This document shows, piece after piece, positions 1 to 64,000 of a DNA stretch of 64,000 bases. Position numbers and translations under genes: made by a program. Numbering within the stretch: the first letter of the stretch is position 1; every line of letters begins with the position of its first letter. Origin of the DNA: an uncultured Pelagibacteraceae bacterium (GTDB lineage: Bacteria; Pseudomonadota; Alphaproteobacteria; Pelagibacterales; Pelagibacteraceae); contig CACGGJ010000003.1 in assembly GCA_902572515.1 (NCBI GenBank), positions 1 to 64,000 on the forward strand, written 5' to 3'. Below the pieces are notes generated by a model, which made no database searches, had not been told where the DNA came from, and was given only the letters and a program-made list of their open reading frames with translations.

Positions 1-334
1 CTTCCTCAGGAAGTTTTCTCATTGGTGACCTTAATGGAAAAGCAAGATTTTCATAAACAGTATAATGAGGATAAAGAGAGTACTGTTGAAAAACAAAAGT
101 CACATCTCTTGAAGCAGGTTGATCATGAGTTATATTTTCATCATTAAATAATACATCTCCAGAATCAATTTTTTCTAAACCGGCTATACATCTAAGTGTT
201 GTAGTTTTTCCGGCACCAGATGGACCTAGTAATACAAAAAATTGACCATCTTCAATTGTGAGATTTATATCCTCCAAAGCTTTAATTTTTTTATTATAAG
301 TTTTAAATAATTTTTTTAATTCTACTTTTGCCAT
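1..334 (-). CDS. ABC transporter ATP-binding protein, CUT1/MalK type (3' part outside window)
   Basis: This is the N-terminal 111 residues of a nucleotide-binding subunit that would power sugar or polyol import at the cytoplasmic face of the inner membrane. Walker A (GPSGAGKTT) lies at about residues 37-45 and the Q-loop region (VFQQYSLYPH) at about 81-90. The rest runs off the window edge. The ATG overlaps the stop of the upstream ATPase gene (TAATG), so the two are translationally coupled. It is the last visible gene of a minus-strand operon with binding protein, two permeases, a small membrane protein and a second ATPase. Two different ATPases in one CUT1 operon resemble the GlpS/GlpT arrangement of glycerol-type transporters, which is a family-level hint only. 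Confidence 0.9.
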   Translation of the reverse strand, partial: MAKVELKKLFKTYNKKIKALEDINLTIEDGQFFVLLGPSGAGKTTTLRCIAGLEKIDSGDVLFNDENITHDQPASRDVTFVFQQYSLYPHYTVYENLAFPLRSPMRKLPEE

Positions 335-1416
335 TATTTTATAAACTCGCTGTTTAAAGATTTATCTGTTTCACCGTCAAAAATAATTATATTATTATTT
401 AATGGTTTAACCTGCACATTTTCATTCAATTTAGCGTTAACAGAAATATCTGTTTTAACTTTAATTTCACCTAAACTTGTTTTAATGGTAATTATTTTTC
501 TTGATCCTAAATACTCAACTCCAAAAACTGAACCTTTGAGACCTTCATTATTGCTAAGAGTTAAATTTTCTGGACGTATACCAAAGAAATTTTTACTTCC
601 TTTTGACTCTTCAAGTTGTTTGGGAATATTAAATTTAGTTCCTTCTATGTTTACAAAAGATTGATCTTTAGAAATTCCTTCATCAACTTCAAAAAAGTTC
701 ATACCTGGAGATCCTATAAATGAGGCTACAAATTTAGTTTTAGGTTTGTTATAAATAATGTTAGGCTCATCAGCTTGTAATATTTCACCACCGTCCATAA
801 CTGCAATTCGGTCAGCTAATGACATTGCTTCTAACTGATCATGAGTTACATAAACTGTAGTTGCCCCTATATCTAAATGTAGTTTTTTTAATTCTAGACA
901 CATTAATTCTCTAAATTCAGCATCCAAAGTTCCCAATGGTTCGTCCATTAAAAATGCTTTTGGTCTTCTAACTAGCGCTCTACCTAAAGCTACCCTTTGT
1001 CTATCTCCACCCGAAAGAGAGGAAATGTTAGAATTTAAAATATGATCGATTCTTAAAAGTTTTGCTGCTTCTTCAACTCTATTTTTGATATCACTTTTTT
1101 TATAACCTTGCATTTTTAGAGGAAATGATAAGTTGTTTCTTACATTCATGTGTGGATAGAGGGCAAATAATTGAAAAACAAAAGCAATATCTCTTTCTGA
1201 TGCTCTTAACATTCCAACCTCTTCATCTCCAAGATATATCTCACCAGATGTGGGTAATTCCAATCCTGCAATCATTCGAAGTGTTGTAGTCTTTCCACAA
1301 CCAGAGGGTCCAAGTAAAACAAAGAACTCTTTATCATTAATCGTTAAATTAGAATTTTTAACTGCAGTAAAATCACCAAATGATTTTTGTAAATTTACAA
1401 TTTTAATTTGAGACAT
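334..1416 (-). CDS. ABC transporter ATP-binding protein, CUT1/MalK type
   Basis: A 360-residue ATPase subunit of a sugar/polyol importer. Walker A GPSGCGKTT is at about 36-44, the signature LSGGDRQR at about 134-141 (the usual LSGGQ has D for Q), Walker B AFLMDEP at 154-160 and the switch histidine in VYVTHDQ near 190. A C-terminal TOBE-like domain of roughly 120 residues follows, as in MalK. It sits between the small membrane protein gene (1-bp gap) and the second ATPase gene (stop/start overlap). It presumably forms a heterodimer with that second ATPase. The substrate cannot be read from the ATPase. Confidence 0.93.
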   Translation of the reverse strand: MSQIKIVNLQKSFGDFTAVKNSNLTINDKEFFVLLGPSGCGKTTTLRMIAGLELPTSGEIYLGDEEVGMLRASERDIAFVFQLFALYPHMNVRNNLSFPLKMQGYKKSDIKNRVEEAAKLLRIDHILNSNISSLSGGDRQRVALGRALVRRPKAFLMDEPLGTLDAEFRELMCLELKKLHLDIGATTVYVTHDQLEAMSLADRIAVMDGGEILQADEPNIIYNKPKTKFVASFIGSPGMNFFEVDEGISKDQSFVNIEGTKFNIPKQLEESKGSKNFFGIRPENLTLSNNEGLKGSVFGVEYLGSRKIITIKTSLGEIKVKTDISVNAKLNENVQVKPLNNNIIIFDGETDKSLNSEFIK

Positions 1417-1417
1417 A

Positions 1418-1609
1418 TTAATCCGGAAAGTGACTTGTGATTATGAAACCTATAGTTCCTACTAAAATTACAATAAAGGAATAAGTAAACATCCACATTG
1501 CAAATGGTTGTAACAACATGAAAACTCCAATTAAAATTAATATTGTTGATAAGTTTTCCCAGTAAACTCTTCTAAATATTTTTCTCATTAATGACTTTTC
1601 TTCTTGCAT
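1418..1609 (-). CDS. small membrane protein of the CUT1 transporter operon
   Basis: A 63-residue protein with a charged N-terminus (MQEEKSLMRKIFRR) and two hydrophobic segments at about residues 19-36 and 39-57. I chose the ATG at 1609 because it overlaps the stop codon of the upstream permease (TAATG). A longer frame reaching 1723 would run into the permease gene and lacks hydrophobic or family features there. Small membrane proteins in the same position are known from glycerol-type CUT1 operons with two ATPases. I infer an accessory subunit but recognise no named domain with certainty. Confidence 0.75.
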   Translation of the reverse strand: MQEEKSLMRKIFRRVYWENLSTILILIGVFMLLQPFAMWMFTYSFIVILVGTIGFIITSHFPD

Positions 1610-2553
1610 TATTTTCTTACTGCTCCAAAGGTGATACCTCTTAAAAGATGTTTTCTTAAAATTATTGTAAAAATCATAACAGGTAATAGAAATAAAGTTG
1701 TTCCCGCGCCAATTGCTGGCCAATCAAGACCACCTTCACCAATGATTGTAGGAATAAATGGTGGAGCTGTTTGTGCATTGAATTGAGTTAGCAAAACAGC
1801 AAAAGCGTATTCATTCCATGAAAAAATCATACAAAAAATTGCCGTTGCAGCTATACCAGTCATTGCTTGTGGAAGAACAACTTTAAAGAAAGCTTGAAGT
1901 CTAGAATATCCATCGATCATAGCTGCTTCTTCATATTCTTTAGGAATTTCATCCATAAATCCTTTTAATAACCATACTGCTAAACTTAAGTTTACAACGG
2001 TATACAATATGATCATACCAAGGTGAGTATCCCCAAGACCTAATTTTCTATACATAATAAATATAGGAACAGCTACTGCTATTGGGGGAAACATTCTGGT
2101 CGAAAGAATAAAAAATAATAAATCATCTTTTAAAGGAACTCTAAACCTTGAAAATGCATATGCAGCCAATGCTCCTAAAAATACAGATGCAAAAGTTGAA
2201 CCAAAACCGATTATCATTGAATTTGAGTATCTGCCCAAAAATTTAGATGGTCCTGTTATAACCATCTCTCTACTTCTAACAAGTTCTTCATACCAATTAT
2301 CTGGGGGAGGTAATGAGTCAAGGTATTCTTGTGACTGTCTTGACCTATTTGTAAATAAGTTAACATATCCCTCTAGTGATGGTTCAAACAAAACTTCGGG
2401 TGGATATGAAATAGCACTATCAACATTTTTAAAACTTGTCATTACCATCCAAGATATTGGTATCAAAGTAATTACAGCGTAAACTATGATAATAGCAGCA
2501 GCCATTTTTTTTGAAAAAGACGAAGGTTCCAAATATGATCTAGAAGTATCCAT
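1609..2553 (-). CDS. ABC transporter permease, CUT1 (MalG type)
   Basis: A 314-residue inner-membrane permease with about six hydrophobic segments and the cytoplasmic EAA loop (EEAAMIDGYSRLQAFFKVVLPQA region, about residues 207-229) that docks on the ATPase. The start at 2553 (MDTSRSYLEP) overlaps the stop of the upstream permease as TGATG. A frame extending to 2658 merely reads into that gene. A large periplasmic loop with many charged and proline residues lies between the first two membrane segments. It pairs with the permease encoded just upstream. Confidence 0.93.
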   Translation of the reverse strand: MDTSRSYLEPSSFSKKMAAAIIIVYAVITLIPISWMVMTSFKNVDSAISYPPEVLFEPSLEGYVNLFTNRSRQSQEYLDSLPPPDNWYEELVRSREMVITGPSKFLGRYSNSMIIGFGSTFASVFLGALAAYAFSRFRVPLKDDLLFFILSTRMFPPIAVAVPIFIMYRKLGLGDTHLGMIILYTVVNLSLAVWLLKGFMDEIPKEYEEAAMIDGYSRLQAFFKVVLPQAMTGIAATAIFCMIFSWNEYAFAVLLTQFNAQTAPPFIPTIIGEGGLDWPAIGAGTTLFLLPVMIFTIILRKHLLRGITFGAVRK

Positions 2554-3452
2554 CAGCGTTCCTTTATTTTGTTCATTACTTTTACGTAGACATTTCCGAA
2601 ACCAAATATGGTAACAAAAAGAATAACAGCAAATGCGGAGCTGTAACCTGTTTTCCATTTTTCAAATGCTTCTCTTTTTAAGTTAATTGAAGCAAGCTCT
2701 GTTGCAGAGCCAGGACCACCAGAGGTTAGCTCAACAACCATGTCAAACATTTTGAAATTCTCAATCCCTCTAAAAAGCAGAGCTAATAATAAAAATGGTA
2801 AAACGGAAGGCAAAGTAATATATATAAATTGCTGCCATTTACTTGCTCTATCAACCTCTGCAGCTTCATATAAATAATTTGGAACAGATCTTAGACCAGC
2901 TAAGCAAATTAACATTGTAAAAGGTGTCCACATCCATGTATCAACAATAACAATAGCCCAAGGAGCAAGCGTACTTGAACCAATCATGTCAAAGCTTCCT
3001 AAATCATAGAAAAAATTAACCACGTAATTAAATAGACCTACTTGAGGATTATAAAGATAAGTCCAAAATACACCTACTACAGCAGGTGATAACATCATGG
3101 GCAAAACAATTAATGTGGTTAGTAGTTCATTACCTTTAAATTTCCTGTTAAGAAGTAAAGCTAAACCCAAACCTATAATTGCTTGGAGCAATAAAGTCCA
3201 AAACATAAAGCTTGCAGTAACTTGCATTTTTTCCCATATGGCTTCTTTATTAAGAACTTTAATATAATTTTTTAAACCAACAAACTGAGGTTCTCTTCCA
3301 ATTTTATTTGCGTAAAAATTTGTAAAAGACATTTTGATTGCATAGACCAATGGATAAATATTTATAGCCAGTAGCAGAAGTACGGTTGGTCCAATAAAAA
3401 GCCAACCTACAGCTTTATCAGAAAGTCCCTTGAATTTTTTTTTTACGCTCAT
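2553..3452 (-). CDS. ABC transporter permease, CUT1 (MalF type)
   Basis: A 299-residue inner-membrane permease. The first hydrophobic segment is at about residues 15-39. The EAA loop (EAAEVDRASKWQQFIYITLPSVLP region) lies near residues 195-218, followed by the SGGPG motif common in MalF-type partners of CUT1 systems. It is the first membrane-component gene after the binding protein. It is separated from it by a hairpin with a T-tract that should reduce its expression relative to the binding protein. No strong Shine-Dalgarno sequence precedes the ATG at 3452. Confidence 0.93.
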   Translation of the reverse strand: MSVKKKFKGLSDKAVGWLFIGPTVLLLLAINIYPLVYAIKMSFTNFYANKIGREPQFVGLKNYIKVLNKEAIWEKMQVTASFMFWTLLLQAIIGLGLALLLNRKFKGNELLTTLIVLPMMLSPAVVGVFWTYLYNPQVGLFNYVVNFFYDLGSFDMIGSSTLAPWAIVIVDTWMWTPFTMLICLAGLRSVPNYLYEAAEVDRASKWQQFIYITLPSVLPFLLLALLFRGIENFKMFDMVVELTSGGPGSATELASINLKREAFEKWKTGYSSAFAVILFVTIFGFGNVYVKVMNKIKER

Positions 3453-3463
3453 ATGAATTTTTT

Positions 3464-3492
3464 TATAAAAAAAGGGGAGGCTTGACCCCCCC
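3464..3492 (-). terminator. intrinsic terminator/attenuator between binding protein and permease genes
   Basis: On the minus strand seven G (3492-3486) pair with CCTCCCC (3480-3474, one G-T pair) around a five-base loop, followed directly by seven T. It lies 29 bp after the binding-protein stop and 22 bp before the permease start. It should let only part of transcription into the membrane components. Confidence 0.8.
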
Positions 3493-3520
3493 TAATTTTT
3501 AATTTTTTAAAGTATTAATG

Positions 3521-4825
3521 TTAAAGTTTTCCGTCTGCTTCGAATACTTCAACCCACTCTTCGATAATTTTATCTAGAGCGCCTTTAGCAGTTCCTTTTC
3601 CATTAACAACATAGTCATGAATTGCTTCTTGCATAGGAAGCATTAACTCTACGAAAGTTGGTTCTTGCCAAAAATCTTTGACAATTCCCATTGAGTCCAA
3701 GAATCCTTGTGCATAAACAGTTGATGTTGGAAATGATGGTGAATTTAAAACATCATTATGACATGAGTATCCACCTAGATCCCACCATTTTTGTTGTACA
3801 TCTGGTCTTGCAAACCATTTGATATATTCAAGAGCAAGATCTTGTTTGTCTGAGTATTTAACAACAGATATCCCTTGACCACCTAATGTTGCAGCTGCAA
3901 CATTTTGTTTTGGATTTGCAAAGAAGCCACTAACTCTTCCGTCACTATCTTCTTTAGAAACACCCGGCCAAAAAGCATACCAATTCATTTGGAATGCAAC
4001 TTGTCCTGATTTGTAAGCATCTAAGTTTGCAACCATGTAGGCATCAGAGTGTCCTGGAGGTGCGCAGTCTTCATATAACTTTCTGTAAAACTCAACTGCT
4101 TCTACAGCTTGTGGTGAATTGAAATATCCTTCCATATCGTATGGCTTGTTAGGATTTTCATATTCCATACCCCACGCATACATAGCAGCTGTAACACCCA
4201 TTGTTATACCTTCTGATCCACGCTCTGTGTTAATTGCAGCCCCATATCTTTTTTGACCATCAATTTCTCTTCCTTGGAAGAACTTACACATATCATGTAA
4301 TTGATTCCAGTTTGCTGGAACCCCTAGATCATATCCGTGTTTCTTTTTAAACTCAGATTTAAGTTCTGGTCTATCAAACCAGTCCTTTCTGTAAGCCCAA
4401 GCTAATGCATCTCCCATAGCAGGTAATGCATAATAGTTTTTACTACCTTTAGGCCAAGTTGAGTAGGCATAAACAGTAGCTGGTGAGAAATCACTCATTG
4501 AAATTCCCTCTTTATCAAAGAAGTCGTTCAACTTAACGTAATGTCCATATACTGCCCCAGCACCAATCCACTGAGAGTCACCTATTAAAAGGTCAAATGT
4601 TTTACCTTTGTTGTTAAGCTCATTTAACATACGGTCGGCAAAATTTGGCCAAGGCACAAACTCAAAATTAACTTCTATTCCAGTTTCTGCAGTAAATTCT
4701 TTAGTTAATTCTTGTAAAGCATTAGCAGGGTCCCAAGCGGCCCATCCTAAAGTAATAGATTTAGCGTTTGAATTTACAGAGAATGAAAATAGAGAAACAA
4801 ACAATAAAATCATTATTTTTTTCAT
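3521..4825 (-). CDS. extracellular solute-binding protein, CUT1 family
   Basis: A 434-residue periplasmic binding protein. An N-terminal signal peptide (MKKIMILLFVSLFSFSVNSNA) is followed by the typical start of a type-1 sugar-binding protein (TLGWAAWDPANALQELTKEF) and a PDVQQKWW-type C-terminal helix region. It is the first gene of the minus-strand operon and delivers the substrate to the permeases downstream. Aromatic richness (many Trp and Tyr) suits a sugar or polyol ligand. A divergent gene for a TIM-barrel isomerase and a Gfo/Idh dehydrogenase suggests that the ligand is a sugar or cyclitol. The ligand itself is not determined. Confidence 0.93.
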   Translation of the reverse strand: MKKIMILLFVSLFSFSVNSNAKSITLGWAAWDPANALQELTKEFTAETGIEVNFEFVPWPNFADRMLNELNNKGKTFDLLIGDSQWIGAGAVYGHYVKLNDFFDKEGISMSDFSPATVYAYSTWPKGSKNYYALPAMGDALAWAYRKDWFDRPELKSEFKKKHGYDLGVPANWNQLHDMCKFFQGREIDGQKRYGAAINTERGSEGITMGVTAAMYAWGMEYENPNKPYDMEGYFNSPQAVEAVEFYRKLYEDCAPPGHSDAYMVANLDAYKSGQVAFQMNWYAFWPGVSKEDSDGRVSGFFANPKQNVAAATLGGQGISVVKYSDKQDLALEYIKWFARPDVQQKWWDLGGYSCHNDVLNSPSFPTSTVYAQGFLDSMGIVKDFWQEPTFVELMLPMQEAIHDYVVNGKGTAKGALDKIIEEWVEVFEADGKL

Positions 4826-4943
4826 TTTATCTCCTCTTAGTTTATTTTTCTTAAGAATAGTCTACCCAAGATGAGTTGTGCCTGCTAGTATTTTTTTTAT
4901 ATAAAAAAAATTGTTGATAAACTTAAATAGAGGGGGGGAAATT

Positions 4944-5999
4944 ATGAACAATATAAAAGGCCCTGCAATTTTCCTAGCACAATTTGTAGGTGAAGATGCA
5001 CCGTTTAATTCCTTAGATAACATTTGTAAGTGGGCATCTTCTTTAGGTTACAAAGGTGTGCAAATTCCAAGTTGGGATGGTAGATTAATTGATTTAAAGA
5101 AAGCATCTAAAAGCAAAGATTATTGTGATGAAGTAAAAGGCATAACAAAAAAGCATAATCTCGAGATCACCGAACTATCAACGCATCTTCAAGGGCAATT
5201 GGTTGCAGTACATCCAGCATACGACACCGCATTTGATGGATTTGCCGCACCTGAAGTTAGAGGAAATCCAAAAGCAAGACAAGAGTGGGCAGTAAATCAA
5301 TTGATGATGGCAGCTAAGGCCTCAAAAAATCTTGGACTAGATAGGCATGTTACTTTTTCTGGAGCACTAGCTTGGCCTTATGTTTATCCTTGGCCACAAA
5401 GACCTGAAGGACTAATTGAAAACGCATTTAATGAACTTTCTAATCGATGGAAACCAATTCTTGATCAATTCGATCAAAATGGAGTTGATCTTTGTTATGA
5501 GATACACCCAGGTGAGGATCTTCACGATGGTATCACATTTGAAATGTTTTTAGAAAAAGTTGGTAATCATAAAAGATGTAATATGCTTTATGATCCTAGT
5601 CATTATGTTTTACAGAATTTAGATTACTTGGCTCATATAGATATTTATCATGAAAAAATAAAAATGTTTCATGTTAAAGATGCAGAGTTAAATCCTACTG
5701 GAAAACAAGGGGTGTATGGTGGTTTCCAACCTTGGGTTAACAGAGCAGGTCGATTTAGATCTCTTGGCGATGGACAGGTAGATTTTAAATCAATCTTTTC
5801 AAAGTTTACCACTTATGGTTATGATGGTTGGGCAGTTCTAGAATGGGAGTGTTGTCTTAAACACCCAGAAGATGGAGCAAGAGAAGGTGCTGAATTTATC
5901 AAAAATCATATTATTAACACCACAGAAAAAGCATTTGATGATTTTGCAGGAAGTGGTGCTGATATTGAAGCAAATAAAAAAATGCTGGGTATAAATTAG
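4944..5999 (+). CDS. TIM-barrel sugar phosphate isomerase/epimerase (AP endonuclease 2 fold)
   Basis: A 351-residue xylose-isomerase-like TIM-barrel protein. Metal-ligand type residues are visible in CYEIHPGEDLHDG (Glu/His), NMLYDPSHYVLQ (Asp/His), KMFHVKDAEL (His, Asp) and AVLEWECC (Glu). The start at 4944 follows a strong G-rich Shine-Dalgarno sequence (seven G at 4932-4938). An upstream in-frame TTG at 4911 is less likely. Its stop overlaps the GTG start of the next gene, a Gfo/Idh dehydrogenase. Such pairs are common in cyclitol and keto-sugar pathways (IolE/IolG-like), but the substrate is unknown. It is divergent from the CUT1 operon. Confidence 0.88.
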   Translation: MNNIKGPAIFLAQFVGEDAPFNSLDNICKWASSLGYKGVQIPSWDGRLIDLKKASKSKDYCDEVKGITKKHNLEITELSTHLQGQLVAVHPAYDTAFDGFAAPEVRGNPKARQEWAVNQLMMAAKASKNLGLDRHVTFSGALAWPYVYPWPQRPEGLIENAFNELSNRWKPILDQFDQNGVDLCYEIHPGEDLHDGITFEMFLEKVGNHKRCNMLYDPSHYVLQNLDYLAHIDIYHEKIKMFHVKDAELNPTGKQGVYGGFQPWVNRAGRFRSLGDGQVDFKSIFSKFTTYGYDGWAVLEWECCLKHPEDGAREGAEFIKNHIINTTEKAFDDFAGSGADIEANKKMLGIN

Positions 6000-7150
6000 T
6001 GCAAAGAAAAATCCGTATTGGAATGGTCGGTGGAGGAGAAGGCGCTTTTATTGGAGGTGTTCACAGAATAGCCCTAAGACTTGATGGTCATTACGAATTA
6101 GTAGCAGGATGTTTTTCATCTAATTTTGACAACTCAAAAGAAACTGGAAGAAAACTTGGATTGTCAAAAGAACGTATCTATGAAACTTATCAAGAAATGG
6201 CTGAAAAAGAGTCTACCCGTTCCGATGGGATAGATGTTGTTTCTATAGTAACTCCTAATCACCTACATGTGCCAGTGGCAAAAATTTTTGCGGAAAAAGG
6301 CATTCACATTATTTGTGATAAGCCTCTTGCTTTTTCAAGTGAAGAAGCAAACTCTCTTAAAGATATCATAGAAAATAAAAAGATAATTTTTGCCTTAACA
6401 CATAATTATACAGGATATCCAATGGTAAGACATGCAAGATCTATGGTTAAAGAAGGTGATCTTGGAAAAATAAGAGTTATACAAGCAGAATACCCTCAAG
6501 ATTGGTTAACTACGAAAGCTGAGGATACTGGTTTAAAACAAGCTGAGTGGAGAACTGATCCTAAAAGATCTGGAGGAGGAGGTTGCATAGGAGATATTGG
6601 AACTCATGCATTTAATCTTATCAGATTTATAACTGAGTTAGAATTGGATGAGCTATCAGCTGACATTCATACTTTTGTGAAAGGTCGAAAACTAGATGAT
6701 AATGCACAAATCATGCTTAGATTTAAAGGTGGTGCAAAAGGGGCAATATGGTCTAGTCAAGTTGCAGTTGGAAATGAAAATAATCTCAAAATAAGAGTGT
6801 ATGGTGAAAATGGTGGTTTAGAGTGGAAACAAGAAGATCCAAATTATTTGTATTTTACAAAATTTGGAAAACCCACTGAAAAAATAACAAGAGGTAGCGG
6901 TAGCGCAAACAAAGAAGCTAATGACGTTACAAGAATTCCACCAGGTCATCCCGAGGGATATTTGGAAGGTTTTGCAAATATTTATACCGATGTTTCCAAA
7001 AGATTAAATGCTCAAATATACAATGAAAAATATAACGAGCTAGATGACTGTTACCCAACTATTTATGATGGTGTTGAAGGGATGAAGTTTATAGAGACTG
7101 TTTTAAATTCTAGTAAAAATAACAGTAAATGGACTCAGTTTAATAATTAA
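5999..7150 (+). CDS. Gfo/Idh/MocA family NAD(P)-dependent oxidoreductase
   Basis: A 383-residue dehydrogenase. The N-terminal Rossmann motif is GMVGGGEGAF at about residues 8-17, the family EKP motif appears as DKPLAF near 105-110, and the C-terminal alpha/beta substrate domain contains GGGGCIGDIGTHAFNL. I use the GTG start at 5999, which overlaps the TAG of the upstream gene (TAGTG), so translation is coupled. It probably oxidises the hydroxyl of a sugar or cyclitol in the same pathway as the TIM-barrel protein. The exact substrate is not visible. Confidence 0.9.
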   Translation: MQRKIRIGMVGGGEGAFIGGVHRIALRLDGHYELVAGCFSSNFDNSKETGRKLGLSKERIYETYQEMAEKESTRSDGIDVVSIVTPNHLHVPVAKIFAEKGIHIICDKPLAFSSEEANSLKDIIENKKIIFALTHNYTGYPMVRHARSMVKEGDLGKIRVIQAEYPQDWLTTKAEDTGLKQAEWRTDPKRSGGGGCIGDIGTHAFNLIRFITELELDELSADIHTFVKGRKLDDNAQIMLRFKGGAKGAIWSSQVAVGNENNLKIRVYGENGGLEWKQEDPNYLYFTKFGKPTEKITRGSGSANKEANDVTRIPPGHPEGYLEGFANIYTDVSKRLNAQIYNEKYNELDDCYPTIYDGVEGMKFIETVLNSSKNNSKWTQFNN

Positions 7151-7152
7151 AA

Positions 7153-8136
7153 TTAAATTAATTTTGATAAGTCTCTTCTATTTGTTTTAAATGTAGGTAA
7201 TGGGTATTTAAAAGCATATTTTCTTGGAATACATTTTTCTTTAGCTTTTTCCCAGAGAGCTAGCCATTGTTTAAAATTTTTAATTTTAAGATTTTTTTTA
7301 TTTTTACTTCTAACATAAAAATTGGGAAGGGGCTCTCTTCCAGATGGTTGTCCAGCAACATTATATCTTAGATCAGCACTTATTCTAAAATCATCTGATC
7401 TATTTGGCAAAGAGCAGTGTATTGAATGTTTGTGCAGAAGTATCAGATCACCAATGTTCGCTTCTAAATAAATATGCTTCATATCATCTAATAATTCACT
7501 ATTTTTTAATTCTACTTGTCCTCTGTATCCTGATATGTGATTTAGTAATCCCATTTTATTGATCTTTTTAACAGTAATCATACATCCATTTTTTTTGGTA
7601 GTTTTAGTAAAAGGAATCCATACAGTAACCATGTCAGTTAATTTTTGTCCTCTTGTATTTAATACAGCTGCATCCTGATGCCAAGGTGTTCTTCCACTCA
7701 GACCATCATGAATTGATCCTTTTGGTAATTTTTTTTCAGGTTGTTTAATTCTAGTATTTTGAACAGGGTTAGACATTATTTCTTTACCTAAAATTTTTTC
7801 TACAACATCCAAAATTTTTTTATTAGTAATTAAATTCCACAATGATTGGGTTGCAAAATAATCGCTATCTCGCTTTACATGATCTCTTGGTAATCTTGTA
7901 TTAAAATATTGATCAAGATCATAAATATTAAGGTTTGAAATATATGAATATTTTTTTTTAAAATCTAAGTTAAGAATTTTTTTGATCTCTCTTTTTTTTG
8001 CATATTTTTGTATAAGACAGTCCATTACAAATTCCATATCATTAAGAATTGGTTTTAAATCTCTGTTAAAGTTAAGTACATTTTTGACGATTAGATAACC
8101 GTTCTCGTATAGTTTTTTTTGAAGACTATTTGTCAT
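7153..8136 (-). CDS. phytanoyl-CoA dioxygenase (PhyH) family Fe(II)/2-oxoglutarate oxygenase
   Basis: A 327-residue non-heme iron oxygenase. The proximal HxD iron site appears in TPWHQDAAVLN. The distal histidine is in HKHSIHCSLPNRS, with the 2-oxoglutarate-binding arginine shortly after it (RISADLRYN). The protein ends convergently 2 bp from the Gfo/Idh gene. It is followed upstream on the same strand by another 2-oxoglutarate oxygenase and a PanE-like reductase. Members hydroxylate small molecules such as ectoine, alkyl phosphonates or acyl chains. Nothing here fixes the substrate. Confidence 0.85.
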   Translation of the reverse strand: MTNSLQKKLYENGYLIVKNVLNFNRDLKPILNDMEFVMDCLIQKYAKKREIKKILNLDFKKKYSYISNLNIYDLDQYFNTRLPRDHVKRDSDYFATQSLWNLITNKKILDVVEKILGKEIMSNPVQNTRIKQPEKKLPKGSIHDGLSGRTPWHQDAAVLNTRGQKLTDMVTVWIPFTKTTKKNGCMITVKKINKMGLLNHISGYRGQVELKNSELLDDMKHIYLEANIGDLILLHKHSIHCSLPNRSDDFRISADLRYNVAGQPSGREPLPNFYVRSKNKKNLKIKNFKQWLALWEKAKEKCIPRKYAFKYPLPTFKTNRRDLSKLI

Positions 8137-8167
8137 AACTAAAATTTATTTTATCATTTAGATAATT

Positions 8168-9037
8168 TCAATGTTTTGGTGCTGTGGTTAAATAGTTTGC
8201 ATCATGGAAAGAAGTTAGCATTCTTTTTTTTGTACTAATTATATGTGGATAATATGAGACACTTTTGTAATTCCATATAACTGGTTTATTTAATGCATAA
8301 CTACCATAAATGAAAAAACGTTTTGGGCAATTTCTCTCAATAAACCGCTTAACTCCATGATAGGAATTTGGAGTAGATTGAAAAAAAACAACAGTTCCTT
8401 TTTTGGGAGTAAAAGATTTGACTACTTCAAGCTCACTTATTTTCGGAAATCTTCTAAAACTTTTTCTTAAATTTTTTTTTGCTTTTTTTCTATAGATAGT
8501 AAGAGAGCCGCCATTTTTTTTTGGTATGTCTGTTAAATAAATTAAGAAATTATATAATCTAGTTATATCATCCCTATGAGGTCTTAATCTATATCCTCCT
8601 TTTGATACTGAAAAGTCTATATCTAAATTTACTTTAGGATTAGTGTAATTGTTTCCCAGTATTTTTTTTAATTCAGTAGAGTTTAATTTTTTTTTAATAG
8701 TGAACTTTTTAGGATTAAATGATTTTGGTTTATGTAAATTTATCCATGATCCATCTTTAAAATTTTTTGTAAAAAGATTTTCAATTTTTTTGTAAAAAGA
8801 CTTGCTATTAAATAGTTTAAAAAGCTTTGCAGAGTTTATTGAATTTTTTATATATAAATTAAAATTTTTTGAGCCTTTATTAATTCTGCTTCTACCTCCC
8901 ATAATCATATCATCAAATGATTTTGAGTTACTGATCTCTTTAATTAATAAATTACAGATATTTTTTGAAACAACGTTGTCTCCAACTAAAACAGGAAAGT
9001 TACTTTTGATTTTTTTTAATTTATTTGTACTGAGCAT
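8168..9037 (-). CDS. 2-oxoglutarate/Fe(II)-dependent oxygenase (prolyl-hydroxylase-like)
   Basis: A 289-residue, very lysine-rich protein with a double-stranded beta-helix oxygenase signature. It has HRDD (HxD iron site) in the LRPHRDDITRLYN segment, then the GGSLTIYRK strand, and a distal histidine plus basic residue in NSYHGVKRF. Together with the neighbouring PhyH-family gene it makes two different iron/2-oxoglutarate oxygenases side by side. The gene starts directly after the stop of the PanE-like gene with no spacer. The substrate is unknown. Confidence 0.75.
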   Translation of the reverse strand: MLSTNKLKKIKSNFPVLVGDNVVSKNICNLLIKEISNSKSFDDMIMGGRSRINKGSKNFNLYIKNSINSAKLFKLFNSKSFYKKIENLFTKNFKDGSWINLHKPKSFNPKKFTIKKKLNSTELKKILGNNYTNPKVNLDIDFSVSKGGYRLRPHRDDITRLYNFLIYLTDIPKKNGGSLTIYRKKAKKNLRKSFRRFPKISELEVVKSFTPKKGTVVFFQSTPNSYHGVKRFIERNCPKRFFIYGSYALNKPVIWNYKSVSYYPHIISTKKRMLTSFHDANYLTTAPKH

Positions 9038-9982
9038 TTAGCTGTACATACCTTCTTTCACTTTAATTATTTTGTACATCAAATCATTTAAAGGCGTTTT
9101 AATCCCATGTTTTTTTCCTATTTTTGAAACTGCACCACTAATAAAGTCTATTTCAGTCTTTCTCTTATATTGAACATCAAAAGCCATTGAAGATTTGTTG
9201 GTTTGCATAGAATCTACAATTTTATTGAACATAAATAAGCATTCATCTTCTGAAACATTAACTCCATCAGCAAGAGCCACTTCTCTAGTTTCTAAAATTA
9301 TTTCTTTGCCCAGCCCTCGAGATACCTCGTTTGCTTTATTGTTTATATATAAATCAGTATGATGAAGATCAAAAATTGCAGACAATGGTCCAATTGCTGT
9401 TAAAGCAAAAAGCTTCATCCACTTTCTTTTCTTTACATCTTCTGCAGCAATCATTTCAAGATTATGTGCTGTAAAAGTATCTGCTATTTCTTTAATTCGA
9501 TCAGTAATTCCTCCTTCGTACTCACCGATCCAAGATGGTAGCGAACCATGATTCATTATATGACCTGGTCCTAAAATATTTGAAGCTTGAGTAGTTGTCC
9601 CACCAATTACTTTTTCATTACCCACAATGCTTTGAATAATTGCTTCATGACCAATACCATTTTGAAAAGACATAAATACTGTTTTATCTCCTATGATATT
9701 TTTAATGCTATTTAATGCAGGCTCTAAAGCTGTAGCTTTACACATAACAATAACAGCATCAACTTTATCTAACGATGATGGATCTAAAGTGGCTTTAACT
9801 TTAATTACTCGATCACCACCATGTCCATCCATTTTTAAACCATCTTTATTAATTGCATCTACATGCTCTTTCCAAACATCAATTAAAATTACATTCAAAC
9901 CTTTTTCGGCAAGCAAACCACCAAACAAGCAACCCATTGCTCCTGCACCAAGAACAGCTACTTTCAAATTTTTATTAATCAT
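9038..9982 (-). CDS. ketopantoate reductase (PanE/ApbA) family protein
   Basis: A 314-residue 6-phosphogluconate-dehydrogenase-like reductase. The NADP-binding motif GAGAMGCLFGG is at about residues 12-22, with the family lysine/glutamate region KRKWMKLFALTAIGPLSA (Lys near 187) and a C-terminal helical domain with SSMAFDVQYKRKTEIDFI. It begins the minus-strand operon that includes the two oxygenases. It is divergent from the C11orf54-like gene across an 88-bp region with a palindrome. A PanB-like gene lies 1.5 kb away, but that protein lacks PanB catalytic residues. I therefore infer a 2-oxoacid/2-hydroxyacid interconversion other than pantothenate synthesis. Confidence 0.85.
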   Translation of the reverse strand: MINKNLKVAVLGAGAMGCLFGGLLAEKGLNVILIDVWKEHVDAINKDGLKMDGHGGDRVIKVKATLDPSSLDKVDAVIVMCKATALEPALNSIKNIIGDKTVFMSFQNGIGHEAIIQSIVGNEKVIGGTTTQASNILGPGHIMNHGSLPSWIGEYEGGITDRIKEIADTFTAHNLEMIAAEDVKKRKWMKLFALTAIGPLSAIFDLHHTDLYINNKANEVSRGLGKEIILETREVALADGVNVSEDECLFMFNKIVDSMQTNKSSMAFDVQYKRKTEIDFISGAVSKIGKKHGIKTPLNDLMYKIIKVKEGMYS

Positions 9983-10005
9983 CGTTACCTTATTTAAAAT
10001 TATTT

Positions 10006-10039
10006 ATGTATAGAAATTATATATATTATCTATAGACAT
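10006..10039. promoter_or_regulatory. candidate operator, imperfect palindrome
   Basis: ATGTATAG (10006-10013) is mirrored by CTATAGACAT (10030-10039), with one extra base and an AT-only spacer. It lies in the divergent promoter between the PanE-like and C11orf54-like genes. A related arrangement (AATAGAAT ... CTATACAT) occurs at 14583-14610 in front of the IolD-like gene. The winged-helix regulator encoded at 11077 is a possible ligand. This is inference. Confidence 0.35.
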
Positions 10040-10070
10040 TATGCAAAATAAATTATAGCTTATTAACATC

Positions 10071-11048
10071 ATGCAATTAAAAATAGAAAAAGGAACTTTT
10101 AAAGATTACTCATTAGAAGATATTTCAGATGCATTAAGAAAAGGATTATCTGAAAATTTCAAAGACGTTGAAATAGAAGTAGTAGAGTGCCCTAATCTTA
10201 GAAATTGGGATTGTCCATCAGAAGGAATAAGTGGAAATCAAAAAATAATAGACGTTGGGGGAGAGCCTTATATGCATGATCCAAAATTTATTGGTGCAGA
10301 GTTTGACTATCAAGAAATATCCAAAATGATCAACTCTGAAAAATCTTATGCTTTAGGTGCTGGGTCAGGTGCAATGTCATGTTTAGATGGTCACTGTGGA
10401 GAATTAGTTATAAATGAAAATTTAATTACTGATGAGTCTAAGTCAATAATAGCAAGAGTAAGCCCAGATAAAAATTGTATTGTTGAAAAGTATTCTGCAA
10501 AAAAACACGGTGGACTTGGAAACATTTATTACACAGATGGTAAAAAAGGAAAAGTTATTAAAATAAAAATCAAAGGTAGAAATGGAAAACAAGGTTCTTT
10601 GCCCCAAGCAATGAGGTCCTCTTTATCAAAAAATTTAAAAATAAAAGATAATGAACATTTGTCTCTTGCTGGCGTATTTAGAGTATTAAATGGAAAAATA
10701 AGGTCCCATGTGCAACCTGATTATAAAGATATTAAACACGAGTATTACGATCCTAAACAAATGAAGTGTGTAAAAGATTTTCTTCAATTTTATGAACCTG
10801 TTGGACCAAAATTACAATGTTATACTGTTCTTTGGACGGGTGATCCAACTGGAGGAGAATTAAATCTAAGAGAGTCTGGTGAACATACTCATTTTCATTC
10901 TTATGAACATCAAAGAGATGCGGGACATTATCATTTTGATGTTACACCTGAAGAAATAGAATATGAAGGTTATTTTAATACTGCTACAGAGGTACATAGA
11001 GTAAATAACATTTATAAAGAGCTACTAAGTAAAAATAGTATTGAATAG
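10071..11048 (+). CDS. C11orf54-like (DUF1907) zinc-binding protein, putative ester hydrolase
   Basis: A 325-residue protein that matches the DUF1907/C11orf54 family. It has the conserved AGSGAMSCLDGHCGEL segment near residues 96-112 and a dense histidine motif near 278-297 (HTHFHSYEHQ then GHYHFD) that in the family binds zinc. The animal homologue was described structurally as an ester hydrolase of unknown physiological substrate. The gene is first in a plus-strand group with a winged-helix regulator and a PanB-like protein. It is divergent from the PanE-like gene, so it likely acts in the same small pathway. Confidence 0.75.
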   Translation: MQLKIEKGTFKDYSLEDISDALRKGLSENFKDVEIEVVECPNLRNWDCPSEGISGNQKIIDVGGEPYMHDPKFIGAEFDYQEISKMINSEKSYALGAGSGAMSCLDGHCGELVINENLITDESKSIIARVSPDKNCIVEKYSAKKHGGLGNIYYTDGKKGKVIKIKIKGRNGKQGSLPQAMRSSLSKNLKIKDNEHLSLAGVFRVLNGKIRSHVQPDYKDIKHEYYDPKQMKCVKDFLQFYEPVGPKLQCYTVLWTGDPTGGELNLRESGEHTHFHSYEHQRDAGHYHFDVTPEEIEYEGYFNTATEVHRVNNIYKELLSKNSIE

Positions 11049-11076
11049 AAAACTCAATGAGTTTAAATTTATTTAA

Positions 11077-11493
11077 ATGAAAAGACAGTTCAAGTATCCT
11101 AAGCACTTTGAAGAACAAAAAAAAATACCAAAACTTACTCAAAAAAGAATTCAATTAGCAGAAATATCACTTGGTGATTTTGAAGGAAGATTAGCCAATG
11201 AATTATTGAATTGGTTTTCTTTAACTCCACAACATTGGATAATGTTGCATATGGTTATGCTCGCTTATTACAAAAATAAATCAATTACTAAAAATCAATT
11301 ACTTAAAGTGATCGAGAAATCATATTTAACTTCAAATGTTTATATCGATACTGCAATTAAAAAAGGTTATTTTAGAATTATAAGAAATGAGAGAGACAAA
11401 AGATCTATATTTATATTACCTTCAGTAATCACCATTAAAACCTTTGAGGAATTTATTGATAGGAGAGATATTCTTTATAAAGGTGTTAAATGA
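11077..11493 (+). CDS. MarR-like winged helix-turn-helix transcriptional regulator
   Basis: A 138-residue protein. Its central part (about residues 57-128) has the helix-helix-wing pattern of MarR regulators, including KSITKNQLLKVIEKS, SNVYIDTAIKKGYF and the wing RNERDKRSIFILPS. Its stop overlaps the ATG of the PanB-like gene (ATGA), giving translational coupling. It most likely controls the surrounding PanE/PanB-like, oxygenase and IolD/ALDH genes. The palindromes at 10006-10039 and 14583-14610 are candidate sites. The effector is unknown. Confidence 0.7.
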   Translation: MKRQFKYPKHFEEQKKIPKLTQKRIQLAEISLGDFEGRLANELLNWFSLTPQHWIMLHMVMLAYYKNKSITKNQLLKVIEKSYLTSNVYIDTAIKKGYFRIIRNERDKRSIFILPSVITIKTFEEFIDRRDILYKGVK

Positions 11494-12305
11494 AGAACAT
11501 CTATACATGGGCTGCTAAACCAGCAAAGCGAACTTTTACTGTAGCCGATCTAAAGGCAGCTAAAGGAAAAAGAAAATTTACACAAGTTACAGCGAATAGT
11601 ATTGAAGAAGCCGAGGCAGCTGAAAAGGCAGGGTTTGATATGATTATATCAAATGCAAAAAATGTAATTCCTGTAAGAGAAGGTTCAAAAAATTTATTTT
11701 TAACAGCTGCTTTAGTATTAAATGAGTTTGTAACTGCAGAGGATATTATGCGTGGAGCTTTTAAAGCATTAGAGAATGGTGCAGATGCAGTTATGACACC
11801 AAGAAGTATGGATATAGTTGAAATGCTGGCTAAGGAAGATGTTCCAGTGATGGGGCATTTAGGTTTAGTTCCAAGAAAATCTACTTGGATTGGTGGCTTA
11901 AGAGCAGTGGGCAAAACTGCTGATGAAGCATATGAACTATTTCAAAAGTTTAAAAGATTAGAAGATGCAGGTGCTTTTTCGGCTGAGTGTGAAGTCATAC
12001 CTGAGAATGTAATGGGTGAAATTTCAAAGCGTACAAATATCGTAACTGTTTCTTTGGGCTCAGGTAGAAATGCAGATGTAATGTATTTATTCATGGAAGA
12101 TATCTGTGGTGATACTGAAAATCCTCCAAGACACTCTAAAGCATATGGAAATTTATTAAAATTAAGAAATGACATAAAAATAGAAAGAATAAAAGCTCTT
12201 AAGGCTTTTAAAAAAGATTCAATGACTGGAAAATTTCCAGGAAAGAAACAATCTTCAAATTTAGAAAAAAAACAATTTGAGGAATTTATAAATCAACTTG
12301 ATTAA
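11490..12305 (+). CDS. PanB-fold protein (ketopantoate hydroxymethyltransferase homologue lacking metal ligands)
   Basis: A 271-residue TIM-barrel protein clearly related to PanB. MGHLGLVPR at about 121-129 followed by GG..AVGKT at 135-142, then the ECEVIPE strand at 166-172 and SLGSG near 188-192, all follow PanB order. However, the PanB metal-binding GDS motif is replaced by SNAKN near 54-58. The second aspartate region reads VLNEF, and the KxEGG motif reads MTPRS. It is therefore unlikely to catalyse the pantothenate reaction and may be a lyase of the wider PEP-mutase/isocitrate-lyase superfamily. It is coupled to the MarR-like gene and converges with the HpcH aldolase gene (4-bp overlap). 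Confidence 0.75.
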   Translation: MKNIYTWAAKPAKRTFTVADLKAAKGKRKFTQVTANSIEEAEAAEKAGFDMIISNAKNVIPVREGSKNLFLTAALVLNEFVTAEDIMRGAFKALENGADAVMTPRSMDIVEMLAKEDVPVMGHLGLVPRKSTWIGGLRAVGKTADEAYELFQKFKRLEDAGAFSAECEVIPENVMGEISKRTNIVTVSLGSGRNADVMYLFMEDICGDTENPPRHSKAYGNLLKLRNDIKIERIKALKAFKKDSMTGKFPGKKQSSNLEKKQFEEFINQLD

Positions 12306-13093
12306 TAAGCTTTAGACTCTTCTTTTTTTGAAGAACCTTTCATTTTCTCTACAACAGCTTTAGCACCAGCACTTAAAGCTCTCTGATCAGCTCCAATAGT
12401 TACAAAGTTAAAACCTTTAGCTATCATTTTTTGTGCATACTCAGGTGTACCATTATGAATACCAGCAAAGATATTGTTTTTCTTTGCATGCTCTAATATT
12501 CTTAGTATTTCCGAATAAGCTTTTGTGCTTTCTGCTCTATCAAAGCCAGGTTCTTCTCCTATTGCTAAACTTAAATCAGCTGGCCCAATATATATTCCAT
12601 CTACACCAGGAGTTGACATAATCTCATCTAATTTTTCTAAAGACTCTTTTGTTTCTATCATTGCTAATTTGAGCATTTCATCATTTGCATGTTTTGCATA
12701 ATCTGAACCTCCATAGATTAATCCTCTAACGGGACCAAAACTTCTATAACCATGAGGAGGGTACATGCAAGCTCGAACAAATCTTTCTGCTTCTTGTTTA
12801 TTACTTACCATTGGACATATAATACCATAACAACCTGCGTCTAGAATTTTCATTATTTGACCTGGTTCATTCCAGTTTACCCTAGCTAAGGGAGTTACAT
12901 CTGTTGTTGAAATTGTTTGAAGCATTGGAAGTGCATTAGTATAATCAACTAAACCATGCTGCATATCAATTGTCAGAGAATCCCATCCTTGGTGAGCCAT
13001 TACTTCTGCTGAAACAGTACTAGGTATTTGAAGCCAACCATTGATAACAGGTTTCCCTGCTTTCATCATTTCTTTAACTTTATTTTTTCTCAT
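12302..13093 (-). CDS. HpcH/HpaI family aldolase (2-keto-3-deoxy sugar acid aldolase type)
   Basis: A 263-residue class II aldolase of the HpcH/HpaI/citrate-lyase-beta family. It shows the substrate segment WDSLTIDMQHGLVDY near residues 36-50, LARVNW for the catalytic arginine, CYGIICPM, the metal glutamate in MIETKESLEKL near 145-156, and the metal aspartate in YIGPADLS near 168-175. Members split 2-keto-3-deoxy acids such as 2-keto-3-deoxy-L-rhamnonate or 4-hydroxy-2-oxoheptanedioate into pyruvate and an aldehyde. The aldehyde dehydrogenase gene lies 2 bp upstream in the same operon and fits oxidation of that aldehyde. Confidence 0.88.
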   Translation of the reverse strand: MRKNKVKEMMKAGKPVINGWLQIPSTVSAEVMAHQGWDSLTIDMQHGLVDYTNALPMLQTISTTDVTPLARVNWNEPGQIMKILDAGCYGIICPMVSNKQEAERFVRACMYPPHGYRSFGPVRGLIYGGSDYAKHANDEMLKLAMIETKESLEKLDEIMSTPGVDGIYIGPADLSLAIGEEPGFDRAESTKAYSEILRILEHAKKNNIFAGIHNGTPEYAQKMIAKGFNFVTIGADQRALSAGAKAVVEKMKGSSKKEESKAY

Positions 13094-13095
13094 TT

Positions 13096-14538
13096 TCAGA
13101 TTTTTAAGCCCATGTGAGTATATTTCACATTTAGATAATCTTTGATTGCACCTGACCCACCTTCACGACCATAACCAGTTTGTTTTATACCTCCAAATGG
13201 TGCTTCAGCAATTGCAACAACACCTGTATTGACTGCAACACATCCAGATTCTAATTTTTCAGATCCAATATGAGCTTTATCCATAGAATTTGTGTAAAGA
13301 TAACTACATAGACCTAAGTCGTTATCATTTGCTCTTTCAATTACTTCATCAAAGGTTTTAAAAGTTAATATTGGAACTAGTGGACCAAAAGGTTCTTCTT
13401 TCATTATTGTAAAATCATCTTTTACATCATCAAATACAGTTGGTTCATAATAATAACCTTTATTAAAACCTGAAGGTCTTTGTCCACCCATTAATACTTT
13501 AGCTCCTTCTTTTTTTGTTGTTTCAACTAACTTTTCAATTTCTTCTAATCTCTTAGCGGTAGTTAAAGGTCCAAGATCCACACCCTCATCCATACCGTTA
13601 CCAATTTTTAATTTTTTTGCTCTTTCCATAAAAGCATTAACGAATTCATCTTTTCTATTTTCTTGGATATAAAATCTATTCGGTGAAATACAGACTTGTC
13701 CATTATTTCTGAATTTACCTGTTATTGCTATATCAGCTACTTTGTTCATATCTACATCTTCACATACAATAAAAGGTGAGTGTCCACTAAGCTCCATTGT
13801 AACTCTTTGAACTTTGTCGGCTGCTTTTTTTAAAATAATTTTACCTACTCTAGTAGATCCAGTAACTGAGACTTTTTTAATTATATCAGACTCCATTAAT
13901 TCATTTGATATTTCGGCAGGATCACCCGACAAAAGACTAACCACTCCATCTGGTACTCCAGCTTCTTTACAAATGTTTACTAACTCCATTACAGCACCAG
14001 GAGTAATTACGTCTGGCTTACAAATTACTGAGCACCCCGCAGCTAAAGCGGTAGAAATTTTTCTAGATGCTAAAACTATTGGGAAATTCCAAGGAACCAA
14101 AGCTGCAACAACTCCAACTGGTTGATAATATACATGAACCCTTGTATCTGGAAATCTACTCTGTTGAGTTTGACCATAAATTCTTTTTGTTTCTTCAGCA
14201 TTCCACTCAAAAATATCAGCTCCACCACCAACTTCACCAACTGCTTCTGCAAGAGGTTTTCCAACTTCAAGAGTTAACCATTTTGCAATAACATCTTTTT
14301 TCTCTCTCATCATATCTGCAATTTTTCTAAGCACGTATGCTCTTTGCCATGGTGCAGTGTTTTTCCAAATCTCCAATCCTTTTTCTGCTGACTTTAATGC
14401 TTTTTGTACTTCAATAGATGAAGCTTTCGATGCTTTTCCAATTACTTCTTCAGTTGCAGGGTTAATTACATCATAAGTTTCTTTTTTTTCAGCTTGTTGC
14501 CATTTACCATCAATGAATTGTCCAAATTTTTCGTACAT
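13096..14538 (-). CDS. NAD(P)-dependent aldehyde dehydrogenase (succinate-semialdehyde/glycolaldehyde type)
   Basis: A 480-residue aldehyde dehydrogenase of full length. It has the PWNFP motif, a cofactor segment VTGSTRVG near residues 225-232, the general base in TMELSGHSPF (usual ELGG reads ELSG), the catalytic cysteine in GQVCISPNRF near 280 and the EEPFGPL motif near 385-391. It is transcribed with the HpcH-type aldolase and would oxidise the aldehyde released by it. It is divergent from the IolD-like gene across a 92-bp promoter region. GabD-like and AldA-like enzymes cannot be separated by eye. Confidence 0.9.
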   Translation of the reverse strand: MYEKFGQFIDGKWQQAEKKETYDVINPATEEVIGKASKASSIEVQKALKSAEKGLEIWKNTAPWQRAYVLRKIADMMREKKDVIAKWLTLEVGKPLAEAVGEVGGGADIFEWNAEETKRIYGQTQQSRFPDTRVHVYYQPVGVVAALVPWNFPIVLASRKISTALAAGCSVICKPDVITPGAVMELVNICKEAGVPDGVVSLLSGDPAEISNELMESDIIKKVSVTGSTRVGKIILKKAADKVQRVTMELSGHSPFIVCEDVDMNKVADIAITGKFRNNGQVCISPNRFYIQENRKDEFVNAFMERAKKLKIGNGMDEGVDLGPLTTAKRLEEIEKLVETTKKEGAKVLMGGQRPSGFNKGYYYEPTVFDDVKDDFTIMKEEPFGPLVPILTFKTFDEVIERANDNDLGLCSYLYTNSMDKAHIGSEKLESGCVAVNTGVVAIAEAPFGGIKQTGYGREGGSGAIKDYLNVKYTHMGLKI

Positions 14539-14582
14539 AGAATTTATTTTTAAGTTTACTTAATTAGGTTTTTTAATTTATA

Positions 14583-14610
14583 AATAGAATTATATATAAA
14601 CACTATACAT
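14583..14610. promoter_or_regulatory. candidate operator similar to the one at 10006
   Basis: AATAGAAT, an AT-only spacer and CTATACAT lie between the divergent aldehyde-dehydrogenase and IolD-like genes. Read on the minus strand it starts ATGTATAG and continues with an alternating TA spacer, as does the palindrome at 10006-10039. Two related sites in one catabolic cluster suggest a shared regulator. No experiment supports it. Confidence 0.3.
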
Positions 14611-14630
14611 ATTAAAAGATAAACATATTT

Positions 14631-16475
14631 ATGAAGAAAATTACCCTCACTTGTGCTCATGCAATTGTAAAATATTTAATTGCTCAAAAAATATTAATTA
14701 ATGGTAAAAAAGAACCATTATTTCCAGGTGTCTTTGGAATTTTTGGACATGGAAATGTAGCTTGTTTAGGTCAAGCTCTAGAAGAAAATCAAAAAGAGCT
14801 TCCAACTTACAGAGGGCATCATGAGCAAAATATGGCTCTTACTGGAATTGGTTATGCAAGAGCAAAAAGAAGACAACAAATATTTGTAGCAACATCTTCT
14901 GTTGGACCTGGTGCAACTAATATGGTTACAGCTGCTGCAGTTGCTATGAGTAACAGATTGCCAATTTTATTTTTACCTGGAGACACCTATGCGAATAGAA
15001 TGCCAGATCCAGTTTTACAACAAGTTGAGCATTTTAATAATCCAGGAATAACAGCCAATGATGCATTTAAGCCTGTAACAAGATATTTTGATCGAATAAC
15101 TAGACCAGAACAGATTATTCAATCATTTCCAGCAGCAGTTCAAACAATGTTAGATCCTGCAGATTGCGGTCCTGCATGTATCGCTTTAAGTCAAGATATA
15201 CAAGGTCAAACCTTTGATTACCCTGAAGAATTTTTTAAAGAAAGAGTACACGCGATTAGAAGACCAAGACCAGATGAATTTCAAATTAAAGAGGCAGCAG
15301 AAAAAATTAAGTCATCTAAAAATCCAATTTTAATTTCTGGTGGTGGAGTTTTTTACTCAGATGCAATGGATGAGTTAAGTCAATTTGCAATTAAACATAA
15401 CATACCAGTCACTCAAACTGTAATGGGATATTCTACAATGAAAAGAGACCATTCTCATTTTGCAGGCCAGATTGGCGGTTTAGGTGGAAAAAATACAAAT
15501 ACATTAGCAAAAGAAACAGATTTAGCAATTGCGGTTGGAACTAAACTTGCAGATTTTACAACTGGGTCATGGGCAAATTTTGAAAACGAAAATTTTAAAC
15601 TAGTTTCAATAAATGTATCAAGATTTGATGCTAACAAACATTTAGCGCAAGCTGTAATTGGAGATGCTAAAGTTTCATTAACTGAACTTTCGCAAGCACT
15701 AGGAAGTTGGAAAGCTGGAGATGAATGGAATAAAAAATCTCAAACTGAACTTAAATCATGGAATGAACATATAGATAAAGAGAGTGCGCCTACAAATCAA
15801 GAAGTCCCAAGTTATGTTCAAGTAATTGGTGCAATTTATAGAAACTCTGACCCAACAGATATTGCAGTTACTGCAGCAGGAGGTTTGGTTGGTGAAGTTG
15901 TTCAAGTTTGGAGACCCAGAGAACTAAATACTCATGAAACAGAGTGGGGTTTTAGTTGTATGAGTTATGAAATTTCTGGAGCGCTTGGAATAAAAATGGC
16001 AAATCCAGACAAAGAAGTAATTTCTTTTGTAGGAGATGGTTCTTATCTTTTAAATAACACAGATATATATTCTTCAGTTATTACAAAAAATAAATTAATA
16101 ATTATAGTTTGTGATAATGGTGGGTTTGCAGTTATCAATCGACTTCAATTATTTAAAGGCGGTAAAGAATATAATAACTTATTAAAGAGTTCTAATACCC
16201 CTGGATTAGTGGATGTTGATTTTGCAAAACATGCAGAAAGTATGGGAGCTAAATCTGAACACGTTAATTCAATTTCAGATCTTGAAGCTGCATTTAAGAG
16301 AGCAAAAGCTTCTGATGTAACTTATGTTATTTCAATAAAAACTCATGCTTATAAATGGGTTGAAGGATCAGCTTTTTGGGATAGCCCAACACTCGAAATT
16401 CCGACTACCAAAGAAAATGAAGCAGCTATAAAACTTTATAAAGAAGGTAAAGGCAAACAAAGACAAGGTGTATAA
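14631..16475 (+). CDS. ThDP-dependent enzyme, IolD-like (trihydroxycyclohexanedione hydrolase family)
   Basis: A 614-residue thiamine-diphosphate enzyme with the three-domain plan of acetolactate-synthase relatives. The catalytic glutamate lies in YRGHHEQNMAL near residues 59-69. The C-terminal ThDP/magnesium motif GDGSYLLNNTD ... DNGGFAVIN near 464-505 matches IolD rather than acetolactate synthase. IolD opens a cyclohexanedione ring in inositol breakdown. The gene is followed after 6 bp by a Gfo/Idh dehydrogenase of IolG type. A kinase of IolC type and IolB/IolJ are not seen, so myo-inositol use is only one possibility. Confidence 0.85.
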   Translation: MKKITLTCAHAIVKYLIAQKILINGKKEPLFPGVFGIFGHGNVACLGQALEENQKELPTYRGHHEQNMALTGIGYARAKRRQQIFVATSSVGPGATNMVTAAAVAMSNRLPILFLPGDTYANRMPDPVLQQVEHFNNPGITANDAFKPVTRYFDRITRPEQIIQSFPAAVQTMLDPADCGPACIALSQDIQGQTFDYPEEFFKERVHAIRRPRPDEFQIKEAAEKIKSSKNPILISGGGVFYSDAMDELSQFAIKHNIPVTQTVMGYSTMKRDHSHFAGQIGGLGGKNTNTLAKETDLAIAVGTKLADFTTGSWANFENENFKLVSINVSRFDANKHLAQAVIGDAKVSLTELSQALGSWKAGDEWNKKSQTELKSWNEHIDKESAPTNQEVPSYVQVIGAIYRNSDPTDIAVTAAGGLVGEVVQVWRPRELNTHETEWGFSCMSYEISGALGIKMANPDKEVISFVGDGSYLLNNTDIYSSVITKNKLIIIVCDNGGFAVINRLQLFKGGKEYNNLLKSSNTPGLVDVDFAKHAESMGAKSEHVNSISDLEAAFKRAKASDVTYVISIKTHAYKWVEGSAFWDSPTLEIPTTKENEAAIKLYKEGKGKQRQGV

Positions 16476-16481
16476 ACCTTT

Positions 16482-17641
16482 ATGAATAAAATTTTTAAAG
16501 TCGGACTTATTGGCTGTGGCCATATTTCAGAAACTTATTTTAGAGCTCAAGAGTATTTTAATAACATTAGAATAGTTAAGTGTGCAGATATAAATGTTGA
16601 TGCAGCAAAAAAGTGTGCAATTCACTATAACATTGAAGCTGTAACTGTAGAAGAACTTTTAAAAGACAAAGAAATTGAAATAATTTTAAATCTCACAATC
16701 CCTGGAGCACATTACGAAGTTTCTAAAATGGCTCTTGAAAATGGAAAACATTCTTATGCTGAAAAACCAATGGCAGTAAATTTTGAAGATGGAAAAAAAC
16801 TACTAGAGCTAGCAAATGAAAAAAATCTTTATATAGGAAATGCACCAGATACTTTTTTAGGTGGCGGTATTCAAAAAACTAAAGAGTTAATTGATAATGG
16901 TGTCATTGGAGATATTAAATTAGGTAATGCTATATTTGCTTTTCCAGGTGTACAATCTTACCATCCAAACCCAGAGAGTTGGTTTGCAGAAAATGAAGGT
17001 GGACCCGTTATTGATATGGGGCCATACTATTTGACAGCATTAGTAAATCTAATTGGTCCAGCAAAACAGGTTCAAGGAAGATGTACAAAAGTTTTTGAAG
17101 AAAGAGAAATTGGAATTGGTCCAAAAAAAGGTCAAAAATTTAAAGTTGAAACACCAACAACTTACTTAGCAACTATACAATTTGAAAATGATTGTATAAT
17201 TCAAATAACTTTATCTTTTGATGTTGTGGCTCATCAAAGAAATCATATTGAGCTTTATGGAAACAAAGGGTCAATAATTGTTCCAGATCCAAATATGTTT
17301 GGAGGATCAGCTTTTGTTTCGGTGACTGCTGGTGGTAATTGGGGGGGGAACATAAAACAGATATGATGCCTTTAGGAAAGATTAATATAAAGAGTCAAAG
17401 CTCTAGAGCAAATGAATCACCTACAAACGCAAACTATAGGGGAGCTGGTTTATCAGAAATGGCTTATGCAATTGAAAATAATTTAGAGCACAGGTGTAAC
17501 GGAGAACTATCTCTTCATGTGTTAGATATAATTGATTCTACTATGAGAGCTTCACAAACAGGCATCCCACAAGAAATAAAAACAACGTGTAAGAAACCAA
17601 AACCATTTACGTTAGAAGAAATTAAAAAAATTATGAATTAA
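16482..17641 (+). pseudogene. Gfo/Idh/MocA dehydrogenase, reading frame interrupted at a G8 tract
   Basis: The N-terminal frame (16482-17366) has the Rossmann motif GLIGCGHISETYF and AEKPMAVNF (EKP motif) of the family. It breaks off just after eight consecutive G at 17341-17348. The remaining C-terminal domain continues in the -1 frame to 17641 (MMPLGKINIKSQSS to the end). One more G, or a -1 ribosomal slip on the G tract, would give a complete protein of about 385 residues. Codon use and conservation look normal on both sides, so decay is recent or only apparent (phase variation, programmed slip or sequencing error). It lies between the IolD-like and 2-hydroxyacid dehydrogenase genes. Confidence 0.8.
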
Positions 17642-17660
17642 TAAGTTTGTTATATAATTA

Positions 17661-18683
17661 ATGAAAAAACCAATTGTTATATCTGATCCTTTCCCAAGAA
17701 CATTAGATCTCATTTTCACTAAAAAAAAATTAAAAGAATTAAAATCAAAATATAAGGTTTTGATAGCACCTAACAAAAACAAAAGACAATTTTATGAAAA
17801 ATATATTGATAATGTTACTTTTATCATGGGACAACCAGACTTAGATAAAAAAATTTTGTCAAAAGCAAAAAAATTGAAAGCAATAATCAATGTTGAAAGT
17901 AATTTTATGAATAATGTTGATTATCTTTATTGTGCCAGAAAAGGAATACATGTTATCGCAACTTCTCCAGTATTTTCAAAGCCTGTCGCTGAAATTGCAT
18001 TAGGTATGACACTTTCTCTGTTAAGAAATATTCATAATGCTCATTTTGATTTTGTAAAAGGTTCTGAAAAGTATGGATTAGAAAGTAATTTAAAAGCATC
18101 ATTATTATCAGGAAAAAAAATTGGATTATTAGGTTTTGGTGATTTAGCAAAATCTTTATATCCAATGTTACTTCCATTTACTAAAGATATAAATGTTTAC
18201 GACCCCTGGTTATCAAAGAACAAAATTAAAAGGTTTGGATTTAAACCTGTTAGTTTAAATCAAATGTTTAAAACTTGTGAAATTATTTACGTTTTAGCGG
18301 CGGTAACAACTAAGAATAAAAATTTAGTTAATAAAAATTTAATTAACAAAATGAAATCTAACTCATTATTTATATTGATGAGTCGAGCAGCAGTTGTAAA
18401 TTTTAAAGATTTAATCAAGAGAGTTAAAAAGGGAGATATATATGTAGCTACGGATGTATTTCCTGAAGAACCAGTGAGAAAAAATGACCCAATTAGGAAA
18501 GTTAAAAACATTTTGTTTTCAGCGCACAGAGCAGGAGCTTTGACTGAGGCCTTTTATAATATGGGGGATATAGTTTTAAAGGACATGCATCTAATTTCAA
18601 AAAATTTAAAACCAAAATTTTGCAAAAAAGCTGAACTGAAAACAGTGGGGTTATTAGCCTCAAAACCAGTTGCAATTAATTGA
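17661..18683 (+). CDS. D-isomer-specific 2-hydroxyacid dehydrogenase family protein
   Basis: A 340-residue NAD(P)-dependent dehydrogenase. The coenzyme loop GLLGFGDLAKS is near residues 154-164. The catalytic arginine is in LMSRAAVVN near 240, the glutamate in FPEEP near 270 and the histidine in SAHRAGALTE near 290, in the order expected for phosphoglycerate/glycerate dehydrogenase relatives. It would reduce a 2-oxoacid or oxidise a 2-hydroxyacid made in the surrounding sugar-acid pathway. A ribose-type ABC transporter follows after 22 bp on the same strand. Confidence 0.85.
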   Translation: MKKPIVISDPFPRTLDLIFTKKKLKELKSKYKVLIAPNKNKRQFYEKYIDNVTFIMGQPDLDKKILSKAKKLKAIINVESNFMNNVDYLYCARKGIHVIATSPVFSKPVAEIALGMTLSLLRNIHNAHFDFVKGSEKYGLESNLKASLLSGKKIGLLGFGDLAKSLYPMLLPFTKDINVYDPWLSKNKIKRFGFKPVSLNQMFKTCEIIYVLAAVTTKNKNLVNKNLINKMKSNSLFILMSRAAVVNFKDLIKRVKKGDIYVATDVFPEEPVRKNDPIRKVKNILFSAHRAGALTEAFYNMGDIVLKDMHLISKNLKPKFCKKAELKTVGLLASKPVAIN

Positions 18684-18705
18684 TATTTTAATAATTTTAT
18701 AAATT

Positions 18706-19455
18706 ATGTCGTCAACTAGCAATCCACTATTAGAAGCCAAAGGAATAACAAAATATTTTGGAACTATTACTGCGTTAGAAAATGTTAACCTAAAAGTTCA
18801 TGCTGGAGAATGTTTGGGTGTAGTTGGAGATAATGGAGCAGGAAAATCAACTTTAATGAAAGTTTTGTCGGGACTTTATAAACCAAGCGCAGGTTCCTTA
18901 TTTTTTCAAGGTAAAGAAGAAATACTAGAAAGTCCAAGAGACTCTCAAAACCTAGGTTTAGAAATGGTTTATCAAGATCTTGCTTTAGCAGGCAATTTAC
19001 CTATTGGTGAAAATATTTTTTTAGGAAGAGAGCCAACAAAAAATTTAGGATTTTTAAAACTATTAGATTTTAATAAAATTAAAGAGTTAACTAATGCTCA
19101 TTTAGATAAGTTAAAAATAAATGTTAAAAGTGCTGATCAAAAAGTAGAGGAACTTTCAGGTGGTCAAAGACAAGCTGTGGCAATCGCAAGATCAACAGCC
19201 TTTAATGCTAAAGTAGTAATTATGGATGAACCAACTGCAGCATTAGCGATCAAAGAAGTTGGTAAAGTTTTAGATCTTATTAATAGTTTAAAAAAAACAG
19301 GTGTTGGAGTAATTGTAATAAGTCATAGAATGGATGATATTTTTACAGTTTGTGATCGTGTAATGGCTTTATTCCAAGGAACAAATTTTGCAGAAGCTAG
19401 CCTTTCAAATACTTCAAGAGATGAAGTTATTGGATGGATTATGGGTAAAAAATAA
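18706..19455 (+). CDS. ribose-type ABC transporter ATP-binding protein (CUT2, single domain)
   Basis: A 249-residue ATPase. Walker A GDNGAGKST is at about residues 42-50, the signature LSGGQRQAV near 149-157, and Walker B VVIMDEPTAA near 170-179. Typical RbsA has two ATPase halves of about 500 residues in total. This protein has one, so a homodimer is expected, as in some FrcA-like systems. Its stop lies 1 bp before the permease start. With the permease and binding protein it forms an importer for a monosaccharide. Confidence 0.92.
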   Translation: MSSTSNPLLEAKGITKYFGTITALENVNLKVHAGECLGVVGDNGAGKSTLMKVLSGLYKPSAGSLFFQGKEEILESPRDSQNLGLEMVYQDLALAGNLPIGENIFLGREPTKNLGFLKLLDFNKIKELTNAHLDKLKINVKSADQKVEELSGGQRQAVAIARSTAFNAKVVIMDEPTAALAIKEVGKVLDLINSLKKTGVGVIVISHRMDDIFTVCDRVMALFQGTNFAEASLSNTSRDEVIGWIMGKK

Positions 19456-19456
19456 T

Positions 19457-20470
19457 ATGGAAGATAAAGATAAAAAAATAGAAAGTTTGCACTTAAAATT
19501 AATTCCGTACTTTGAAAAGTATGGAATACTTCTTTTGTTAGTTCTTATGATTCTGGTAATGCATATTTTACAACCAGATGTGTTTTTATCATGGAGAAAT
19601 GTAACCAATGTTTTTAAACAAATATCCTGGCAATCAATGCTAGCTCTAGGAGTATTTATGGTAATTGTGACAGCAGGAATTGATCTTTCTGTTGGCTCTA
19701 TAATGATGTTATCTCTTATGATTTTAGCTGTCGTTGCAAAAGCAGGAGCCCCCTGGTTCATTGTAGTAATTACGCCATTGATTGCAGGTTTTTTGTGTGG
19801 GTTATTTAATGGTTTAGGTATTACTTTATTACGGATGCCTCATCCTTTTATAATGACTTTGGGCACACTTTATATATTTAGAGGTGCAGGAAATTTAATT
19901 TCAGGTGGTACTCCTATTAGTGGCTTTACAGATGAAGTTAGATATTTGGGACATGGAAGAATTGATCTTCAATGGTTGGGATTAGAAAAATCTCAATATT
20001 TACCTGTAAGTTTAGTATTAATTGCAATTGTTTATATAATTTTTTGGATTTTTTTAAATAAGAGTAAAACTGGTAAATGGATTTATGCAATTGGAGGCAA
20101 TCCAAATGCAGCTAGAGCTTCAGGAATAAATGTAAATAAAATTTTGATTATTGTTTATTCTTTGTGTGGTTTTTTATCTGGTATTGGTGCTTTAATTTTA
20201 GCTGGAAGAACTGACTCAGGATATCCAAATGCTGGACTTCAGTCAGAACTCGATGCGATTGCTGCTTGTATTATTGGTGGAGCAAGTTTTTTTGGAGGAA
20301 GAGGAACTGTGCTTGGAGTTTTTGCTGGAGTTATGATTATGGGTATTCTTCGTAATGGACTAAACTTAATGGATGTAAGTTCATTTTGGCAACAAGTGTT
20401 AATCGGCTCAATTATAGTTTTAGCTGTTTATATAGACGTGCTAAGAAGAGATATTGGAACAAGAAAATAA
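19457..20470 (+). CDS. ribose-type ABC transporter permease (CUT2)
   Basis: A 337-residue inner-membrane permease with eight to ten hydrophobic segments. It carries the family signatures TAGIDLSVGSIMMLS, FIMTLGTLYIFRG and the cytoplasmic coupling loop YAIGGNPNAARASGI. I chose the ATG at 19457 just after the ATPase stop. An earlier in-frame start at 19388 lies inside the ATPase gene. It works with the single-domain ATPase upstream and the binding protein downstream. Confidence 0.92.
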   Translation: MEDKDKKIESLHLKLIPYFEKYGILLLLVLMILVMHILQPDVFLSWRNVTNVFKQISWQSMLALGVFMVIVTAGIDLSVGSIMMLSLMILAVVAKAGAPWFIVVITPLIAGFLCGLFNGLGITLLRMPHPFIMTLGTLYIFRGAGNLISGGTPISGFTDEVRYLGHGRIDLQWLGLEKSQYLPVSLVLIAIVYIIFWIFLNKSKTGKWIYAIGGNPNAARASGINVNKILIIVYSLCGFLSGIGALILAGRTDSGYPNAGLQSELDAIAACIIGGASFFGGRGTVLGVFAGVMIMGILRNGLNLMDVSSFWQQVLIGSIIVLAVYIDVLRRDIGTRK

Positions 20471-20480
20471 TTTACACGTA

Positions 20481-20571
20481 TTAGTTGTTTTAATCTAATT
20501 TAGAACTGTTCTTATTAACTGTTGAATTCTTTTTAAATTTTCGATTAAATTTAATTTTAAAAAACAACTAA
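20481..20571 (+). promoter_or_regulatory. inverted repeat in front of the ribose-type binding-protein gene
   Basis: TTAGTTGTTTT (20481-20491) is the exact reverse complement of AAAACAACTAA (20561-20571). The second arm ends on the first base of the Shine-Dalgarno sequence (AGGGG at 20571-20575) of the binding-protein gene. The 111-bp gap has room for a separate promoter. A long-range stem or a regulator site is possible. Confidence 0.4.
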
Positions 20572-20581
20572 GGGGAAATAT

Positions 20582-21505
20582 ATGAAAAACTTAACAAAAA
20601 TAATTAGTGTAATTATTACTTCTGTTTTTCTATTAGCAAGTTTTTCAACAGGGGCATTTGCTGGAAAAAAAATATTATTCAGCATTAAAGGACCTGGATC
20701 AGGTAATCCTTTTTGGGCATCTGTAGAAAAAGGAGCTAAAGAAGAAGCAGCAAAATTAGGTGTTGATTTAGTTTTGGTTGCACCACCGCAAGAAGGTGAT
20801 GTACAAGCTCAGATTAACCAAGTTGAGGACCAACTAGCAAAAGGTGTTGATGCAATAGCTTTAGCGCCAGGAGATCCAAATGCTTTTGCTCCAATCGTAG
20901 ACGATGCGATTAAAAGTGGCGTTCCAGTTGTATTTGTGGATACAAAAGGAATTAATGAAGGGGTAACTTTTATTGGAACAAACAACATGAATGGTGCAGA
21001 GTTAGCTGCAAAATTTATTTGTGATAAAACTCCTAAAGGTTCAGATGTTGCAATTTTAACCGGTATTGAGTCACAATCTACAGCTTTGTTAAGAAGAGAT
21101 GGTGCAATAAAAGGTTTTAAAAATTGTGGATTAAATATTGTTGCTACTCAAACTGCTGAGTGGGACACTGCAAAAGGTAGATCTGTAACTGAGTCGATTA
21201 TTTTAAAAAATCCAAACATTAAAGCAATATTTGCTTCAAATGATAATATGGGTTTAGGTGCTATGCAGGCTCTTAAAGATGCGGACATGAATGATGTGGT
21301 TGTAGTAGGTTTTGATGCTACTCCAGATGCAGCTACAAGTATCTTAAAAGGAGAGATGACAGCGACAATTGCTCAGTTTTCTTACAACATGGGTGCATAT
21401 GGAGTAAAATATGCTCTTGAATTAGCTAATGGTGGAAGTATTGATCCAAACATCGATACAGGAACACAATTGGTAACAAAAGAAAACGCTAACGATTTTA
21501 AATAA
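20582..21505 (+). CDS. ribose-type periplasmic sugar-binding protein (CUT2)
   Basis: A 307-residue type-I periplasmic binding protein. A signal peptide of about 27 residues (ending FSTGAFAG) precedes ILFSIKGPGSGNPFW. The lobes have the RbsB-like patterns DAIALAPGDPNAF, NMNGAELAA and AIFASNDNMGLGAMQAL. It captures a monosaccharide for the permease/ATPase pair upstream. RbsD/FucU-type mutarotase and ribokinase genes follow, which fits ribose or a related pentose or deoxyhexose. It has its own strong Shine-Dalgarno sequence and a terminator directly after it. Confidence 0.92.
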   Translation: MKNLTKIISVIITSVFLLASFSTGAFAGKKILFSIKGPGSGNPFWASVEKGAKEEAAKLGVDLVLVAPPQEGDVQAQINQVEDQLAKGVDAIALAPGDPNAFAPIVDDAIKSGVPVVFVDTKGINEGVTFIGTNNMNGAELAAKFICDKTPKGSDVAILTGIESQSTALLRRDGAIKGFKNCGLNIVATQTAEWDTAKGRSVTESIILKNPNIKAIFASNDNMGLGAMQALKDADMNDVVVVGFDATPDAATSILKGEMTATIAQFSYNMGAYGVKYALELANGGSIDPNIDTGTQLVTKENANDFK

Positions 21506-21530
21506 TCTTTAGATAATAAATAATTAAAAA

Positions 21531-21560
21531 GGGTGGAATTTAATTCCACCCTTTTTTTTT
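21531..21560 (+). terminator. intrinsic terminator after ribose-type binding protein
   Basis: GGGTGGAATT (21531-21540) pairs with AATTCCACCC (21542-21551), followed by nine T. It lies 25 bp after the stop and 19 bp before the mutarotase gene, so rbsD and rbsK are expressed by read-through or by a weak separate promoter. Confidence 0.9.
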
Positions 21561-21578
21561 ATGTAATATAATATTTTA

Positions 21579-22040
21579 ATGTTAATAAATATTAATCCAG
21601 TTTTAAGCCCTGAATTATTATTTCATCTAAGATCCATGGGTCATGGAGAAAAATTAATTTTAGCTGATGCAAATTTTCCTGCAAATACCTCTAATGACAA
21701 AGTGATAAGATTAGACGGAGTTGGGATTAAAGAAGCGGCCTCAGCAATCCTTTCCGTTTTTCCTCTTGATAGTTTTATTGTTACACAAGGTGGATCTCCA
21801 GCTTTGAGAATGGAGGCGGATGACAAACCAGATGAATTAACAGAGACGCATAAGGAATTTATTGATGTAGTTAAAAATGTTTCTGGGATAAATTGGAAAG
21901 TTGGTTCAATATCTAGGCAAAATTTTTATGAAGAAGCAAAAAAAGCATACTGTATAGTTACAACTACAGATGCTAGACCTTTTGGATGTTTTATTTTAAC
22001 TAAAGGTGTAATTTTACCAGACGGTAAGGTTTGGTCATAA
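21579..22040 (+). CDS. RbsD/FucU family sugar mutarotase
   Basis: A 153-residue protein of the RbsD/FucU family, which interconverts anomers or ring forms of ribose, fucose or related sugars in the cytoplasm. The conserved N-terminal block LLFHLRSMGHGEKLILADANFP contains the catalytic histidine (GHGE near residue 23) and aspartate. The C-terminal part has YCIVTTTDARPFGCFILTKGV. Spacing to the ribokinase gene is 10 bp. The length and the Arg-Pro-Phe motif are closer to FucU than to RbsD. Confidence 0.88.
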   Translation: MLININPVLSPELLFHLRSMGHGEKLILADANFPANTSNDKVIRLDGVGIKEAASAILSVFPLDSFIVTQGGSPALRMEADDKPDELTETHKEFIDVVKNVSGINWKVGSISRQNFYEEAKKAYCIVTTTDARPFGCFILTKGVILPDGKVWS

Positions 22041-22050
22041 AATTTAACTA

Positions 22051-22962
22051 ATGAAATCTATTTCTATATTAGGAGTTTTCGTAGCAGATTTGTGTTTTAT
22101 TGGAGATAAAATTCCCAGCAAAGGTCAAACAATTTTAGGAAAAAAACATGTAGTAGGTCCAGGTGGAAAAGGATCAAATCAAGCGATCGCAGCCTCTAGA
22201 TTAAATGGAGAAGTTAGTTTTATAACCAAAGTTGGTAAAGATAGTCATTCTGAAATGGCATTTAATCTTTATAAGGAAGCTGGAGTAAAAACTCATTCAA
22301 TCATTCAGGATGAAAAACTTTTTACAGGAGTTGCTGGCATTATGATCGATAAAGATGGAAACAATGCAATTAGTATTGTTTCAGGAGCAGCTGAACACCT
22401 TGTTAGTGAAGATATAGACAATAAAATTGAAACAATTAAAAATTCAGAAATATTTCTGACACAAATGGAAACTCCTGATGAAGTTACAATTTATGCTTTA
22501 AAAAAAGCAAAAGAACATAAATGTATAACCATTTTAAATCCTGCTCCAGCACGTAAAATTGACGAAGGTAATTTTAAATTAATAGATTTTTTTACTCCTA
22601 ATGAAACAGAGGCTGAATTTTATTTAAATAAAAAAATTAAAACAGTTGAAGAAATAAAAAATGCAGCCAACGAGTTTTTAAAAAAAGGCATAAAAAATGT
22701 GATTATTACTTTAGGTGAAAAAGGTATTTATTTCTCAAACGGAAAAGAAAACTTTTTCTTGGAAGCATATAAACTAAAACAAGCCGTTGTAGATACAACA
22801 GGAGCAGGAGATGCATTTAATGGAGCTTTTGCTGTCGGTTTAGCAAATGATCTAGATATAAAAGAAGCTTTATCATTTGCAAATAAAGTTGCGGGGATTT
22901 CAACAACAAGATTAGGTGCCGCTTCTTCAATGCCTTTTGCTAAAGAAGTAACAGATAATTAA
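22051..22962 (+). CDS. rbsK: ribokinase family sugar kinase (PfkB)
   Basis: A 303-residue PfkB-family kinase. The N-terminal substrate motif GPGGKGSNQAIAASRL is near residues 36-51, the mid motif TQMETPDEV near 136, and the C-terminal signature VDTTGAGDAFNGAFAVGL near 247-264 contains the catalytic aspartate. The GGKGSNQA sequence is typical of ribokinase. It phosphorylates the sugar delivered by the ribose-type importer after mutarotation. It ends 2 bp from the convergent PdxA2-like gene. Ribose is the best guess, not proven. Confidence 0.88.
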   Translation: MKSISILGVFVADLCFIGDKIPSKGQTILGKKHVVGPGGKGSNQAIAASRLNGEVSFITKVGKDSHSEMAFNLYKEAGVKTHSIIQDEKLFTGVAGIMIDKDGNNAISIVSGAAEHLVSEDIDNKIETIKNSEIFLTQMETPDEVTIYALKKAKEHKCITILNPAPARKIDEGNFKLIDFFTPNETEAEFYLNKKIKTVEEIKNAANEFLKKGIKNVIITLGEKGIYFSNGKENFFLEAYKLKQAVVDTTGAGDAFNGAFAVGLANDLDIKEALSFANKVAGISTTRLGAASSMPFAKEVTDN

Positions 22963-22964
22963 AT

Positions 22965-23960
22965 TTAATTCTTTTTATTTTCAGCCATGGACAACGCAAT
23001 CTTAAATGAATTTAAAATTGGAGCTAAGTTTGCCTCGTTTTTTCCTGCAATAGCAAATGCAGAACCATGAGCAGTAGTTGTAACTGGTACAGTTAATCCA
23101 CCTTGAACTGTTACCCCTCTATCAAAACCAAATGCTTTAAGACCAGATTGTAGCGCATCATGATACATACCAACCATACAATCATGATTTTTATTTTTAT
23201 AAGCTACTACAAAAGAAGTGTCACATGGTAAAGGACCATCAACATTGTAACCAAGTTTTTTTGCTTCCTCAATCGCAGGTATAATTTCATCTTTTTCTTC
23301 AGTACCAAACTCTGCATGGGGATTAAGTGCCTGAATAGCAATTCGAGGTTTCTTAACACCGTTTAGCTCCATAACTTCATTAATTAATTTTATAGGCTTC
23401 ATTATATTTTCTTTTGTAATATGTTGGGCAACTTCTTTTATTGGAATATGCGATGTTACCCTTGCTGTCCAAAAATTATCTATAACATTAAACTCACAAC
23501 AGAAACTATTTACTTCAAGTTTTTCTGCCATTAATTGCAATTCATCTGAGTGTTTATTTCCCCCAAGTTTTAAACTTGTTTTATTCATTGGCGCAAAATT
23601 AATTGCATCAATTTTTTTTTCTTTAGCAAGAGTTAAAGCTAAATCTAATGCTTCTAATACACTTTCACCAGACTCTTTTGATGGTTCAGCTAACTTATAT
23701 TTATGATTTTTTCCTTTAGAAATATCTAATAGAAATCTATTTGCTTTATTAAAATCAATTTCATCGAAATTTTTAACAATATCTATATTATGTGAAATTC
23801 CTGTAATATTATTTCCAGTTTCAAATACCTGCTTTTCACCAATGATGACTATGTTTGCTTTTTTAGTCATTTCATCATTTAAAAGTTTTGAAACTAATTC
23901 TGGACCAATACCCGCAGGATCACCTAATAGTAAAGCAATGTTAGATTTGTTTTGAGCCAT
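22965..23960 (-). CDS. PdxA2-like 4-phosphate dehydrogenase (threonate/erythronate or hydroxythreonine phosphate)
   Basis: A 331-residue PdxA-family decarboxylating dehydrogenase. It starts with LLLGDPAGIGPEL. The three metal histidines are visible in RVTSHIPIKEV, ALNPHAEFG and MYHDALQSG. The C-terminal motif TTTAHGSAFAIAGK resembles the PdxA2 group (AHGTAF) more than true PdxA (DHGTAL). PdxA2 enzymes oxidise D-threonate or D-erythronate 4-phosphate in sugar-acid breakdown. Its place among sugar genes fits that role. It is divergent from the TctC gene, and a DUF1537 kinase that usually partners PdxA2 is not in the window. Confidence 0.82.
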   Translation of the reverse strand: MAQNKSNIALLLGDPAGIGPELVSKLLNDEMTKKANIVIIGEKQVFETGNNITGISHNIDIVKNFDEIDFNKANRFLLDISKGKNHKYKLAEPSKESGESVLEALDLALTLAKEKKIDAINFAPMNKTSLKLGGNKHSDELQLMAEKLEVNSFCCEFNVIDNFWTARVTSHIPIKEVAQHITKENIMKPIKLINEVMELNGVKKPRIAIQALNPHAEFGTEEKDEIIPAIEEAKKLGYNVDGPLPCDTSFVVAYKNKNHDCMVGMYHDALQSGLKAFGFDRGVTVQGGLTVPVTTTAHGSAFAIAGKNEANLAPILNSFKIALSMAENKKN

Positions 23961-24029
23961 TTTTTTCTTTACGTCTTATATCAGATTATGTTTAACTTAT
24001 TAATTATAAATTAACTTAAGAGGGAAATA

Positions 24030-25004
24030 ATGAAAAAAAGCTTTAAACTATTTTTAGCAGCTGCTTTCCTAGTAACTGAATTTTTTGTTGTAGCTCTTCC
24101 ATTAATGATCACATCAGCTAAAGCTGACGGTCATCCAATACAAGCAATTACACACGCTGGTTTTGGTGGTGGAACTGACGTTACTACTAGAATGATGTTA
24201 TTAAGAGCAAGAAGAGTTCTTAAGCAGGATATGCAATTAGTGAACAAAAAAGGTGGTGGTGGAGCGGCATCAATGGATTACATGATGTCTTTACCTGCAG
24301 ATGGTAACCACACTTTAACTTGGACTACAGGTCATGCTGTATCTATGGCTTTAGGCAAAACTAAGGTTAAGTTAAGTGATATGCAACCACTTGCTAGAGG
24401 AACTGATGATCCTCAATTATTTGTTGTAAATTGTAAAAACGATATCAAAGATGCTAAAAAATTTATTAGCACACAAAAATCAAAATCACTAAAATATGGA
24501 ACTACTCACACTGGTGGTATTGACGATGTTAGTGCAATCGCATTTACAAAAAAAGGTGGATTAAAAGATCCAACTATCGTTGCTTACAAAGGTGTTGCAC
24601 CAATCAAAACTAACCTTATCAAAGGAGATATTGATGTAGGTGTTTTAAACTTAGGTGAAGCATTAACTGAAATTAATGAAGGTAAACTTTGTGTTTCAGT
24701 TGTATTAGCAAACAATAGAATGGCTAAAATTGGAGACTCTCCAACAGCAAAAGAATTAGGTATACCTGTTTCTTTATCTACTGTTAGAGGTTTCGTAACT
24801 AAAAAAGGTGCTCCAGCAGATAGAGTAAAACAATTAGAAGCTGGAATGATGAAAGCTATGAGCCACAACTACTACAAAAATTTCTTAACAGAAATTGGTC
24901 TTGATGAAACAAGTGTTGTAGGTGCAGATGAATGGGGTAAGCAAATGGAAGAAATGCTTGCTGAGATGACTGCGCAGCTTAAAGCTTTAGGTTACATTAA
25001 CTAA
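24030..25004 (+). CDS. tripartite tricarboxylate transporter substrate-binding protein (TctC)
   Basis: A 324-residue periplasmic protein. The signal peptide (about 32 residues, ending SAKADG) is followed by IQAITHAGFGGGTDVTTRMMLLRA, which corresponds to the TctC start motif. A conserved VNKKGGGGAASMDYM segment (usual NKPGAGG) and a C-terminal WGKQMEEMLAEM helix are also present. TctC proteins bind carboxylates for the TctAB membrane pair encoded next. A good Shine-Dalgarno (AGAGGG) precedes the ATG. The substrate is unknown, and a PdxA2-like enzyme encoded divergently suggests a sugar acid. Confidence 0.92.
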   Translation: MKKSFKLFLAAAFLVTEFFVVALPLMITSAKADGHPIQAITHAGFGGGTDVTTRMMLLRARRVLKQDMQLVNKKGGGGAASMDYMMSLPADGNHTLTWTTGHAVSMALGKTKVKLSDMQPLARGTDDPQLFVVNCKNDIKDAKKFISTQKSKSLKYGTTHTGGIDDVSAIAFTKKGGLKDPTIVAYKGVAPIKTNLIKGDIDVGVLNLGEALTEINEGKLCVSVVLANNRMAKIGDSPTAKELGIPVSLSTVRGFVTKKGAPADRVKQLEAGMMKAMSHNYYKNFLTEIGLDETSVVGADEWGKQMEEMLAEMTAQLKALGYIN

Positions 25005-25027
25005 TCTAATTAAAAGTACATTTGAAT

Positions 25028-25534
25028 ATGAAAAATGTACAAAAACAAAAAAGGGCAAACAAAAGTTTGCCCTTTTTTTTTAGAGATGAGTTTAGAGTTT
25101 CTCTTGTAATTATTTTAATATCTGTAGCATTATTAATCACAACTTTTACTTTTGATATTGTTCCTCCAATTTTAAATAGAGGAATACAGCCAGCAACATT
25201 CCCAAAAGCGCTTTTAGTCTTAATAATAGTAATGACATTGTTAATCTATTATTTGGCAACTAAAAATCCTTGGAAAGTTGAAAAAAAATTACCAAGATCA
25301 TTTTTTCTAACTTTATCAAGTTTTGTTATTTTTGTAGTAGTTTCTAAAACACTTGATTTCTTTTTAGCAATCTCAGCTTTATCTATCTTTGTTTCTTATT
25401 GTTGGGGAGAAAAAAGATTATTTTATTTATTACTAGTTGGGATTATTTTCCCAATTATTGTTTTTATATTTTTTGAAACTATTTTAGGTTTAAGATTTCC
25501 CCCAGGAATAATTACTAACATTTACTATAGTTAA
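25028..25534 (+). CDS. tripartite tricarboxylate transporter small membrane subunit (TctB)
   Basis: A hydrophobic protein of about 168 residues with four predicted membrane segments, starting near SLVIILISVALLI and ending in a LGLRFPPG motif typical of TctB. The start is uncertain. The in-frame ATG at 25028 lies upstream of a strong terminator hairpin (25053-25081) that itself encodes residues 9-18. A TTG at 25067 inside the hairpin is the only other early candidate. The stop codon is followed directly by the TctA ATG. Confidence 0.85.
   Translation: MKNVQKQKRANKSLPFFFRDEFRVSLVIILISVALLITTFTFDIVPPILNRGIQPATFPKALLVLIIVMTLLIYYLATKNPWKVEKKLPRSFFLTLSSFVIFVVVSKTLDFFLAISALSIFVSYCWGEKRLFYLLLVGIIFPIIVFIFFETILGLRFPPGIITNIYYS
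25053..25081 (+). terminator. intrinsic terminator overlapping the 5' end of tctB
   Basis: GGGCAAAC (25053-25060), loop AAAA, GTTTGCCC (25065-25072) and nine T form a near-ideal terminator 49 bp after the TctC stop. It lies inside the open frame of the TctB gene, so transcription into tctBA depends on read-through. Confidence 0.88.
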
Positions 25535-27004
25535 ATGGATAATTTATTATTAATGCTGGCACCACTTTTCAGTTCTAAACTATTATTAGTTTTGTTTTTT
25601 GGAACTTTATTTGGTTTGATTTTAGGTGTGTTGCCAGGGTTAGGACCAACAACAGGTGGAGCATTGATATTACCTTTCACAATGACTCTAGATCCATTAT
25701 CTGCAATTGTTTTATTAACTTCTATTTATTGTGCAGGAACCTATGGTGGTGCAATAACTGCTGTACTTATTAATACACCAGGTACTCCAGCAGCTGCAGC
25801 CACTTGTTTAGATGGCTATCCTTTAGCACAAAAAGGCGAAGCTGGAAGAGCTTTAGGTATGGCAACAGTATCAAGTACTGTTGGAGGTATTTTTAGTGTC
25901 GTTATATTAGTTTTCTTTGCTCCTATACTAGCACAACTTGCTTATGAGTTTGGTCAGCCAGAATATTTTGCATTAGCTATATTTGGTTTAACGATGCTTG
26001 CTTCAATAGGTGAAGGTAGTCCAATTAAAAATTTAATCGCAGGTGCATTTGGAATATTGATTTCTACCGTTGGTAAAGATTTTATGACTTCAATTGATCG
26101 TTTTACTTTTGGGATCAATGAATTAACTGAGGGAATAGGATTTATACCAGTAGTGGTTGGACTTTTTGCAATGAGTGAAATGTTAACTCAATCAACTTTA
26201 ATCAATCAGGTGTTAAACAGAATAGCTTTAAAAGCAATTAAGCTTCCTAGCAAAGATGATTATAAAAAAACTTGGAAAACAATACTACGATCAAGTGGGA
26301 TTGGATCATTTATTGGGGTTCTTCCTGCAGAAGGTGGAACAGTTGCATCCTTAATTGGTTATTCTGAAGCAAAGAGATTTTCAAAAAATCCAGAAGAATT
26401 TGGAAAAGGATCTATTGAAGGCATTGCTGGTGCTGAGGCTGCAAATAACGCAGCAACAGGTGGCGCGATGGTTCCAACTTTAGCTCTAGGTATTCCTGGT
26501 AGCGCAACAACAGCAGTTATACTTACGGGATTGATTATTCATGGTGTTAGACCTGGACCAGATTTGTTTAGAGAACAGCCAGATTTCTTATATGGAATTT
26601 TTGGCGCCATGCTAATAGCTAATATCCTTTTTTTTATTTTTGGATTTTTTGGAGCAAAAATATTTGCAAGAATTACATTAGTACCCAACAAAATCTTATG
26701 GCCAATGATATTCGCAGTTTCAGTATGTGGAACTTATTCTTTAAATCAATCTATAATAGATGTTTGGATAATGTTATTTTTTGGAGTGCTAGGTTTCTTT
26801 ATGAGAAGGTATGGCTTTTCAGTAGTACCAGTTATTATTGGATTAATTTTGGGTGAGTTAGTTGAGGGAACTTTAAGACAATCTCTAGTTATATTCGATG
26901 GTAATTGGCTGATGTTTTTCACAAGACCAATTGCTTTAACATTCTTTATTTTGTCTTTAATTGCTTTGGCTTTTCCTTTAATAAGATCGAGGAAAATAAA
27001 ATAA
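25535..27004 (+). CDS. tripartite tricarboxylate transporter large membrane subunit (TctA)
   Basis: A 489-residue inner-membrane protein with about 11-12 hydrophobic segments and the two TctA signature regions. These are GVLPGLGPTTGGALILPFT near residues 32-50 with GTYGGAITAVLINTPGTPAAAATCLDGYP near 69-97, and the second half repeat GVLPAEGGTVASLIGYSEAKR with GAEAANNAATGGAMVPTLALGIPG. It forms the translocation unit with TctB and receives substrate from TctC. The next gene, an SDR, starts 4 bp after its stop. Confidence 0.95.
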   Translation: MDNLLLMLAPLFSSKLLLVLFFGTLFGLILGVLPGLGPTTGGALILPFTMTLDPLSAIVLLTSIYCAGTYGGAITAVLINTPGTPAAAATCLDGYPLAQKGEAGRALGMATVSSTVGGIFSVVILVFFAPILAQLAYEFGQPEYFALAIFGLTMLASIGEGSPIKNLIAGAFGILISTVGKDFMTSIDRFTFGINELTEGIGFIPVVVGLFAMSEMLTQSTLINQVLNRIALKAIKLPSKDDYKKTWKTILRSSGIGSFIGVLPAEGGTVASLIGYSEAKRFSKNPEEFGKGSIEGIAGAEAANNAATGGAMVPTLALGIPGSATTAVILTGLIIHGVRPGPDLFREQPDFLYGIFGAMLIANILFFIFGFFGAKIFARITLVPNKILWPMIFAVSVCGTYSLNQSIIDVWIMLFFGVLGFFMRRYGFSVVPVIIGLILGELVEGTLRQSLVIFDGNWLMFFTRPIALTFFILSLIALAFPLIRSRKIK

Positions 27005-27008
27005 AATA

Positions 27009-27758
27009 ATGATTAAGTACGATTTAAATGATCGAGTGGCAGTTGTTACTGGTGGAGCCCAGGGTTTTGGTTTAGCAATAACTGAAAGATTTATTGAAGC
27101 AGGAGCTAAAGTTATAATTTGGGATATTGATGATAATGCTGCTAAAGAAGCGATTGATAAAGTTAAATCAGAAAACCTAAGTTATCAGGTCGTAGACGTA
27201 ACTAATTTTGAAATAGTAAATAAAAATTTAGATGAAGTAGAGAAAAAATACGGAAAAATAGATATTTTTGTCAATAACGCAGGTATTGCAGGTATGAATA
27301 CTACTGTCGCTGAATATCCATTAGATGAATGGAAAAAAGTAATGAATTTAAATTTAAATTCAGTTTTCTATTGTTGTAAAGCAGTTGTTCCATTCATGTT
27401 AAAAAATGACTACGGGAGAATAGTAAACATTGCATCTATTGCAGGAAAAGAGGGCAATCCTAATGCGAGTGCATATAGCACTTCTAAGGCTGGTGTTATC
27501 GGTTTAACAAAATCTCTAGGTAAAGAACTTGCCCAAAAAAATATAGCTGTAAATTGCGTAACTCCAGCAGCAGCTAAAACAAGAATTTTTGATCAAATGA
27601 CTGAAGAACATATAAATTATATGTTATCAAAAATTCCAAGAAACAAATTTGCAAAAGTTGAAGAATTAGCTTCATTAGTAACTTGGTTAGCTAGTGAAGA
27701 AAATTCATTCTCGACAGCTGCAGTTTTTGATTTAAGTGGTGGAAGAGCTACATATTAG
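27009..27758 (+). CDS. short-chain dehydrogenase/reductase
   Basis: A 249-residue classical SDR. The coenzyme motif TGGAQGFGLAI is near residues 15-25 (TGxxxGxG), NNAGIAG near 90, catalytic serine in IVNIASIAG near 138-146 and YSTSKAG with the Tyr/Lys pair near 157-163. An aspartate after the second strand (WDIDD) suggests NAD preference. It is part of a tight operon with tctA upstream and a ROK kinase downstream, and probably oxidises a sugar or hydroxy acid imported by one of the neighbouring systems. Confidence 0.9.
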   Translation: MIKYDLNDRVAVVTGGAQGFGLAITERFIEAGAKVIIWDIDDNAAKEAIDKVKSENLSYQVVDVTNFEIVNKNLDEVEKKYGKIDIFVNNAGIAGMNTTVAEYPLDEWKKVMNLNLNSVFYCCKAVVPFMLKNDYGRIVNIASIAGKEGNPNASAYSTSKAGVIGLTKSLGKELAQKNIAVNCVTPAAAKTRIFDQMTEEHINYMLSKIPRNKFAKVEELASLVTWLASEENSFSTAAVFDLSGGRATY

Positions 27759-27760
27759 TT

Positions 27761-28663
27761 ATGCAAGTAGGTATTGATGTAGGAGCAACTAAAATTGAGA
27801 GTGTTGTACTCGAAGAGAATGGGAACGAAAAACACAGATCAAGAATATCGTGTCCTAAGGAGTATACTCAAATTATAACTGCTATAAGAGATATTCACAG
27901 AAAATTAGAACAAGAGTTTAAACAAGAACTTCCAATTGGTGTTTGTCATCCAGGAGTTCATTCTCCTCAAACAGGATTAGTAAAAAATGCTCCAAATATA
28001 ACCTGGTTAGAAAAAAAACCATTTCAAAGCGATCTTCGTAAAGCTCTTGGAAAAGAAGTGTTTTGTGAAAATGATGCAAATTGTTTTGCTTTATCTGAAG
28101 CAATAGATGGAGCTGGTACACATTATAAAATCGTTTATGGAATTATATTAGGCTCAGGAGTTGGAGGTGGCTTAGTAATAGACAAAAAAATTATTACTGG
28201 CTCTAATGGAGTAGCAGGGGAATGGGGACATAACCAAATTCCATATTTTGCAGCTAAGAAAGAAAATTTTGACTCAAGTAATGCTAGAGAAGCAGAGATT
28301 GAAAGTTTTTTATCTGGTTTAAGTTTAGCAAAAAGATTTAAGAAACTTTATGGAAAAAATTTAAAAACAAATGAAATTTTTGAATTAAATAGAAAACATG
28401 ATTTAGATGCTGAAAGATTTATAGATGATTTTAAAGTCAATTTAGCAATGTCTCTTTCAAGCATAATAAATATTTTAGATCCTGATGCTTTTATATTTGG
28501 AGGAGGTGTTTCAAACGAAATTGATTTTTTACATGAAATAGATTCATTGGTTAGAAAATTTGTCATTGGAAGAGAATATGAAGGTGTTTTTTTAAAACCT
28601 AGATACGGAGATGCTAGTGGAGTTAGAGGTGCTGCTAGATTAGGAAGAAGCGCGACATATTAG
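27761..28663 (+). CDS. ROK family sugar kinase lacking the usual zinc cysteines
   Basis: A 300-residue ROK-family kinase. Residues 4-11 (GIDVGATK) form the phosphate loop. The catalytic aspartate is in ENDANCFALSE near 105-115, ILGSGVGGGLVI near 130 and GEWGHNQIP near 153. The segment after GHNQIP normally carries a CxCGxxGCxE zinc motif. Here it reads YFAAKKENFDSSNAREAEIESF, with no cysteine, so zinc binding is lost. Candidate substrates are glucose, fructose or N-acetylglucosamine. It follows the SDR gene by 2 bp and precedes the glucose-type ABC operon. Confidence 0.87.
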   Translation: MQVGIDVGATKIESVVLEENGNEKHRSRISCPKEYTQIITAIRDIHRKLEQEFKQELPIGVCHPGVHSPQTGLVKNAPNITWLEKKPFQSDLRKALGKEVFCENDANCFALSEAIDGAGTHYKIVYGIILGSGVGGGLVIDKKIITGSNGVAGEWGHNQIPYFAAKKENFDSSNAREAEIESFLSGLSLAKRFKKLYGKNLKTNEIFELNRKHDLDAERFIDDFKVNLAMSLSSIINILDPDAFIFGGGVSNEIDFLHEIDSLVRKFVIGREYEGVFLKPRYGDASGVRGAARLGRSATY

Positions 28664-28669
28664 AACTTC

Positions 28670-28807
28670 AACTAAAAGTAGAATCAAAAAAAAAAAATTT
28701 TTTTATAATTAAAAAAAACATTACTAAATAAGAAAAAAAATCAATATCAACTCTTAGTTGAATAACGTTTTTTTAGTTATCAATTGAGAATTATTCTACT
28801 TATAGTT
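28670..28807 (+). promoter_or_regulatory. nested inverted repeats in the promoter region of the glucose-type ABC operon
   Basis: The 191-bp gap before the binding-protein gene is bounded by AACTAAAAGTAGAAT (28670-28684) and ATTCTACTTATAGTT (28793-28807), inverted with 14 of 15 matches. Inside lies the palindrome TCAACT-CTT-AGTTGA (28747-28761), and GTTATCAATTGAGA mirrors part of it. The rest is A/T runs. These may be operators of the operon promoter or a folded leader. Confidence 0.45.
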
Positions 28808-28854
28808 TCGTTTTAAAAAATAGTTAACTAAATAAAAAAAGAGGAAGAGAAGAT

Positions 28855-30111
28855 ATGAAAAAACTAATGATCGCTTTAATTACTTTAGCGTTCACATCTA
28901 CTTCATCAATTGCAGGACCTAAGATCGAGGTATTGCACTGGTGGACGTCTGGTGGTGAAGCTGCTGCACTTAAAGTTTTAAAAGATGATTTCGCTGCAAA
29001 CGGTGGTGAATGGATGGACATGCCTGTAACAGGTGGTGGTGGAGACGCTGCTAACGTTGCATTAAAAGCAAGAATAGTTGCTGGAGATCCTCCATCTGCA
29101 TCTCAAATTAAAGGACCTACAATTCAAGAGTATGACCAAGAAGGTGTTGTAGCTCCATATAACATTGATGAAGTTGCTAAAGCAGAAGGTTGGGACAATT
29201 TATTAGACCCAATGATTGCAGCAATTCACAAGTGTGAAAATAATAGCGGACCTTATTGTGCTGCTCCAGTAAATATTCATAGAATTGACTGGATGTGGGC
29301 AAACAAAGCTGTATTTGATGCAAACGGTATTTCAGTTCCAACTACTTGGGATGAGTTAAATGCTGCTGCTGAAAAATTACAAGCTGCTGGTATTATTCCA
29401 TTTGCACATGGTGGTCAAGCTTGGCAAGATGCTACAGTATTTGAAGCAGTTGCTATGGGTATTGGAGGAAATAACTATTACAAAAATTGTTATGTAGATC
29501 TTAAAGAAAGCTGTTTAAGAAGTGAAACAACAGTTAAAGTTTTTGATCAAATGAGAAAACTACAAGGGTTTACTGACGAAGGTAGTCCAGGAAGAGACTG
29601 GAACGTTGCTACTGGTATGGTTATTGAAGGAAAAGCTGGTTTCCAAATTATGGGTGACTGGGCAAAAGGTGAATTTACAGCTGCAGGAAAAGTTCCAGGT
29701 GTAGATTACTACTGTGCTGCCACTCCTTCAAACAATGGATACTTATATAATGTAGATAGTTTTATCTTTTACAAATCTAGCGATCCAGATAAACAAGCTG
29801 GCCAAAAGTTATTAGCTAAGCTTATGATGGGTAAAAACTTTCAAAAAGTTTTCAACCTATACAAAGGTTCTATTCCGGCACGTTTAGACGTATCAATGGA
29901 TGAATTTGACAAGTGTGCAAAAACATCTAATGCAGATATTAAAACTGCAGGTGCAAGCGGTGGATTAGTTCCAAGTTTTGCTCACGGTATGGCTCAAGGT
30001 AATACTATGAAAGCTGCCCTACAAGATATCATTACAGAGCACTTTAACTCTGATATGTCATCTGTAGATGCTGCTAACGCTTTAGCTGACTCAGTTTTAG
30101 CTAATATGTAG
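28855..30111 (+). CDS. glucose-type periplasmic sugar-binding protein (CUT1)
   Basis: A 418-residue periplasmic binding protein. A signal peptide of about 20 residues (ending SSIAG) is followed by IEVLHWWTSGGEAAALKVLKD, a start motif seen in glucose/mannose binding proteins of the GtsA type. AARIVAGDPPSASQIKG-like sequence (here KARIVAGDPPS) and VNIHRIDWMWANK also match that group. It feeds the two permeases and ATPase encoded downstream. An in-operon terminator follows it. A glucose-like aldose is supported by the aldose epimerase and sugar dehydrogenases nearby. Confidence 0.92.
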   Translation: MKKLMIALITLAFTSTSSIAGPKIEVLHWWTSGGEAAALKVLKDDFAANGGEWMDMPVTGGGGDAANVALKARIVAGDPPSASQIKGPTIQEYDQEGVVAPYNIDEVAKAEGWDNLLDPMIAAIHKCENNSGPYCAAPVNIHRIDWMWANKAVFDANGISVPTTWDELNAAAEKLQAAGIIPFAHGGQAWQDATVFEAVAMGIGGNNYYKNCYVDLKESCLRSETTVKVFDQMRKLQGFTDEGSPGRDWNVATGMVIEGKAGFQIMGDWAKGEFTAAGKVPGVDYYCAATPSNNGYLYNVDSFIFYKSSDPDKQAGQKLLAKLMMGKNFQKVFNLYKGSIPARLDVSMDEFDKCAKTSNADIKTAGASGGLVPSFAHGMAQGNTMKAALQDIITEHFNSDMSSVDAANALADSVLANM

Positions 30112-30124
30112 TAAATAAAAATTA

Positions 30125-30158
30125 AAAGGCCACTTTTGATAAAGTGGCCTTTTTTTTT
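30125..30158 (+). terminator. intrinsic terminator between binding protein and permease genes
   Basis: GGCCACTTT (30128-30136), loop TGAT, AAAGTGGCC (30141-30149) and nine T, with A residues before it. It is 16 bp after the binding-protein stop and 27 bp before the permease start, so it partly uncouples expression. Confidence 0.92.
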
Positions 30159-30184
30159 AAATCTAAAAATAAAAAATATTTATA

Positions 30185-31060
30185 ATGTTCAAGTGGTTAG
30201 AAAAAAATTTACCTAAAATTGTAATGGCTCCAGCTGTTGGTTTGATTGGCTGGTTTGTTTATGGATTTGTACTTTGGACTTTATATATATCTTTTACCAA
30301 TTCTAAAATTCTTCCAAAGTATGAACTTTGGGGATTTGGACAGTATGAGAAACTTTGGGCATCAAGAAAATGGCTTATTGCAGTAGATAATTTGCTTATT
30401 TTTACAGCACTATTTTTAATCTTCTGTGTTGTTATAGGAATAATTCTTGCAATTTTTTTAGACCAAAAAATCAGAGCAGAAGGTTTGCTAAGAACTATTT
30501 ATTTGTATCCAATGGCGCTATCTTTTATCGTTACAGGAACCGCATGGAAATGGATATTAAATCCAACTTTAGGTATCCAAAAAATGTTTAGAGACTGGGG
30601 TTTCGAGAACTTCACCTTTGATTGGTTAGTAGATAGGGAGATGGCCATTTATACCATAGTTATTGCAGGTGTTTGGCAATCTGCAGGGTTTGTGATGGCT
30701 CTATTTTTAGCTGGATTAAGGTCAGTAGAAGATGAAATTGTTAAGGCAGCAAAAATAGATGGTGCAAGTTTATTTACGGTTTACTGGAAGATTTTACTTC
30801 CAATGATGAGACCTGTATTTTTTACAAGCTTTGTTATTTTAGTTCATATATCTATAAAAAGTTATGATCTTATCGTAGCACTGACACAAGGTGGGCCAGG
30901 CATATCAACAACTATGCCCGCTTTATACATGACTCAAACTGCATTTCATAAAAGCCAAGTTGGTTTATCTGCTGCGAGTGCGATGATGATGTTTATGGCT
31001 GTAGCAGCTGTGATTATCCCATATTTATATTCAGAATTAAGGAGAGAAAATGCAAGATAG
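30185..31060 (+). CDS. glucose-type ABC transporter permease 1 (CUT1)
   Basis: A 291-residue inner-membrane permease with six hydrophobic segments. The EAA loop appears as VKAAKIDGASLFTVYWKILLPMMRPV near residues 185-210, followed by LTQGGPGISTTMPALYMTQTAF near 235-256, typical of the MalF-type subunit of glucose/mannose systems. The gene overlaps the next permease by 11 bp. It works with the second permease and the MalK-type ATPase. Confidence 0.93.
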   Translation: MFKWLEKNLPKIVMAPAVGLIGWFVYGFVLWTLYISFTNSKILPKYELWGFGQYEKLWASRKWLIAVDNLLIFTALFLIFCVVIGIILAIFLDQKIRAEGLLRTIYLYPMALSFIVTGTAWKWILNPTLGIQKMFRDWGFENFTFDWLVDREMAIYTIVIAGVWQSAGFVMALFLAGLRSVEDEIVKAAKIDGASLFTVYWKILLPMMRPVFFTSFVILVHISIKSYDLIVALTQGGPGISTTMPALYMTQTAFHKSQVGLSAASAMMMFMAVAAVIIPYLYSELRRENAR

Positions 31061-31955
31061 TTTAAAATCTTCTTCTTATCAGCAGTTAGAACAAAAATCT
31101 AAATATACAAATATGTTTTTGAGGTGGTTTTTGTATTTTATTTTAATTCTTTTTGCTTCTTATTTTATTTTTCCACTTTACGTAATGGTTGTTACTTCGT
31201 TAAAGACAATGGAAGAGATCCGTCAAGGAACACTTTTAAGTTGGCCAAGTGGATTAAATTTGGAATCTTGGGCTGTAGCGTGGGGTGGTCGAGGATATGG
31301 AGCTGGTGACACTTTTTTAAGACCATATTTTTGGAATTCAATCAAAATGGTTGTACCAGCAGTATTTTTTTCAACTTTTATTGGAGCTATGACAGGTTAT
31401 GTTTTAACTAAATGGAGATTTAAAGGAGATCAGTGGGTTTTCCTTTTTTTATTATTTGGATGTTTTATACCTTTTCAAGCAATATTGTTACCAATGGCTA
31501 GAACTCTTGGAGTGTTAGGAATATCAAATTCTGTTGTTGGGTTAGTTTTGGTTCATACAGTTTACGGAATTCCTTTTACCACATTATTTTTTAGAAATTA
31601 TTATATTTCTGTTCCAACAGAATTAGTTAAAGCTGCAAGAATTGATGGAGCAGGTTTCTTTAAAATATTTTTCAAAATTTTACTTCCAATATCTGCACCG
31701 ATTATTGTTGTAACTGTAATTTGGCAATTTACACAAATATGGAATGATTTTTTATTTGGATCAACTTTCTCTTTTGGTGAGGCAGCACCAATTCAAGTTG
31801 CTTTAAATAATATGGTTTTATCTAGTACAAGTGTGAAAGAATATAATGTAGATATGGCTTCAGCTATCATAGCCGGTATTCCAACACTTATAGTTTATGT
31901 GTTGGCAGGTAAATATTTTATTAGAGGATTAACTTCAGGAGCAGTGAAAGGATAA
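31050..31955 (+). CDS. glucose-type ABC transporter permease 2 (CUT1)
   Basis: A 301-residue MalG-type permease with six hydrophobic segments. The EAA loop reads VKAARIDGAGFFKIFFKILLPISAP near residues 193-217. The C-terminal RGLTSGAVKG motif is characteristic of MalG-type subunits. A good Shine-Dalgarno (AAGGAGA) sits inside the end of the upstream permease gene. The ATPase gene starts 2 bp after its stop. Confidence 0.93.
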   Translation: MQDSLKSSSYQQLEQKSKYTNMFLRWFLYFILILFASYFIFPLYVMVVTSLKTMEEIRQGTLLSWPSGLNLESWAVAWGGRGYGAGDTFLRPYFWNSIKMVVPAVFFSTFIGAMTGYVLTKWRFKGDQWVFLFLLFGCFIPFQAILLPMARTLGVLGISNSVVGLVLVHTVYGIPFTTLFFRNYYISVPTELVKAARIDGAGFFKIFFKILLPISAPIIVVTVIWQFTQIWNDFLFGSTFSFGEAAPIQVALNNMVLSSTSVKEYNVDMASAIIAGIPTLIVYVLAGKYFIRGLTSGAVKG

Positions 31956-31957
31956 CA

Positions 31958-33052
31958 ATGAAAACGTTAAAAATTGAAGAACTATCAAAAAACTTTGGAT
32001 CGACTGAGGTTTTGAAAAAAATTAATTTAGAAATAGATGAAGGAAATTTCCTAGTTCTTTTAGGACCATCTGGATGCGGAAAATCAACTTTATTAAATAT
32101 TATTGCAGGATTAGAAACAATTAATGAGGGCGATGTTTTTATTGATGATTATAATGTTAGCAAAGTAGAACCAAAAGACCGTAATATAGCAATGGTTTTT
32201 CAATCTTACGCTTTATACCCATCAATGAATGTTAGAGAAAATATGATTTTTGGTCTTAAACAGGCAAAAACATCAAAAGAAAAAATACAAGAACAGTTAG
32301 AAAAAGTCTCAAAATTTCTACAGGTAGATCAATTGTTAGAAAGAAAACCTTCTCAATTATCTGGAGGACAACGACAACGTGTTGCTATTGGTAGAGCTCT
32401 CGTAAGGGAGCCAAGAATATTTTTGTTTGACGAACCTTTATCTAACTTAGATGCAAAACTACGGGTTGAAATGAGGAGGGAAATAAAAAAACTTCATCAA
32501 CAGCTAAAAACAACAGTTGTTTATGTGACCCATGATCAAACAGAAGCAATGAGTTTGGGTACTAACATTGCAATTATGAATCATGGAGTAATTCAACAAA
32601 ATGATACTCCTGAAAAGATTTATAATAACCCAAGCAATACTTTTGTTGCAGACTTTATTGGATCTCCATCAATGAATCTTATTAAGGGAATCTTAAAAGA
32701 AAATTCAGAAGACTTATTATTTACAGTGAGTGGATCAAATTTAGAAATTCCAATAAAAGATTATGATTTTAAAGATAAATCAAATTTAAATAATAAAGAA
32801 GTTTTCTTTGGTATTAGACCAGAGCATATTTTCTTTAAAAAATTTAATGAAAGTGATTTTGAAATTAATTTAAGAGCAGATCTTAGTGAGTACATAGGTC
32901 ATGAGCAAATAATGACATTTGACTATGCAAATCAAGAACTTTTAGCTAAATTTCCATCTACAATTAAAATAGATCTGGGGAAAGAAACAAAATTATACTT
33001 TGATTTAACACAAGCATCCTTATTTGACGCTCAAACAGAGGAAAGAATATAA
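31958..33052 (+). CDS. glucose-type ABC transporter ATP-binding protein (MalK type)
   Basis: A 364-residue ATPase. Walker A GPSGCGKST is near residues 36-44, signature LSGGQRQRV near 135-143, Walker B IFLFDEPLSNLDAK near 153-166, and switch histidine in YVTHDQTEAMSLG near 188-200. A C-terminal regulatory/TOBE region with FGIRPEHIFF follows. It energises the two permeases upstream. It is the last transporter gene; the next SDR begins 1 bp after its stop. Confidence 0.95.
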   Translation: MKTLKIEELSKNFGSTEVLKKINLEIDEGNFLVLLGPSGCGKSTLLNIIAGLETINEGDVFIDDYNVSKVEPKDRNIAMVFQSYALYPSMNVRENMIFGLKQAKTSKEKIQEQLEKVSKFLQVDQLLERKPSQLSGGQRQRVAIGRALVREPRIFLFDEPLSNLDAKLRVEMRREIKKLHQQLKTTVVYVTHDQTEAMSLGTNIAIMNHGVIQQNDTPEKIYNNPSNTFVADFIGSPSMNLIKGILKENSEDLLFTVSGSNLEIPIKDYDFKDKSNLNNKEVFFGIRPEHIFFKKFNESDFEINLRADLSEYIGHEQIMTFDYANQELLAKFPSTIKIDLGKETKLYFDLTQASLFDAQTEERI

Positions 33053-33053
33053 T

Positions 33054-33815
33054 ATGAAAGTAAAATATTCAGATTTAAAAAATAAAAGAATATTTATAAC
33101 TGGTGGAGGTTCAGGAATTGGGGCATCAATCGTTGAGCATTTTTGTGAGCAAGGAAGTGAGGTTTATTTTGTAGATATTGATCTAAAAGAAACAAAAAAA
33201 CTTTTAAACAAAATTAAGAAAAATAAATTTAGAACACCAAAATTCATTGAATGTAATTTGTTAGATATCAATAAATTAGAAAAAACAATCAAAAATATTA
33301 TTACAAAAAAAGGTCCTATACATGCTTTAATTAATAACGCCGCCAATGATGATAGACACACAACAGATCAGGTGGATGAAAAATATTGGGAAAATAGAAT
33401 GGCAATCAACTTAAAACATTATTTTTTTGCAGCTAAAGCTGTTGTTAAATCTATGAAAAAAATGAAAGCTGGCTCGATTGTAAATTTAAGTTCAGTTTCG
33501 TGGATGCTAGGCGAAGGTGATAAGGTTGTTTATGAAACTGCAAAATCTGCAGTAGTCGGTTTAACTAGATCTTTTGCACAAGAGTATGGGAAATATAATA
33601 TCAGAACCAATTCAGTAGTCCCTGGATCTATAGCTACTGAAAGACAAATAAAACATTGGTTAACACCAAAGTACAAAAAGCTTATTTTAGACAGTCAGGC
33701 TTTAAAAAGACAATTAAAACCTAATGATGTTGCTCAAATGGTAATGTTTTTAGCATCAGATCAATCATCAGGATGTACAAAACAAAGCTTTATCGTTGAT
33801 GGTGGTATAACTTGA
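33054..33815 (+). CDS. short-chain dehydrogenase/reductase, probable sugar 1-dehydrogenase
   Basis: A 253-residue SDR. The TGGGSGIGASI coenzyme loop is near residues 15-25, NNAANDDR near 90, catalytic serine in VNLSSVSWMLGEGD and tyrosine/lysine in VYETAKSA near 155-162. The C-terminus ends FIVDGGIT. I chose the ATG at 33054, just after the ATPase stop; an earlier frame start lies inside that gene. In an operon with a glucose-type importer and an aldose epimerase it may oxidise an aldose to a lactone. The substrate is inferred. Confidence 0.88.
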   Translation: MKVKYSDLKNKRIFITGGGSGIGASIVEHFCEQGSEVYFVDIDLKETKKLLNKIKKNKFRTPKFIECNLLDINKLEKTIKNIITKKGPIHALINNAANDDRHTTDQVDEKYWENRMAINLKHYFFAAKAVVKSMKKMKAGSIVNLSSVSWMLGEGDKVVYETAKSAVVGLTRSFAQEYGKYNIRTNSVVPGSIATERQIKHWLTPKYKKLILDSQALKRQLKPNDVAQMVMFLASDQSSGCTKQSFIVDGGIT

Positions 33816-33820
33816 TCTAG

Positions 33821-34789
33821 GTGAAAGTTGAAAGCTCTACAATTCAAAATAAATTTCTAAGAGTACAAACTCTTAATTACGGCGCCAGTCTTTTTGAAGT
33901 TTATTACAAGAAAAAGAAAATAAATTTAATTTTAAACCTAGGATCAAAAGAAAACTATCGGTACAAACACCCGAGTGTTGGATCAACTTGTGGAAGATAT
34001 GCGGGTAGAATTTCCAATTCAAAATTTAAGATAGGTAATAAAAAATTTATTTTGAATTCAAATGAGGGAAAAAATACACTTCATGGTGGTAAAGTTGGTT
34101 TCTCAATTCTTCCCTGGAAAAAATTAAATCAAACAAAAGATAAAGTAATATATCAAATCCATTCAATAGATAATGATCAAGGCTTTCCTGGAGATCTTGT
34201 TGTTAATTGTACTTATCAATTAATAAATAAATATCTAATTATAAAATATGAATACAAATCCAATAAAAGCACCCATATTAATTTAACTAATCATAGTTAT
34301 TGGAATTTAGAAAAAAATAAAAAAAAGATGATTTATAATCATGAGCTAAAATTAAACTCAGCTAAATATCTTCAAATCAATAAAAATTTAATCCCAACTG
34401 GTAGAATTAAAAATGTAAAAAAATCTATTTACGATTTTTCGAATTTTGAAAACATTGGAAAAAAATTAGATTATTTTAAAAATAAAAAGCTTAATATTAA
34501 ATTTAAAGGTTTTGACACAACTTTTGTTATAAAGAAAAATAATAGAAACTTAGTTGGAACCTTAAAAAATAATAATACTAATGTTCGAGTTGATTTTTTT
34601 TCAAATTTACCAGGTGTTCAACTTTATTCAGCACAAAATCTAAATTACAAAAAAAAATTATTTCCCTATCAAGGCATTTGTTTAGAAACACAATACTTTC
34701 CTGATGCACCTAATAAAAAAAATTTTCCAACTACTTTAATTAAACCTAATAAAAGGTATACATGCTTTACAAAAATTAAAATTAATTAA
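33821..34789 (+). CDS. aldose 1-epimerase (GalM family)
   Basis: A 322-residue mutarotase. It contains STCGRYAGRISNSKF (RYANRI-like motif), NTLHGGKVGFSILPW, the catalytic histidine in INLTNHSYWNLE near residue 161 and the catalytic glutamate in CLETQYFPDAPN near 293. The start is GTG at 33821. It equilibrates the anomers of the imported aldose before oxidation or phosphorylation. It is embedded between an SDR and a Gfo/Idh dehydrogenase. It is notably rich in lysine and asparagine, as expected at this base composition. Confidence 0.9.
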   Translation: MKVESSTIQNKFLRVQTLNYGASLFEVYYKKKKINLILNLGSKENYRYKHPSVGSTCGRYAGRISNSKFKIGNKKFILNSNEGKNTLHGGKVGFSILPWKKLNQTKDKVIYQIHSIDNDQGFPGDLVVNCTYQLINKYLIIKYEYKSNKSTHINLTNHSYWNLEKNKKKMIYNHELKLNSAKYLQINKNLIPTGRIKNVKKSIYDFSNFENIGKKLDYFKNKKLNIKFKGFDTTFVIKKNNRNLVGTLKNNNTNVRVDFFSNLPGVQLYSAQNLNYKKKLFPYQGICLETQYFPDAPNKKNFPTTLIKPNKRYTCFTKIKIN

Positions 34790-34792
34790 TTT

Positions 34793-35830
34793 ATGATTAA
34801 AAAAATTAATATTTCTATAGTTGGAACAGGTTTAATGGGCTTACAACACATTAAAGCTATTCAAAAATCAAAGAAAGCAAATCTTCATTCAATAGTAGAC
34901 ATTAGTAATAATGCTAAAAATTTATCAAAAAAATATAAAATCCCATTGTATTCAAATGTATCAGAGCTTTTAAATTCGAAAAAACTTGATGCTGTAATAG
35001 TTGCTACTCCTAATCAATTGCATGAAAAACACACTGTAAGTTTTTTAAAAAATAAAATACCTGTTCTTTTAGAGAAACCTATTTCAGATAATATTCAATC
35101 TGCAAAAAAAATTATAAGTAGTGCTAATAAGAATAAAACTCCATTATTGATTGGATATCATCGTCGACACAATTCAATAATCTCTAAAGTAAAAGATATT
35201 ATTAATAAAGGTAAATTGGGCAACATCGTTTCCGCAAATGTTTTGTGTTGGTTGTACAAACACAAAGCCTATTACAATGAAAAATGGAGAGTTAGGAAAG
35301 GTGGAGGGCCTTTAGGGATCAATTTAGTGCATGACATTGATATGATTTGTTATTTATTGGGTTCAATAAAATATGTGCAAGCATTTACAACAAATAAAAC
35401 TAGAAAATTTCAAGTAGAGGATACAGCTACAATAAGCTTGATCTTTAATTCAGGAGCGCTTTGTACACTAAATTTGTCAGATACAATTGTTGCACCGTGG
35501 AGTTATGAATTAACTTCTGGAGAAAATCCTGCATACCCAACTACCAACCAATCTGCTTACATGATTGGAGGTACCAAAGGTTCTTTACAGTTTCCTAATC
35601 TTAAATATTGGTTTTATAAAAAAGAAAGAAGTTGGTGGAACAAAATTTTTGTTAATGAAGATAAAAACAAAAAAGACGATAATACATTAGTAAATCAAAT
35701 CAATCATTTTGCTGATGTTGTTGCAAAAAAAGCTAAACCAAAAGTAAATGGAAATGATGGTTTAATTTCTCTCAAAATTTTTGCAGCAATAACTAAAAGT
35801 GCAAAAACTGGTAAAAAAGTAAGAATATAA
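34793..35830 (+). CDS. Gfo/Idh/MocA family NAD(P)-dependent oxidoreductase
   Basis: A 345-residue dehydrogenase. Rossmann motif VGTGLMGLQHIKAI is near residues 10-23, ATPNQLHEKH near 79-88, LLEKPISDNI (EKP motif) near 100-109, and the catalytic lysine/aspartate/histidine region GGGPLGINLVHDIDMI near 168-183. It is the last gene of the glucose-type operon, 3 bp after the epimerase. It may oxidise a sugar, or act as a second dehydrogenase in the same route. Confidence 0.9.
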   Translation: MIKKINISIVGTGLMGLQHIKAIQKSKKANLHSIVDISNNAKNLSKKYKIPLYSNVSELLNSKKLDAVIVATPNQLHEKHTVSFLKNKIPVLLEKPISDNIQSAKKIISSANKNKTPLLIGYHRRHNSIISKVKDIINKGKLGNIVSANVLCWLYKHKAYYNEKWRVRKGGGPLGINLVHDIDMICYLLGSIKYVQAFTTNKTRKFQVEDTATISLIFNSGALCTLNLSDTIVAPWSYELTSGENPAYPTTNQSAYMIGGTKGSLQFPNLKYWFYKKERSWWNKIFVNEDKNKKDDNTLVNQINHFADVVAKKAKPKVNGNDGLISLKIFAAITKSAKTGKKVRI

Positions 35831-35891
35831 AATTTTTATTAAAATTTAAATCATTCATTGTTTTGACATATTTTATTTGTTAACTTTTTAT

Positions 35892-36401
35892 ATGAAAAAA
35901 ATTATCTTACTTGCTTTATTTAGTTTGTTATTTTTTACAAATTCAAATGCTGCGTGTGATGATCCTTTAACAGAAGGTGTTGATTATTCTAATTGCAGAT
36001 TTTCAGACTCTCAAGATTTGCAAGGAAGTTATCTTCCAAATTCAAATCTTTCTTTTGCAAGTTTTATTCAAGTGAACTTTGATAAAAGTATTATGATGAC
36101 TTCAAATCTATCTTTTGGAACTTTTCCGGAGTCTACTTTTGTAAGAGCCAATCTTTATGAATCTGTTTCTATCGGCGCAAATTTTGAAAAAACCAATTTT
36201 ACTGGAGCTAACTTAACTAGAGTTGATTTTATGGGAGCAACCTTAATCGAAGCAAATTTTCAAAACTCTAATTTGATGGAAGCTAACTTTACTTCTTCTA
36301 ACATCACCAATGCTAATTTTGATGGAGCTAATTTAACTGGAGCAACTTGGACTAATGGTCAAACTTGTGGTCCAGAGTCTATTGGTACCTGTAAACAATA
36401 A
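35892..36401 (+). CDS. secreted pentapeptide-repeat protein
   Basis: A 169-residue protein. A signal peptide (MKKIILLALFSLLFFTNSNA) precedes CDDPLTEGVDYSNC. Then about 15 tandem pentapeptide units of the A(N/D)LXX/F type follow (for example ANFEKTNFTGANLTRVDFMGATLIEANF in pieces), which would fold as a right-handed quadrilateral beta helix. Four cysteines remain, two in the N-terminal and two in the C-terminal cap. The function is unknown. The ATG at 35892 is used rather than an upstream TTG because it begins the signal peptide. It stands 3 bp from the next small gene. Confidence 0.85.
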   Translation: MKKIILLALFSLLFFTNSNAACDDPLTEGVDYSNCRFSDSQDLQGSYLPNSNLSFASFIQVNFDKSIMMTSNLSFGTFPESTFVRANLYESVSIGANFEKTNFTGANLTRVDFMGATLIEANFQNSNLMEANFTSSNITNANFDGANLTGATWTNGQTCGPESIGTCKQ

Positions 36402-36404
36402 TTG

Positions 36405-36698
36405 ATGAATACTTCAGTAAATACTGATGATGTTATTTTTAATTTTTTTAAACAAATTTGTGATGAAAAAGATGATCAAAAATGTGTTGAGCTTGGAAAA
36501 GAGTGGATAAAAGCAATGGAAACAAATTTGTCTGAAATGGAGAAAAAACTTAATGGAGCTGACAAATTAAAGCATAAAGATGACATTCAAAGTAACAGAG
36601 ATCATCTTCAAAGTTTAAAAAATAAAACTTCATCTGAATGGAGACAATACGCAACTCAATGCATGATTGAAATAATGAATCATAAAAGTCAAAAATAA
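36405..36698 (+). CDS. small soluble protein of unknown function
   Basis: A 97-residue, highly charged and probably all-helical protein without membrane segment or signal peptide. It has three cysteines (near residues 19, 27 and 85). The pattern CDEKDDQKCVELG near 19-31 could form a disulfide or metal pair. I use the ATG at 36405 rather than the TTG directly after the previous stop. It follows the pentapeptide-repeat gene closely and precedes the TPP riboswitch by about 60 bp. I do not recognise the family. Confidence 0.65.
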   Translation: MNTSVNTDDVIFNFFKQICDEKDDQKCVELGKEWIKAMETNLSEMEKKLNGADKLKHKDDIQSNRDHLQSLKNKTSSEWRQYATQCMIEIMNHKSQK

Positions 36699-36756
36699 TT
36701 TAAGAAATAAAACTTAAATCACTAGCTATATCGATTAATATAATGTAAAGATTATT

Positions 36757-36822
36757 TAAAGGGGTGTCTTAACAGACTGAGATCATACCCTAAGAACCTG
36801 TCCGGTAATTCAGAAAGGGATA
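36757..36822 (+). ncRNA. TPP riboswitch (THI element)
   Basis: All conserved blocks are present in order: GGGGTGTCT, ACTGAGA (consensus CUGAGA), ATACCC, AAGAACCTG, TCCGGTAAT and AGAAAGGGA. The element is very compact, with a short P3. The final AAAGGGA, which closes the aptamer, also serves as the Shine-Dalgarno sequence 5-6 bases before the ATG of the symporter gene. Thiamine diphosphate binding should therefore block translation directly. This fits the known SAR11 dependence on thiamine precursors. Confidence 0.95.
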
Positions 36823-36824
36823 AA

Positions 36825-38264
36825 ATGGATAAAACATATTTTTTAACTCAATCAACTTCATTAATATTAGTAATCGCAATTAGTTTATTATTTGCTTTTT
36901 TAGGAATTCTTCATTCTAAAAAATTTCCAGGAATTAATAATTATTTAACTGCAAACAGAAACATTGGTTTATTTTCACTCACCACTAGTCTTGTAGCATC
37001 AGCTTTGGGCGCTTGGATTTTATTTGGACCAGTTGCGGCCGCAACGTGGGGCGGGGTAGGTGCTGTTATTGGTTATGCATTAGGTGCAGCTTTTCCAATG
37101 ATTTTCTTAATTTATTTTGGAAAAAAAATTAGAAATGAGTTTCCAAAAGGATCTTCTTTAGTCGAGTTTATGAGAAAGAAATTTGGCAAAAGTCTATTTA
37201 AGTTAATTTTGTTAATGACAATCTTTTATATGTTCATTTTTCTTTGTGCAGAAGTAACGGCAGTTGCTGTATTAATAAATTATATATCTGGAACAGAATT
37301 GTGGATTACAGCATTAATAGTCTTGGTAGCTACCTTAAGTTACACTCTTTATGGGGGATTAAGAGCGTCAATATTTACTGATAATATTCAAATGATTGTA
37401 ATTGGTGTTTTATTATTTATTTTAATTTCAATTATTAGCTCATCTTCAGAAGATAATTTTTCTTTTTCTTTAATTAATGAGAAAAACCCTCAACTAATAA
37501 GTTCAAATTATATTCCAGGATATACTGCTGGGGTAACTTTCTTTATAGCAGTTGCAGCAACTAATTTATTTCACCAAGGAAATTGGCAAAGAGTATATGC
37601 AGCAAAAGATTATCAAACATTAAAAAGTGGTTTGATAATTTCTTTCTTTATTATTGTTCCAATAGTTTTTTTAATGGGTTTTATTGGAATGGTTTCATTT
37701 TCAATGGATCCATCTATTAGACCTGATTTAGGATTTTTTAGTTTATTATTAAAAGATCAAAGAGAAATTTTATCCTTATTGACCATTATCCTTGGTCTTG
37801 CATTAACAATTTCTACTGTTGATACTTTGGTTAACGCTATTTCCAGTTTGTTTGTAGTTGATGGCAAAGCAACTTTTAACCTAGATAAAAAAAGTGATTA
37901 CTTAAAAATATCTAAATATTTTATTTTAATCTTGTCTGTAATTGCTTTTGGAGTTGCTTCAAAAGGATTTGATATTTTATATTTATTCCTTCTTGCAGAT
38001 TTATTTTGTTGTGCGTTTGTAGTGACTGTTTTTTATAGTTTCTATAATAAAGTGAATGAAAAAACTGCTCATGTTTCAATTATAATTGGTCTAGTTGCTG
38101 GATTTTTAATGTTTCCATTTCCAGATTTTTCTAAAAGTTTGTTAGTGGGAGTATTTTTGTCTAAAGACTTGTTTTCACCTTTTATATCTCAATCTTTATT
38201 ATTTTTATCTTTTTTAACTGCAACATTTTTGCCTGCAATAATTTTAAAAATTAAATTTAGATAG
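36825..38264 (+). CDS. thiV: sodium/solute symporter (SSS family), probable thiamine-precursor (HMP) transporter
   Basis: A 479-residue inner-membrane protein with about 13 hydrophobic segments of the sodium:solute symporter family. SALGAWILFGPVAAATWGGVGAVIGYALG near residues 54-82 and TLSYTLYGGLRASIFTDNIQ near 168-187 are typical. The direct TPP riboswitch control implies import of thiamine or a precursor. In SAR11 a symporter in this setting (ThiV) is known to be tied to the pyrimidine precursor HMP. The gene ends overlapping the convergent thioredoxin-like gene by 8 bp. Confidence 0.88.
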   Translation: MDKTYFLTQSTSLILVIAISLLFAFLGILHSKKFPGINNYLTANRNIGLFSLTTSLVASALGAWILFGPVAAATWGGVGAVIGYALGAAFPMIFLIYFGKKIRNEFPKGSSLVEFMRKKFGKSLFKLILLMTIFYMFIFLCAEVTAVAVLINYISGTELWITALIVLVATLSYTLYGGLRASIFTDNIQMIVIGVLLFILISIISSSSEDNFSFSLINEKNPQLISSNYIPGYTAGVTFFIAVAATNLFHQGNWQRVYAAKDYQTLKSGLIISFFIIVPIVFLMGFIGMVSFSMDPSIRPDLGFFSLLLKDQREILSLLTIILGLALTISTVDTLVNAISSLFVVDGKATFNLDKKSDYLKISKYFILILSVIAFGVASKGFDILYLFLLADLFCCAFVVTVFYSFYNKVNEKTAHVSIIIGLVAGFLMFPFPDFSKSLLVGVFLSKDLFSPFISQSLLFLSFLTATFLPAIILKIKFR

Positions 38265-38625
38265 AGGATTTTAAAGCATCATAAATAAGTTCTTTGGTAG
38301 TCTCACCAATACTTCTGTAAACTTCTTTATTATCTTTGAAAATTAAAAGTGTTGTTTGATATTGAACGTTAAAAAATTGAGCAATTTCTTTATTTGTTAC
38401 ATCAAAAGCAAAGTATTCGATATTATCAAAATCATTTTTTGCTTTTTCAAGAACTTTCATTTGGCTTGCACAAGAAGTGCAATATTTAATCCAAGAACTA
38501 ACCACCACAACTTTTCCTTCCGATAAAGCTTTATCGAATGACTCTTTGCTGTAAGTGGTTTCCTTCCCAATTGCATTTGTGTTAAACGCCAAAACAAAAC
38601 AGATAAATACTAAAAGTTTCTTCAT
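38257..38625 (-). CDS. periplasmic thioredoxin-fold protein (CTSC motif)
   Basis: A 122-residue protein. A signal peptide (about residues 1-20) is followed by a compact thioredoxin fold. The redox motif CTSC is at residues 49-52 after VVVSSWIKY, a strand FDNIEYFAFDVT follows, and YQTTLLIFKDN takes the place of the usual cis-proline strand. The proline before the strand is replaced by threonine (TTLLIF), which is unusual. It resembles the C-terminal domain of DsbD or small DsbE-like proteins. The partner is unknown. It overlaps thiV at the 3' end on the opposite strand. Confidence 0.78.
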   Translation of the reverse strand: MKKLLVFICFVLAFNTNAIGKETTYSKESFDKALSEGKVVVVSSWIKYCTSCASQMKVLEKAKNDFDNIEYFAFDVTNKEIAQFFNVQYQTTLLIFKDNKEVYRSIGETTKELIYDALKSSI

Positions 38626-38682
38626 TGTTAAGAAATTAAGGTAAATTTAAATTTATTGTAATACTATAAATTGTCTCTATAT

Positions 38683-39630
38683 ATGCCTAACCACATGTCA
38701 AACGATCAAATAAGCATAAATAACCTGTCAAAAGTGTACGACAATGGTTTTGAGGCATTAAAAAAAATAAACCTAAATATAAAAAAGGGTGAAATTTTTG
38801 CAATGCTTGGGCCAAATGGCGCAGGAAAGACAACACTCATAAGTATTATTTGTGGAATAGTAAGACCTTCTTCTGGGAAAGTTACTGTAGATGAATTTGA
38901 CATTATTGATGATTATAGAGAAACAAGATCTAGGATTGGATTAGTCCCTCAAGAGCTAACTTTAGAGCAATTTGAAACTGTATTTAATAATGTTTCATAT
39001 TCTAGAGGATTGTACGGAAAAAAACCTGATCCAAAACATATTGAGAAAGTTTTAAAAGATCTAAGTCTATGGGATAAAAAAGATTTAAGACTTAGACAAT
39101 TGTCTGGTGGAATGAAAAGAAGAGTTTTGATTGCAAAAGCATTATCTCATGAACCAACAATTTTATTTTTAGATGAACCAACGGCTGGTGTTGATGTTGA
39201 GTTAAGGCAGGATATGTGGAAAGTTGTTGAGAGTTTAAGAAAAACTGGTGTTACAATAATTTTAACAACACATTACATAGAAGAAGCAGAAGCTATTGCG
39301 GATAGAGTAGGAGTAATTAATCAAGGAGAAATTATAGTGGTTGATGAAACAAAAGAATTGTTAAAAAAAATGGGACATAAGAAACTTACTGTAGACCTTC
39401 AAAATGAAATTACTGAAATACCAGATAGTTTAAGTAAATATAATCTTGAAATTGGTGAAGATAAAAAATCAGTAAATTATACTTATAATGTTAGAGCTAA
39501 AAGTACAGGTATTACTAATTTGCTTCAAGATTTAAAAGATGCAAATTTTAAATTACAAGATTTAAAAACAGAACAAACAACATTGGAAAAAATATTTGTT
39601 TCTTTGGTAAAGGAGAATAATGAAGTTTAA
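38683..39630 (+). CDS. ABC-2 type transporter ATP-binding protein (DrrA/NodI-like)
   Basis: A 315-residue ATPase. Walker [10 protein letters not shown] lies about 45 residues from the start, the signature LSGGMKRRV near 145-153, Walker [13 protein letters not shown] near 165-176 and switch histidine in [16 protein letters not shown] near 200-215. A C-terminal extension ([17 protein letters not shown]) is typical for ABC-2 exporters of drugs or polysaccharides. The ATG at 38683 is preferred; 38695 is also possible. It overlaps the permease gene by 11 bp. The cargo is unknown. Confidence 0.92.
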
Positions 39631-40387
39631 TTTTCAAGCATTTAGTGCAATTTATCTTCATGAGATGGATCGGTTTAAAAGAACTTTAATGCAATCTCTT
39701 TTTTCTCCGGTTTTATCCACCTCCTTATACTTCATAGTATTTGGTTCGGTAATTGGAGGATATGTTGAAAATATTGATGGAATTAGTTACGGATCTTACA
39801 TTGTTCCAGGTTTATTAATGCTCACATTGCTTACGCAATCTATCAGCAATACCTCTTTTGGAATATTTTTTCCTAAGTTCAATGGTACAATTTATGAAAT
39901 TTTAGCAGCACCAATTTCTACTTTTGAAATTGTTCTAGCTTTTGTTGGAGCAGGTGCAACTAAAACTCTTATTGTAGGTGTTGTAATATTTATCACTTCA
40001 ACATTTTTTGTAGAGGTCAACGTCATGTATCCATTATTAATGATTTTTTTGTTAGTATTGGTTGCATTTACATTTGCATTATTTGGTTTCTTAATAGGTT
40101 TAATGAGTTCTAATTTCGAACAGATGTCTATCATTCCGACCTTAGTTATTACGCCAATGGTATTTTTAGGGGGTAGCTTGTACTCATTAGATATGCTGCC
40201 AGAATTTTGGCAGACGGTTACTTATTTTAATCCAGTAGTTTATTTAATTAATGGCCTTAGATTTGCTTTTTATGGAGTATCAGACTTTAATATTTGGGTT
40301 AGTATAATTTCTATGGTTGTATTTTTGGTTGCTTGTGTAACAGTTGTGACAGTGTTACTTAAAAAAGGTTATAATATTAAATCCTAG
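39620..40387 (+). CDS. ABC-2 type transporter permease
   Basis: A 255-residue inner-membrane protein with six hydrophobic segments. It has the ABC-2 signature region [38 protein letters not shown] near residues 155-192 and the following [22 protein letters not shown] stretch. It forms an exporter with the ATPase encoded upstream, which it overlaps by 11 bp. It converges with the GcvT-family gene, overlapping by 4 bp. Confidence 0.92.
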
Positions 40388-41523
40388 CTACTAGCTATTT
40401 TCTTTTTAGGATCATAAAAAGGTTTTTCTACAATAGTAGCAGAATATTTTCCTTCATGAGCTTGAACATGTAATTGATTTCCTAATTCTGAATAATTTAT
40501 TTCTATCATTGCAAGTGCAATATTTTTTTTTAATCTAGGAGAATATACAGCTGAAGTTACTTTACCAATTGTTTTACCATCTTTTTCAATTGGCCAAAAA
40601 GTAGTATTAGGACCTGAAAGAGGATTACAATCAATTATAAGTCCAACCTGTTTTCTCTTTATCCCATCGTGCTTAATTTTTTTTAGAGCATCTTTACCTA
40701 TAAAGTCTATATCAGTTTCTAAATTAACTAATCGATCTAATCCTAATTCAAATGGATTAGTATGAATGTCAGCATCTGCATGATATGAAAGCATACCGCC
40801 TTCAATTCTTCTTATAGACGATGTATGACCTGGTTGAATTCCATATTCTTTACCAGCAGCCATAATTTTTTCATATAATTCATTTCCTTTTGAACCATCT
40901 CTTAAATATATTTCGTAACCAAGTTCACTTGACCAACCTGTTCTTGAAACAATTAATGGAATTCCATCAAGTTGATATTCTCTTAGCCAATAATATTTAA
41001 GATCTCTGATATCTTCACCAAATAGTTTGACCATTATTTCTTGTGAGGTAGGGCCTTGTAACTGTAAAGGGGATACATCTGGTTCAGATATTTTAACATC
41101 TAAACCTGAATTAACCGAAACACCTTGTGCCCATAACAAAACATCACTATCTGCCAAGGATAACCAAAAATGATTTTCTGCTAATCTTAGTAAAACTGGA
41201 TCGTTTAATATGCCTCCATCGTTATTTACGATTAATACATATTTACACTGTCCTATTGATAATTTTGAAAGATCTCTAGGAGTTAATAATTGAATAAATT
41301 TGTAGGCATCAGGACCAGTTATTTCAACCTGTCTCTCAACCGCCACATCACATAAAATTGATTTTTCAATAAGGTTCCAAAAGTTTTGATCAGGACTTCC
41401 AAAGTCTCTTGGAATATACATATGATTATATACAGAAAAACCTGTAGCTCCCCATTTAACAGTTGAGTCGAAGTATGGAGATTTTCTTATTTGTGTTCCA
41501 AAACCAAAGTTTTTATTAGACAT
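40384..41523 (-). CDS. GcvT/DmdA family tetrahydrofolate-dependent enzyme
   Basis: A 379-residue protein of the aminomethyltransferase family. The N-terminal YNHMYIPRDFG and CDVAVERQVEITGPDAYKFIQLLTPRD blocks and LQLQGPTSQEIM follow the order of dimethylsulfoniopropionate demethylase (DmdA) and GcvT. Folate-binding residues such as SRTGWSSELGYEIYL are visible. DmdA-specific residues cannot be judged by eye, so a DmdA paralogue acting on another methylated compound is as likely. It stands alone downstream of aceA on the same strand, with an AAGGG Shine-Dalgarno that can pair with the aceA terminator. Confidence 0.82.
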   Translation of the reverse strand: MSNKNFGFGTQIRKSPYFDSTVKWGATGFSVYNHMYIPRDFGSPDQNFWNLIEKSILCDVAVERQVEITGPDAYKFIQLLTPRDLSKLSIGQCKYVLIVNNDGGILNDPVLLRLAENHFWLSLADSDVLLWAQGVSVNSGLDVKISEPDVSPLQLQGPTSQEIMVKLFGEDIRDLKYYWLREYQLDGIPLIVSRTGWSSELGYEIYLRDGSKGNELYEKIMAAGKEYGIQPGHTSSIRRIEGGMLSYHADADIHTNPFELGLDRLVNLETDIDFIGKDALKKIKHDGIKRKQVGLIIDCNPLSGPNTTFWPIEKDGKTIGKVTSAVYSPRLKKNIALAMIEINYSELGNQLHVQAHEGKYSATIVEKPFYDPKKKIASS

Positions 41524-41584
41524 TTGTGACCCTTAACAGTCTGAGTATAAATTACAAATAAAAAAATAGCCCTGTTAAGGGCTA
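41524..41584 (-). promoter_or_regulatory. candidate RNA switch between aceA and the GcvT/DmdA-like gene
   Basis: On the minus strand CCCTTAACAG (41581-41572), inside the aceA terminator, is exactly complementary to CTGTTAAGGG (41539-41530). The latter contains the Shine-Dalgarno AAGGG six bases before the next ATG. The terminator hairpin and this ten-pair stem share bases and exclude each other. The role is inferred; structure probing is lacking. Confidence 0.4.
41561..41584 (-). terminator. intrinsic terminator of aceA
   Basis: On the minus strand TAGCCCT, loop TAAC, AGGGCTA (41584-41567) is followed by a run of T from 41566. It is 29 bp after the aceA stop codon and 38 bp before the GcvT/DmdA-like start. 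Confidence 0.88.
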
Positions 41585-41612
41585 CTAAAAAAATGGAGAG
41601 GGAAGTTTTTTT

Positions 41613-42887
41613 TTAAAACTGTTCTGACTCAGTCGATCCATCCATTGCTGTAGTTGAGCTTTGACCACTACTGATAGTATTTGATACTGCATCAAAATAA
41701 GATGTACCAACTTCTCTTTGGTGTTTAACACTAGTATAACCATCTTTTTCTCGAGAGAATTCTTGTTGTTGAATTCTAGAGTATGCAGCCATACCTTCTT
41801 TTCTGTATTTTTCAGCAAGTTCAAAGATTGCAATATTTTGAGTATGAAAACCAGCAAGAGTAATAAATTGAAATTTATAACCCATTTTTGCAATTTCTTG
41901 TTGGAATGAAGCAATTTCATCATCGCTTAAATGTTTTTTCCAATTAAAAGAAGGTGAACAATTATAAGCTAAAAGCTTTCCAGGAAATTTTTCATGTATA
42001 GCATCAGCAAACTTTTTAGCTTCAGCTAAATTAGGTGTTGCAGTCTCACACCAAATTAAATCGGCATAAGGAGCATAAGCTAAGCCTCTAGAGATAGCTT
42101 GCTCAATTCCATCTTTTACATAATGAAAACCTTCAGGAGATCTTTCCCCTGTTAAAAATTGTTTATCATTTTCATCAAAATCATTCGTAATTAGTTTTGC
42201 AGCATTCGCATCAGTTCTTGCTAAAATAATTAATGGAACCTCTGCAATATCAGCAGCCAATCTTGCAGCTTTAAGATTTTTTACCATTGTTCCTGTCGGA
42301 ACTAAAACTTTACCACCCATGTGACCACATTTTTTTTCACTAGCTAATTGGTCTTCAAAGTGTACACCTGCAGCACCTGCTCTTATAAATTTTTTAGTTA
42401 ATTCAAACACATTTAATGGACCACCAAATCCAGCCTCACCATCAGCAATAATAGGCAACATGTAATCTGTTTTATCTTCTTTTTTCATATCACCGTCTTG
42501 CATTTCCATATGTTGAATTTGATCAGCCCTGATTAAAGAATTATTCATAGACTCAACTAATTTTGGTGCACTGTCATAAGGATATAAAGATTGATCTGGA
42601 TACATTTCACCAGCTGTATTTGCATCAGCAGCAACTTGCCATCCGCTTAAATAAATTGCTTTTAAACCAGCTTTTGCATGTTGTACCGCCTGATTTCCTG
42701 ACAAAGAGCCAAGTGTGTTCACGTATGGCTCAGAATTTAATAATTTCCAAAGTTTTTGAGATTGGTTTTTACACAAAGAATATTCAATTTTAATTGATCC
42801 TCTTAATCTTTCTACTTCTTCCTCCGTATAGTCTCGTTTAATTCCAGCAAATCTTTTTAAGTCGTATGAGATTTTTTCTGCACTCAT
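41613..42887 (-). CDS. aceA: isocitrate lyase
   Basis: A 424-residue isocitrate lyase, cleaving isocitrate to glyoxylate and succinate in the glyoxylate shunt. The active-site motif [14 protein letters not shown] starts near residue 185, with the catalytic cysteine at 187. [28 protein letters not shown] near 61-88 and [14 protein letters not shown] near the C-terminal third are also characteristic. The length fits the short bacterial form. A 53-residue gene precedes it by 44 bp, and a ScfR/RamB-type regulator is divergent, which suggests control by C2 or acyl-CoA metabolism. A terminator follows. Confidence 0.97.
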
Positions 42888-42931
42888 TTTTTAGTTTCCT
42901 TTGTGTTTTAATATTGAATAAGAGGAATGAA

Positions 42932-43093
42932 TTAGTTGCTATCGTCTAAGGCTTTGATTAGCTCACTCATTCCACTTGAACCCCAATCACAATGATCATC
43001 TCTCATGTAGATTCCTCTACTGTTGTGCTGATCTAAGTCCTCTTTTTTAATGATTTGAGCTTCATTTTCTGTGTTTTTTAAATTTTTATCCAT
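42932..43093 (-). CDS. 53-residue protein upstream of aceA, function unknown
   Basis: An open frame of 53 codons plus stop from ATG 43093 to TAA 42932. It is charged and hydrophilic with the striking segment GIYMRDDHCDWGSSGMSELIKALDD near residues 27-51, in pieces. It lacks a membrane segment. It lies 44 bp upstream of aceA in the same orientation and directly opposite the divergent regulator, so it is probably the first gene of the aceA transcript. Composition is coding-like (Asp, Glu, His, Trp present). I recognise no family. Confidence 0.65.
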   Translation of the reverse strand: MDKNLKNTENEAQIIKKEDLDQHNSRGIYMRDDHCDWGSSGMSELIKALDDSN

Positions 43094-43107
43094 GTAAATT
43101 ATATATT

Positions 43108-43198
43108 TTACAGAATTTACAAAATCTATAAAAAACGTTAAAAAGCTTTGTAAATAGCTAAAAAATATTGTAAAAATAAATTTACAAAATTTACAAAT
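43108..43198. promoter_or_regulatory. repeated TTTACAAA/TTTGTAAA sites between aceA leader gene and its regulator
   Basis: The 112-bp divergent gap contains TTTACAGAATTTACAAAA (43108-43125), CTTTGTAAATAG (43147-43158), TTGTAAA (43169-43175), and TTTACAAAATTTACAAAT (43181-43198). This gives repeated half-sites in both orientations. RamB, a relative of the encoded regulator, binds AACTTTGCAAA-like sites in actinobacteria, so these are likely autoregulatory and aceA operators. Confidence 0.6.
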
Positions 43199-43205
43199 AG
43201 TAAAT

Positions 43206-44639
43206 ATGAGTCAAATAGATTTAAAAATAGGGCCTAAAATCAAGTCTTTTAGAAGACAGCTTGGTCTTCAAGCAAACAAATTAGCAGAAGATTTAAACAT
43301 TTCACCAAGTTATTTAAATCTTATTGAAAGTGGAAAAAGAAAAATTGATGGTGATCTACTATTAAACTTATGTGAAAGATTAAATATTCAGTTATCAGAT
43401 CTTACTTCAAAAACAGATATTAATCTTCAAAATACAATTTCTGAGATTTTAGATGATAGTTTATTTGAGGATTTAGATATTTTAGGACCTGAAGTAAAAG
43501 ATTTAGTTAGCACTAATCCAAAGATTGGAAAAGCAATTGTAAGACTTGGAGATATATTAAAAAAAAAAGATCACGAACTAATTAATAAGATAGAAAAAAT
43601 TTCTGGTAAAATTGTTGATAATAGAAAAAATTCTTTTCCAGGAGAAGTTATTTCAGACTTTTTACAAGAAAATAAAAATTACTTTCCTAAGTTGGAAGAA
43701 TTTGCAAATAAAGTATTTGATAAAATTCAAAAAAATAATCGTACAAGATACATAGCTTTATGTGAATATTTATATTCAGAATATTCAATTAATGTAAAAG
43801 ATGTTATTCCTGATGAAAACAAACCATTTTCAAAAATTTATAATAAAAATAAAAAAGAGTTATTACTTAGTGATTACAGTTCGCTAGAAACAAAAAAATT
43901 ACACGCAGCTGCACAAATTGCACAAGAAGGCGCAAATAAAGAAATTGACGACTATCTTTCTAAATTTAGTTTTCCATCTGAGGAGTCAAAAAAGTTAACT
44001 AAAGTTGCTTTACTCAATTATTGTGGAGCAGCTATTTTAATGCCTTATAAATTATTTCATTCTGAGTGTAAGAAACTTAAATATGATTTAGAGTTACTTC
44101 AAAATACTTTTGCAACATCTTTTGAACAAGTGGCTCATAGGGTAACTTGTCTTCAAGACCCAAAGCTTCCTGGAATTCCTTTTCATTTTTTAAGAGTTGA
44201 TATGGCAGGTAATATTTCTAAAAGATTTTCTTTATCAGGCATTGATATACCAAGATATGGTGGTGCTTGTCCACGATGGAATGTTTATTCTGCTTTTACT
44301 AGACCAGGGGTTATTCAAGCAGCTGTAAGTAAAATGAATAATGGTGAAAAATACGTTTGTATTGCAAGAACTGTTGAAAAAGGTATTGGACGATTTGGTC
44401 AAGCTAAAAGTGTTTTATCAATAGGACTTGGTTGTGATGCAAAATATGCAAAAGATTTTGTTTATACTGAAAACGTAAATATAAATGATAAATCGACCGA
44501 AATTCCAATTGGCGTTTCTTGCAGAACCTGTGACAGATTAGATTGTTCACAAAGAGCATTCCCCCCATTACATAAAAAATTTGATGTTGATTTAAATACA
44601 AGAGGTGTTTCGGTTTATGTCAGCGATGACAAAGCTTAA
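43206..44639 (+). CDS. XRE-family short-chain fatty-acyl transcriptional regulator (ScfR/RamB type)
   Basis: A 477-residue regulator. The helix-turn-helix of XRE type is at about residues 8-62 (LGLQANKLAEDLNISPSYLNLIESGKRKI in pieces). An IrrE-like middle domain lacks an intact HExxH zinc site. The C-terminal DUF2083 region includes FEQVAHRVTCLQDP, GGACPRWNVYSAFTRPG and CRTCDRLDCSQRAFPP. Relatives sense acyl-CoA or acetate status and control glyoxylate-shunt or methylcitrate genes. The divergent aceA and the repeat-filled promoter support that role here. Confidence 0.92.
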   Translation: MSQIDLKIGPKIKSFRRQLGLQANKLAEDLNISPSYLNLIESGKRKIDGDLLLNLCERLNIQLSDLTSKTDINLQNTISEILDDSLFEDLDILGPEVKDLVSTNPKIGKAIVRLGDILKKKDHELINKIEKISGKIVDNRKNSFPGEVISDFLQENKNYFPKLEEFANKVFDKIQKNNRTRYIALCEYLYSEYSINVKDVIPDENKPFSKIYNKNKKELLLSDYSSLETKKLHAAAQIAQEGANKEIDDYLSKFSFPSEESKKLTKVALLNYCGAAILMPYKLFHSECKKLKYDLELLQNTFATSFEQVAHRVTCLQDPKLPGIPFHFLRVDMAGNISKRFSLSGIDIPRYGGACPRWNVYSAFTRPGVIQAAVSKMNNGEKYVCIARTVEKGIGRFGQAKSVLSIGLGCDAKYAKDFVYTENVNINDKSTEIPIGVSCRTCDRLDCSQRAFPPLHKKFDVDLNTRGVSVYVSDDKA

Positions 44640-44641
44640 TT

Positions 44642-44806
44642 ATGATTAAATATATACTGCCAGCTGTAATTATTTTTTTAATAGTATTGTTTTGGGAAAA
44701 AATTACTGAGTTCGTAGAAAAAAAATTCAATATTAAGCTTAATTATATTATTGTTAGCTCCATTATTGCTGCAATAGCAGTTATCCTTTTACTCCTAAAT
44801 TACTAG
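44642..44806 (+). CDS. small membrane protein, two hydrophobic segments
   Basis: A 54-residue open frame from ATG 44642 to TAG 44806. It has two hydrophobic helices (about residues 4-18 and 34-53) separated by a charged, amphipathic linker (EKITEFVEKKFNIK). It starts 2 bp after the regulator stop and ends 5 bp before the GNAT gene, so it fills the gap exactly and is probably co-transcribed. The function is unknown. Confidence 0.65.
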   Translation: MIKYILPAVIIFLIVLFWEKITEFVEKKFNIKLNYIIVSSIIAAIAVILLLLNY

Positions 44807-44811
44807 GATTC

Positions 44812-45081
44812 ATGAACAGTCTAGAAGTTTCAAATTTTAAAATTGAAGAAACTGAGGGAGTTTTTACCTTTAAAAATGAAAATACAACAATAGGCTTTGT
44901 TAGATTTAATGAAAAAGGTGAGGTAGAGTATATTTTTGTTAATCCAATTTTTAGAAAACAAGGGTTAGCAACTAAACTATTACAATTAGTAAAACAAAGA
45001 ACCGGAAAAGAAATAATACTTCAGGAACCAATTAGCCCTTTAGGATTGAAATTATTAAAATCATTAAATAAATGGAAATAA
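44812..45081 (+). CDS. small GNAT-fold N-acetyltransferase
   Basis: An 89-residue protein shorter than a full GNAT domain. It has the central pattern VEYIFVNPIFRKQGLATKLLQLVKQRTGK near residues 42-70, in which the strand plus R/QxxGxA acetyl-CoA loop is recognisable, followed by LGLKLLKSLNKW. It resembles the YidJ/GCN5-related short N-acetyltransferases. The gene overlaps the TauE/SafE gene by 10 bp, so they are coupled. The substrate is unknown. Confidence 0.72.
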   Translation: MNSLEVSNFKIEETEGVFTFKNENTTIGFVRFNEKGEVEYIFVNPIFRKQGLATKLLQLVKQRTGKEIILQEPISPLGLKLLKSLNKWK

Positions 45082-45818
45082 ACTTATTATTTTTTTTTAC
45101 AGTTGTTCCAGCCATAATTTTATACGGAATTGCAAAATCAGGCCTAGGTGGATCCATGACTTTAATTTCAGTTCCCCTAATGACTATAGTGATGCCACTA
45201 AATCAAGCTTTAGGAATTATTTTACCAATTTTAATATTTTCAGATTTTATTGCTGTTTATAAATATAGAAAAGAATTTGATTTAGGAACTTTGAAATTAA
45301 TGGTTCCATTTGCAGCTATCGGTATAATCATTGGATCTTTAACTTTTTCATATTTTTCAGAAGATTTGTTAAAATTTATAATTGGAGTAATGGGTTTCTT
45401 ATTTGCGGGTCATTATTTCTTTTTTAAAAAAGACAAAGAAAAAAAATCAGAGAAAAATTTTTTAAAAGGTGGAACATGTTCAGTGGTTGCAGGTTTTACA
45501 AGTTTTTGTGTCCATGCTGGAGGAACCCCAACCAGTCTTTACTTACTTCCACTTAGAATGAAAAAAGAAATCTATGTTGGAACAAGAATATTTTTTTTCA
45601 CTTTTGTGAATTTAATTAAACTTCCTTTGTATATTAATTTGTCTATGACAAATTTAGAATCTTTTAAACAGTCAGCAATATTATTTCCAGTTGCGTTATT
45701 AGGAATATTGATTGGATATAAATTACTTAAAATTATTGAAGAAAAATTATTTTATAATTTTATATATGCTCTAATTTTCTTAACTAGTTCAAAGCTTTTA
45801 TATGATTATCTAATATGA
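45072..45818 (+). CDS. TauE/SafE family membrane permease (sulfite/sulfonate exporter type)
   Basis: A 248-residue inner-membrane protein with about eight hydrophobic segments. Repeated GLGGSMTLISVPLMTIVMPLNQALGIILPILIFSDF near the start and CVHAGGTPTSLYLLPLRM in the second half fit the two-fold TauE/SafE repeat. The family exports sulfite, sulfoacetate or other organosulfur compounds. It lies downstream of a GNAT gene and not next to sulfur genes, so the substrate is open. Confidence 0.85.
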   Translation: MEINLLFFFTVVPAIILYGIAKSGLGGSMTLISVPLMTIVMPLNQALGIILPILIFSDFIAVYKYRKEFDLGTLKLMVPFAAIGIIIGSLTFSYFSEDLLKFIIGVMGFLFAGHYFFFKKDKEKKSEKNFLKGGTCSVVAGFTSFCVHAGGTPTSLYLLPLRMKKEIYVGTRIFFFTFVNLIKLPLYINLSMTNLESFKQSAILFPVALLGILIGYKLLKIIEEKLFYNFIYALIFLTSSKLLYDYLI

Positions 45819-45868
45819 TTTTTTTACACATACTAAATTTTAAATAAATGTTTAAATTTATTTAAATT

Positions 45869-46423
45869 ATGAAAAAAAAATTTAATCCAAGAATTAAAGC
45901 TAGATTAAGAAAAAATCGACAAGTTTTAAGTAAAAATATCGACAACTTTTTTGGTTGGGTTAAAGGTGCAAAACTTGTTGAGCTAAAAGAATGTAATACA
46001 GATGAAGATCCTGTAAGACCGGAGTTAGATAATAAGTTTAGAACGGGATATGGAAGAAAAATTTTTGGAGTTGAATACAAAGGAGAAATTCATGCGGTTA
46101 TGTGTTTTGCTTACACAAATGAAATTCCAAAAAGTGTTGAAGAGTTAGAAAAACTTAGCACTGACGCATTTCTACAAACAGCAATGAGAGATCAGGCTGG
46201 TGGTCAAATAGCAATTGCTTACACCGTATGGTCTAAAAAAAAGGGTGGAGGAAAATTAATAGTAAAAGAAGTATTCAAAAAAATAAAAAAATCTAATCAT
46301 TTAAATAGATTGGTAACTCTTTCACCTCTAACAGAAATGGCAACTAATTTTCATGAGAGAAATGGAGCTAAATTAATTCAAATTAATGAAACTACACAAA
46401 ATTTTGAATATAAAGTTCTGTAA
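45869..46423 (+). CDS. putative GNAT-like acetyltransferase
   Basis: A 184-residue basic protein. An N-terminal part rich in lysine and arginine precedes a region that looks like a divergent GNAT fold: QIAIAYTVWSKKKGGGKLIVKEVFKKIKKS near residues 111-140 (beta strand then GxGK-type loop and helix) and ATNFHERNGAKLIQINE near 160-176, which resembles GNAT motif B. Similar proteins occur in phages, but there is no phage context here. The identification is tentative. It starts 50 bp after the TauE gene. Confidence 0.55.
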   Translation: MKKKFNPRIKARLRKNRQVLSKNIDNFFGWVKGAKLVELKECNTDEDPVRPELDNKFRTGYGRKIFGVEYKGEIHAVMCFAYTNEIPKSVEELEKLSTDAFLQTAMRDQAGGQIAIAYTVWSKKKGGGKLIVKEVFKKIKKSNHLNRLVTLSPLTEMATNFHERNGAKLIQINETTQNFEYKVL

Positions 46424-46425
46424 CA

Positions 46426-46992
46426 ATGAAAATTATTAAACTTTATTTTATAGTATTTTGTACTTTATTTATTTTACCTTATTCTACAGTTATGGCTTAC
46501 GAAGAAGCAAATTATGAAGTTATCTCTAAAAATGATGTTTATGAGATTAGAAAATATTCTGATCGTTTAGCGGTGGAAACAATGACATCTGGAATAGATA
46601 GTAATTTTAGAAAATTGTTTAATTACATTTCAGGCAGAAATGATACTCAAGAGAAAATTAAAATGACAACTCCAGTTACCCAAGTTGAGAAAAATGGAAA
46701 TATGAGTATGCAATTTTATTTACCATCTAAATTTAACTCAGAAAATGTACCAAATCCAAGCAGGGAAGACGTTAAAATAGTTAATATCGAAGGAGGATAC
46801 TACGCGGTGCTAAGATATTCTGGACGAGCATCAGATGGAAACTTTCTTAAGCATAAAGAAATTTTAGAAAAAGAGTTACAAAAAAATAATATATCAATTA
46901 TAAGCCCACCCATTAGAGCAACCTATGATAGTCCATTTACCCTTCCAATAAATAGAAGAAACGAGGCTATGTTTAAAGTTGAATTTAATTGA
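46426..46992 (+). CDS. SOUL family heme-binding protein, secreted
   Basis: A 188-residue protein with a signal peptide of about 24 residues (MKIIKLYFIVFCTLFILPYS then TVMA). It is followed by the SOUL/HBP domain: YEEANYEVISKNDVYEIRKYSDRLAVET, NDTQEKIKMTTPVTQ, MQFYLPSKF and the C-terminal ATYDSPFTLPINRRNEAMFKV. SOUL proteins bind heme or tetrapyrroles. The periplasmic location implied by the signal peptide is usual for bacterial members. It begins 2 bp after the GNAT-like gene and overlaps the carbonic-anhydrase-like gene. Confidence 0.9.
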   Translation: MKIIKLYFIVFCTLFILPYSTVMAYEEANYEVISKNDVYEIRKYSDRLAVETMTSGIDSNFRKLFNYISGRNDTQEKIKMTTPVTQVEKNGNMSMQFYLPSKFNSENVPNPSREDVKIVNIEGGYYAVLRYSGRASDGNFLKHKEILEKELQKNNISIISPPIRATYDSPFTLPINRRNEAMFKVEFN

Positions 46993-47405
46993 TGAAATTA
47001 AAATTTAAAGCAATGGTGTTATCTTGTATGGATCCAAGATTTCAACATTTAGTCCATAATCATTTAAAGAAAAAAAAATTAACAGGAAAATATAGTGCAT
47101 TCACAATTGCAGGTGCAGCTATTGGTGTTACACATAATAAATTCAAAAAATGGCATAAAACGTTTTATGATAATTTAGGAACCTCTATTCAATTGCATAA
47201 AATAGAAAAATTAATTGTCATTAATCATAAAGATTGTGGTGCTGCCAAAATTGCAAATGGAAAAAAACAATTTAGCCTAGCAAACGAAAAAAAAATTCAT
47301 AAAGATTCGTTCTTGAAAATTAAAAAACAAATAAAAAAAAGATTTCCAAAATTGAGAGTAGAATTAAATTTAATTTCTTTGGACAGTAAAATTACTAAAT
47401 TCTAA
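46992..47405 (+). CDS. beta-carbonic-anhydrase-like protein, short form
   Basis: A 137-residue protein with the zinc-site pattern of beta-carbonic anhydrases. Cys12-x-Asp14-x-Arg16 (SCMDPR) and His79-x-x-Cys82 (NHKDCGAAK) are placed as in the family, with FTIAGAAIG between them (the family AGN segment reads AGA). It is 60-80 residues shorter than usual enzymes, lacking the N-terminal helices. The ATG at 46992 overlaps the SOUL stop (TGATG). It may be a reduced carbonic anhydrase or a zinc protein of other function. It converges with the large permease gene without a gap. Confidence 0.75.
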   Translation: MKLKFKAMVLSCMDPRFQHLVHNHLKKKKLTGKYSAFTIAGAAIGVTHNKFKKWHKTFYDNLGTSIQLHKIEKLIVINHKDCGAAKIANGKKQFSLANEKKIHKDSFLKIKKQIKKRFPKLRVELNLISLDSKITKF

Positions 47406-49940
47406 TTATTGATTTCTTATTAGAGGATAAACTTTAGGATTTAGATATTTTAAGTTTGTTAGTAATATTAAAATTAAAGTAACAAAGCCAATTAAAAATC
47501 CTAAATAAATTAAAATTTTAAAGTCAAACATCCATACTAGCTCAAAAATATTTTCCATAATAAATTTTGAACCAATCACTGCAAAAAATATTGCAATTAA
47601 AATTACAGATTTAAAAATAATAATGAACTCAATTAGCGATGAAAAAACAATTTGTTTTTTTGAAAAACCTAAAATTTTAAAGACTAAATTTTGATATTCT
47701 TTAACTTTTCCTTGAACCATAATTGCGCTCGAAATTACGATTAACCCTATTACAATAGTAACCGCTGAAATTAAAGTAACTGCAATAAATATTTTATTTA
47801 AAACAGCTGTAACTTTAGATAAATAATCTGCAATTTTTATCATTGATAAACTAGGCATGATTTCAAGCATTTCAGTTTCATCAAATTTATTTGATTTAAA
47901 TTTTGCAGTAGCTAAATATTCATGAGGTATGTTTTTTGCAAATTGAGGATTAAATAACATTGCAAAATTGATGCTTAAATCACGATAATCTACTTCTCTA
48001 AAATTAATGACCTCTCCTTCAATTTCACGCCCATAAACATTTAAAGTGAAAATATCACCTAACTGGATGTTTAAATCTTTAGCAACTTTTGCATCTAGAG
48101 ATATTTGAAGTTGATTAGGGTTTGATAAATCCCACCATTCACCCTCTAAAATTGGATTATCTTTGGGTATATTTTCTACCCAAGAAGATCTTCGTTCACT
48201 ACCAATTACCCAGTAACTATCATTGTCGGGTTTTATATAAGCGTTTGGATCAACACCATTAATTTTTACAATTCCAGAGGATACCATTGGTACAATTTCA
48301 ATAGATGCATTTGGATCCATATTTAAAATTCCTTGCTCAAATTTCTCTTTTTCTCCTTTTTGAATTCCGACAAAGAAATAATCGGGTGCAATATCAGGAA
48401 TAGATTTAGCAATTTCTCTTTGAAAATTTGTACCAACTAAAGCCAATGTTAATAACAAAGTAACCCCTAAGCCAAGAGACATAACTGTAATAGGAGTTAT
48501 ACTTTTTGTTTGGGTAATATTTTTTATTGAAATTTTTAAAGAAATTATTGGACTAGATTTAAATTTTTTTAGAAAAAAAATGATTAATTTTGAAAGTAAG
48601 AAAAACACAATTAAACAAACAAAAAAAGCAGCAAAGTAACCCAAGCTATAAGAAGGTTGTTCAGATCCAATAGTGAATAATAAAATTAAGATAGATAATA
48701 AAATAAAACTTAGAACAACTGATCTCTTTGAATAATAAAATTGAAGGTTTTGAAATACGTTTCTAAATAAATTAGACGCTTTTACTTGATCAATAGAACT
48801 GATTGTTGGAATAGAAAAAATTACCAGAACCAATAATCCCACTAAAAATATTTTTAAAAAATTAAGTAATGAAAATACTGGATAAACATTCAGTCCTAAT
48901 CCATCAGATAGATATTTGTCTGCTATCGGTACAATTAAAAAACTCGATCCATAAGCAACAACAGTGATAATAAATAAAAGTATAAATAACTGCAGATAAT
49001 ATAGTGTTTTAATATTGCCTGAATAAAAACCAACTGCTTTTCGTACTGCTATCGACATGTTATTTTGATTAATAAAAGAAAGCAAAGTATTTGCTATTCC
49101 AATACCCGCTATTAACATTGCACTGATAGATACAAGAGATAAAAATTGAGAAAAATTATTAATAATTCTTTTTATTCCACTTGCAGAATTCTCTGGATGT
49201 CTAAGTTTTACTTTTTGATCGTCTTTAAATATTTCTTCAATTCGTTGTTCGATTTCTTCTGGTTTATCATTTTCATTAAATTTAACTTTGTATTCATAGT
49301 TTAAAAAGCTTCCAATTCCGTTTAGTTTTAAAATTTCTAAAGTTTGTTTTCCTGCTAAAGCCCAATCGCCAAATGCAACAAATCCACTTACATCTGGTAC
49401 TGATTTAATAATTCCAATTACTTTAAAATTTTGATCTTGGACTTTTACTAATTCATTAATTTTAATATTCAGCGTTTTTGATAAACTTTCATTGATCAGG
49501 ATAGTGTTAGGTTCTTTTTGCATTCTTTCATAAGCACCAATAGGCTCATACACAACATTTCCATACAAAGGATATTTTTCATCTACAGTTTTAATTCTAG
49601 TAAATAATGATTTATTTTTTTCTCTGCCAATAGTTGAAAGCATAGTGCTGAACTCAATCATTTGAGAGACAGTTGCAAATTCTTTTACTTTGTTAACTAA
49701 ATCTAAATTTCCTTTATTACGATTGTAATCAATCTCTAAATCTCCACCCAAAAGAGCTTTGGCATTATCATTTAGTTCTTTTTTAAGACTATCTTCAATT
49801 GTGAAAATAGCACTTAAGATAAATAAACTTATAAAGAGTGTAATAATGATACTGGAAATTTTATGATAATTTCTGCTTAAGTCTTTTAAAGCGTATTTAA
49901 ATATCAAACTAAATTCTGAAGGATTATTTAATTTTTCCAT
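47406..49940 (-). CDS. ybbP: FtsX-like ABC transporter permease (YbbP type)
   Basis: An 844-residue inner-membrane protein with two halves, each with FtsX-like segments. There is an N-terminal membrane anchor, a large periplasmic region (about 50-250), three membrane helices near 265-365, two further helices near 400-455, a second periplasmic domain near 505-690 and three C-terminal helices. It overlaps the ATPase gene by 17 bp. In Escherichia coli ybbA-ybbP lies divergent to tesA, and exactly that order is kept here. The cargo is not established. It is likely a mechanotransmission or lipid-related export system. Confidence 0.9.
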   Translation of the reverse strand: MEKLNNPSEFSLIFKYALKDLSRNYHKISSIIITLFISLFILSAIFTIEDSLKKELNDNAKALLGGDLEIDYNRNKGNLDLVNKVKEFATVSQMIEFSTMLSTIGREKNKSLFTRIKTVDEKYPLYGNVVYEPIGAYERMQKEPNTILINESLSKTLNIKINELVKVQDQNFKVIGIIKSVPDVSGFVAFGDWALAGKQTLEILKLNGIGSFLNYEYKVKFNENDKPEEIEQRIEEIFKDDQKVKLRHPENSASGIKRIINNFSQFLSLVSISAMLIAGIGIANTLLSFINQNNMSIAVRKAVGFYSGNIKTLYYLQLFILLFIITVVAYGSSFLIVPIADKYLSDGLGLNVYPVFSLLNFLKIFLVGLLVLVIFSIPTISSIDQVKASNLFRNVFQNLQFYYSKRSVVLSFILLSILILLFTIGSEQPSYSLGYFAAFFVCLIVFFLLSKLIIFFLKKFKSSPIISLKISIKNITQTKSITPITVMSLGLGVTLLLTLALVGTNFQREIAKSIPDIAPDYFFVGIQKGEKEKFEQGILNMDPNASIEIVPMVSSGIVKINGVDPNAYIKPDNDSYWVIGSERRSSWVENIPKDNPILEGEWWDLSNPNQLQISLDAKVAKDLNIQLGDIFTLNVYGREIEGEVINFREVDYRDLSINFAMLFNPQFAKNIPHEYLATAKFKSNKFDETEMLEIMPSLSMIKIADYLSKVTAVLNKIFIAVTLISAVTIVIGLIVISSAIMVQGKVKEYQNLVFKILGFSKKQIVFSSLIEFIIIFKSVILIAIFFAVIGSKFIMENIFELVWMFDFKILIYLGFLIGFVTLILILLTNLKYLNPKVYPLIRNQ

Positions 49941-50589
49941 CTTTAATTTTTATTTTTCTTTTAGCCCTGTCAGCAAGTTTGGGGTCATGGGTTACCATGA
50001 TTAAAGACGAACCTTCCTCTTTGACATACTTAAATAAGATATTTGCAATCATGATAGAATTTTCAGTATCTAGGTTTCCTGTTGGTTCATCAGCTAAGAT
50101 TAATTCAGGCTTCATTGCAATTGCTCTAGCGATAGCTACTCTTTGTTGTTCACCACCTGATAATTGACTTGGTAGATTATTAAAACGATGTTTCAAACCA
50201 AAACGATCTAATAAAATTTTTGCTTCTTTTTCTGGATTTTTAAAGTTATTTAGTTCAAGCGTTAAAGCAACATTTTCAACCGCTGTGTAATTAGGAATTA
50301 AATAAAACGACTGAAAAATTATTCCAATATTTTTCTTTCTTATCTCAGATACCTCATCCTCACTCATACCTGTTATTTCTTGATTATTAATAATTATTTT
50401 ACCAGAAGTTGGTTTTTCCAAACCTCCAATTAACATTATTAAACTTGTTTTCCCTGAGCCACTTTCTCCAACCACTGAAACAGTTTCTTTTTTCTTAATA
50501 TTTAAATCAATATTCTTTAAAACACTGATACTATCTTTATCAGTTTGGTATTTGAGATTAATTTTTTTTAATTTAAGAAGAGCACTCAT
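49924..50589 (-). CDS. ybbA: ABC transporter ATP-binding protein (YbbA/LolD type)
   Basis: A 221-residue ATPase. Walker A GESGSGKTS is near residues 40-48, signature LSGGEQQRV near 144-152, Walker B LILADEPTGNLD near 163-174 and switch histidine in MVTHDPKLADRA near 198-209. These are typical of LolD/MacB/YbbA. I chose the ATG at 50589 (MSALLKLKKIN). Its reverse start shares the CATG tetranucleotide with the tesA start. An extension to 50637 would lie inside tesA. It drives the YbbP-type permease encoded downstream. Confidence 0.93.
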   Translation of the reverse strand: MSALLKLKKINLKYQTDKDSISVLKNIDLNIKKKETVSVVGESGSGKTSLIMLIGGLEKPTSGKIIINNQEITGMSEDEVSEIRKKNIGIIFQSFYLIPNYTAVENVALTLELNNFKNPEKEAKILLDRFGLKHRFNNLPSQLSGGEQQRVAIARAIAMKPELILADEPTGNLDTENSIMIANILFKYVKEEGSSLIMVTHDPKLADRAKRKIKIKDGKIK

Positions 50590-51199
50590 GAATAAAACTA
50601 TATTTATAAAAATTTTGATAATCTTTCTAGTGCACATAAATGCAAGTGCAATAGAAAAGGTAGTTTTATTTGGTGATAGTTTGATGGCTGGTTATGGATT
50701 ACCTAAAGAACATCATTTATCAATAGTTTTAGAAAACAATCTTAAGCAAGCTGGTTTAAACATTAAAGTCATTAATGGAAGTGTCTCTGGAAGCACGTCA
50801 TCAGGTGGATTGAATAGAGTTGATTGGAGTTTATCAGAGCCAGGTATTGATTTAATTATTTTAGGATTAGGAGCCAATGATATGCTCAGAGGAATTCTGC
50901 CAGAAGAAACAGAAAGAAATTTAGAACAAATAATAAAAGTTACTCTGAATAAAAAAATTAAAATTATTTTAGCTGGAATGGTGGCGCCAGATACTCATGG
51001 AGAAAAATATAAGAAAGAATTTGATGCTATTTATCCAAAGTTATCAAAAAAATATAATTTAGCATTAATCCCATTTCTTCTTGAAGGTGTGGCACTTAAT
51101 CCAAGTTTGAATCAACAAGACGGTATACATCCCAACAAAGATGGAACAATTAAAGTAAGTGAAACAATAAAAAAAAGTATTATTAATATAATTAATTAA
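50588..51199 (+). CDS. tesA: SGNH-family lysophospholipase/thioesterase (TesA)
   Basis: A 203-residue hydrolase. A signal peptide of about 21 residues (ending INASA) precedes block I VLFGDSLMAGYG with the nucleophile Ser31, then block III LGLGANDML and the C-terminal DGIHPNKDG with the Asp/His pair. TesA hydrolyses acyl-thioesters and lysophospholipids in the periplasm. The ATG at 50588 overlaps the start of the divergent ybbA in CATG. The tesA/ybbA/ybbP order is conserved in many proteobacteria and supports all three assignments. Confidence 0.92.
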   Translation: MNKTIFIKILIIFLVHINASAIEKVVLFGDSLMAGYGLPKEHHLSIVLENNLKQAGLNIKVINGSVSGSTSSGGLNRVDWSLSEPGIDLIILGLGANDMLRGILPEETERNLEQIIKVTLNKKIKIILAGMVAPDTHGEKYKKEFDAIYPKLSKKYNLALIPFLLEGVALNPSLNQQDGIHPNKDGTIKVSETIKKSIINIIN

Positions 51200-51655
51200 A
51201 TGAAAATCTTTCTATCAATATTTAGCTTATTATTTTGCCTTAGTTTTGCTCAAGCTCAAAATACAAACATTACTTTAAATTCTGATTTAAACTTAAATTG
51301 TAAATTTGAAAAAGTAATTTTAAAAAATCCAGACCATAACTTTGAGTCTTTCACAAAAGATCAAATTAAAAGAAAAGATATCAATAAGTTAATAATTGAG
51401 TCTAAAACACCAGACGTTCTAAATGTTAAAAATTTATCAGAATTTTTTAATAAAATTGATTTAGAGGTTAAAATTTCTAATAAGGATATATTTTTAATTC
51501 AAGCATTCGATAAAGAGAGGAATTATTCTGAGTCTGCAGTCTATACTAGAAAAACAGGTGAACTTATTCACGAAATCACAACCAATATAAAACAAGAGGA
51601 AAAAGAAAAAGATATTTCTTTTTATAGTTGTAAAAATAACAACAAAGACACTTAA
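51200..51655 (+). CDS. secreted protein of unknown function
   Basis: A 151-residue protein. A signal peptide (MKIFLSIFSLLFCLSFAQA) is followed by a lysine- and asparagine-rich domain, with cysteines at about 34 and 146 that could form a disulfide. No repeats or membrane segment are seen after the signal. It begins directly after the tesA stop (TAA then ATG), so it is co-transcribed. I do not recognise the family. Confidence 0.72.
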   Translation: MKIFLSIFSLLFCLSFAQAQNTNITLNSDLNLNCKFEKVILKNPDHNFESFTKDQIKRKDINKLIIESKTPDVLNVKNLSEFFNKIDLEVKISNKDIFLIQAFDKERNYSESAVYTRKTGELIHEITTNIKQEEKEKDISFYSCKNNNKDT

Positions 51656-51695
51656 GACCAAAGACTCTAATTCTTATATTTGATAATATTTAAAT

Positions 51696-52244
51696 ATGAA
51701 AAAGTTATTCCTAGTAATTTTGGTTTATTTATTTTCACAGGTTAGCTCTTTAGCAAATGAAAGAGATACTAGACTGAACCAATTGTTTAATGAGTTAAAA
51801 GCAAATAAATCGAAAGTAGCTTTTATAATAGAACAAGAAATCTGGGTTTTATGGAGCACTCATCCAACAGATGAAAAACTTACTGCAAGATTAGAAGAGG
51901 GCTCTCAATTAGTGAGAGATCAAAACTATATAAAAGCAAAAGATATTTTTACTGAAGTTATTAATCTTGATCAAAATTGGGCTGAGGCTTGGAATAAAAG
52001 GGCAACTGTACTTTATATGCTAGGAGAATTTCAAAAGTCACAAGATGATATAGATCAAGTATTAGCCTTAGAACAAAGACACTTTGGAGCTTTAGCGGGA
52101 CAAGGTTTAGTAAATATTCAACTTAAGAATTATGAAAAAGCGATTAGAAGTTACGAACAAGCACAAGAAATTTATCCTGCTATGAGATCACCAAAAATAA
52201 TGATTAAGCAAATAGAAGAATTAATGAAACAGCAAACAATATAA
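51696..52244 (+). CDS. secreted tetratricopeptide-repeat protein
   Basis: A 182-residue protein. A signal peptide (about residues 1-20) precedes a helical region with three TPR-like units near 67-168: QLVRDQNYIKAKDIFTEVINLDQNWAEAWNKRATVLYMLGEFQKS and similar, in which the W-LG-Y-A-F-A-P pattern is visible. It probably mediates protein contacts in the periplasm. Its stop overlaps the ATG of the SRAP gene (TAATG). Confidence 0.85.
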   Translation: MKKLFLVILVYLFSQVSSLANERDTRLNQLFNELKANKSKVAFIIEQEIWVLWSTHPTDEKLTARLEEGSQLVRDQNYIKAKDIFTEVINLDQNWAEAWNKRATVLYMLGEFQKSQDDIDQVLALEQRHFGALAGQGLVNIQLKNYEKAIRSYEQAQEIYPAMRSPKIMIKQIEELMKQQTI

Positions 52245-52864
52245 TGTGTGGAAGATACGTAGTAAAAAACCCTGTAACAAAAACAAATAAATTAGTTAAA
52301 TCTGCAATTCAGGTTGAAGATACTGAAAACTATAATGCTCATCCATATCAAAAACTGCCTGTAATAAAAAAATATAAAAATGGAAATACTTTAGAAAATC
52401 TACAATGGGGCTTAGTTCCTGGTTGGGCTAAAGATAAAGATTTTAAAGCTTTAATTAATGCAAGGTTAGAGACTATTGATGAAAAGGTTTCATTTAAAAA
52501 ATTGATTAAAAACAACCGATGTGTTGCAGTTGCAGATGGTTTTTATGAATGGAAAAGAGAAGAAAAAGAAAAAACTCCTCATTATTTTACCCGTGAAGAT
52601 ACAAATCCTATTTATTTTGCTGGTATCTTTGAAAATGATCAGTTTTGTTTAATTACGGAGGAAGCAAAAGAAAATATAAATGAAATTCATCACAGACAAC
52701 CAGTTATTTTAAATCAAGCTGATATTAATCGTTATTTAAATTTAGAATTACAAGGTTCAGCGTTTTTAAAAGAACGTAAAATTCCAAATTTAATTTTTAA
52801 TGAAGTCTCAAAAGATGTTAATAAACCTACAAATAACAGCGCTTCTCTAATTCAAAAAGTATAA
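52244..52864 (+). CDS. SRAP domain protein (YedK/HMCES type)
   Basis: A 206-residue SOS-response-associated peptidase-family protein. The catalytic Cys2 directly follows the initiator Met (MCGRYV). ALINARLETIDEK, CVAVADGFYEWKR with the active-site glutamate near residue 103, and IHHRQPVIL with the conserved histidine near 147 follow in family order. YedK/HMCES crosslinks to abasic sites in single-stranded DNA to protect them. It is coupled to the TPR gene by start/stop overlap and converges with the helicase gene 2 bp away. Confidence 0.92.
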   Translation: MCGRYVVKNPVTKTNKLVKSAIQVEDTENYNAHPYQKLPVIKKYKNGNTLENLQWGLVPGWAKDKDFKALINARLETIDEKVSFKKLIKNNRCVAVADGFYEWKREEKEKTPHYFTREDTNPIYFAGIFENDQFCLITEEAKENINEIHHRQPVILNQADINRYLNLELQGSAFLKERKIPNLIFNEVSKDVNKPTNNSASLIQKV

Positions 52865-52866
52865 TT

Positions 52867-54150
52867 TTATTTACGTTTATTTTTCTTAAATCTAAAATTT
52901 TTAGGTCTTTTTCTATTTTTAAATTTTCTTTTATTATTTTTATTTTCGAACTTTTTAAATTTCTTCTTTTTACTTAATTTATTATTAGAAAATTTCTTTT
53001 TAAATTTATTTTTTTTATTAAATTTCTTTCCTTTTTGATTATTTGGTTTTGCTTCTTCTTTGACTTTAAAGTCTGGATCAATTAGTTTTTGGATAGATCT
53101 CCACATATTTCTATCGTTATTAGTTAAAAAGGTTAAAGCTGACCCATCTTTTCCAGCTCTACCAGTTCTACCTATTCGATGAATATAATCTTCAGGTACT
53201 TGCGGAAGATCATAATTAATTACGTGTTTTATAACCGGTATATCTAATCCACGTGCAGCTACATCAGTTGCAACTAAAATTCTACTGTTACCATTTCTAA
53301 AACCTCTAATTACACGATCTCTTTTGCTTTGTCTTAGATTTCCATGGATAGCATCAGCTTTATGTCCATCATATTTTAATCGTTTAACTATTTTATCAGC
53401 ACCATGTTTAGTCTTCACAAAAACTAAAATAGAACCACTTCTTTCAACTAACTGATTTATTAGTTCATGATATTTTTTATCAGGTGTAATTTGAAAAGTT
53501 TCTTGTTTAATTTTTTCAATTGGTGTTGATAAAGATCCAACAGAAACTCTTTCAGGATTATTGAGATATTTTTGTGAAATTTTTAAAATATTTTCAGGTA
53601 AAGTAGCTGAAAATAATAGTGTTTGATGTTTAATTGGTACAAATTTTAAAATCAATTCTATTTGTGGGGTAAAACCCATGTCTAACATTCGATCAGTTTC
53701 ATCTAGAACTAGGTAATTTACTTTTGATAGGTTTAAACTTTTACGCTCAATGTGATCATTAATTCTTCCTGGCGTTCCAACTATAATTCTTGCTTTTTTA
53801 TTTAATTGTCTTAGTTGTTTTTGCATACTCTCGCCACCAATTAAAAGAGCATTTCCAATTCCTATTTCTCTAACATTCAGCTTTAAAACTGTTTCCATTA
53901 CTTGTGTTGCAAGTTCTCTTGTTGGACAAATAATTAGAGCCATCGCTTGTTTGTCTTTAAGAAGTTTATTAATCATAGGAATAGTAAATGCTAAAGTTTT
54001 ACCCGTACCTGTTTGTGCGGTACCTAGAACATCTTTTCCCTCCAAGCTAATCGGTATCGATTGACTTTGAATAGGTGTTGGAACTTTAAAATCAGCTAAT
54101 TCAATTGATTTTTTTAGTTTGTTTTCGATATTGAGATCAGAGAAATTCAT
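52867..54150 (-). CDS. rhlE: DEAD-box type RNA helicase (RhlE group) with DETD motif II
   Basis: A 427-residue RNA helicase. Q motif PTPIQSQSIP is near residues 24-33, motif I AQTGTGKT at 45-52, motif Ia PTRELA near 77, motif II DETD at 150-153 (normally DEAD), motif III SAT near 181 and motif VI HRIGRTGRAG near 328. A tail of about 55 residues consisting almost wholly of lysine, asparagine and phenylalanine follows from about 370, likely for RNA binding. It acts in ribosome assembly or mRNA turnover at low temperature. Confidence 0.93.
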   Translation of the reverse strand: MNFSDLNIENKLKKSIELADFKVPTPIQSQSIPISLEGKDVLGTAQTGTGKTLAFTIPMINKLLKDKQAMALIICPTRELATQVMETVLKLNVREIGIGNALLIGGESMQKQLRQLNKKARIIVGTPGRINDHIERKSLNLSKVNYLVLDETDRMLDMGFTPQIELILKFVPIKHQTLLFSATLPENILKISQKYLNNPERVSVGSLSTPIEKIKQETFQITPDKKYHELINQLVERSGSILVFVKTKHGADKIVKRLKYDGHKADAIHGNLRQSKRDRVIRGFRNGNSRILVATDVAARGLDIPVIKHVINYDLPQVPEDYIHRIGRTGRAGKDGSALTFLTNNDRNMWRSIQKLIDPDFKVKEEAKPNNQKGKKFNKKNKFKKKFSNNKLSKKKKFKKFENKNNKRKFKNRKRPKNFRFKKNKRK

Positions 54151-54233
54151 TATGTAGGGAAAGATATATATTTATGTAATTGAGTGTCTGCTTATATCTT
54201 TTTGCACTAAATACAACAAATAGTTTGAAAAGA

Positions 54234-54719
54234 TTAATCTCTAAAATTTACAAAGTCTATTGGAAGACCTATATCAATTCCTTTGATTGCAGCGATAGCT
54301 TCTTGAAGATTATCTTTTTTTTTGCCATCTACTCTTAATTCATCGCCTTGGATTTTAATTTGAATTTTTAGTTTTAGTTTTTTGATATCAGCAATAACTT
54401 TTTTAGCATTTTCTTGGCTAATTCCTTCTTTTAATTCACTGATTTGTCTAATAGATCCTCCTGATGCTCCTTCAGAACTTTTAACTTTTAAAACCCTTGG
54501 ATCTACTTTTCGTCTAACTAAATGAGTTTGCAACAATTCATTAACTTGCTTTAATTTCAATTCATCAGGTGCATTGGTAGTGACCGTTTTATCTTTTCTT
54601 TCAATTGAAATATGAAGTCCTTTGAAATCATATCGATTGCCAATTTCTCTTACACAATTAGCTAAAGCATTATCAAATTCTTGATAATTAATTTTACTTA
54701 TTACATCAAATGAAGGCAC
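54234..54719 (-). CDS. yajQ: YajQ family nucleotide-binding protein
   Basis: A 161-residue protein with the full YajQ pattern: MPSFDVISKINYQEFDNAL at the N-terminus, EIGNRYDFKG near residues 26-35, a central IKKLKLKIQIKIQGDELRVDGKKKDNLQEAI and the C-terminal DIGLPIDFVNFRD. YajQ proteins consist of two ferredoxin-like domains that bind nucleic acid or cyclic-di-GMP. It stands alone with its own promoter region. Confidence 0.95.
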   Translation of the reverse strand: MPSFDVISKINYQEFDNALANCVREIGNRYDFKGLHISIERKDKTVTTNAPDELKLKQVNELLQTHLVRRKVDPRVLKVKSSEGASGGSIRQISELKEGISQENAKKVIADIKKLKLKIQIKIQGDELRVDGKKKDNLQEAIAAIKGIDIGLPIDFVNFRD

Positions 54720-54830
54720 AAGTATATTATACAGTATTAATGATCAAAATTTAAACTAAATTATAAAATTTAGTGATAATAAGGCATTTTAGCTTATTGA
54801 GTTAATTGTAAATAATAATATATTTAAGTC

Positions 54831-55943
54831 ATGCTTAGTTATATCATTCCATTTTTAATACTTATCTTAGTAGTTGTTTTTATACATGAATATGGACATT
54901 ACTATTTTGCGAGAAAATATGGAGTAGGTGTTACGGATTTTTCAATTGGTTTTGGTAAAGAGTTATTTGGTTGGAATGATAAATCAGGCACAAGATGGAA
55001 AATATGTGCAATTCCTCTAGGTGGATATGTAAAATTTTTTGGAGATAGGAATGTTTATTCACAAGCTGATCATCAAGAAATATTAGAGAAATATAATGAA
55101 GAGGAACGGGAAAAATTATTTATTTTAAAACCTTTATACCAGAGAGTTTTAATCGTATTGGGCGGACCTTTGGCTAATTTTTTATTAGCTTTAGTAATAT
55201 TTTTTTCAATCTATACTTTTATAGGTAAAGATTTTACACCTGCAGTCATTAATGAAGTTCAAAAAGATAGTCCAGCAATGGTAGGAGGATTAAAAGCTGA
55301 GGATATAATTTTAGAAATAGACGGTAATGAGGTTAAAAGCATTATGGAAGTTTCTAAATTTATCACCATGTCTACTGGTGATTTTATAGACTTTAAAGTT
55401 AAGCGTTCTTATGATGAATTAATACTAAAAGTAAAACCCAATATTGTTGAAGGTGATGATGGATTGGGAAATAAAATTAATAAAAGAATGGTAGGTATTA
55501 AGCTTGGTGCCTATAATAATAAAGTTAACCATGTTAAATTAGGACCTGCTCAGGCTTTATATCATGCAGGTTATGAAGTTTATTTTGTAAGCGTTTCCTC
55601 ATTAAAATACATCGGAGGAATGATTTTAGGTAAAGCAGATACTTCTCAATTAGGAGGACCAATTAGAATTGCTAAAATTTCTGGACAAGTTGCAACCTTT
55701 GGTGTTTTAGCTTTTATTAGTATGATGGCCTATATATCAATAAGTTTAGGGCTTATTAATCTATTTCCAATACCAATGTTAGATGGGGGACACTTAATGT
55801 TTTATGCATTTGAGAAAGTTTTAGGCCGGCCTTTATCTCAAAAAACTCAAGAAGGTTTTTTTCGAATCGGATTGTTTTTGTTGCTATCATTAATGTTTTT
55901 CACCACATTTAATGATCTAAAAGACCTAGGTTTATTTAGATAA
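54831..55943 (+). CDS. rseP: RseP-type membrane zinc metalloprotease (site-2 protease)
   Basis: A 370-residue intramembrane protease. HEYGH (His19, Glu20, His23) lies in the first membrane helix, followed by FARKYGVGVTDFSIGFG. A single PDZ domain is near residues 125-200, then LGPAQALYHAGYEVY, the LDGGH motif in PMLDGGHLMF near 317-323 and a final membrane helix. RseP has two PDZ domains in enterobacteria; this has room for one. It cuts anti-sigma factors or signal-peptide remnants. It is not next to dxr or bamA here. Confidence 0.92.
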   Translation: MLSYIIPFLILILVVVFIHEYGHYYFARKYGVGVTDFSIGFGKELFGWNDKSGTRWKICAIPLGGYVKFFGDRNVYSQADHQEILEKYNEEEREKLFILKPLYQRVLIVLGGPLANFLLALVIFFSIYTFIGKDFTPAVINEVQKDSPAMVGGLKAEDIILEIDGNEVKSIMEVSKFITMSTGDFIDFKVKRSYDELILKVKPNIVEGDDGLGNKINKRMVGIKLGAYNNKVNHVKLGPAQALYHAGYEVYFVSVSSLKYIGGMILGKADTSQLGGPIRIAKISGQVATFGVLAFISMMAYISISLGLINLFPIPMLDGGHLMFYAFEKVLGRPLSQKTQEGFFRIGLFLLLSLMFFTTFNDLKDLGLFR

Positions 55944-56100
55944 TTCACATTTTAAATCGTTTAAAAAGATCAATAAAATCAACGTATATTTAAGTTTTTA
56001 CAAGATATTGTGTGTTTTAAAAAACTTAACACTAAAAAAAAGCTTGATTTATCAACGTTTATGACAAGTATAAATATTAACCAACAAAACCGGAGCTAAA

Positions 56101-56376
56101 ATGAACAAAAAACAACTAATTGCTAAGCTTTCTGGCTCATTAAATTTGAGCAAAGCAGATGCTGAGCGAACTTTTGATACAATTACCAACACTATTTTAG
56201 ATGCTCTAAAAGGTGATGATTCAGTAAAAATTGCTGGATTTGGTACGTACAAAGTTGCTAAGAGAAAAGCAAGAGTTGGAAGAAACCCAAGAACAGGTGA
56301 GCAGATTCAAATTGCTGCTTCTCAAAAGGTAAAATTCTTACCAGCTAAAGCTTTAAAAGAAGTATTCAACAGATAA
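56101..56376 (+). CDS. hup: DNA-binding protein HU
   Basis: A 91-residue histone-like protein with MNKKQLIAKLSGSLNLSKADAERTFD at the N-terminus and the DNA-arm sequence FGTYKVAKRKARVGRNPRTGEQIQIAA (in pieces) near 48-74. It bends and compacts DNA. A TATAAAT box (56071-56077) and a possible -35 region upstream are consistent with its own promoter. It is followed by a T-run and a hairpin that is part of the element described before the first amt gene. Confidence 0.96.
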   Translation: MNKKQLIAKLSGSLNLSKADAERTFDTITNTILDALKGDDSVKIAGFGTYKVAKRKARVGRNPRTGEQIQIAASQKVKFLPAKALKEVFNR

Positions 56377-56377
56377 T

Positions 56378-56446
56378 ATTTTTTTTTAACAGCCCTAACG
56401 TTTCAAAACACGTTCAGGGCTGTTACTATATGCAAAAACTGCATAC
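56378..56446 (+). repeat. two-hairpin element, copy 1 (between hup and amt 1)
   Basis: A run of T (56379-56387) leads into AACAGCCCT(A)ACGT (56388-56401), which pairs with ACGTTCAGGGCTGTT (56410-56424, one bulged G). CTATAT and a second hairpin TATGCA-AAAAC-TGCATA (56429-56445) follow. The inverted counterpart is at 57823-57902. The T-run precedes rather than follows the stem, so this is no ordinary plus-strand terminator. Confidence 0.5.
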
Positions 56447-56466
56447 CCAATTTTCCTAATCAGCGT

Positions 56467-56517
56467 TAGTTTTAAAAATTATTAAAACTATAAGTCACCT
56501 CTTAATCAAGTGGAGGT
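56467..56517 (+). promoter_or_regulatory. structured leader of amt 1 with sequestered Shine-Dalgarno
   Basis: TAGTTTTAA (56467-56475) pairs perfectly with TTAAAACTA (56482-56490). Next, ACCTC (56497-56501) pairs with GAGGT (56513-56517), covering the Shine-Dalgarno GGAGG (56512-56516) four bases before the ATG. A leader that can close its own ribosome site suggests regulated translation of the transporter. No sensor is recognised. Confidence 0.4.
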
Positions 56518-56520
56518 CTA

Positions 56521-57822
56521 ATGACTAAAATAATAAAAAAAATATCAGCACCGCTACTTAGTTTAATATTTTTATTAAACATGAGCAGTGCAGGTATGGC
56601 AGAGACAACTGTCTCTGGAGAAGTTCAAGCGATATTTAACTCGCTTCTATTTTTAATTTGTGGTTTCCTTGTCATGTTCATGGCAGCAGGATTTGCGATG
56701 TTAGAATCTGGTATGGTAACTTCAAAAAGTGTATCAGTAATTTGTGCTAAAAATATAGGTCTATATTCAATCGCCGGAATTATGTTTTGGCTTTTTGGTT
56801 ATAATTTAGCTTATGGAATTCCTGAAGGAGGATACATTGGAACATTTACACCTTGGTCAGATGCAAGTGCAGTTGATACAGGTTATGCTGATGGATCAGA
56901 CTGGTTCTTCCAAATGGTATTCTGTGCAACAACAGTTTCAATTTGTTCAGGTGCTATGGCTGAAAGAATTAAACTATGGCCGTTTTTCTTATTTGCAGCT
57001 ATTTTAGCTGGAGTAATTTATCCAATCGTTATGGGTTGGCAATGGGGTGGAGGCTGGTTAGCAGAACTAGGCTTCTCTGATTTTGCTGGTTCAACATTAG
57101 TACACTCAACAGGTGGTGCAGCTGCTTTAGCAGGTATCATGTTGTTAGGTGCTAGATATGGAAGATTTGATAGCAAAGGTGAGGCGAAAGCAATTAAACC
57201 TTTTGCTGCTTCTTCGATTCCATTAGTAACAGTTGGAGTATTTATATTATGGTTAGGTTGGTTTGGATTCAATGGTGGATCTCAACTAGCTATTGGAACA
57301 TTTGATGATGCAGTTGCTGTATCAAGTATATTTATCAATACTAATCTTGCTGCTTGTGGTGGTGTTATGGCTGCTGCAATAATCACAAGATTAATGTTTG
57401 GTAAAACAGATGTAATTCAAATGTTAAACGGAGCAATTGGTGGTCTTGTAGCTGTTACAGCTGAACCATTAGCGCCATCACCTTTAGCAGCAATTTTCAT
57501 TGGAGCTGTAGGTGGATTGATCGTAGTATTTGGAACTAAATTATTATTCAGTTTCAAACTTGACGATGTTGTAGGTGCAATTCCAGCTCACATGTTTGCT
57601 GGTATTTGGGGAACATTAGCAGTGCCATTAACAAACGCTGATGCATCGTTTAGTGCACAATTAATTGGTGTACTTTCAATTAACATTTTTGTGTTTGCTG
57701 TGTCCTATGTAATCTGGTCAATAATGAAAGCTACTTTTGGAATTAGATTAAGTAAAGAAGCTGAAACCAAAGGTACTGACGTTACAGAAACAGGAGTAAT
57801 AGCATACGCAATACGTGACTAA
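56521..57822 (+). CDS. amt: ammonium transporter 1
   Basis: A 433-residue ammonium channel. A signal-like first segment (residues 1-27, ending SSAGMAE) precedes eleven hydrophobic helices. The twin histidines are His195 (STLVHSTGG) and His357 (IPAHMFAGIWG). MAAGFAMLESG near 54-64, SGAMAERI and MGWQWGGGWL are family signatures. It moves ammonium into the cell. No glnK/PII gene is adjacent. The paralogue at 58055 shares most of the sequence and also the 3' non-coding end, so they arose by tandem duplication. Confidence 0.96.
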   Translation: MTKIIKKISAPLLSLIFLLNMSSAGMAETTVSGEVQAIFNSLLFLICGFLVMFMAAGFAMLESGMVTSKSVSVICAKNIGLYSIAGIMFWLFGYNLAYGIPEGGYIGTFTPWSDASAVDTGYADGSDWFFQMVFCATTVSICSGAMAERIKLWPFFLFAAILAGVIYPIVMGWQWGGGWLAELGFSDFAGSTLVHSTGGAAALAGIMLLGARYGRFDSKGEAKAIKPFAASSIPLVTVGVFILWLGWFGFNGGSQLAIGTFDDAVAVSSIFINTNLAACGGVMAAAIITRLMFGKTDVIQMLNGAIGGLVAVTAEPLAPSPLAAIFIGAVGGLIVVFGTKLLFSFKLDDVVGAIPAHMFAGIWGTLAVPLTNADASFSAQLIGVLSINIFVFAVSYVIWSIMKATFGIRLSKEAETKGTDVTETGVIAYAIRD

Positions 57823-57902
57823 TTGCATGCAATAATGCAATATAGAGGCTCTTCGATCTCCATGTCGTTATCTCATTGAAGAGCCTCTGTAAAAAAAAAT
57901 TA
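57823..57902 (-). repeat. two-hairpin element, copy 2 (inverted, directly after amt 1 stop)
   Basis: Plus-strand order: TTGCAT-GCAATA-ATGCAA (57823-57840), then AGAGGCTCTTCGAT (57844-57857) pairing with ATTGAAGAGCCTCT (57875-57888, one G-T pair), then nine A (57891-57899). Read on the minus strand it has the same plan as copy 1: T-run, ACAG, large stem, CTATAT, small stem. ACTAA flanks it on both sides (57818-57822, 57903-57907), like a short target duplication. Confidence 0.5.
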
Positions 57903-57932
57903 ACTAAAATCTCTCTCTCTAGTTAGTTAACT

Positions 57933-57962
57933 AAAGGCCCCAGAAATGGGGCCTTTTTATTT
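57933..57962 (+). terminator. intrinsic terminator of amt 1
   Basis: AAAGGCCCC (57933-57941), loop AGAAAT, GGGGCCTTT (57948-57956) and a T-rich tail. It is homologous to the terminator after amt 2, including the ACTAAAAT and CTCTCT stretch before it. Confidence 0.92.
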
Positions 57963-58054
57963 TATACATGCTTAAATAGCATAACTCTCTTGCCCTATAA
58001 GCAATTCACTATTTGCAAAACTTTTATAAAAGAATTTTTTAACAAGGAGAGATA

Positions 58055-59347
58055 ATGACTAAATATTTAAAAACATTAATTATAGGTTTAATATCATTAT
58101 TAAGCTTTTCTAACTTTGCTTCAGCAGAAACAACAATGTCAGCTGAAGGACAATATATTTTTAATTCACTTGGATTTTATTTAGGTGGTGTATTAGTAGC
58201 TTTTATGGCTGCAGGTTTCTGTATGCTTGAAAGTGGTTTGGTCACTACAAAAAGTGTATCAACAATTGCAGCCAAAAATATTGGTAAATTTGCAATTTGT
58301 TCATTAATATTTTTTCTATGTGGTTATAATTTAGCTTATGGTATTCCAGAAGGTGGTTTTATTGGATCTTTCTCTATGTGGAGCGATTCTTCAGAATTAG
58401 CTACTGGTTATTCAGATTATTCAGACTGGTTTTTTCAAACAATGTTTGTATGTGCAACTGCCTCAATAGTTTCAGGAGCTGTAGCTGAAAGAATTAAAAT
58501 TTGGCCTTTCTTTATTTTCGCTGCAATCATGGCTGGAATTATTTATCCAATTTCAATGGGTTGGCAGTGGGGTGGAGGCTGGTTAGCAACTTCAGGCTTT
58601 TCTGACTTTGCTGGTTCAACTCTAGTTCATGCTTGTGGTGGTGCTGCTGCTTTAGCAGGAGTTATTGTATTAGGTGCAAGAGAAGGAAGATTTAGTAAAT
58701 CAGGTGAAACTAAATCTTTAGTACCATTTGCTGCATCTTCAATTCCATTAGTAACACTTGGAACTTTTTTACTTTGGTTTGGTTGGTTTGGTTTTAATGG
58801 TTTTAGTCAATTAGCGATGGGAACTTTTGATGATGTGAATGCAATTAGTAAAATTGCAGTTAACACTCATTTAGCGGGCGCCGCTGGGACAGTTGCCGCT
58901 GCAGTTGTAACAAGATTGCTTGGTGGAAAAACAGACATCGTTATGATGTTAAATGGTGCATTAGCTGGACTAGTTGCAATAACAGCTGAACCTTTAACTC
59001 CAAGTCCTGTATTAGCAATTGTAATAGGAGCTATTGGATCATTAATTATGTACTTTGGTACAAAATTTTTAGAAAGTAAAAAAATTGATGATGTAGTAGG
59101 TGCTATACCTGTACATATGTTTGCAGGAATATTTGGAACTTTAGTTGTTCCAATAAGCAACCCAGATACAAATTTTGGAACTCAGTTGACAGGTGTGATT
59201 GCAGTATGTTTGTTTAGCTTCATACTTTCTTACATTACTTTTAGAGTTCTTAAACAAACTATTGGTCTTAGAATTAGTGCTCAAGCTGAAAAACTTGGAA
59301 CTGATGTTGCGGAAGTTGGTGTTAAAGCTTACGCAATAAGAGACTAA
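58055..59347 (+). CDS. amt: ammonium transporter 2
   Basis: A 430-residue ammonium channel, paralogue of the gene at 56521. A signal peptide (residues 1-24, ending NFASA) is followed by eleven hydrophobic helices with twin histidines His192 (STLVHACGG) and His354 (IPVHMFAGIFG). The Shine-Dalgarno AAGGAGA is strong and open, unlike that of amt 1. Two Amt proteins with differing control suggest one constitutive and one regulated or differing affinity. A terminator shared with the convergent bcp gene follows. Confidence 0.96.
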   Translation: MTKYLKTLIIGLISLLSFSNFASAETTMSAEGQYIFNSLGFYLGGVLVAFMAAGFCMLESGLVTTKSVSTIAAKNIGKFAICSLIFFLCGYNLAYGIPEGGFIGSFSMWSDSSELATGYSDYSDWFFQTMFVCATASIVSGAVAERIKIWPFFIFAAIMAGIIYPISMGWQWGGGWLATSGFSDFAGSTLVHACGGAAALAGVIVLGAREGRFSKSGETKSLVPFAASSIPLVTLGTFLLWFGWFGFNGFSQLAMGTFDDVNAISKIAVNTHLAGAAGTVAAAVVTRLLGGKTDIVMMLNGALAGLVAITAEPLTPSPVLAIVIGAIGSLIMYFGTKFLESKKIDDVVGAIPVHMFAGIFGTLVVPISNPDTNFGTQLTGVIAVCLFSFILSYITFRVLKQTIGLRISAQAEKLGTDVAEVGVKAYAIRD

Positions 59348-59372
59348 AATATCTCTCTATATAATATAAATT

Positions 59373-59405
59373 AAAGGCTCCTTAGAAATAAGGGGCCTTT
59401 TTTAT
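59373..59405. terminator. bidirectional intrinsic terminator between amt 2 and bcp
   Basis: AAAGGCTCCTTA (59373-59384), tetraloop GAAA, TAAGGGGCCTTT (59389-59400, one T-G pair) with T after it and A before it. It can stop transcription from both sides. The bcp stop codon at 59402 lies in its tail. Confidence 0.9.
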
Positions 59406-59872
59406 TTTTTAACAATATTTTGAAGAGTTTCTAATACTTCTTTAGCATGGTCTTTTACTTTAACATTATTCCAAATTTTGATTATTTTACCTTTTTTATC
59501 GATTAAAAAAGTAGTTCTAACTATTCCCATAAATTCTCGTCCCATAAATTTTTTTTTAGCCCAAACTTTGTATTTTTTTAAAACTGTTATTTCTTCATCA
59601 GCTAATAAATCAAACTTGATTTTGTATTTATCTCTGAATTTGTCATGACTTTTTAAATTATCTTTAGAAATACCCAAAATTTCGCAATTCAATTTTTTAA
59701 ATTTTGGAAGCAGCTTATTAAAATCATTGGTTTCAATTGTACAGCCTGGAGTGTCATCTTTAGGGTAAAAATAAATAATTACATAATTTCCTATTGAATC
59801 TTTAAGAGAGTATTCTTTTTTATTTGTAGATGGTAATTTAAAAATTGGTGCTTTTGTATTTTCTTTAATCAT
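59402..59872 (-). CDS. bcp: peroxiredoxin, Bcp/PrxQ type, 1-Cys form
   Basis: A 156-residue thiol peroxidase. The peroxidatic cysteine is Cys44 in YFYPKDDTPGCTIETNDF. The resolving cysteine usually found five residues later is absent (Asn49, Asp50). Another cysteine occurs near residue 62 (LNCEILGIS). It detoxifies hydroperoxides with thioredoxin or another thiol. It overlaps the upstream glycosyltransferase gene by 8 bp on the same strand. Confidence 0.93.
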   Translation of the reverse strand: MIKENTKAPIFKLPSTNKKEYSLKDSIGNYVIIYFYPKDDTPGCTIETNDFNKLLPKFKKLNCEILGISKDNLKSHDKFRDKYKIKFDLLADEEITVLKKYKVWAKKKFMGREFMGIVRTTFLIDKKGKIIKIWNNVKVKDHAKEVLETLQNIVKK

Positions 59873-60842
59873 TTATTTCGTTTTCCTCCCAAAGTTTTTT
59901 GTAATCAATTAATGGTGACAAGCCGTAACTTGAATTAATATTTGTTAGATGTAGTGATAAACTTTTTAAGGGAGAAATACAAATTTCTTTTGAATATATT
60001 TCATTTAAATATTTTTCAAAAGGATCGTGTCTGTCTAAACAATTCTTATAAAAGTTTTCCCAATATTTATCTAATAAGTTTTTAGTTGTCAGGAAAGTGC
60101 ATAGTGTTTTGTCTACAGTTCTCCAATGACGCTTATTTCCAATTAATACATTTGTTTTTGCATTACTCATGTACAGATATGGATAATCAGAAGGACACAT
60201 AAAAATATCCTTATTTAGTTGTGACGCAATTCTTTCGTAAGAAGCCACCATTTCCTCCAACATTGGTTCAAAATGTAAATAATCATCCTCAATAAAGTAA
60301 ATTAAATCTTCACCAGCATCTTTCCCAATTTCAAAACTTTGAAGTAAACTTGCAAGATTTGCAAAAGTTTCTTTATTTTTCTGTTCTGATATTTTTTCTT
60401 TATATTTTAAGTAATCTAAATTGATTATCTCTATATTATTTCCATCAATTACTTTTTTAATTACATTAAGGTTTTCAGTACTTGAATTGTCATCAACAAT
60501 TATCGTTTTAACATTTATAGTGGGATATTTATTTTTTAAAAAATTAATTGATCTAATAAGTGAATTTATTGATCTTTTTGTATATTCAATTTTTGGAAAC
60601 TCAAATAACCTTTTTCTATTTTGATCCCAAATCTCAATATTTGTATTCATCCTTAGAATAATTAGTAATGAATTAACTTTTTTTGTAACTTTGACTTCAC
60701 CCAAAGGTAAAATTATAGATTTTTCATTTAAAATCGATAATTCTTCATTTAATTCTTTTCCTAATGTTGGGGATGAAAAATTATTTTGGTCTAAAATTTC
60801 GTAACCTAATAATTTACAAATTTTGATAAAAAATTTTTTCAT
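59865..60842 (-). CDS. glycosyltransferase family 2-like protein
   Basis: A 325-residue cytoplasmic protein with a GT-A fold. A nucleotide-binding strand TIIVDDNSSTENL is near residues 113-125, with the metal-binding acidic motif IEDDYLHFEPM near 187-197. The start is hydrophilic without signal peptide or membrane segment. The substrate and acceptor are unknown. It is co-transcribed with bcp and divergent from the rhodanese gene with only 25 bp between the two starts. No other surface-polysaccharide genes are near. Confidence 0.8.
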   Translation of the reverse strand: MKKFFIKICKLLGYEILDQNNFSSPTLGKELNEELSILNEKSIILPLGEVKVTKKVNSLLIILRMNTNIEIWDQNRKRLFEFPKIEYTKRSINSLIRSINFLKNKYPTINVKTIIVDDNSSTENLNVIKKVIDGNNIEIINLDYLKYKEKISEQKNKETFANLASLLQSFEIGKDAGEDLIYFIEDDYLHFEPMLEEMVASYERIASQLNKDIFMCPSDYPYLYMSNAKTNVLIGNKRHWRTVDKTLCTFLTTKNLLDKYWENFYKNCLDRHDPFEKYLNEIYSKEICISPLKSLSLHLTNINSSYGLSPLIDYKKLWEENEIND

Positions 60843-60867
60843 AATGTGTTATACTTTTTATAATATT

Positions 60868-61251
60868 ATGGTCATTAAATCATTACAAACTCTAGTTAGT
60901 GAAACTTTAAAAGAAATTAAAACAATCAATGCAGATGAAGCTTATCAAATGGTCCAAAATAAAAATTGTAATTTAATCGATATAAGAGAAAGTAATGAGT
61001 TAGAAAACACAGGAAGAGTTGAGGGAGCAAGTCATATCCCAAGAGGAATGCTTGAAGTATATTTAGATTCTAATAGCCCAGTATTTCAAAATGGACAATT
61101 AGACCAAAATAAAGAATTTGTTTTATTTTGTGCAGGAGGTGTAAGATCAGCTTTAGCTGTAAAATCATTAAAAGATATGGGATATCAAAAAGTATCACAT
61201 ATTGACGGTGGGTTTGGCTCTATAGCTATTAGCAAATTTAAAATAATTTAA
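60868..61251 (+). CDS. rhodanese domain protein
   Basis: A 127-residue single-domain sulfurtransferase. It has ADEAYQMVQNKNCNLIDIRESNELENTGRVEGASHIPRGMLE (in pieces) near 22-63 and the active-site loop FCAGGVRSA near 92-100 with the catalytic cysteine at about 93. I chose the ATG at 60868; an upstream in-frame start at 60823 would lie inside the divergent gene. It transfers sulfane sulfur to a thiol acceptor. It converges with the DsbA-like gene (4-bp overlap). Confidence 0.9.
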   Translation: MVIKSLQTLVSETLKEIKTINADEAYQMVQNKNCNLIDIRESNELENTGRVEGASHIPRGMLEVYLDSNSPVFQNGQLDQNKEFVLFCAGGVRSALAVKSLKDMGYQKVSHIDGGFGSIAISKFKII

Positions 61252-61826
61252 TTAATACTAAGTTCTTCTAAAGCATATTCAAGTCTATCTTGTCCCCAAA
61301 AAATTTTATTATTTACTATAAAGGTTGGGGTTCCAAAAACTTCTTTTTGAAAAGCATCAGTAGTTAATTTAATCAATTGATCTTTAACTGATTGTTCTTT
61401 TATAGATTGAAAAAATTCATCACTATCAATATTTAAATCCTTTATCAATTTAGTCATATTCTTAACATTTGATAAGTCATGATTATGTTTCCAATAAGCA
61501 TCAAAAAAACAATTCAAGTAATCGTTTTGTTTATCTTTGCTAACACTAATATATCCTCTCATTATATTTAAAGAATTTATTGGAAAATTAGAATTCCATT
61601 TGAATTCAATATTATTTTTTTCAGAAACTAAATTGCAATCGTTAATATTATTTTTTAATTTATATTTATTAAATGCAGGTGAATCAATTCCAGCTAGCTT
61701 ATGAAGACCTCCTAAATAAACTGGTTTGTAATTAAAGACGATATTTTTATGTTTAAGAATTTTTTTGTGAGCAATATATGCATATGGGCTAATTATATCG
61801 AAATAAAAATCTATATGATTACTCAT
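61248..61826 (-). CDS. 2-hydroxychromene-2-carboxylate isomerase/DsbA-family protein
   Basis: A 192-residue thioredoxin-fold protein of the kappa-GST/HCCA isomerase group. The motif FYFDIISPYAYIAHKKI with the catalytic serine (Ser13) in place of the DsbA cysteine is at the N-terminus, and VFGTPTFIVNNKIFWGQDRLEYA with the cis-proline near 170 follows at the C-terminus. A glutathione-dependent isomerase activity is usual. It overlaps the ABA4-like gene by 8 bp. Confidence 0.9.
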   Translation of the reverse strand: MSNHIDFYFDIISPYAYIAHKKILKHKNIVFNYKPVYLGGLHKLAGIDSPAFNKYKLKNNINDCNLVSEKNNIEFKWNSNFPINSLNIMRGYISVSKDKQNDYLNCFFDAYWKHNHDLSNVKNMTKLIKDLNIDSDEFFQSIKEQSVKDQLIKLTTDAFQKEVFGTPTFIVNNKIFWGQDRLEYALEELSIN

Positions 61827-62292
61827 ATAAACTAATTCTTTTTGCGTAAAAAATTCTGATTATCCAATATAAAAATAAACCTATTGGACCCGTTAAATAA
61901 GTAACAATCAATGGTATTGCTAATAAAACTTTATTAATAGAAAATTTTTGAGAATCTTTAACAATCCAGCCACCAATGAATAAGTTCATTGCTATAAAAT
62001 GCGTCCAAAAAATCATTATATATAAATGATCTTCAAACAATCTAGATAGCTCGTTTAGACCGAGATAAAGAGTGAAATTTCCATCAAAATCATAGCCAGT
62101 TAAATATGATTTATATAAAATAAAGATATAAACCCCGCTTAATATAAAAAAAGGAAAGATTGATGTAACAAAAATTCTACTTAAATGTGATTGCGGAAAA
62201 ATTATTAAGATAAACCAAAATGGTAGAACTCCAAGGTTAACCCACATGTAAAGTGTCTCAATTGTAAAATAAGTATAAATTTGTTCAATCAT
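61819..62292 (-). CDS. ABA4-like (DUF4281) membrane protein
   Basis: A 157-residue protein with four hydrophobic segments. It resembles the ABA4-like family: LPFWFILIIFPQSHLSR near residues 19-35, LFEDHLYIMIFWTHFIAMNLFIGGWIVKDS near 86-115 and LTGPIGLFLYWIIR near 134-147. In plants ABA4 acts in carotenoid (neoxanthin) formation; the bacterial function is open. It overlaps the isomerase gene downstream. It is divergent from recX with 26 bp between starts. Confidence 0.75.
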   Translation of the reverse strand: MIEQIYTYFTIETLYMWVNLGVLPFWFILIIFPQSHLSRIFVTSIFPFFILSGVYIFILYKSYLTGYDFDGNFTLYLGLNELSRLFEDHLYIMIFWTHFIAMNLFIGGWIVKDSQKFSINKVLLAIPLIVTYLTGPIGLFLYWIIRIFYAKRISLYE

Positions 62293-62318
62293 CTAAATAT
62301 ATTATATTAAATCTAACA

Positions 62319-62882
62319 ATGATTCCTATAAGAAATAGAAAAAAAACACTGCAAGTTACTGTTGATGAGATGCGCAATTTTGCCTTTGCTTATGTTGAAA
62401 AGTATGCTCCTTCAAAACAACAACTCAAAACTTATTTATTAAAAAAATACATGAAATTATCAGCATCTGATGTAAGAAAAAAAGATGTAAATAAACTGAT
62501 TGATATTGTTTTGTCCGATCTAGAAAAAAACAGATTTATAAATGACCAATTTTATTCTGAAAGTAAAGCTAAAAGTATGATTCAAAGGGGAAATTCAATT
62601 AATAAAATTAGAAATTATTTAATTGGGAAAGGGATTAATGAAATATTTATCAAGGATACAGTAGATAAAATAAAGGAAGATAATTCTGATCAAGATTTTT
62701 TTTCAGCAATAAAATTATGTAAAAAAAAAAGAATTGGCCCAGCCAGAACAGAGGATAACAGAACTTTATTTTATAAAAAAGATATTTCACTCCTTGCAAG
62801 AAATGGATTTGATTTTGAAACATCAAAAAAAGTAATGGATATACAAAAAGACGAATATTTAAAAATAATAAATCTACTTTAA
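62319..62882 (+). CDS. recX: regulatory protein RecX
   Basis: A 187-residue protein of the RecX family, which inhibits RecA filament growth. It shows AFAYVEKYAPSKQQLKTYLLKKY near residues 22-44, DRFINDQFYS-type sequence (KNRFINDQFYSESKAKSMIQRGNS) near 70-93 and KVMDIQKDEY at the C-terminus. These are three helical repeats with the typical spacing. recA is not in the window. Its end overlaps the small minus-strand gene by 9 bp. Confidence 0.85.
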   Translation: MIPIRNRKKTLQVTVDEMRNFAFAYVEKYAPSKQQLKTYLLKKYMKLSASDVRKKDVNKLIDIVLSDLEKNRFINDQFYSESKAKSMIQRGNSINKIRNYLIGKGINEIFIKDTVDKIKEDNSDQDFFSAIKLCKKKRIGPARTEDNRTLFYKKDISLLARNGFDFETSKKVMDIQKDEYLKIINLL

Positions 62883-63017
62883 ATTTTTATCTTTTTCCTC
62901 TTTAACAAGTTTATTTATTTTGTTTCTTATATAGTTTTTTACGAAAACGAACACTAATAATCCAAAAATTGAAACCGAAACAATAATTATTAAAATTATT
63001 CTTAATTGTTCATCCAT
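62874..63017 (-). CDS. 47-residue single-pass membrane protein
   Basis: Open frame of 47 codons plus stop from ATG 63017 to TAG 62874. One hydrophobic helix (about residues 7-26, ILIIIVSVSIFGLLVFVF) is followed by a basic tail (KNYIRNKINKLVKEEKDK). The ATG overlaps the cysQ stop (TAATG), which supports translation. The function is unknown. Confidence 0.65.
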   Translation of the reverse strand: MDEQLRIILIIIVSVSIFGLLVFVFVKNYIRNKINKLVKEEKDKNLK

Positions 63018-63787
63018 TATAAAATATTTTTATTTTTCAAAATTATACTTGGGTTTTTTAAATCTTGTTTACCATACAAAATTTCATTTCCTTCAAAATC
63101 AGTTACAGTTCCACCTGCGTGTTCTAAAATTGCATGACCAGCTGCGATATCCCATTCATATGCCCTAGGTTCAGCAACATAACCATCGTATTCACCAGCA
63201 GCAACAACACAGAATTTCAAAGAACTTTTCATTCTAATATATTCTTTTACTCCCAAATTATTATAAATTTTTTGAATTTCTGGTTTTATTTTAGTTGAGT
63301 ATGAAATAAATTTTAAATTTTTTGTTTTCTTAGCAGGCAAATTGCTTAAGTTTATTTCTTTACCGTTGCTAAGCTCAAAAGCGTTACCTTTTTCATAGGA
63401 GTAAAACATTCTTTTTTTTGCAGGAGCATTTATTAATCCTGCAACAGGCTTGTTGTTGATAATTAAACCAGCATTAATAGTAAATTCTTCTAGATTATTA
63501 ATATAATCATAAGTTCCATCAATAGGATCAACAAGCCAGAAATCTTTTAAATCAAGGTTATCTTTATTTTCAGAGGTCTCCTCTGAAATGATGGGTAAAT
63601 TAGGAGTAACCTCAGAAATTTTTTTTAATATAAATTTGTTTACTTCTAAATCACCGTTAGTAACTGGTGTATTGTCTGATTTTATTTTTTTTTCCAACCC
63701 TTTTTCTCTTAATTGGATAGCCAAATCTCCAGCCTCTAAAAAATTTTTTACTAAACTTCTAACAATCTCTTTTAAGTCTATCTTCAT
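63017..63787 (-). CDS. cysQ: 3'(2'),5'-bisphosphate nucleotidase CysQ
   Basis: A 256-residue inositol-monophosphatase-family enzyme. The metal site is formed by PIISEETSE near residues 64-72, FWLVDPIDGTYDYINN near 82-97 and the C-terminal YEWDIAAGHAILEHAGG near 208-224. CysQ removes the 3' phosphate of PAP, a by-product of sulfate activation and of acyl-carrier protein loading. Its ATG overlaps the DUF3553 stop (ATGA) and its stop overlaps the small membrane protein start, so all three form an operon. Confidence 0.92.
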   Translation of the reverse strand: MKIDLKEIVRSLVKNFLEAGDLAIQLREKGLEKKIKSDNTPVTNGDLEVNKFILKKISEVTPNLPIISEETSENKDNLDLKDFWLVDPIDGTYDYINNLEEFTINAGLIINNKPVAGLINAPAKKRMFYSYEKGNAFELSNGKEINLSNLPAKKTKNLKFISYSTKIKPEIQKIYNNLGVKEYIRMKSSLKFCVVAAGEYDGYVAEPRAYEWDIAAGHAILEHAGGTVTDFEGNEILYGKQDLKNPSIILKNKNIL

Positions 63788-63954
63788 TTTCCCAGCTTTT
63801 TTAAATCAACATTTTTTGCGTTAATTACTTTCTTTCCGACATTTTCAAAATTAACTGTCACTTTATCGTTAATTATAGATTGTACTTGCCCAATACCCCA
63901 TTCTTTTTTTTGAGGATTAGTGACTTTGTCACCTGGTTCATAATCTAAAATCAT
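63784..63954 (-). CDS. DUF3553 family small protein
   Basis: A 56-residue open frame (ATG 63954, TGA 63784). It follows the DUF3553 pattern: PGDKVTNPQKKEWGIGQVQSI near residues 7-27 and DKVTVNFENVGKKVIN near 30-45, a small SH3-like barrel similar to that in helicase C-termini and CarD-like proteins. Its stop overlaps the cysQ start. A role in nucleic-acid binding is possible but not shown. Confidence 0.8.
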   Translation of the reverse strand: MILDYEPGDKVTNPQKKEWGIGQVQSIINDKVTVNFENVGKKVINAKNVDLKKLGK

Positions 63955-64000
63955 TTAATTTAATTTATATTGTAAATAAGTATAAATACCAGCTTATGAA

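Follow-up and report, generated by a model that had tools for sequence, protein, structure and literature searches.

An eight-G run that breaks a Gfo/Idh/MocA oxidoreductase gene in a Pelagibacteraceae genome: a probable private length change

Why does the reading frame of a conserved oxidoreductase gene change at a run of eight G? The window (i.e. the whole stretch of 64,000 nucleotides that was analysed) is contig C3 of an assembly of 1.17 Mb that is 89% complete. The run lies at 17341-17348, and the sequence confirms that the frame changes there, as the first-pass annotation had reported. This is the sole match to eight G on either strand of the assembly. Seven consecutive G are matched four times in the window, two of these matches overlapping within the run of eight; 0.84 matches were expected, and 2 of 100 shuffled sequences reached four. 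Three readings had been offered: a ribosomal slip site, phase variation and error. On the evidence given below the first fails and the second is unsupported, while error or accidental slippage remains. We conclude, with a probability of roughly 0.9, that this is a private change in the length of a poly-G run within an otherwise normal gene of 385 residues, and neither a programmed frameshift nor an evolved switch.

The gene and its two pieces

The upstream frame extends from 16482 to 17366 and encodes 294 amino acids, ending at a TGA codon (17364-17366) 18 bases 3′ of the run. Another frame (17339-17641, 100 amino acids) carries on the same protein past the run. The features of the locus are as follows.

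14631..16475, + strand: iolD, the intact 5′ neighbour (TIGR04377, 801 bits over a cut-off of 715; found at 77 of the 80 related loci)
16482..17366, + strand: upstream piece of a Gfo/Idh/MocA oxidoreductase, 294 amino acids, containing the NAD-binding fold and the greater part of the C-terminal domain (PF01408, PF22725)
17341..17348, + strand: run of eight G at which the frame changes, exceeding by two bases the length in all 71 other pattern-matched genomes
17348..17641, + strand: 97-residue downstream piece of that gene, read in the shifted frame and recognized by conservation in relatives
17363..17366, + strand: ATGA, the stop of the upstream frame overlapping an ATG of the downstream frame, as read from both frames
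17661..18683, + strand: D-2-hydroxyacid dehydrogenase-like gene, the intact 3′ neighbour (best match TIGR01327, below every curated cut-off shown)

The assignment to the Gfo/Idh/MocA oxidoreductases rests on curated domain models. The NAD-binding Rossmann domain PF01408 scores 69.9 bits (cut-off 24) and the C-terminal domain PF22725 scores 78.5 bits (cut-off 27); PF02894 is also above its cut-off (37.8 against 22.9 bits). The copy in the window, with iolD beside it, agrees with the family in these scores and differs from it in being split at a G run. The upstream piece falls far under the cut-off of all ten NCBIfam models matched, including the IolG equivalog TIGR04380 (61.2 against 355 bits), and the downstream piece alone has no match in Pfam or NCBIfam. 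The two pieces are parts of one Gfo/Idh/MocA oxidoreductase of about 385 amino acids, encoded beside iolD in what is a SAR11 (Pelagibacteraceae) genome. As written, the gene would produce a protein of 294 residues lacking the last quarter. A search of the same genome for a second copy gave only three distant family matches with 20-25% identity over part of the length, and in a plasmid search all matches were under 60% identity.

The site in related genomes

In all nine relatives from the genus that have the gene (68-71% identity), the counterpart of the downstream piece directly follows that of the upstream piece within an open frame of 386-399 codons. The first-pass annotation had described both parts as conserved and had asked if the downstream part is lost in relatives; it is kept. 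A scan of named genome contigs confirmed 154 loci, of which the best 80 were retained. The close named relatives are Pelagibacteraceae assemblies, mostly of single cells going by their names. A single frame crosses the site in all of the 80, and the gene is split in none of these best 80 of 154. Translation stops at 384-390 amino acids in 78, while in L055 and L084 the frame runs off the contig edge beyond the site. Among the 53 closest loci (L032-L084, 91-98% identity) there are four G at the site in 51, and six in L078 and L080. The site encodes the motif Asn-Trp-Gly-Glu-His, with a variable third position in the glycine codon.

A sequence pattern for the site was run on 399 genomes of the genus, one per species and including that of the window. 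It matched 72, finding 22 bases in the window and 20 in every one of the other 71, including three with six G; orthologues with other codons behind the run are missed by this pattern. The reversed pattern gave two matches in the 399 genomes as a control. Thirty of the 71 matches were fetched, and all lie inside this gene, with both halves adjoining the match. The pattern-matched genomes and the 80 loci may overlap as sets. Across the 72 matched genomes the window alone differs in length at the site. The shift of −1 proposed earlier is therefore right in phase, but the actual departure from the relatives is a gain of two (22 against 20). Nine G, the length that the first-pass annotation had considered for an assembly error, is not that of the relatives, in which the site is two bases shorter than in the window.

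Programmed or compensatory −1 ribosomal frameshifting on the run would give a joined enzyme of nearly full length besides the short one. In principle the two glycine codons on the run can re-pair by −1, as repeated G allows at the programmed sites described in PMC5009743, and the downstream piece is intact. But the run is unconserved: 51 of the 53 close relatives lack it and the remaining two carry it in frame. Neither a conserved slip site nor a two-frame organization was found among the 80 loci and the 71 other genomes. Heptamers described as highly shift-prone in E. coli (A_AAA_AAG, C_CCA_AAG and G_GGA_AAG) do not occur at this site. A stimulatory structure of the kind associated with such sites was not found when the 82 bases at 17349-17430 were folded as RNA, in a comparison confined to structures other than pseudoknots; the z score was −0.16 and 74 of 200 shuffled sequences folded as well. 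We regard frameshifting of this kind, and with it the earlier suggestion of a slip site, as very improbable.

Could the pieces instead be two coupled half-genes? Translation of the downstream piece would then start anew from the ATG within the stop overlap (ATGA, 17363-17366), and the two products would assemble. The overlap exists, but its ATG belongs to a Met-Met that lies inside one long protein in many intact relatives, so the overlap is probably coincidental. The split is found in none of the 80 related loci. Moreover, the break would cut through a single domain, parting its last strand and C-terminal helices from the remainder. This is seen in a structure model of the relative L045 (mean pLDDT 79, pTM 0.83; residues 300-316 are under 50), where the part corresponding to the downstream piece comprises the last short strand and helices 321-331, 340-359 and 377-384. 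Coupled half-genes are accordingly given very little credence. Because the missing part holds these elements in the model, the frame break would likely lead to loss of function.

Both halves are under strong purifying selection, as judged from dN/dS against 50 of the 53 close relatives (L055 and L084 were dropped as they reach contig ends, and L056 as it has 390 amino acids). The nearest relative by nucleotides, L059, has dN 0.025 and dS 0.350 in the upstream half, and dN 0.000 and dS 0.289 in the downstream half. The downstream residues are identical to those of the window in 10 of the 50; dS is saturated for the downstream half of three relatives. None of the signs of an old pseudogene was found in this comparison of 50 relatives. 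Since selection has acted on both halves, the frame break is either recent or unreal.

Origin of the length change

Phase-variable switches usually act on surface or defence traits, and this gene resembles that of a cytoplasmic catabolic enzyme. Phase variation would mean that the run is maintained so as to turn the enzyme on and off. The mismatch repair background could favour this. The domains PF00488 (MutS_V) and PF01119 (DNA_mis_repair, MutL-type) were each found in none of 41 genomes of the order, including that of the window, while each was present in 11 of 14 control genomes. The result agrees with the reported absence of mutS and mutL from SAR11 subclades Ic and IIa.A (PMC12374537). 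In ΔmutS Vibrio lines indels gather in homopolymers and their rates rise with homopolymer length (PMC5854121). Against a switch, there is one site length in all 71 other matched genomes (one genome per species), mostly with no run, so nothing is maintained across species. This reading is unsupported and most unlikely. A regulated device of any sort is correspondingly improbable.

We therefore return to an accidental change in length. The glycine codon of the Asn-Trp-Gly-Glu-His motif would have taken G in its third place, as it has in a few relatives, thereby creating a G run, and this run would then have gained two bases by strand slippage. The slippage could have occurred in a cell that apparently lacks MutS/MutL mismatch repair, or else during genome amplification, sequencing or assembly. 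These two venues can be weighed by examining how such runs behave elsewhere in the genus.

A run of eight or more G is present in 60 of 201 genomes of the genus. With that of the window included, 72 runs were read with their flanks, 52 being of eight, 12 of nine and 8 of ten. The frame is open for at least 240 nt on both sides of 37; it is maintained across 25 and shifted at 12. One shifted run, in L186, was rejected as a split gene because it lies at the junction of ferrochelatase and its neighbour, i.e. two genes. This leaves probable split genes at 11 of 36 usable runs, the window being one of the 11 and three being weak calls (L179, L196 and L201, whose pieces hit different domains or give poor matches). 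The seven clear cases are SecA (L185), GlpX (L151), an AMP-binding enzyme (L161), PEP carboxylase (L164), glutamate synthase (L189), an FMN-dependent dehydrogenase (L197) and an AccD-like protein (L210). The runs that break genes in the other genomes are of G or C, with lengths of eight to ten. The set of runs as a whole is not independent, since several share a gene (secA is counted five times).

Runs of eight or more A or T behave differently. None of 21 is shifted in the window, none of 182 in the loci of relatives (a set in which the same genes recur many times), and 3 of 64 in the loci that carry G runs. One of these three, in L185, lies next to the G9 in secA and belongs to that break; the other two are runs of A10, in L167 and L188. 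The difference between 11 of 36 G runs and 3 of 64 A/T runs has a Fisher p of 0.0006. As A/T runs are almost never broken, a general error in sequencing homopolymers does not fit, and any fault would have to be specific to G runs. The homopolymer scan of the window gave one apparent shift, at an A7 at position 5976; this was discounted, because two neighbouring reading frames meet immediately after it.

The secA run is G9 and out of frame in L185, while it is G8 and in frame in L152, L168, L205 and L207. The two pieces are the sole SecA matches in the L185 genome (G013). The run in the AccD-like gene is G9 in L210 and G8 in L190, where the 300 nt flanks are 99.7% identical, and the two pieces are again the sole matches in the L210 genome (G129). 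The AccD identity comes from TIGR00515, the cut-off of which was reached in none of the six genomes searched, and the L210 pieces are without a Pfam match at 1e-5. Both secA and accD are generally considered essential, so that at least some of the assembled run lengths are unlikely to be the lengths in the living cell. The incompleteness of the two genomes, 76% (G013) and 65% (G129) complete, weakens this argument. Alternatively, poly-G might be truly hypermutable in SAR11 cells without MutS/MutL while poly-A stays in frame, so that wild populations carry broken copies even of core genes such as secA and accD, rescued by slippage in transcription or translation. We consider this unlikely.

An artefact of amplification, sequencing or assembly is thus somewhat more likely than a true mutation, and we favour it by a little over even odds. 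When benchmarked with three cultures, the GORG-Tropics single-cell workflow gave 3.0 indels per 100 kb (PMC11247762). This corresponds to about two indels per 64 kb, if the window came through that workflow as the names of its relatives would indicate. The indels of the benchmark are the point of likeness to our case; SAR11 A/T runs, being nearly unaffected, are a point of difference. A true recent mutation is the less probable origin, at somewhat over one chance in three, but is quite possible because MutS and MutL were not matched and homopolymers suffer indels in ΔmutS Vibrio. The likeness to those lines lies in the homopolymer indel and in the MutS and MutL domains not being found in the 41 genomes. 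The window differs in being one assembled genome with a gain of two, and not a controlled lineage. The vast majority of indels in the Vibrio lines are of one base (PMC5854121), against which a gain of two is unusual; this is a counterpoint to accidental slippage as the best explanation.

For this gene alone the significance is small, since a single isolated length change in a single assembly is involved. More worthy of attention is the excess of G runs that lie out of frame in the genus. Runs of at least eight G are rare in these assemblies, yet roughly one in three of those usable within coding sequence is out of frame, and claims of gene loss or recoding that depend on them should therefore be checked against the reads.

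The surrounding cluster

The gene is part of a cluster at 14631-22962 that contains iolD, two dehydrogenase genes, a ribose-type ABC transporter and a ribokinase gene. Of the 80 related loci, 39 have the D-2-hydroxyacid dehydrogenase-like gene; some of the loci stop short of its position.

The best upstream segment covers just part of the Gfo/Idh gene in three relatives, L126 (at a contig end), L130 and L137. For L130 and L137 this may reflect further frame breaks upstream in the gene, away from the G site.

We note finally that 13 relatives (L095-L098, L100, L101, L103-L106 and L108-L110) were compared with the window over 14631-20470. The iolD genes are 96-97% identical, those of the hydroxyacid dehydrogenase 92-94%, and the ABC genes 97-99% where present. 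The Gfo/Idh gene is just 70-71% identical to that of the window. Two diverged Gfo/Idh alleles therefore occupy one neighbourhood, which suggests that this single gene was replaced by recombination.
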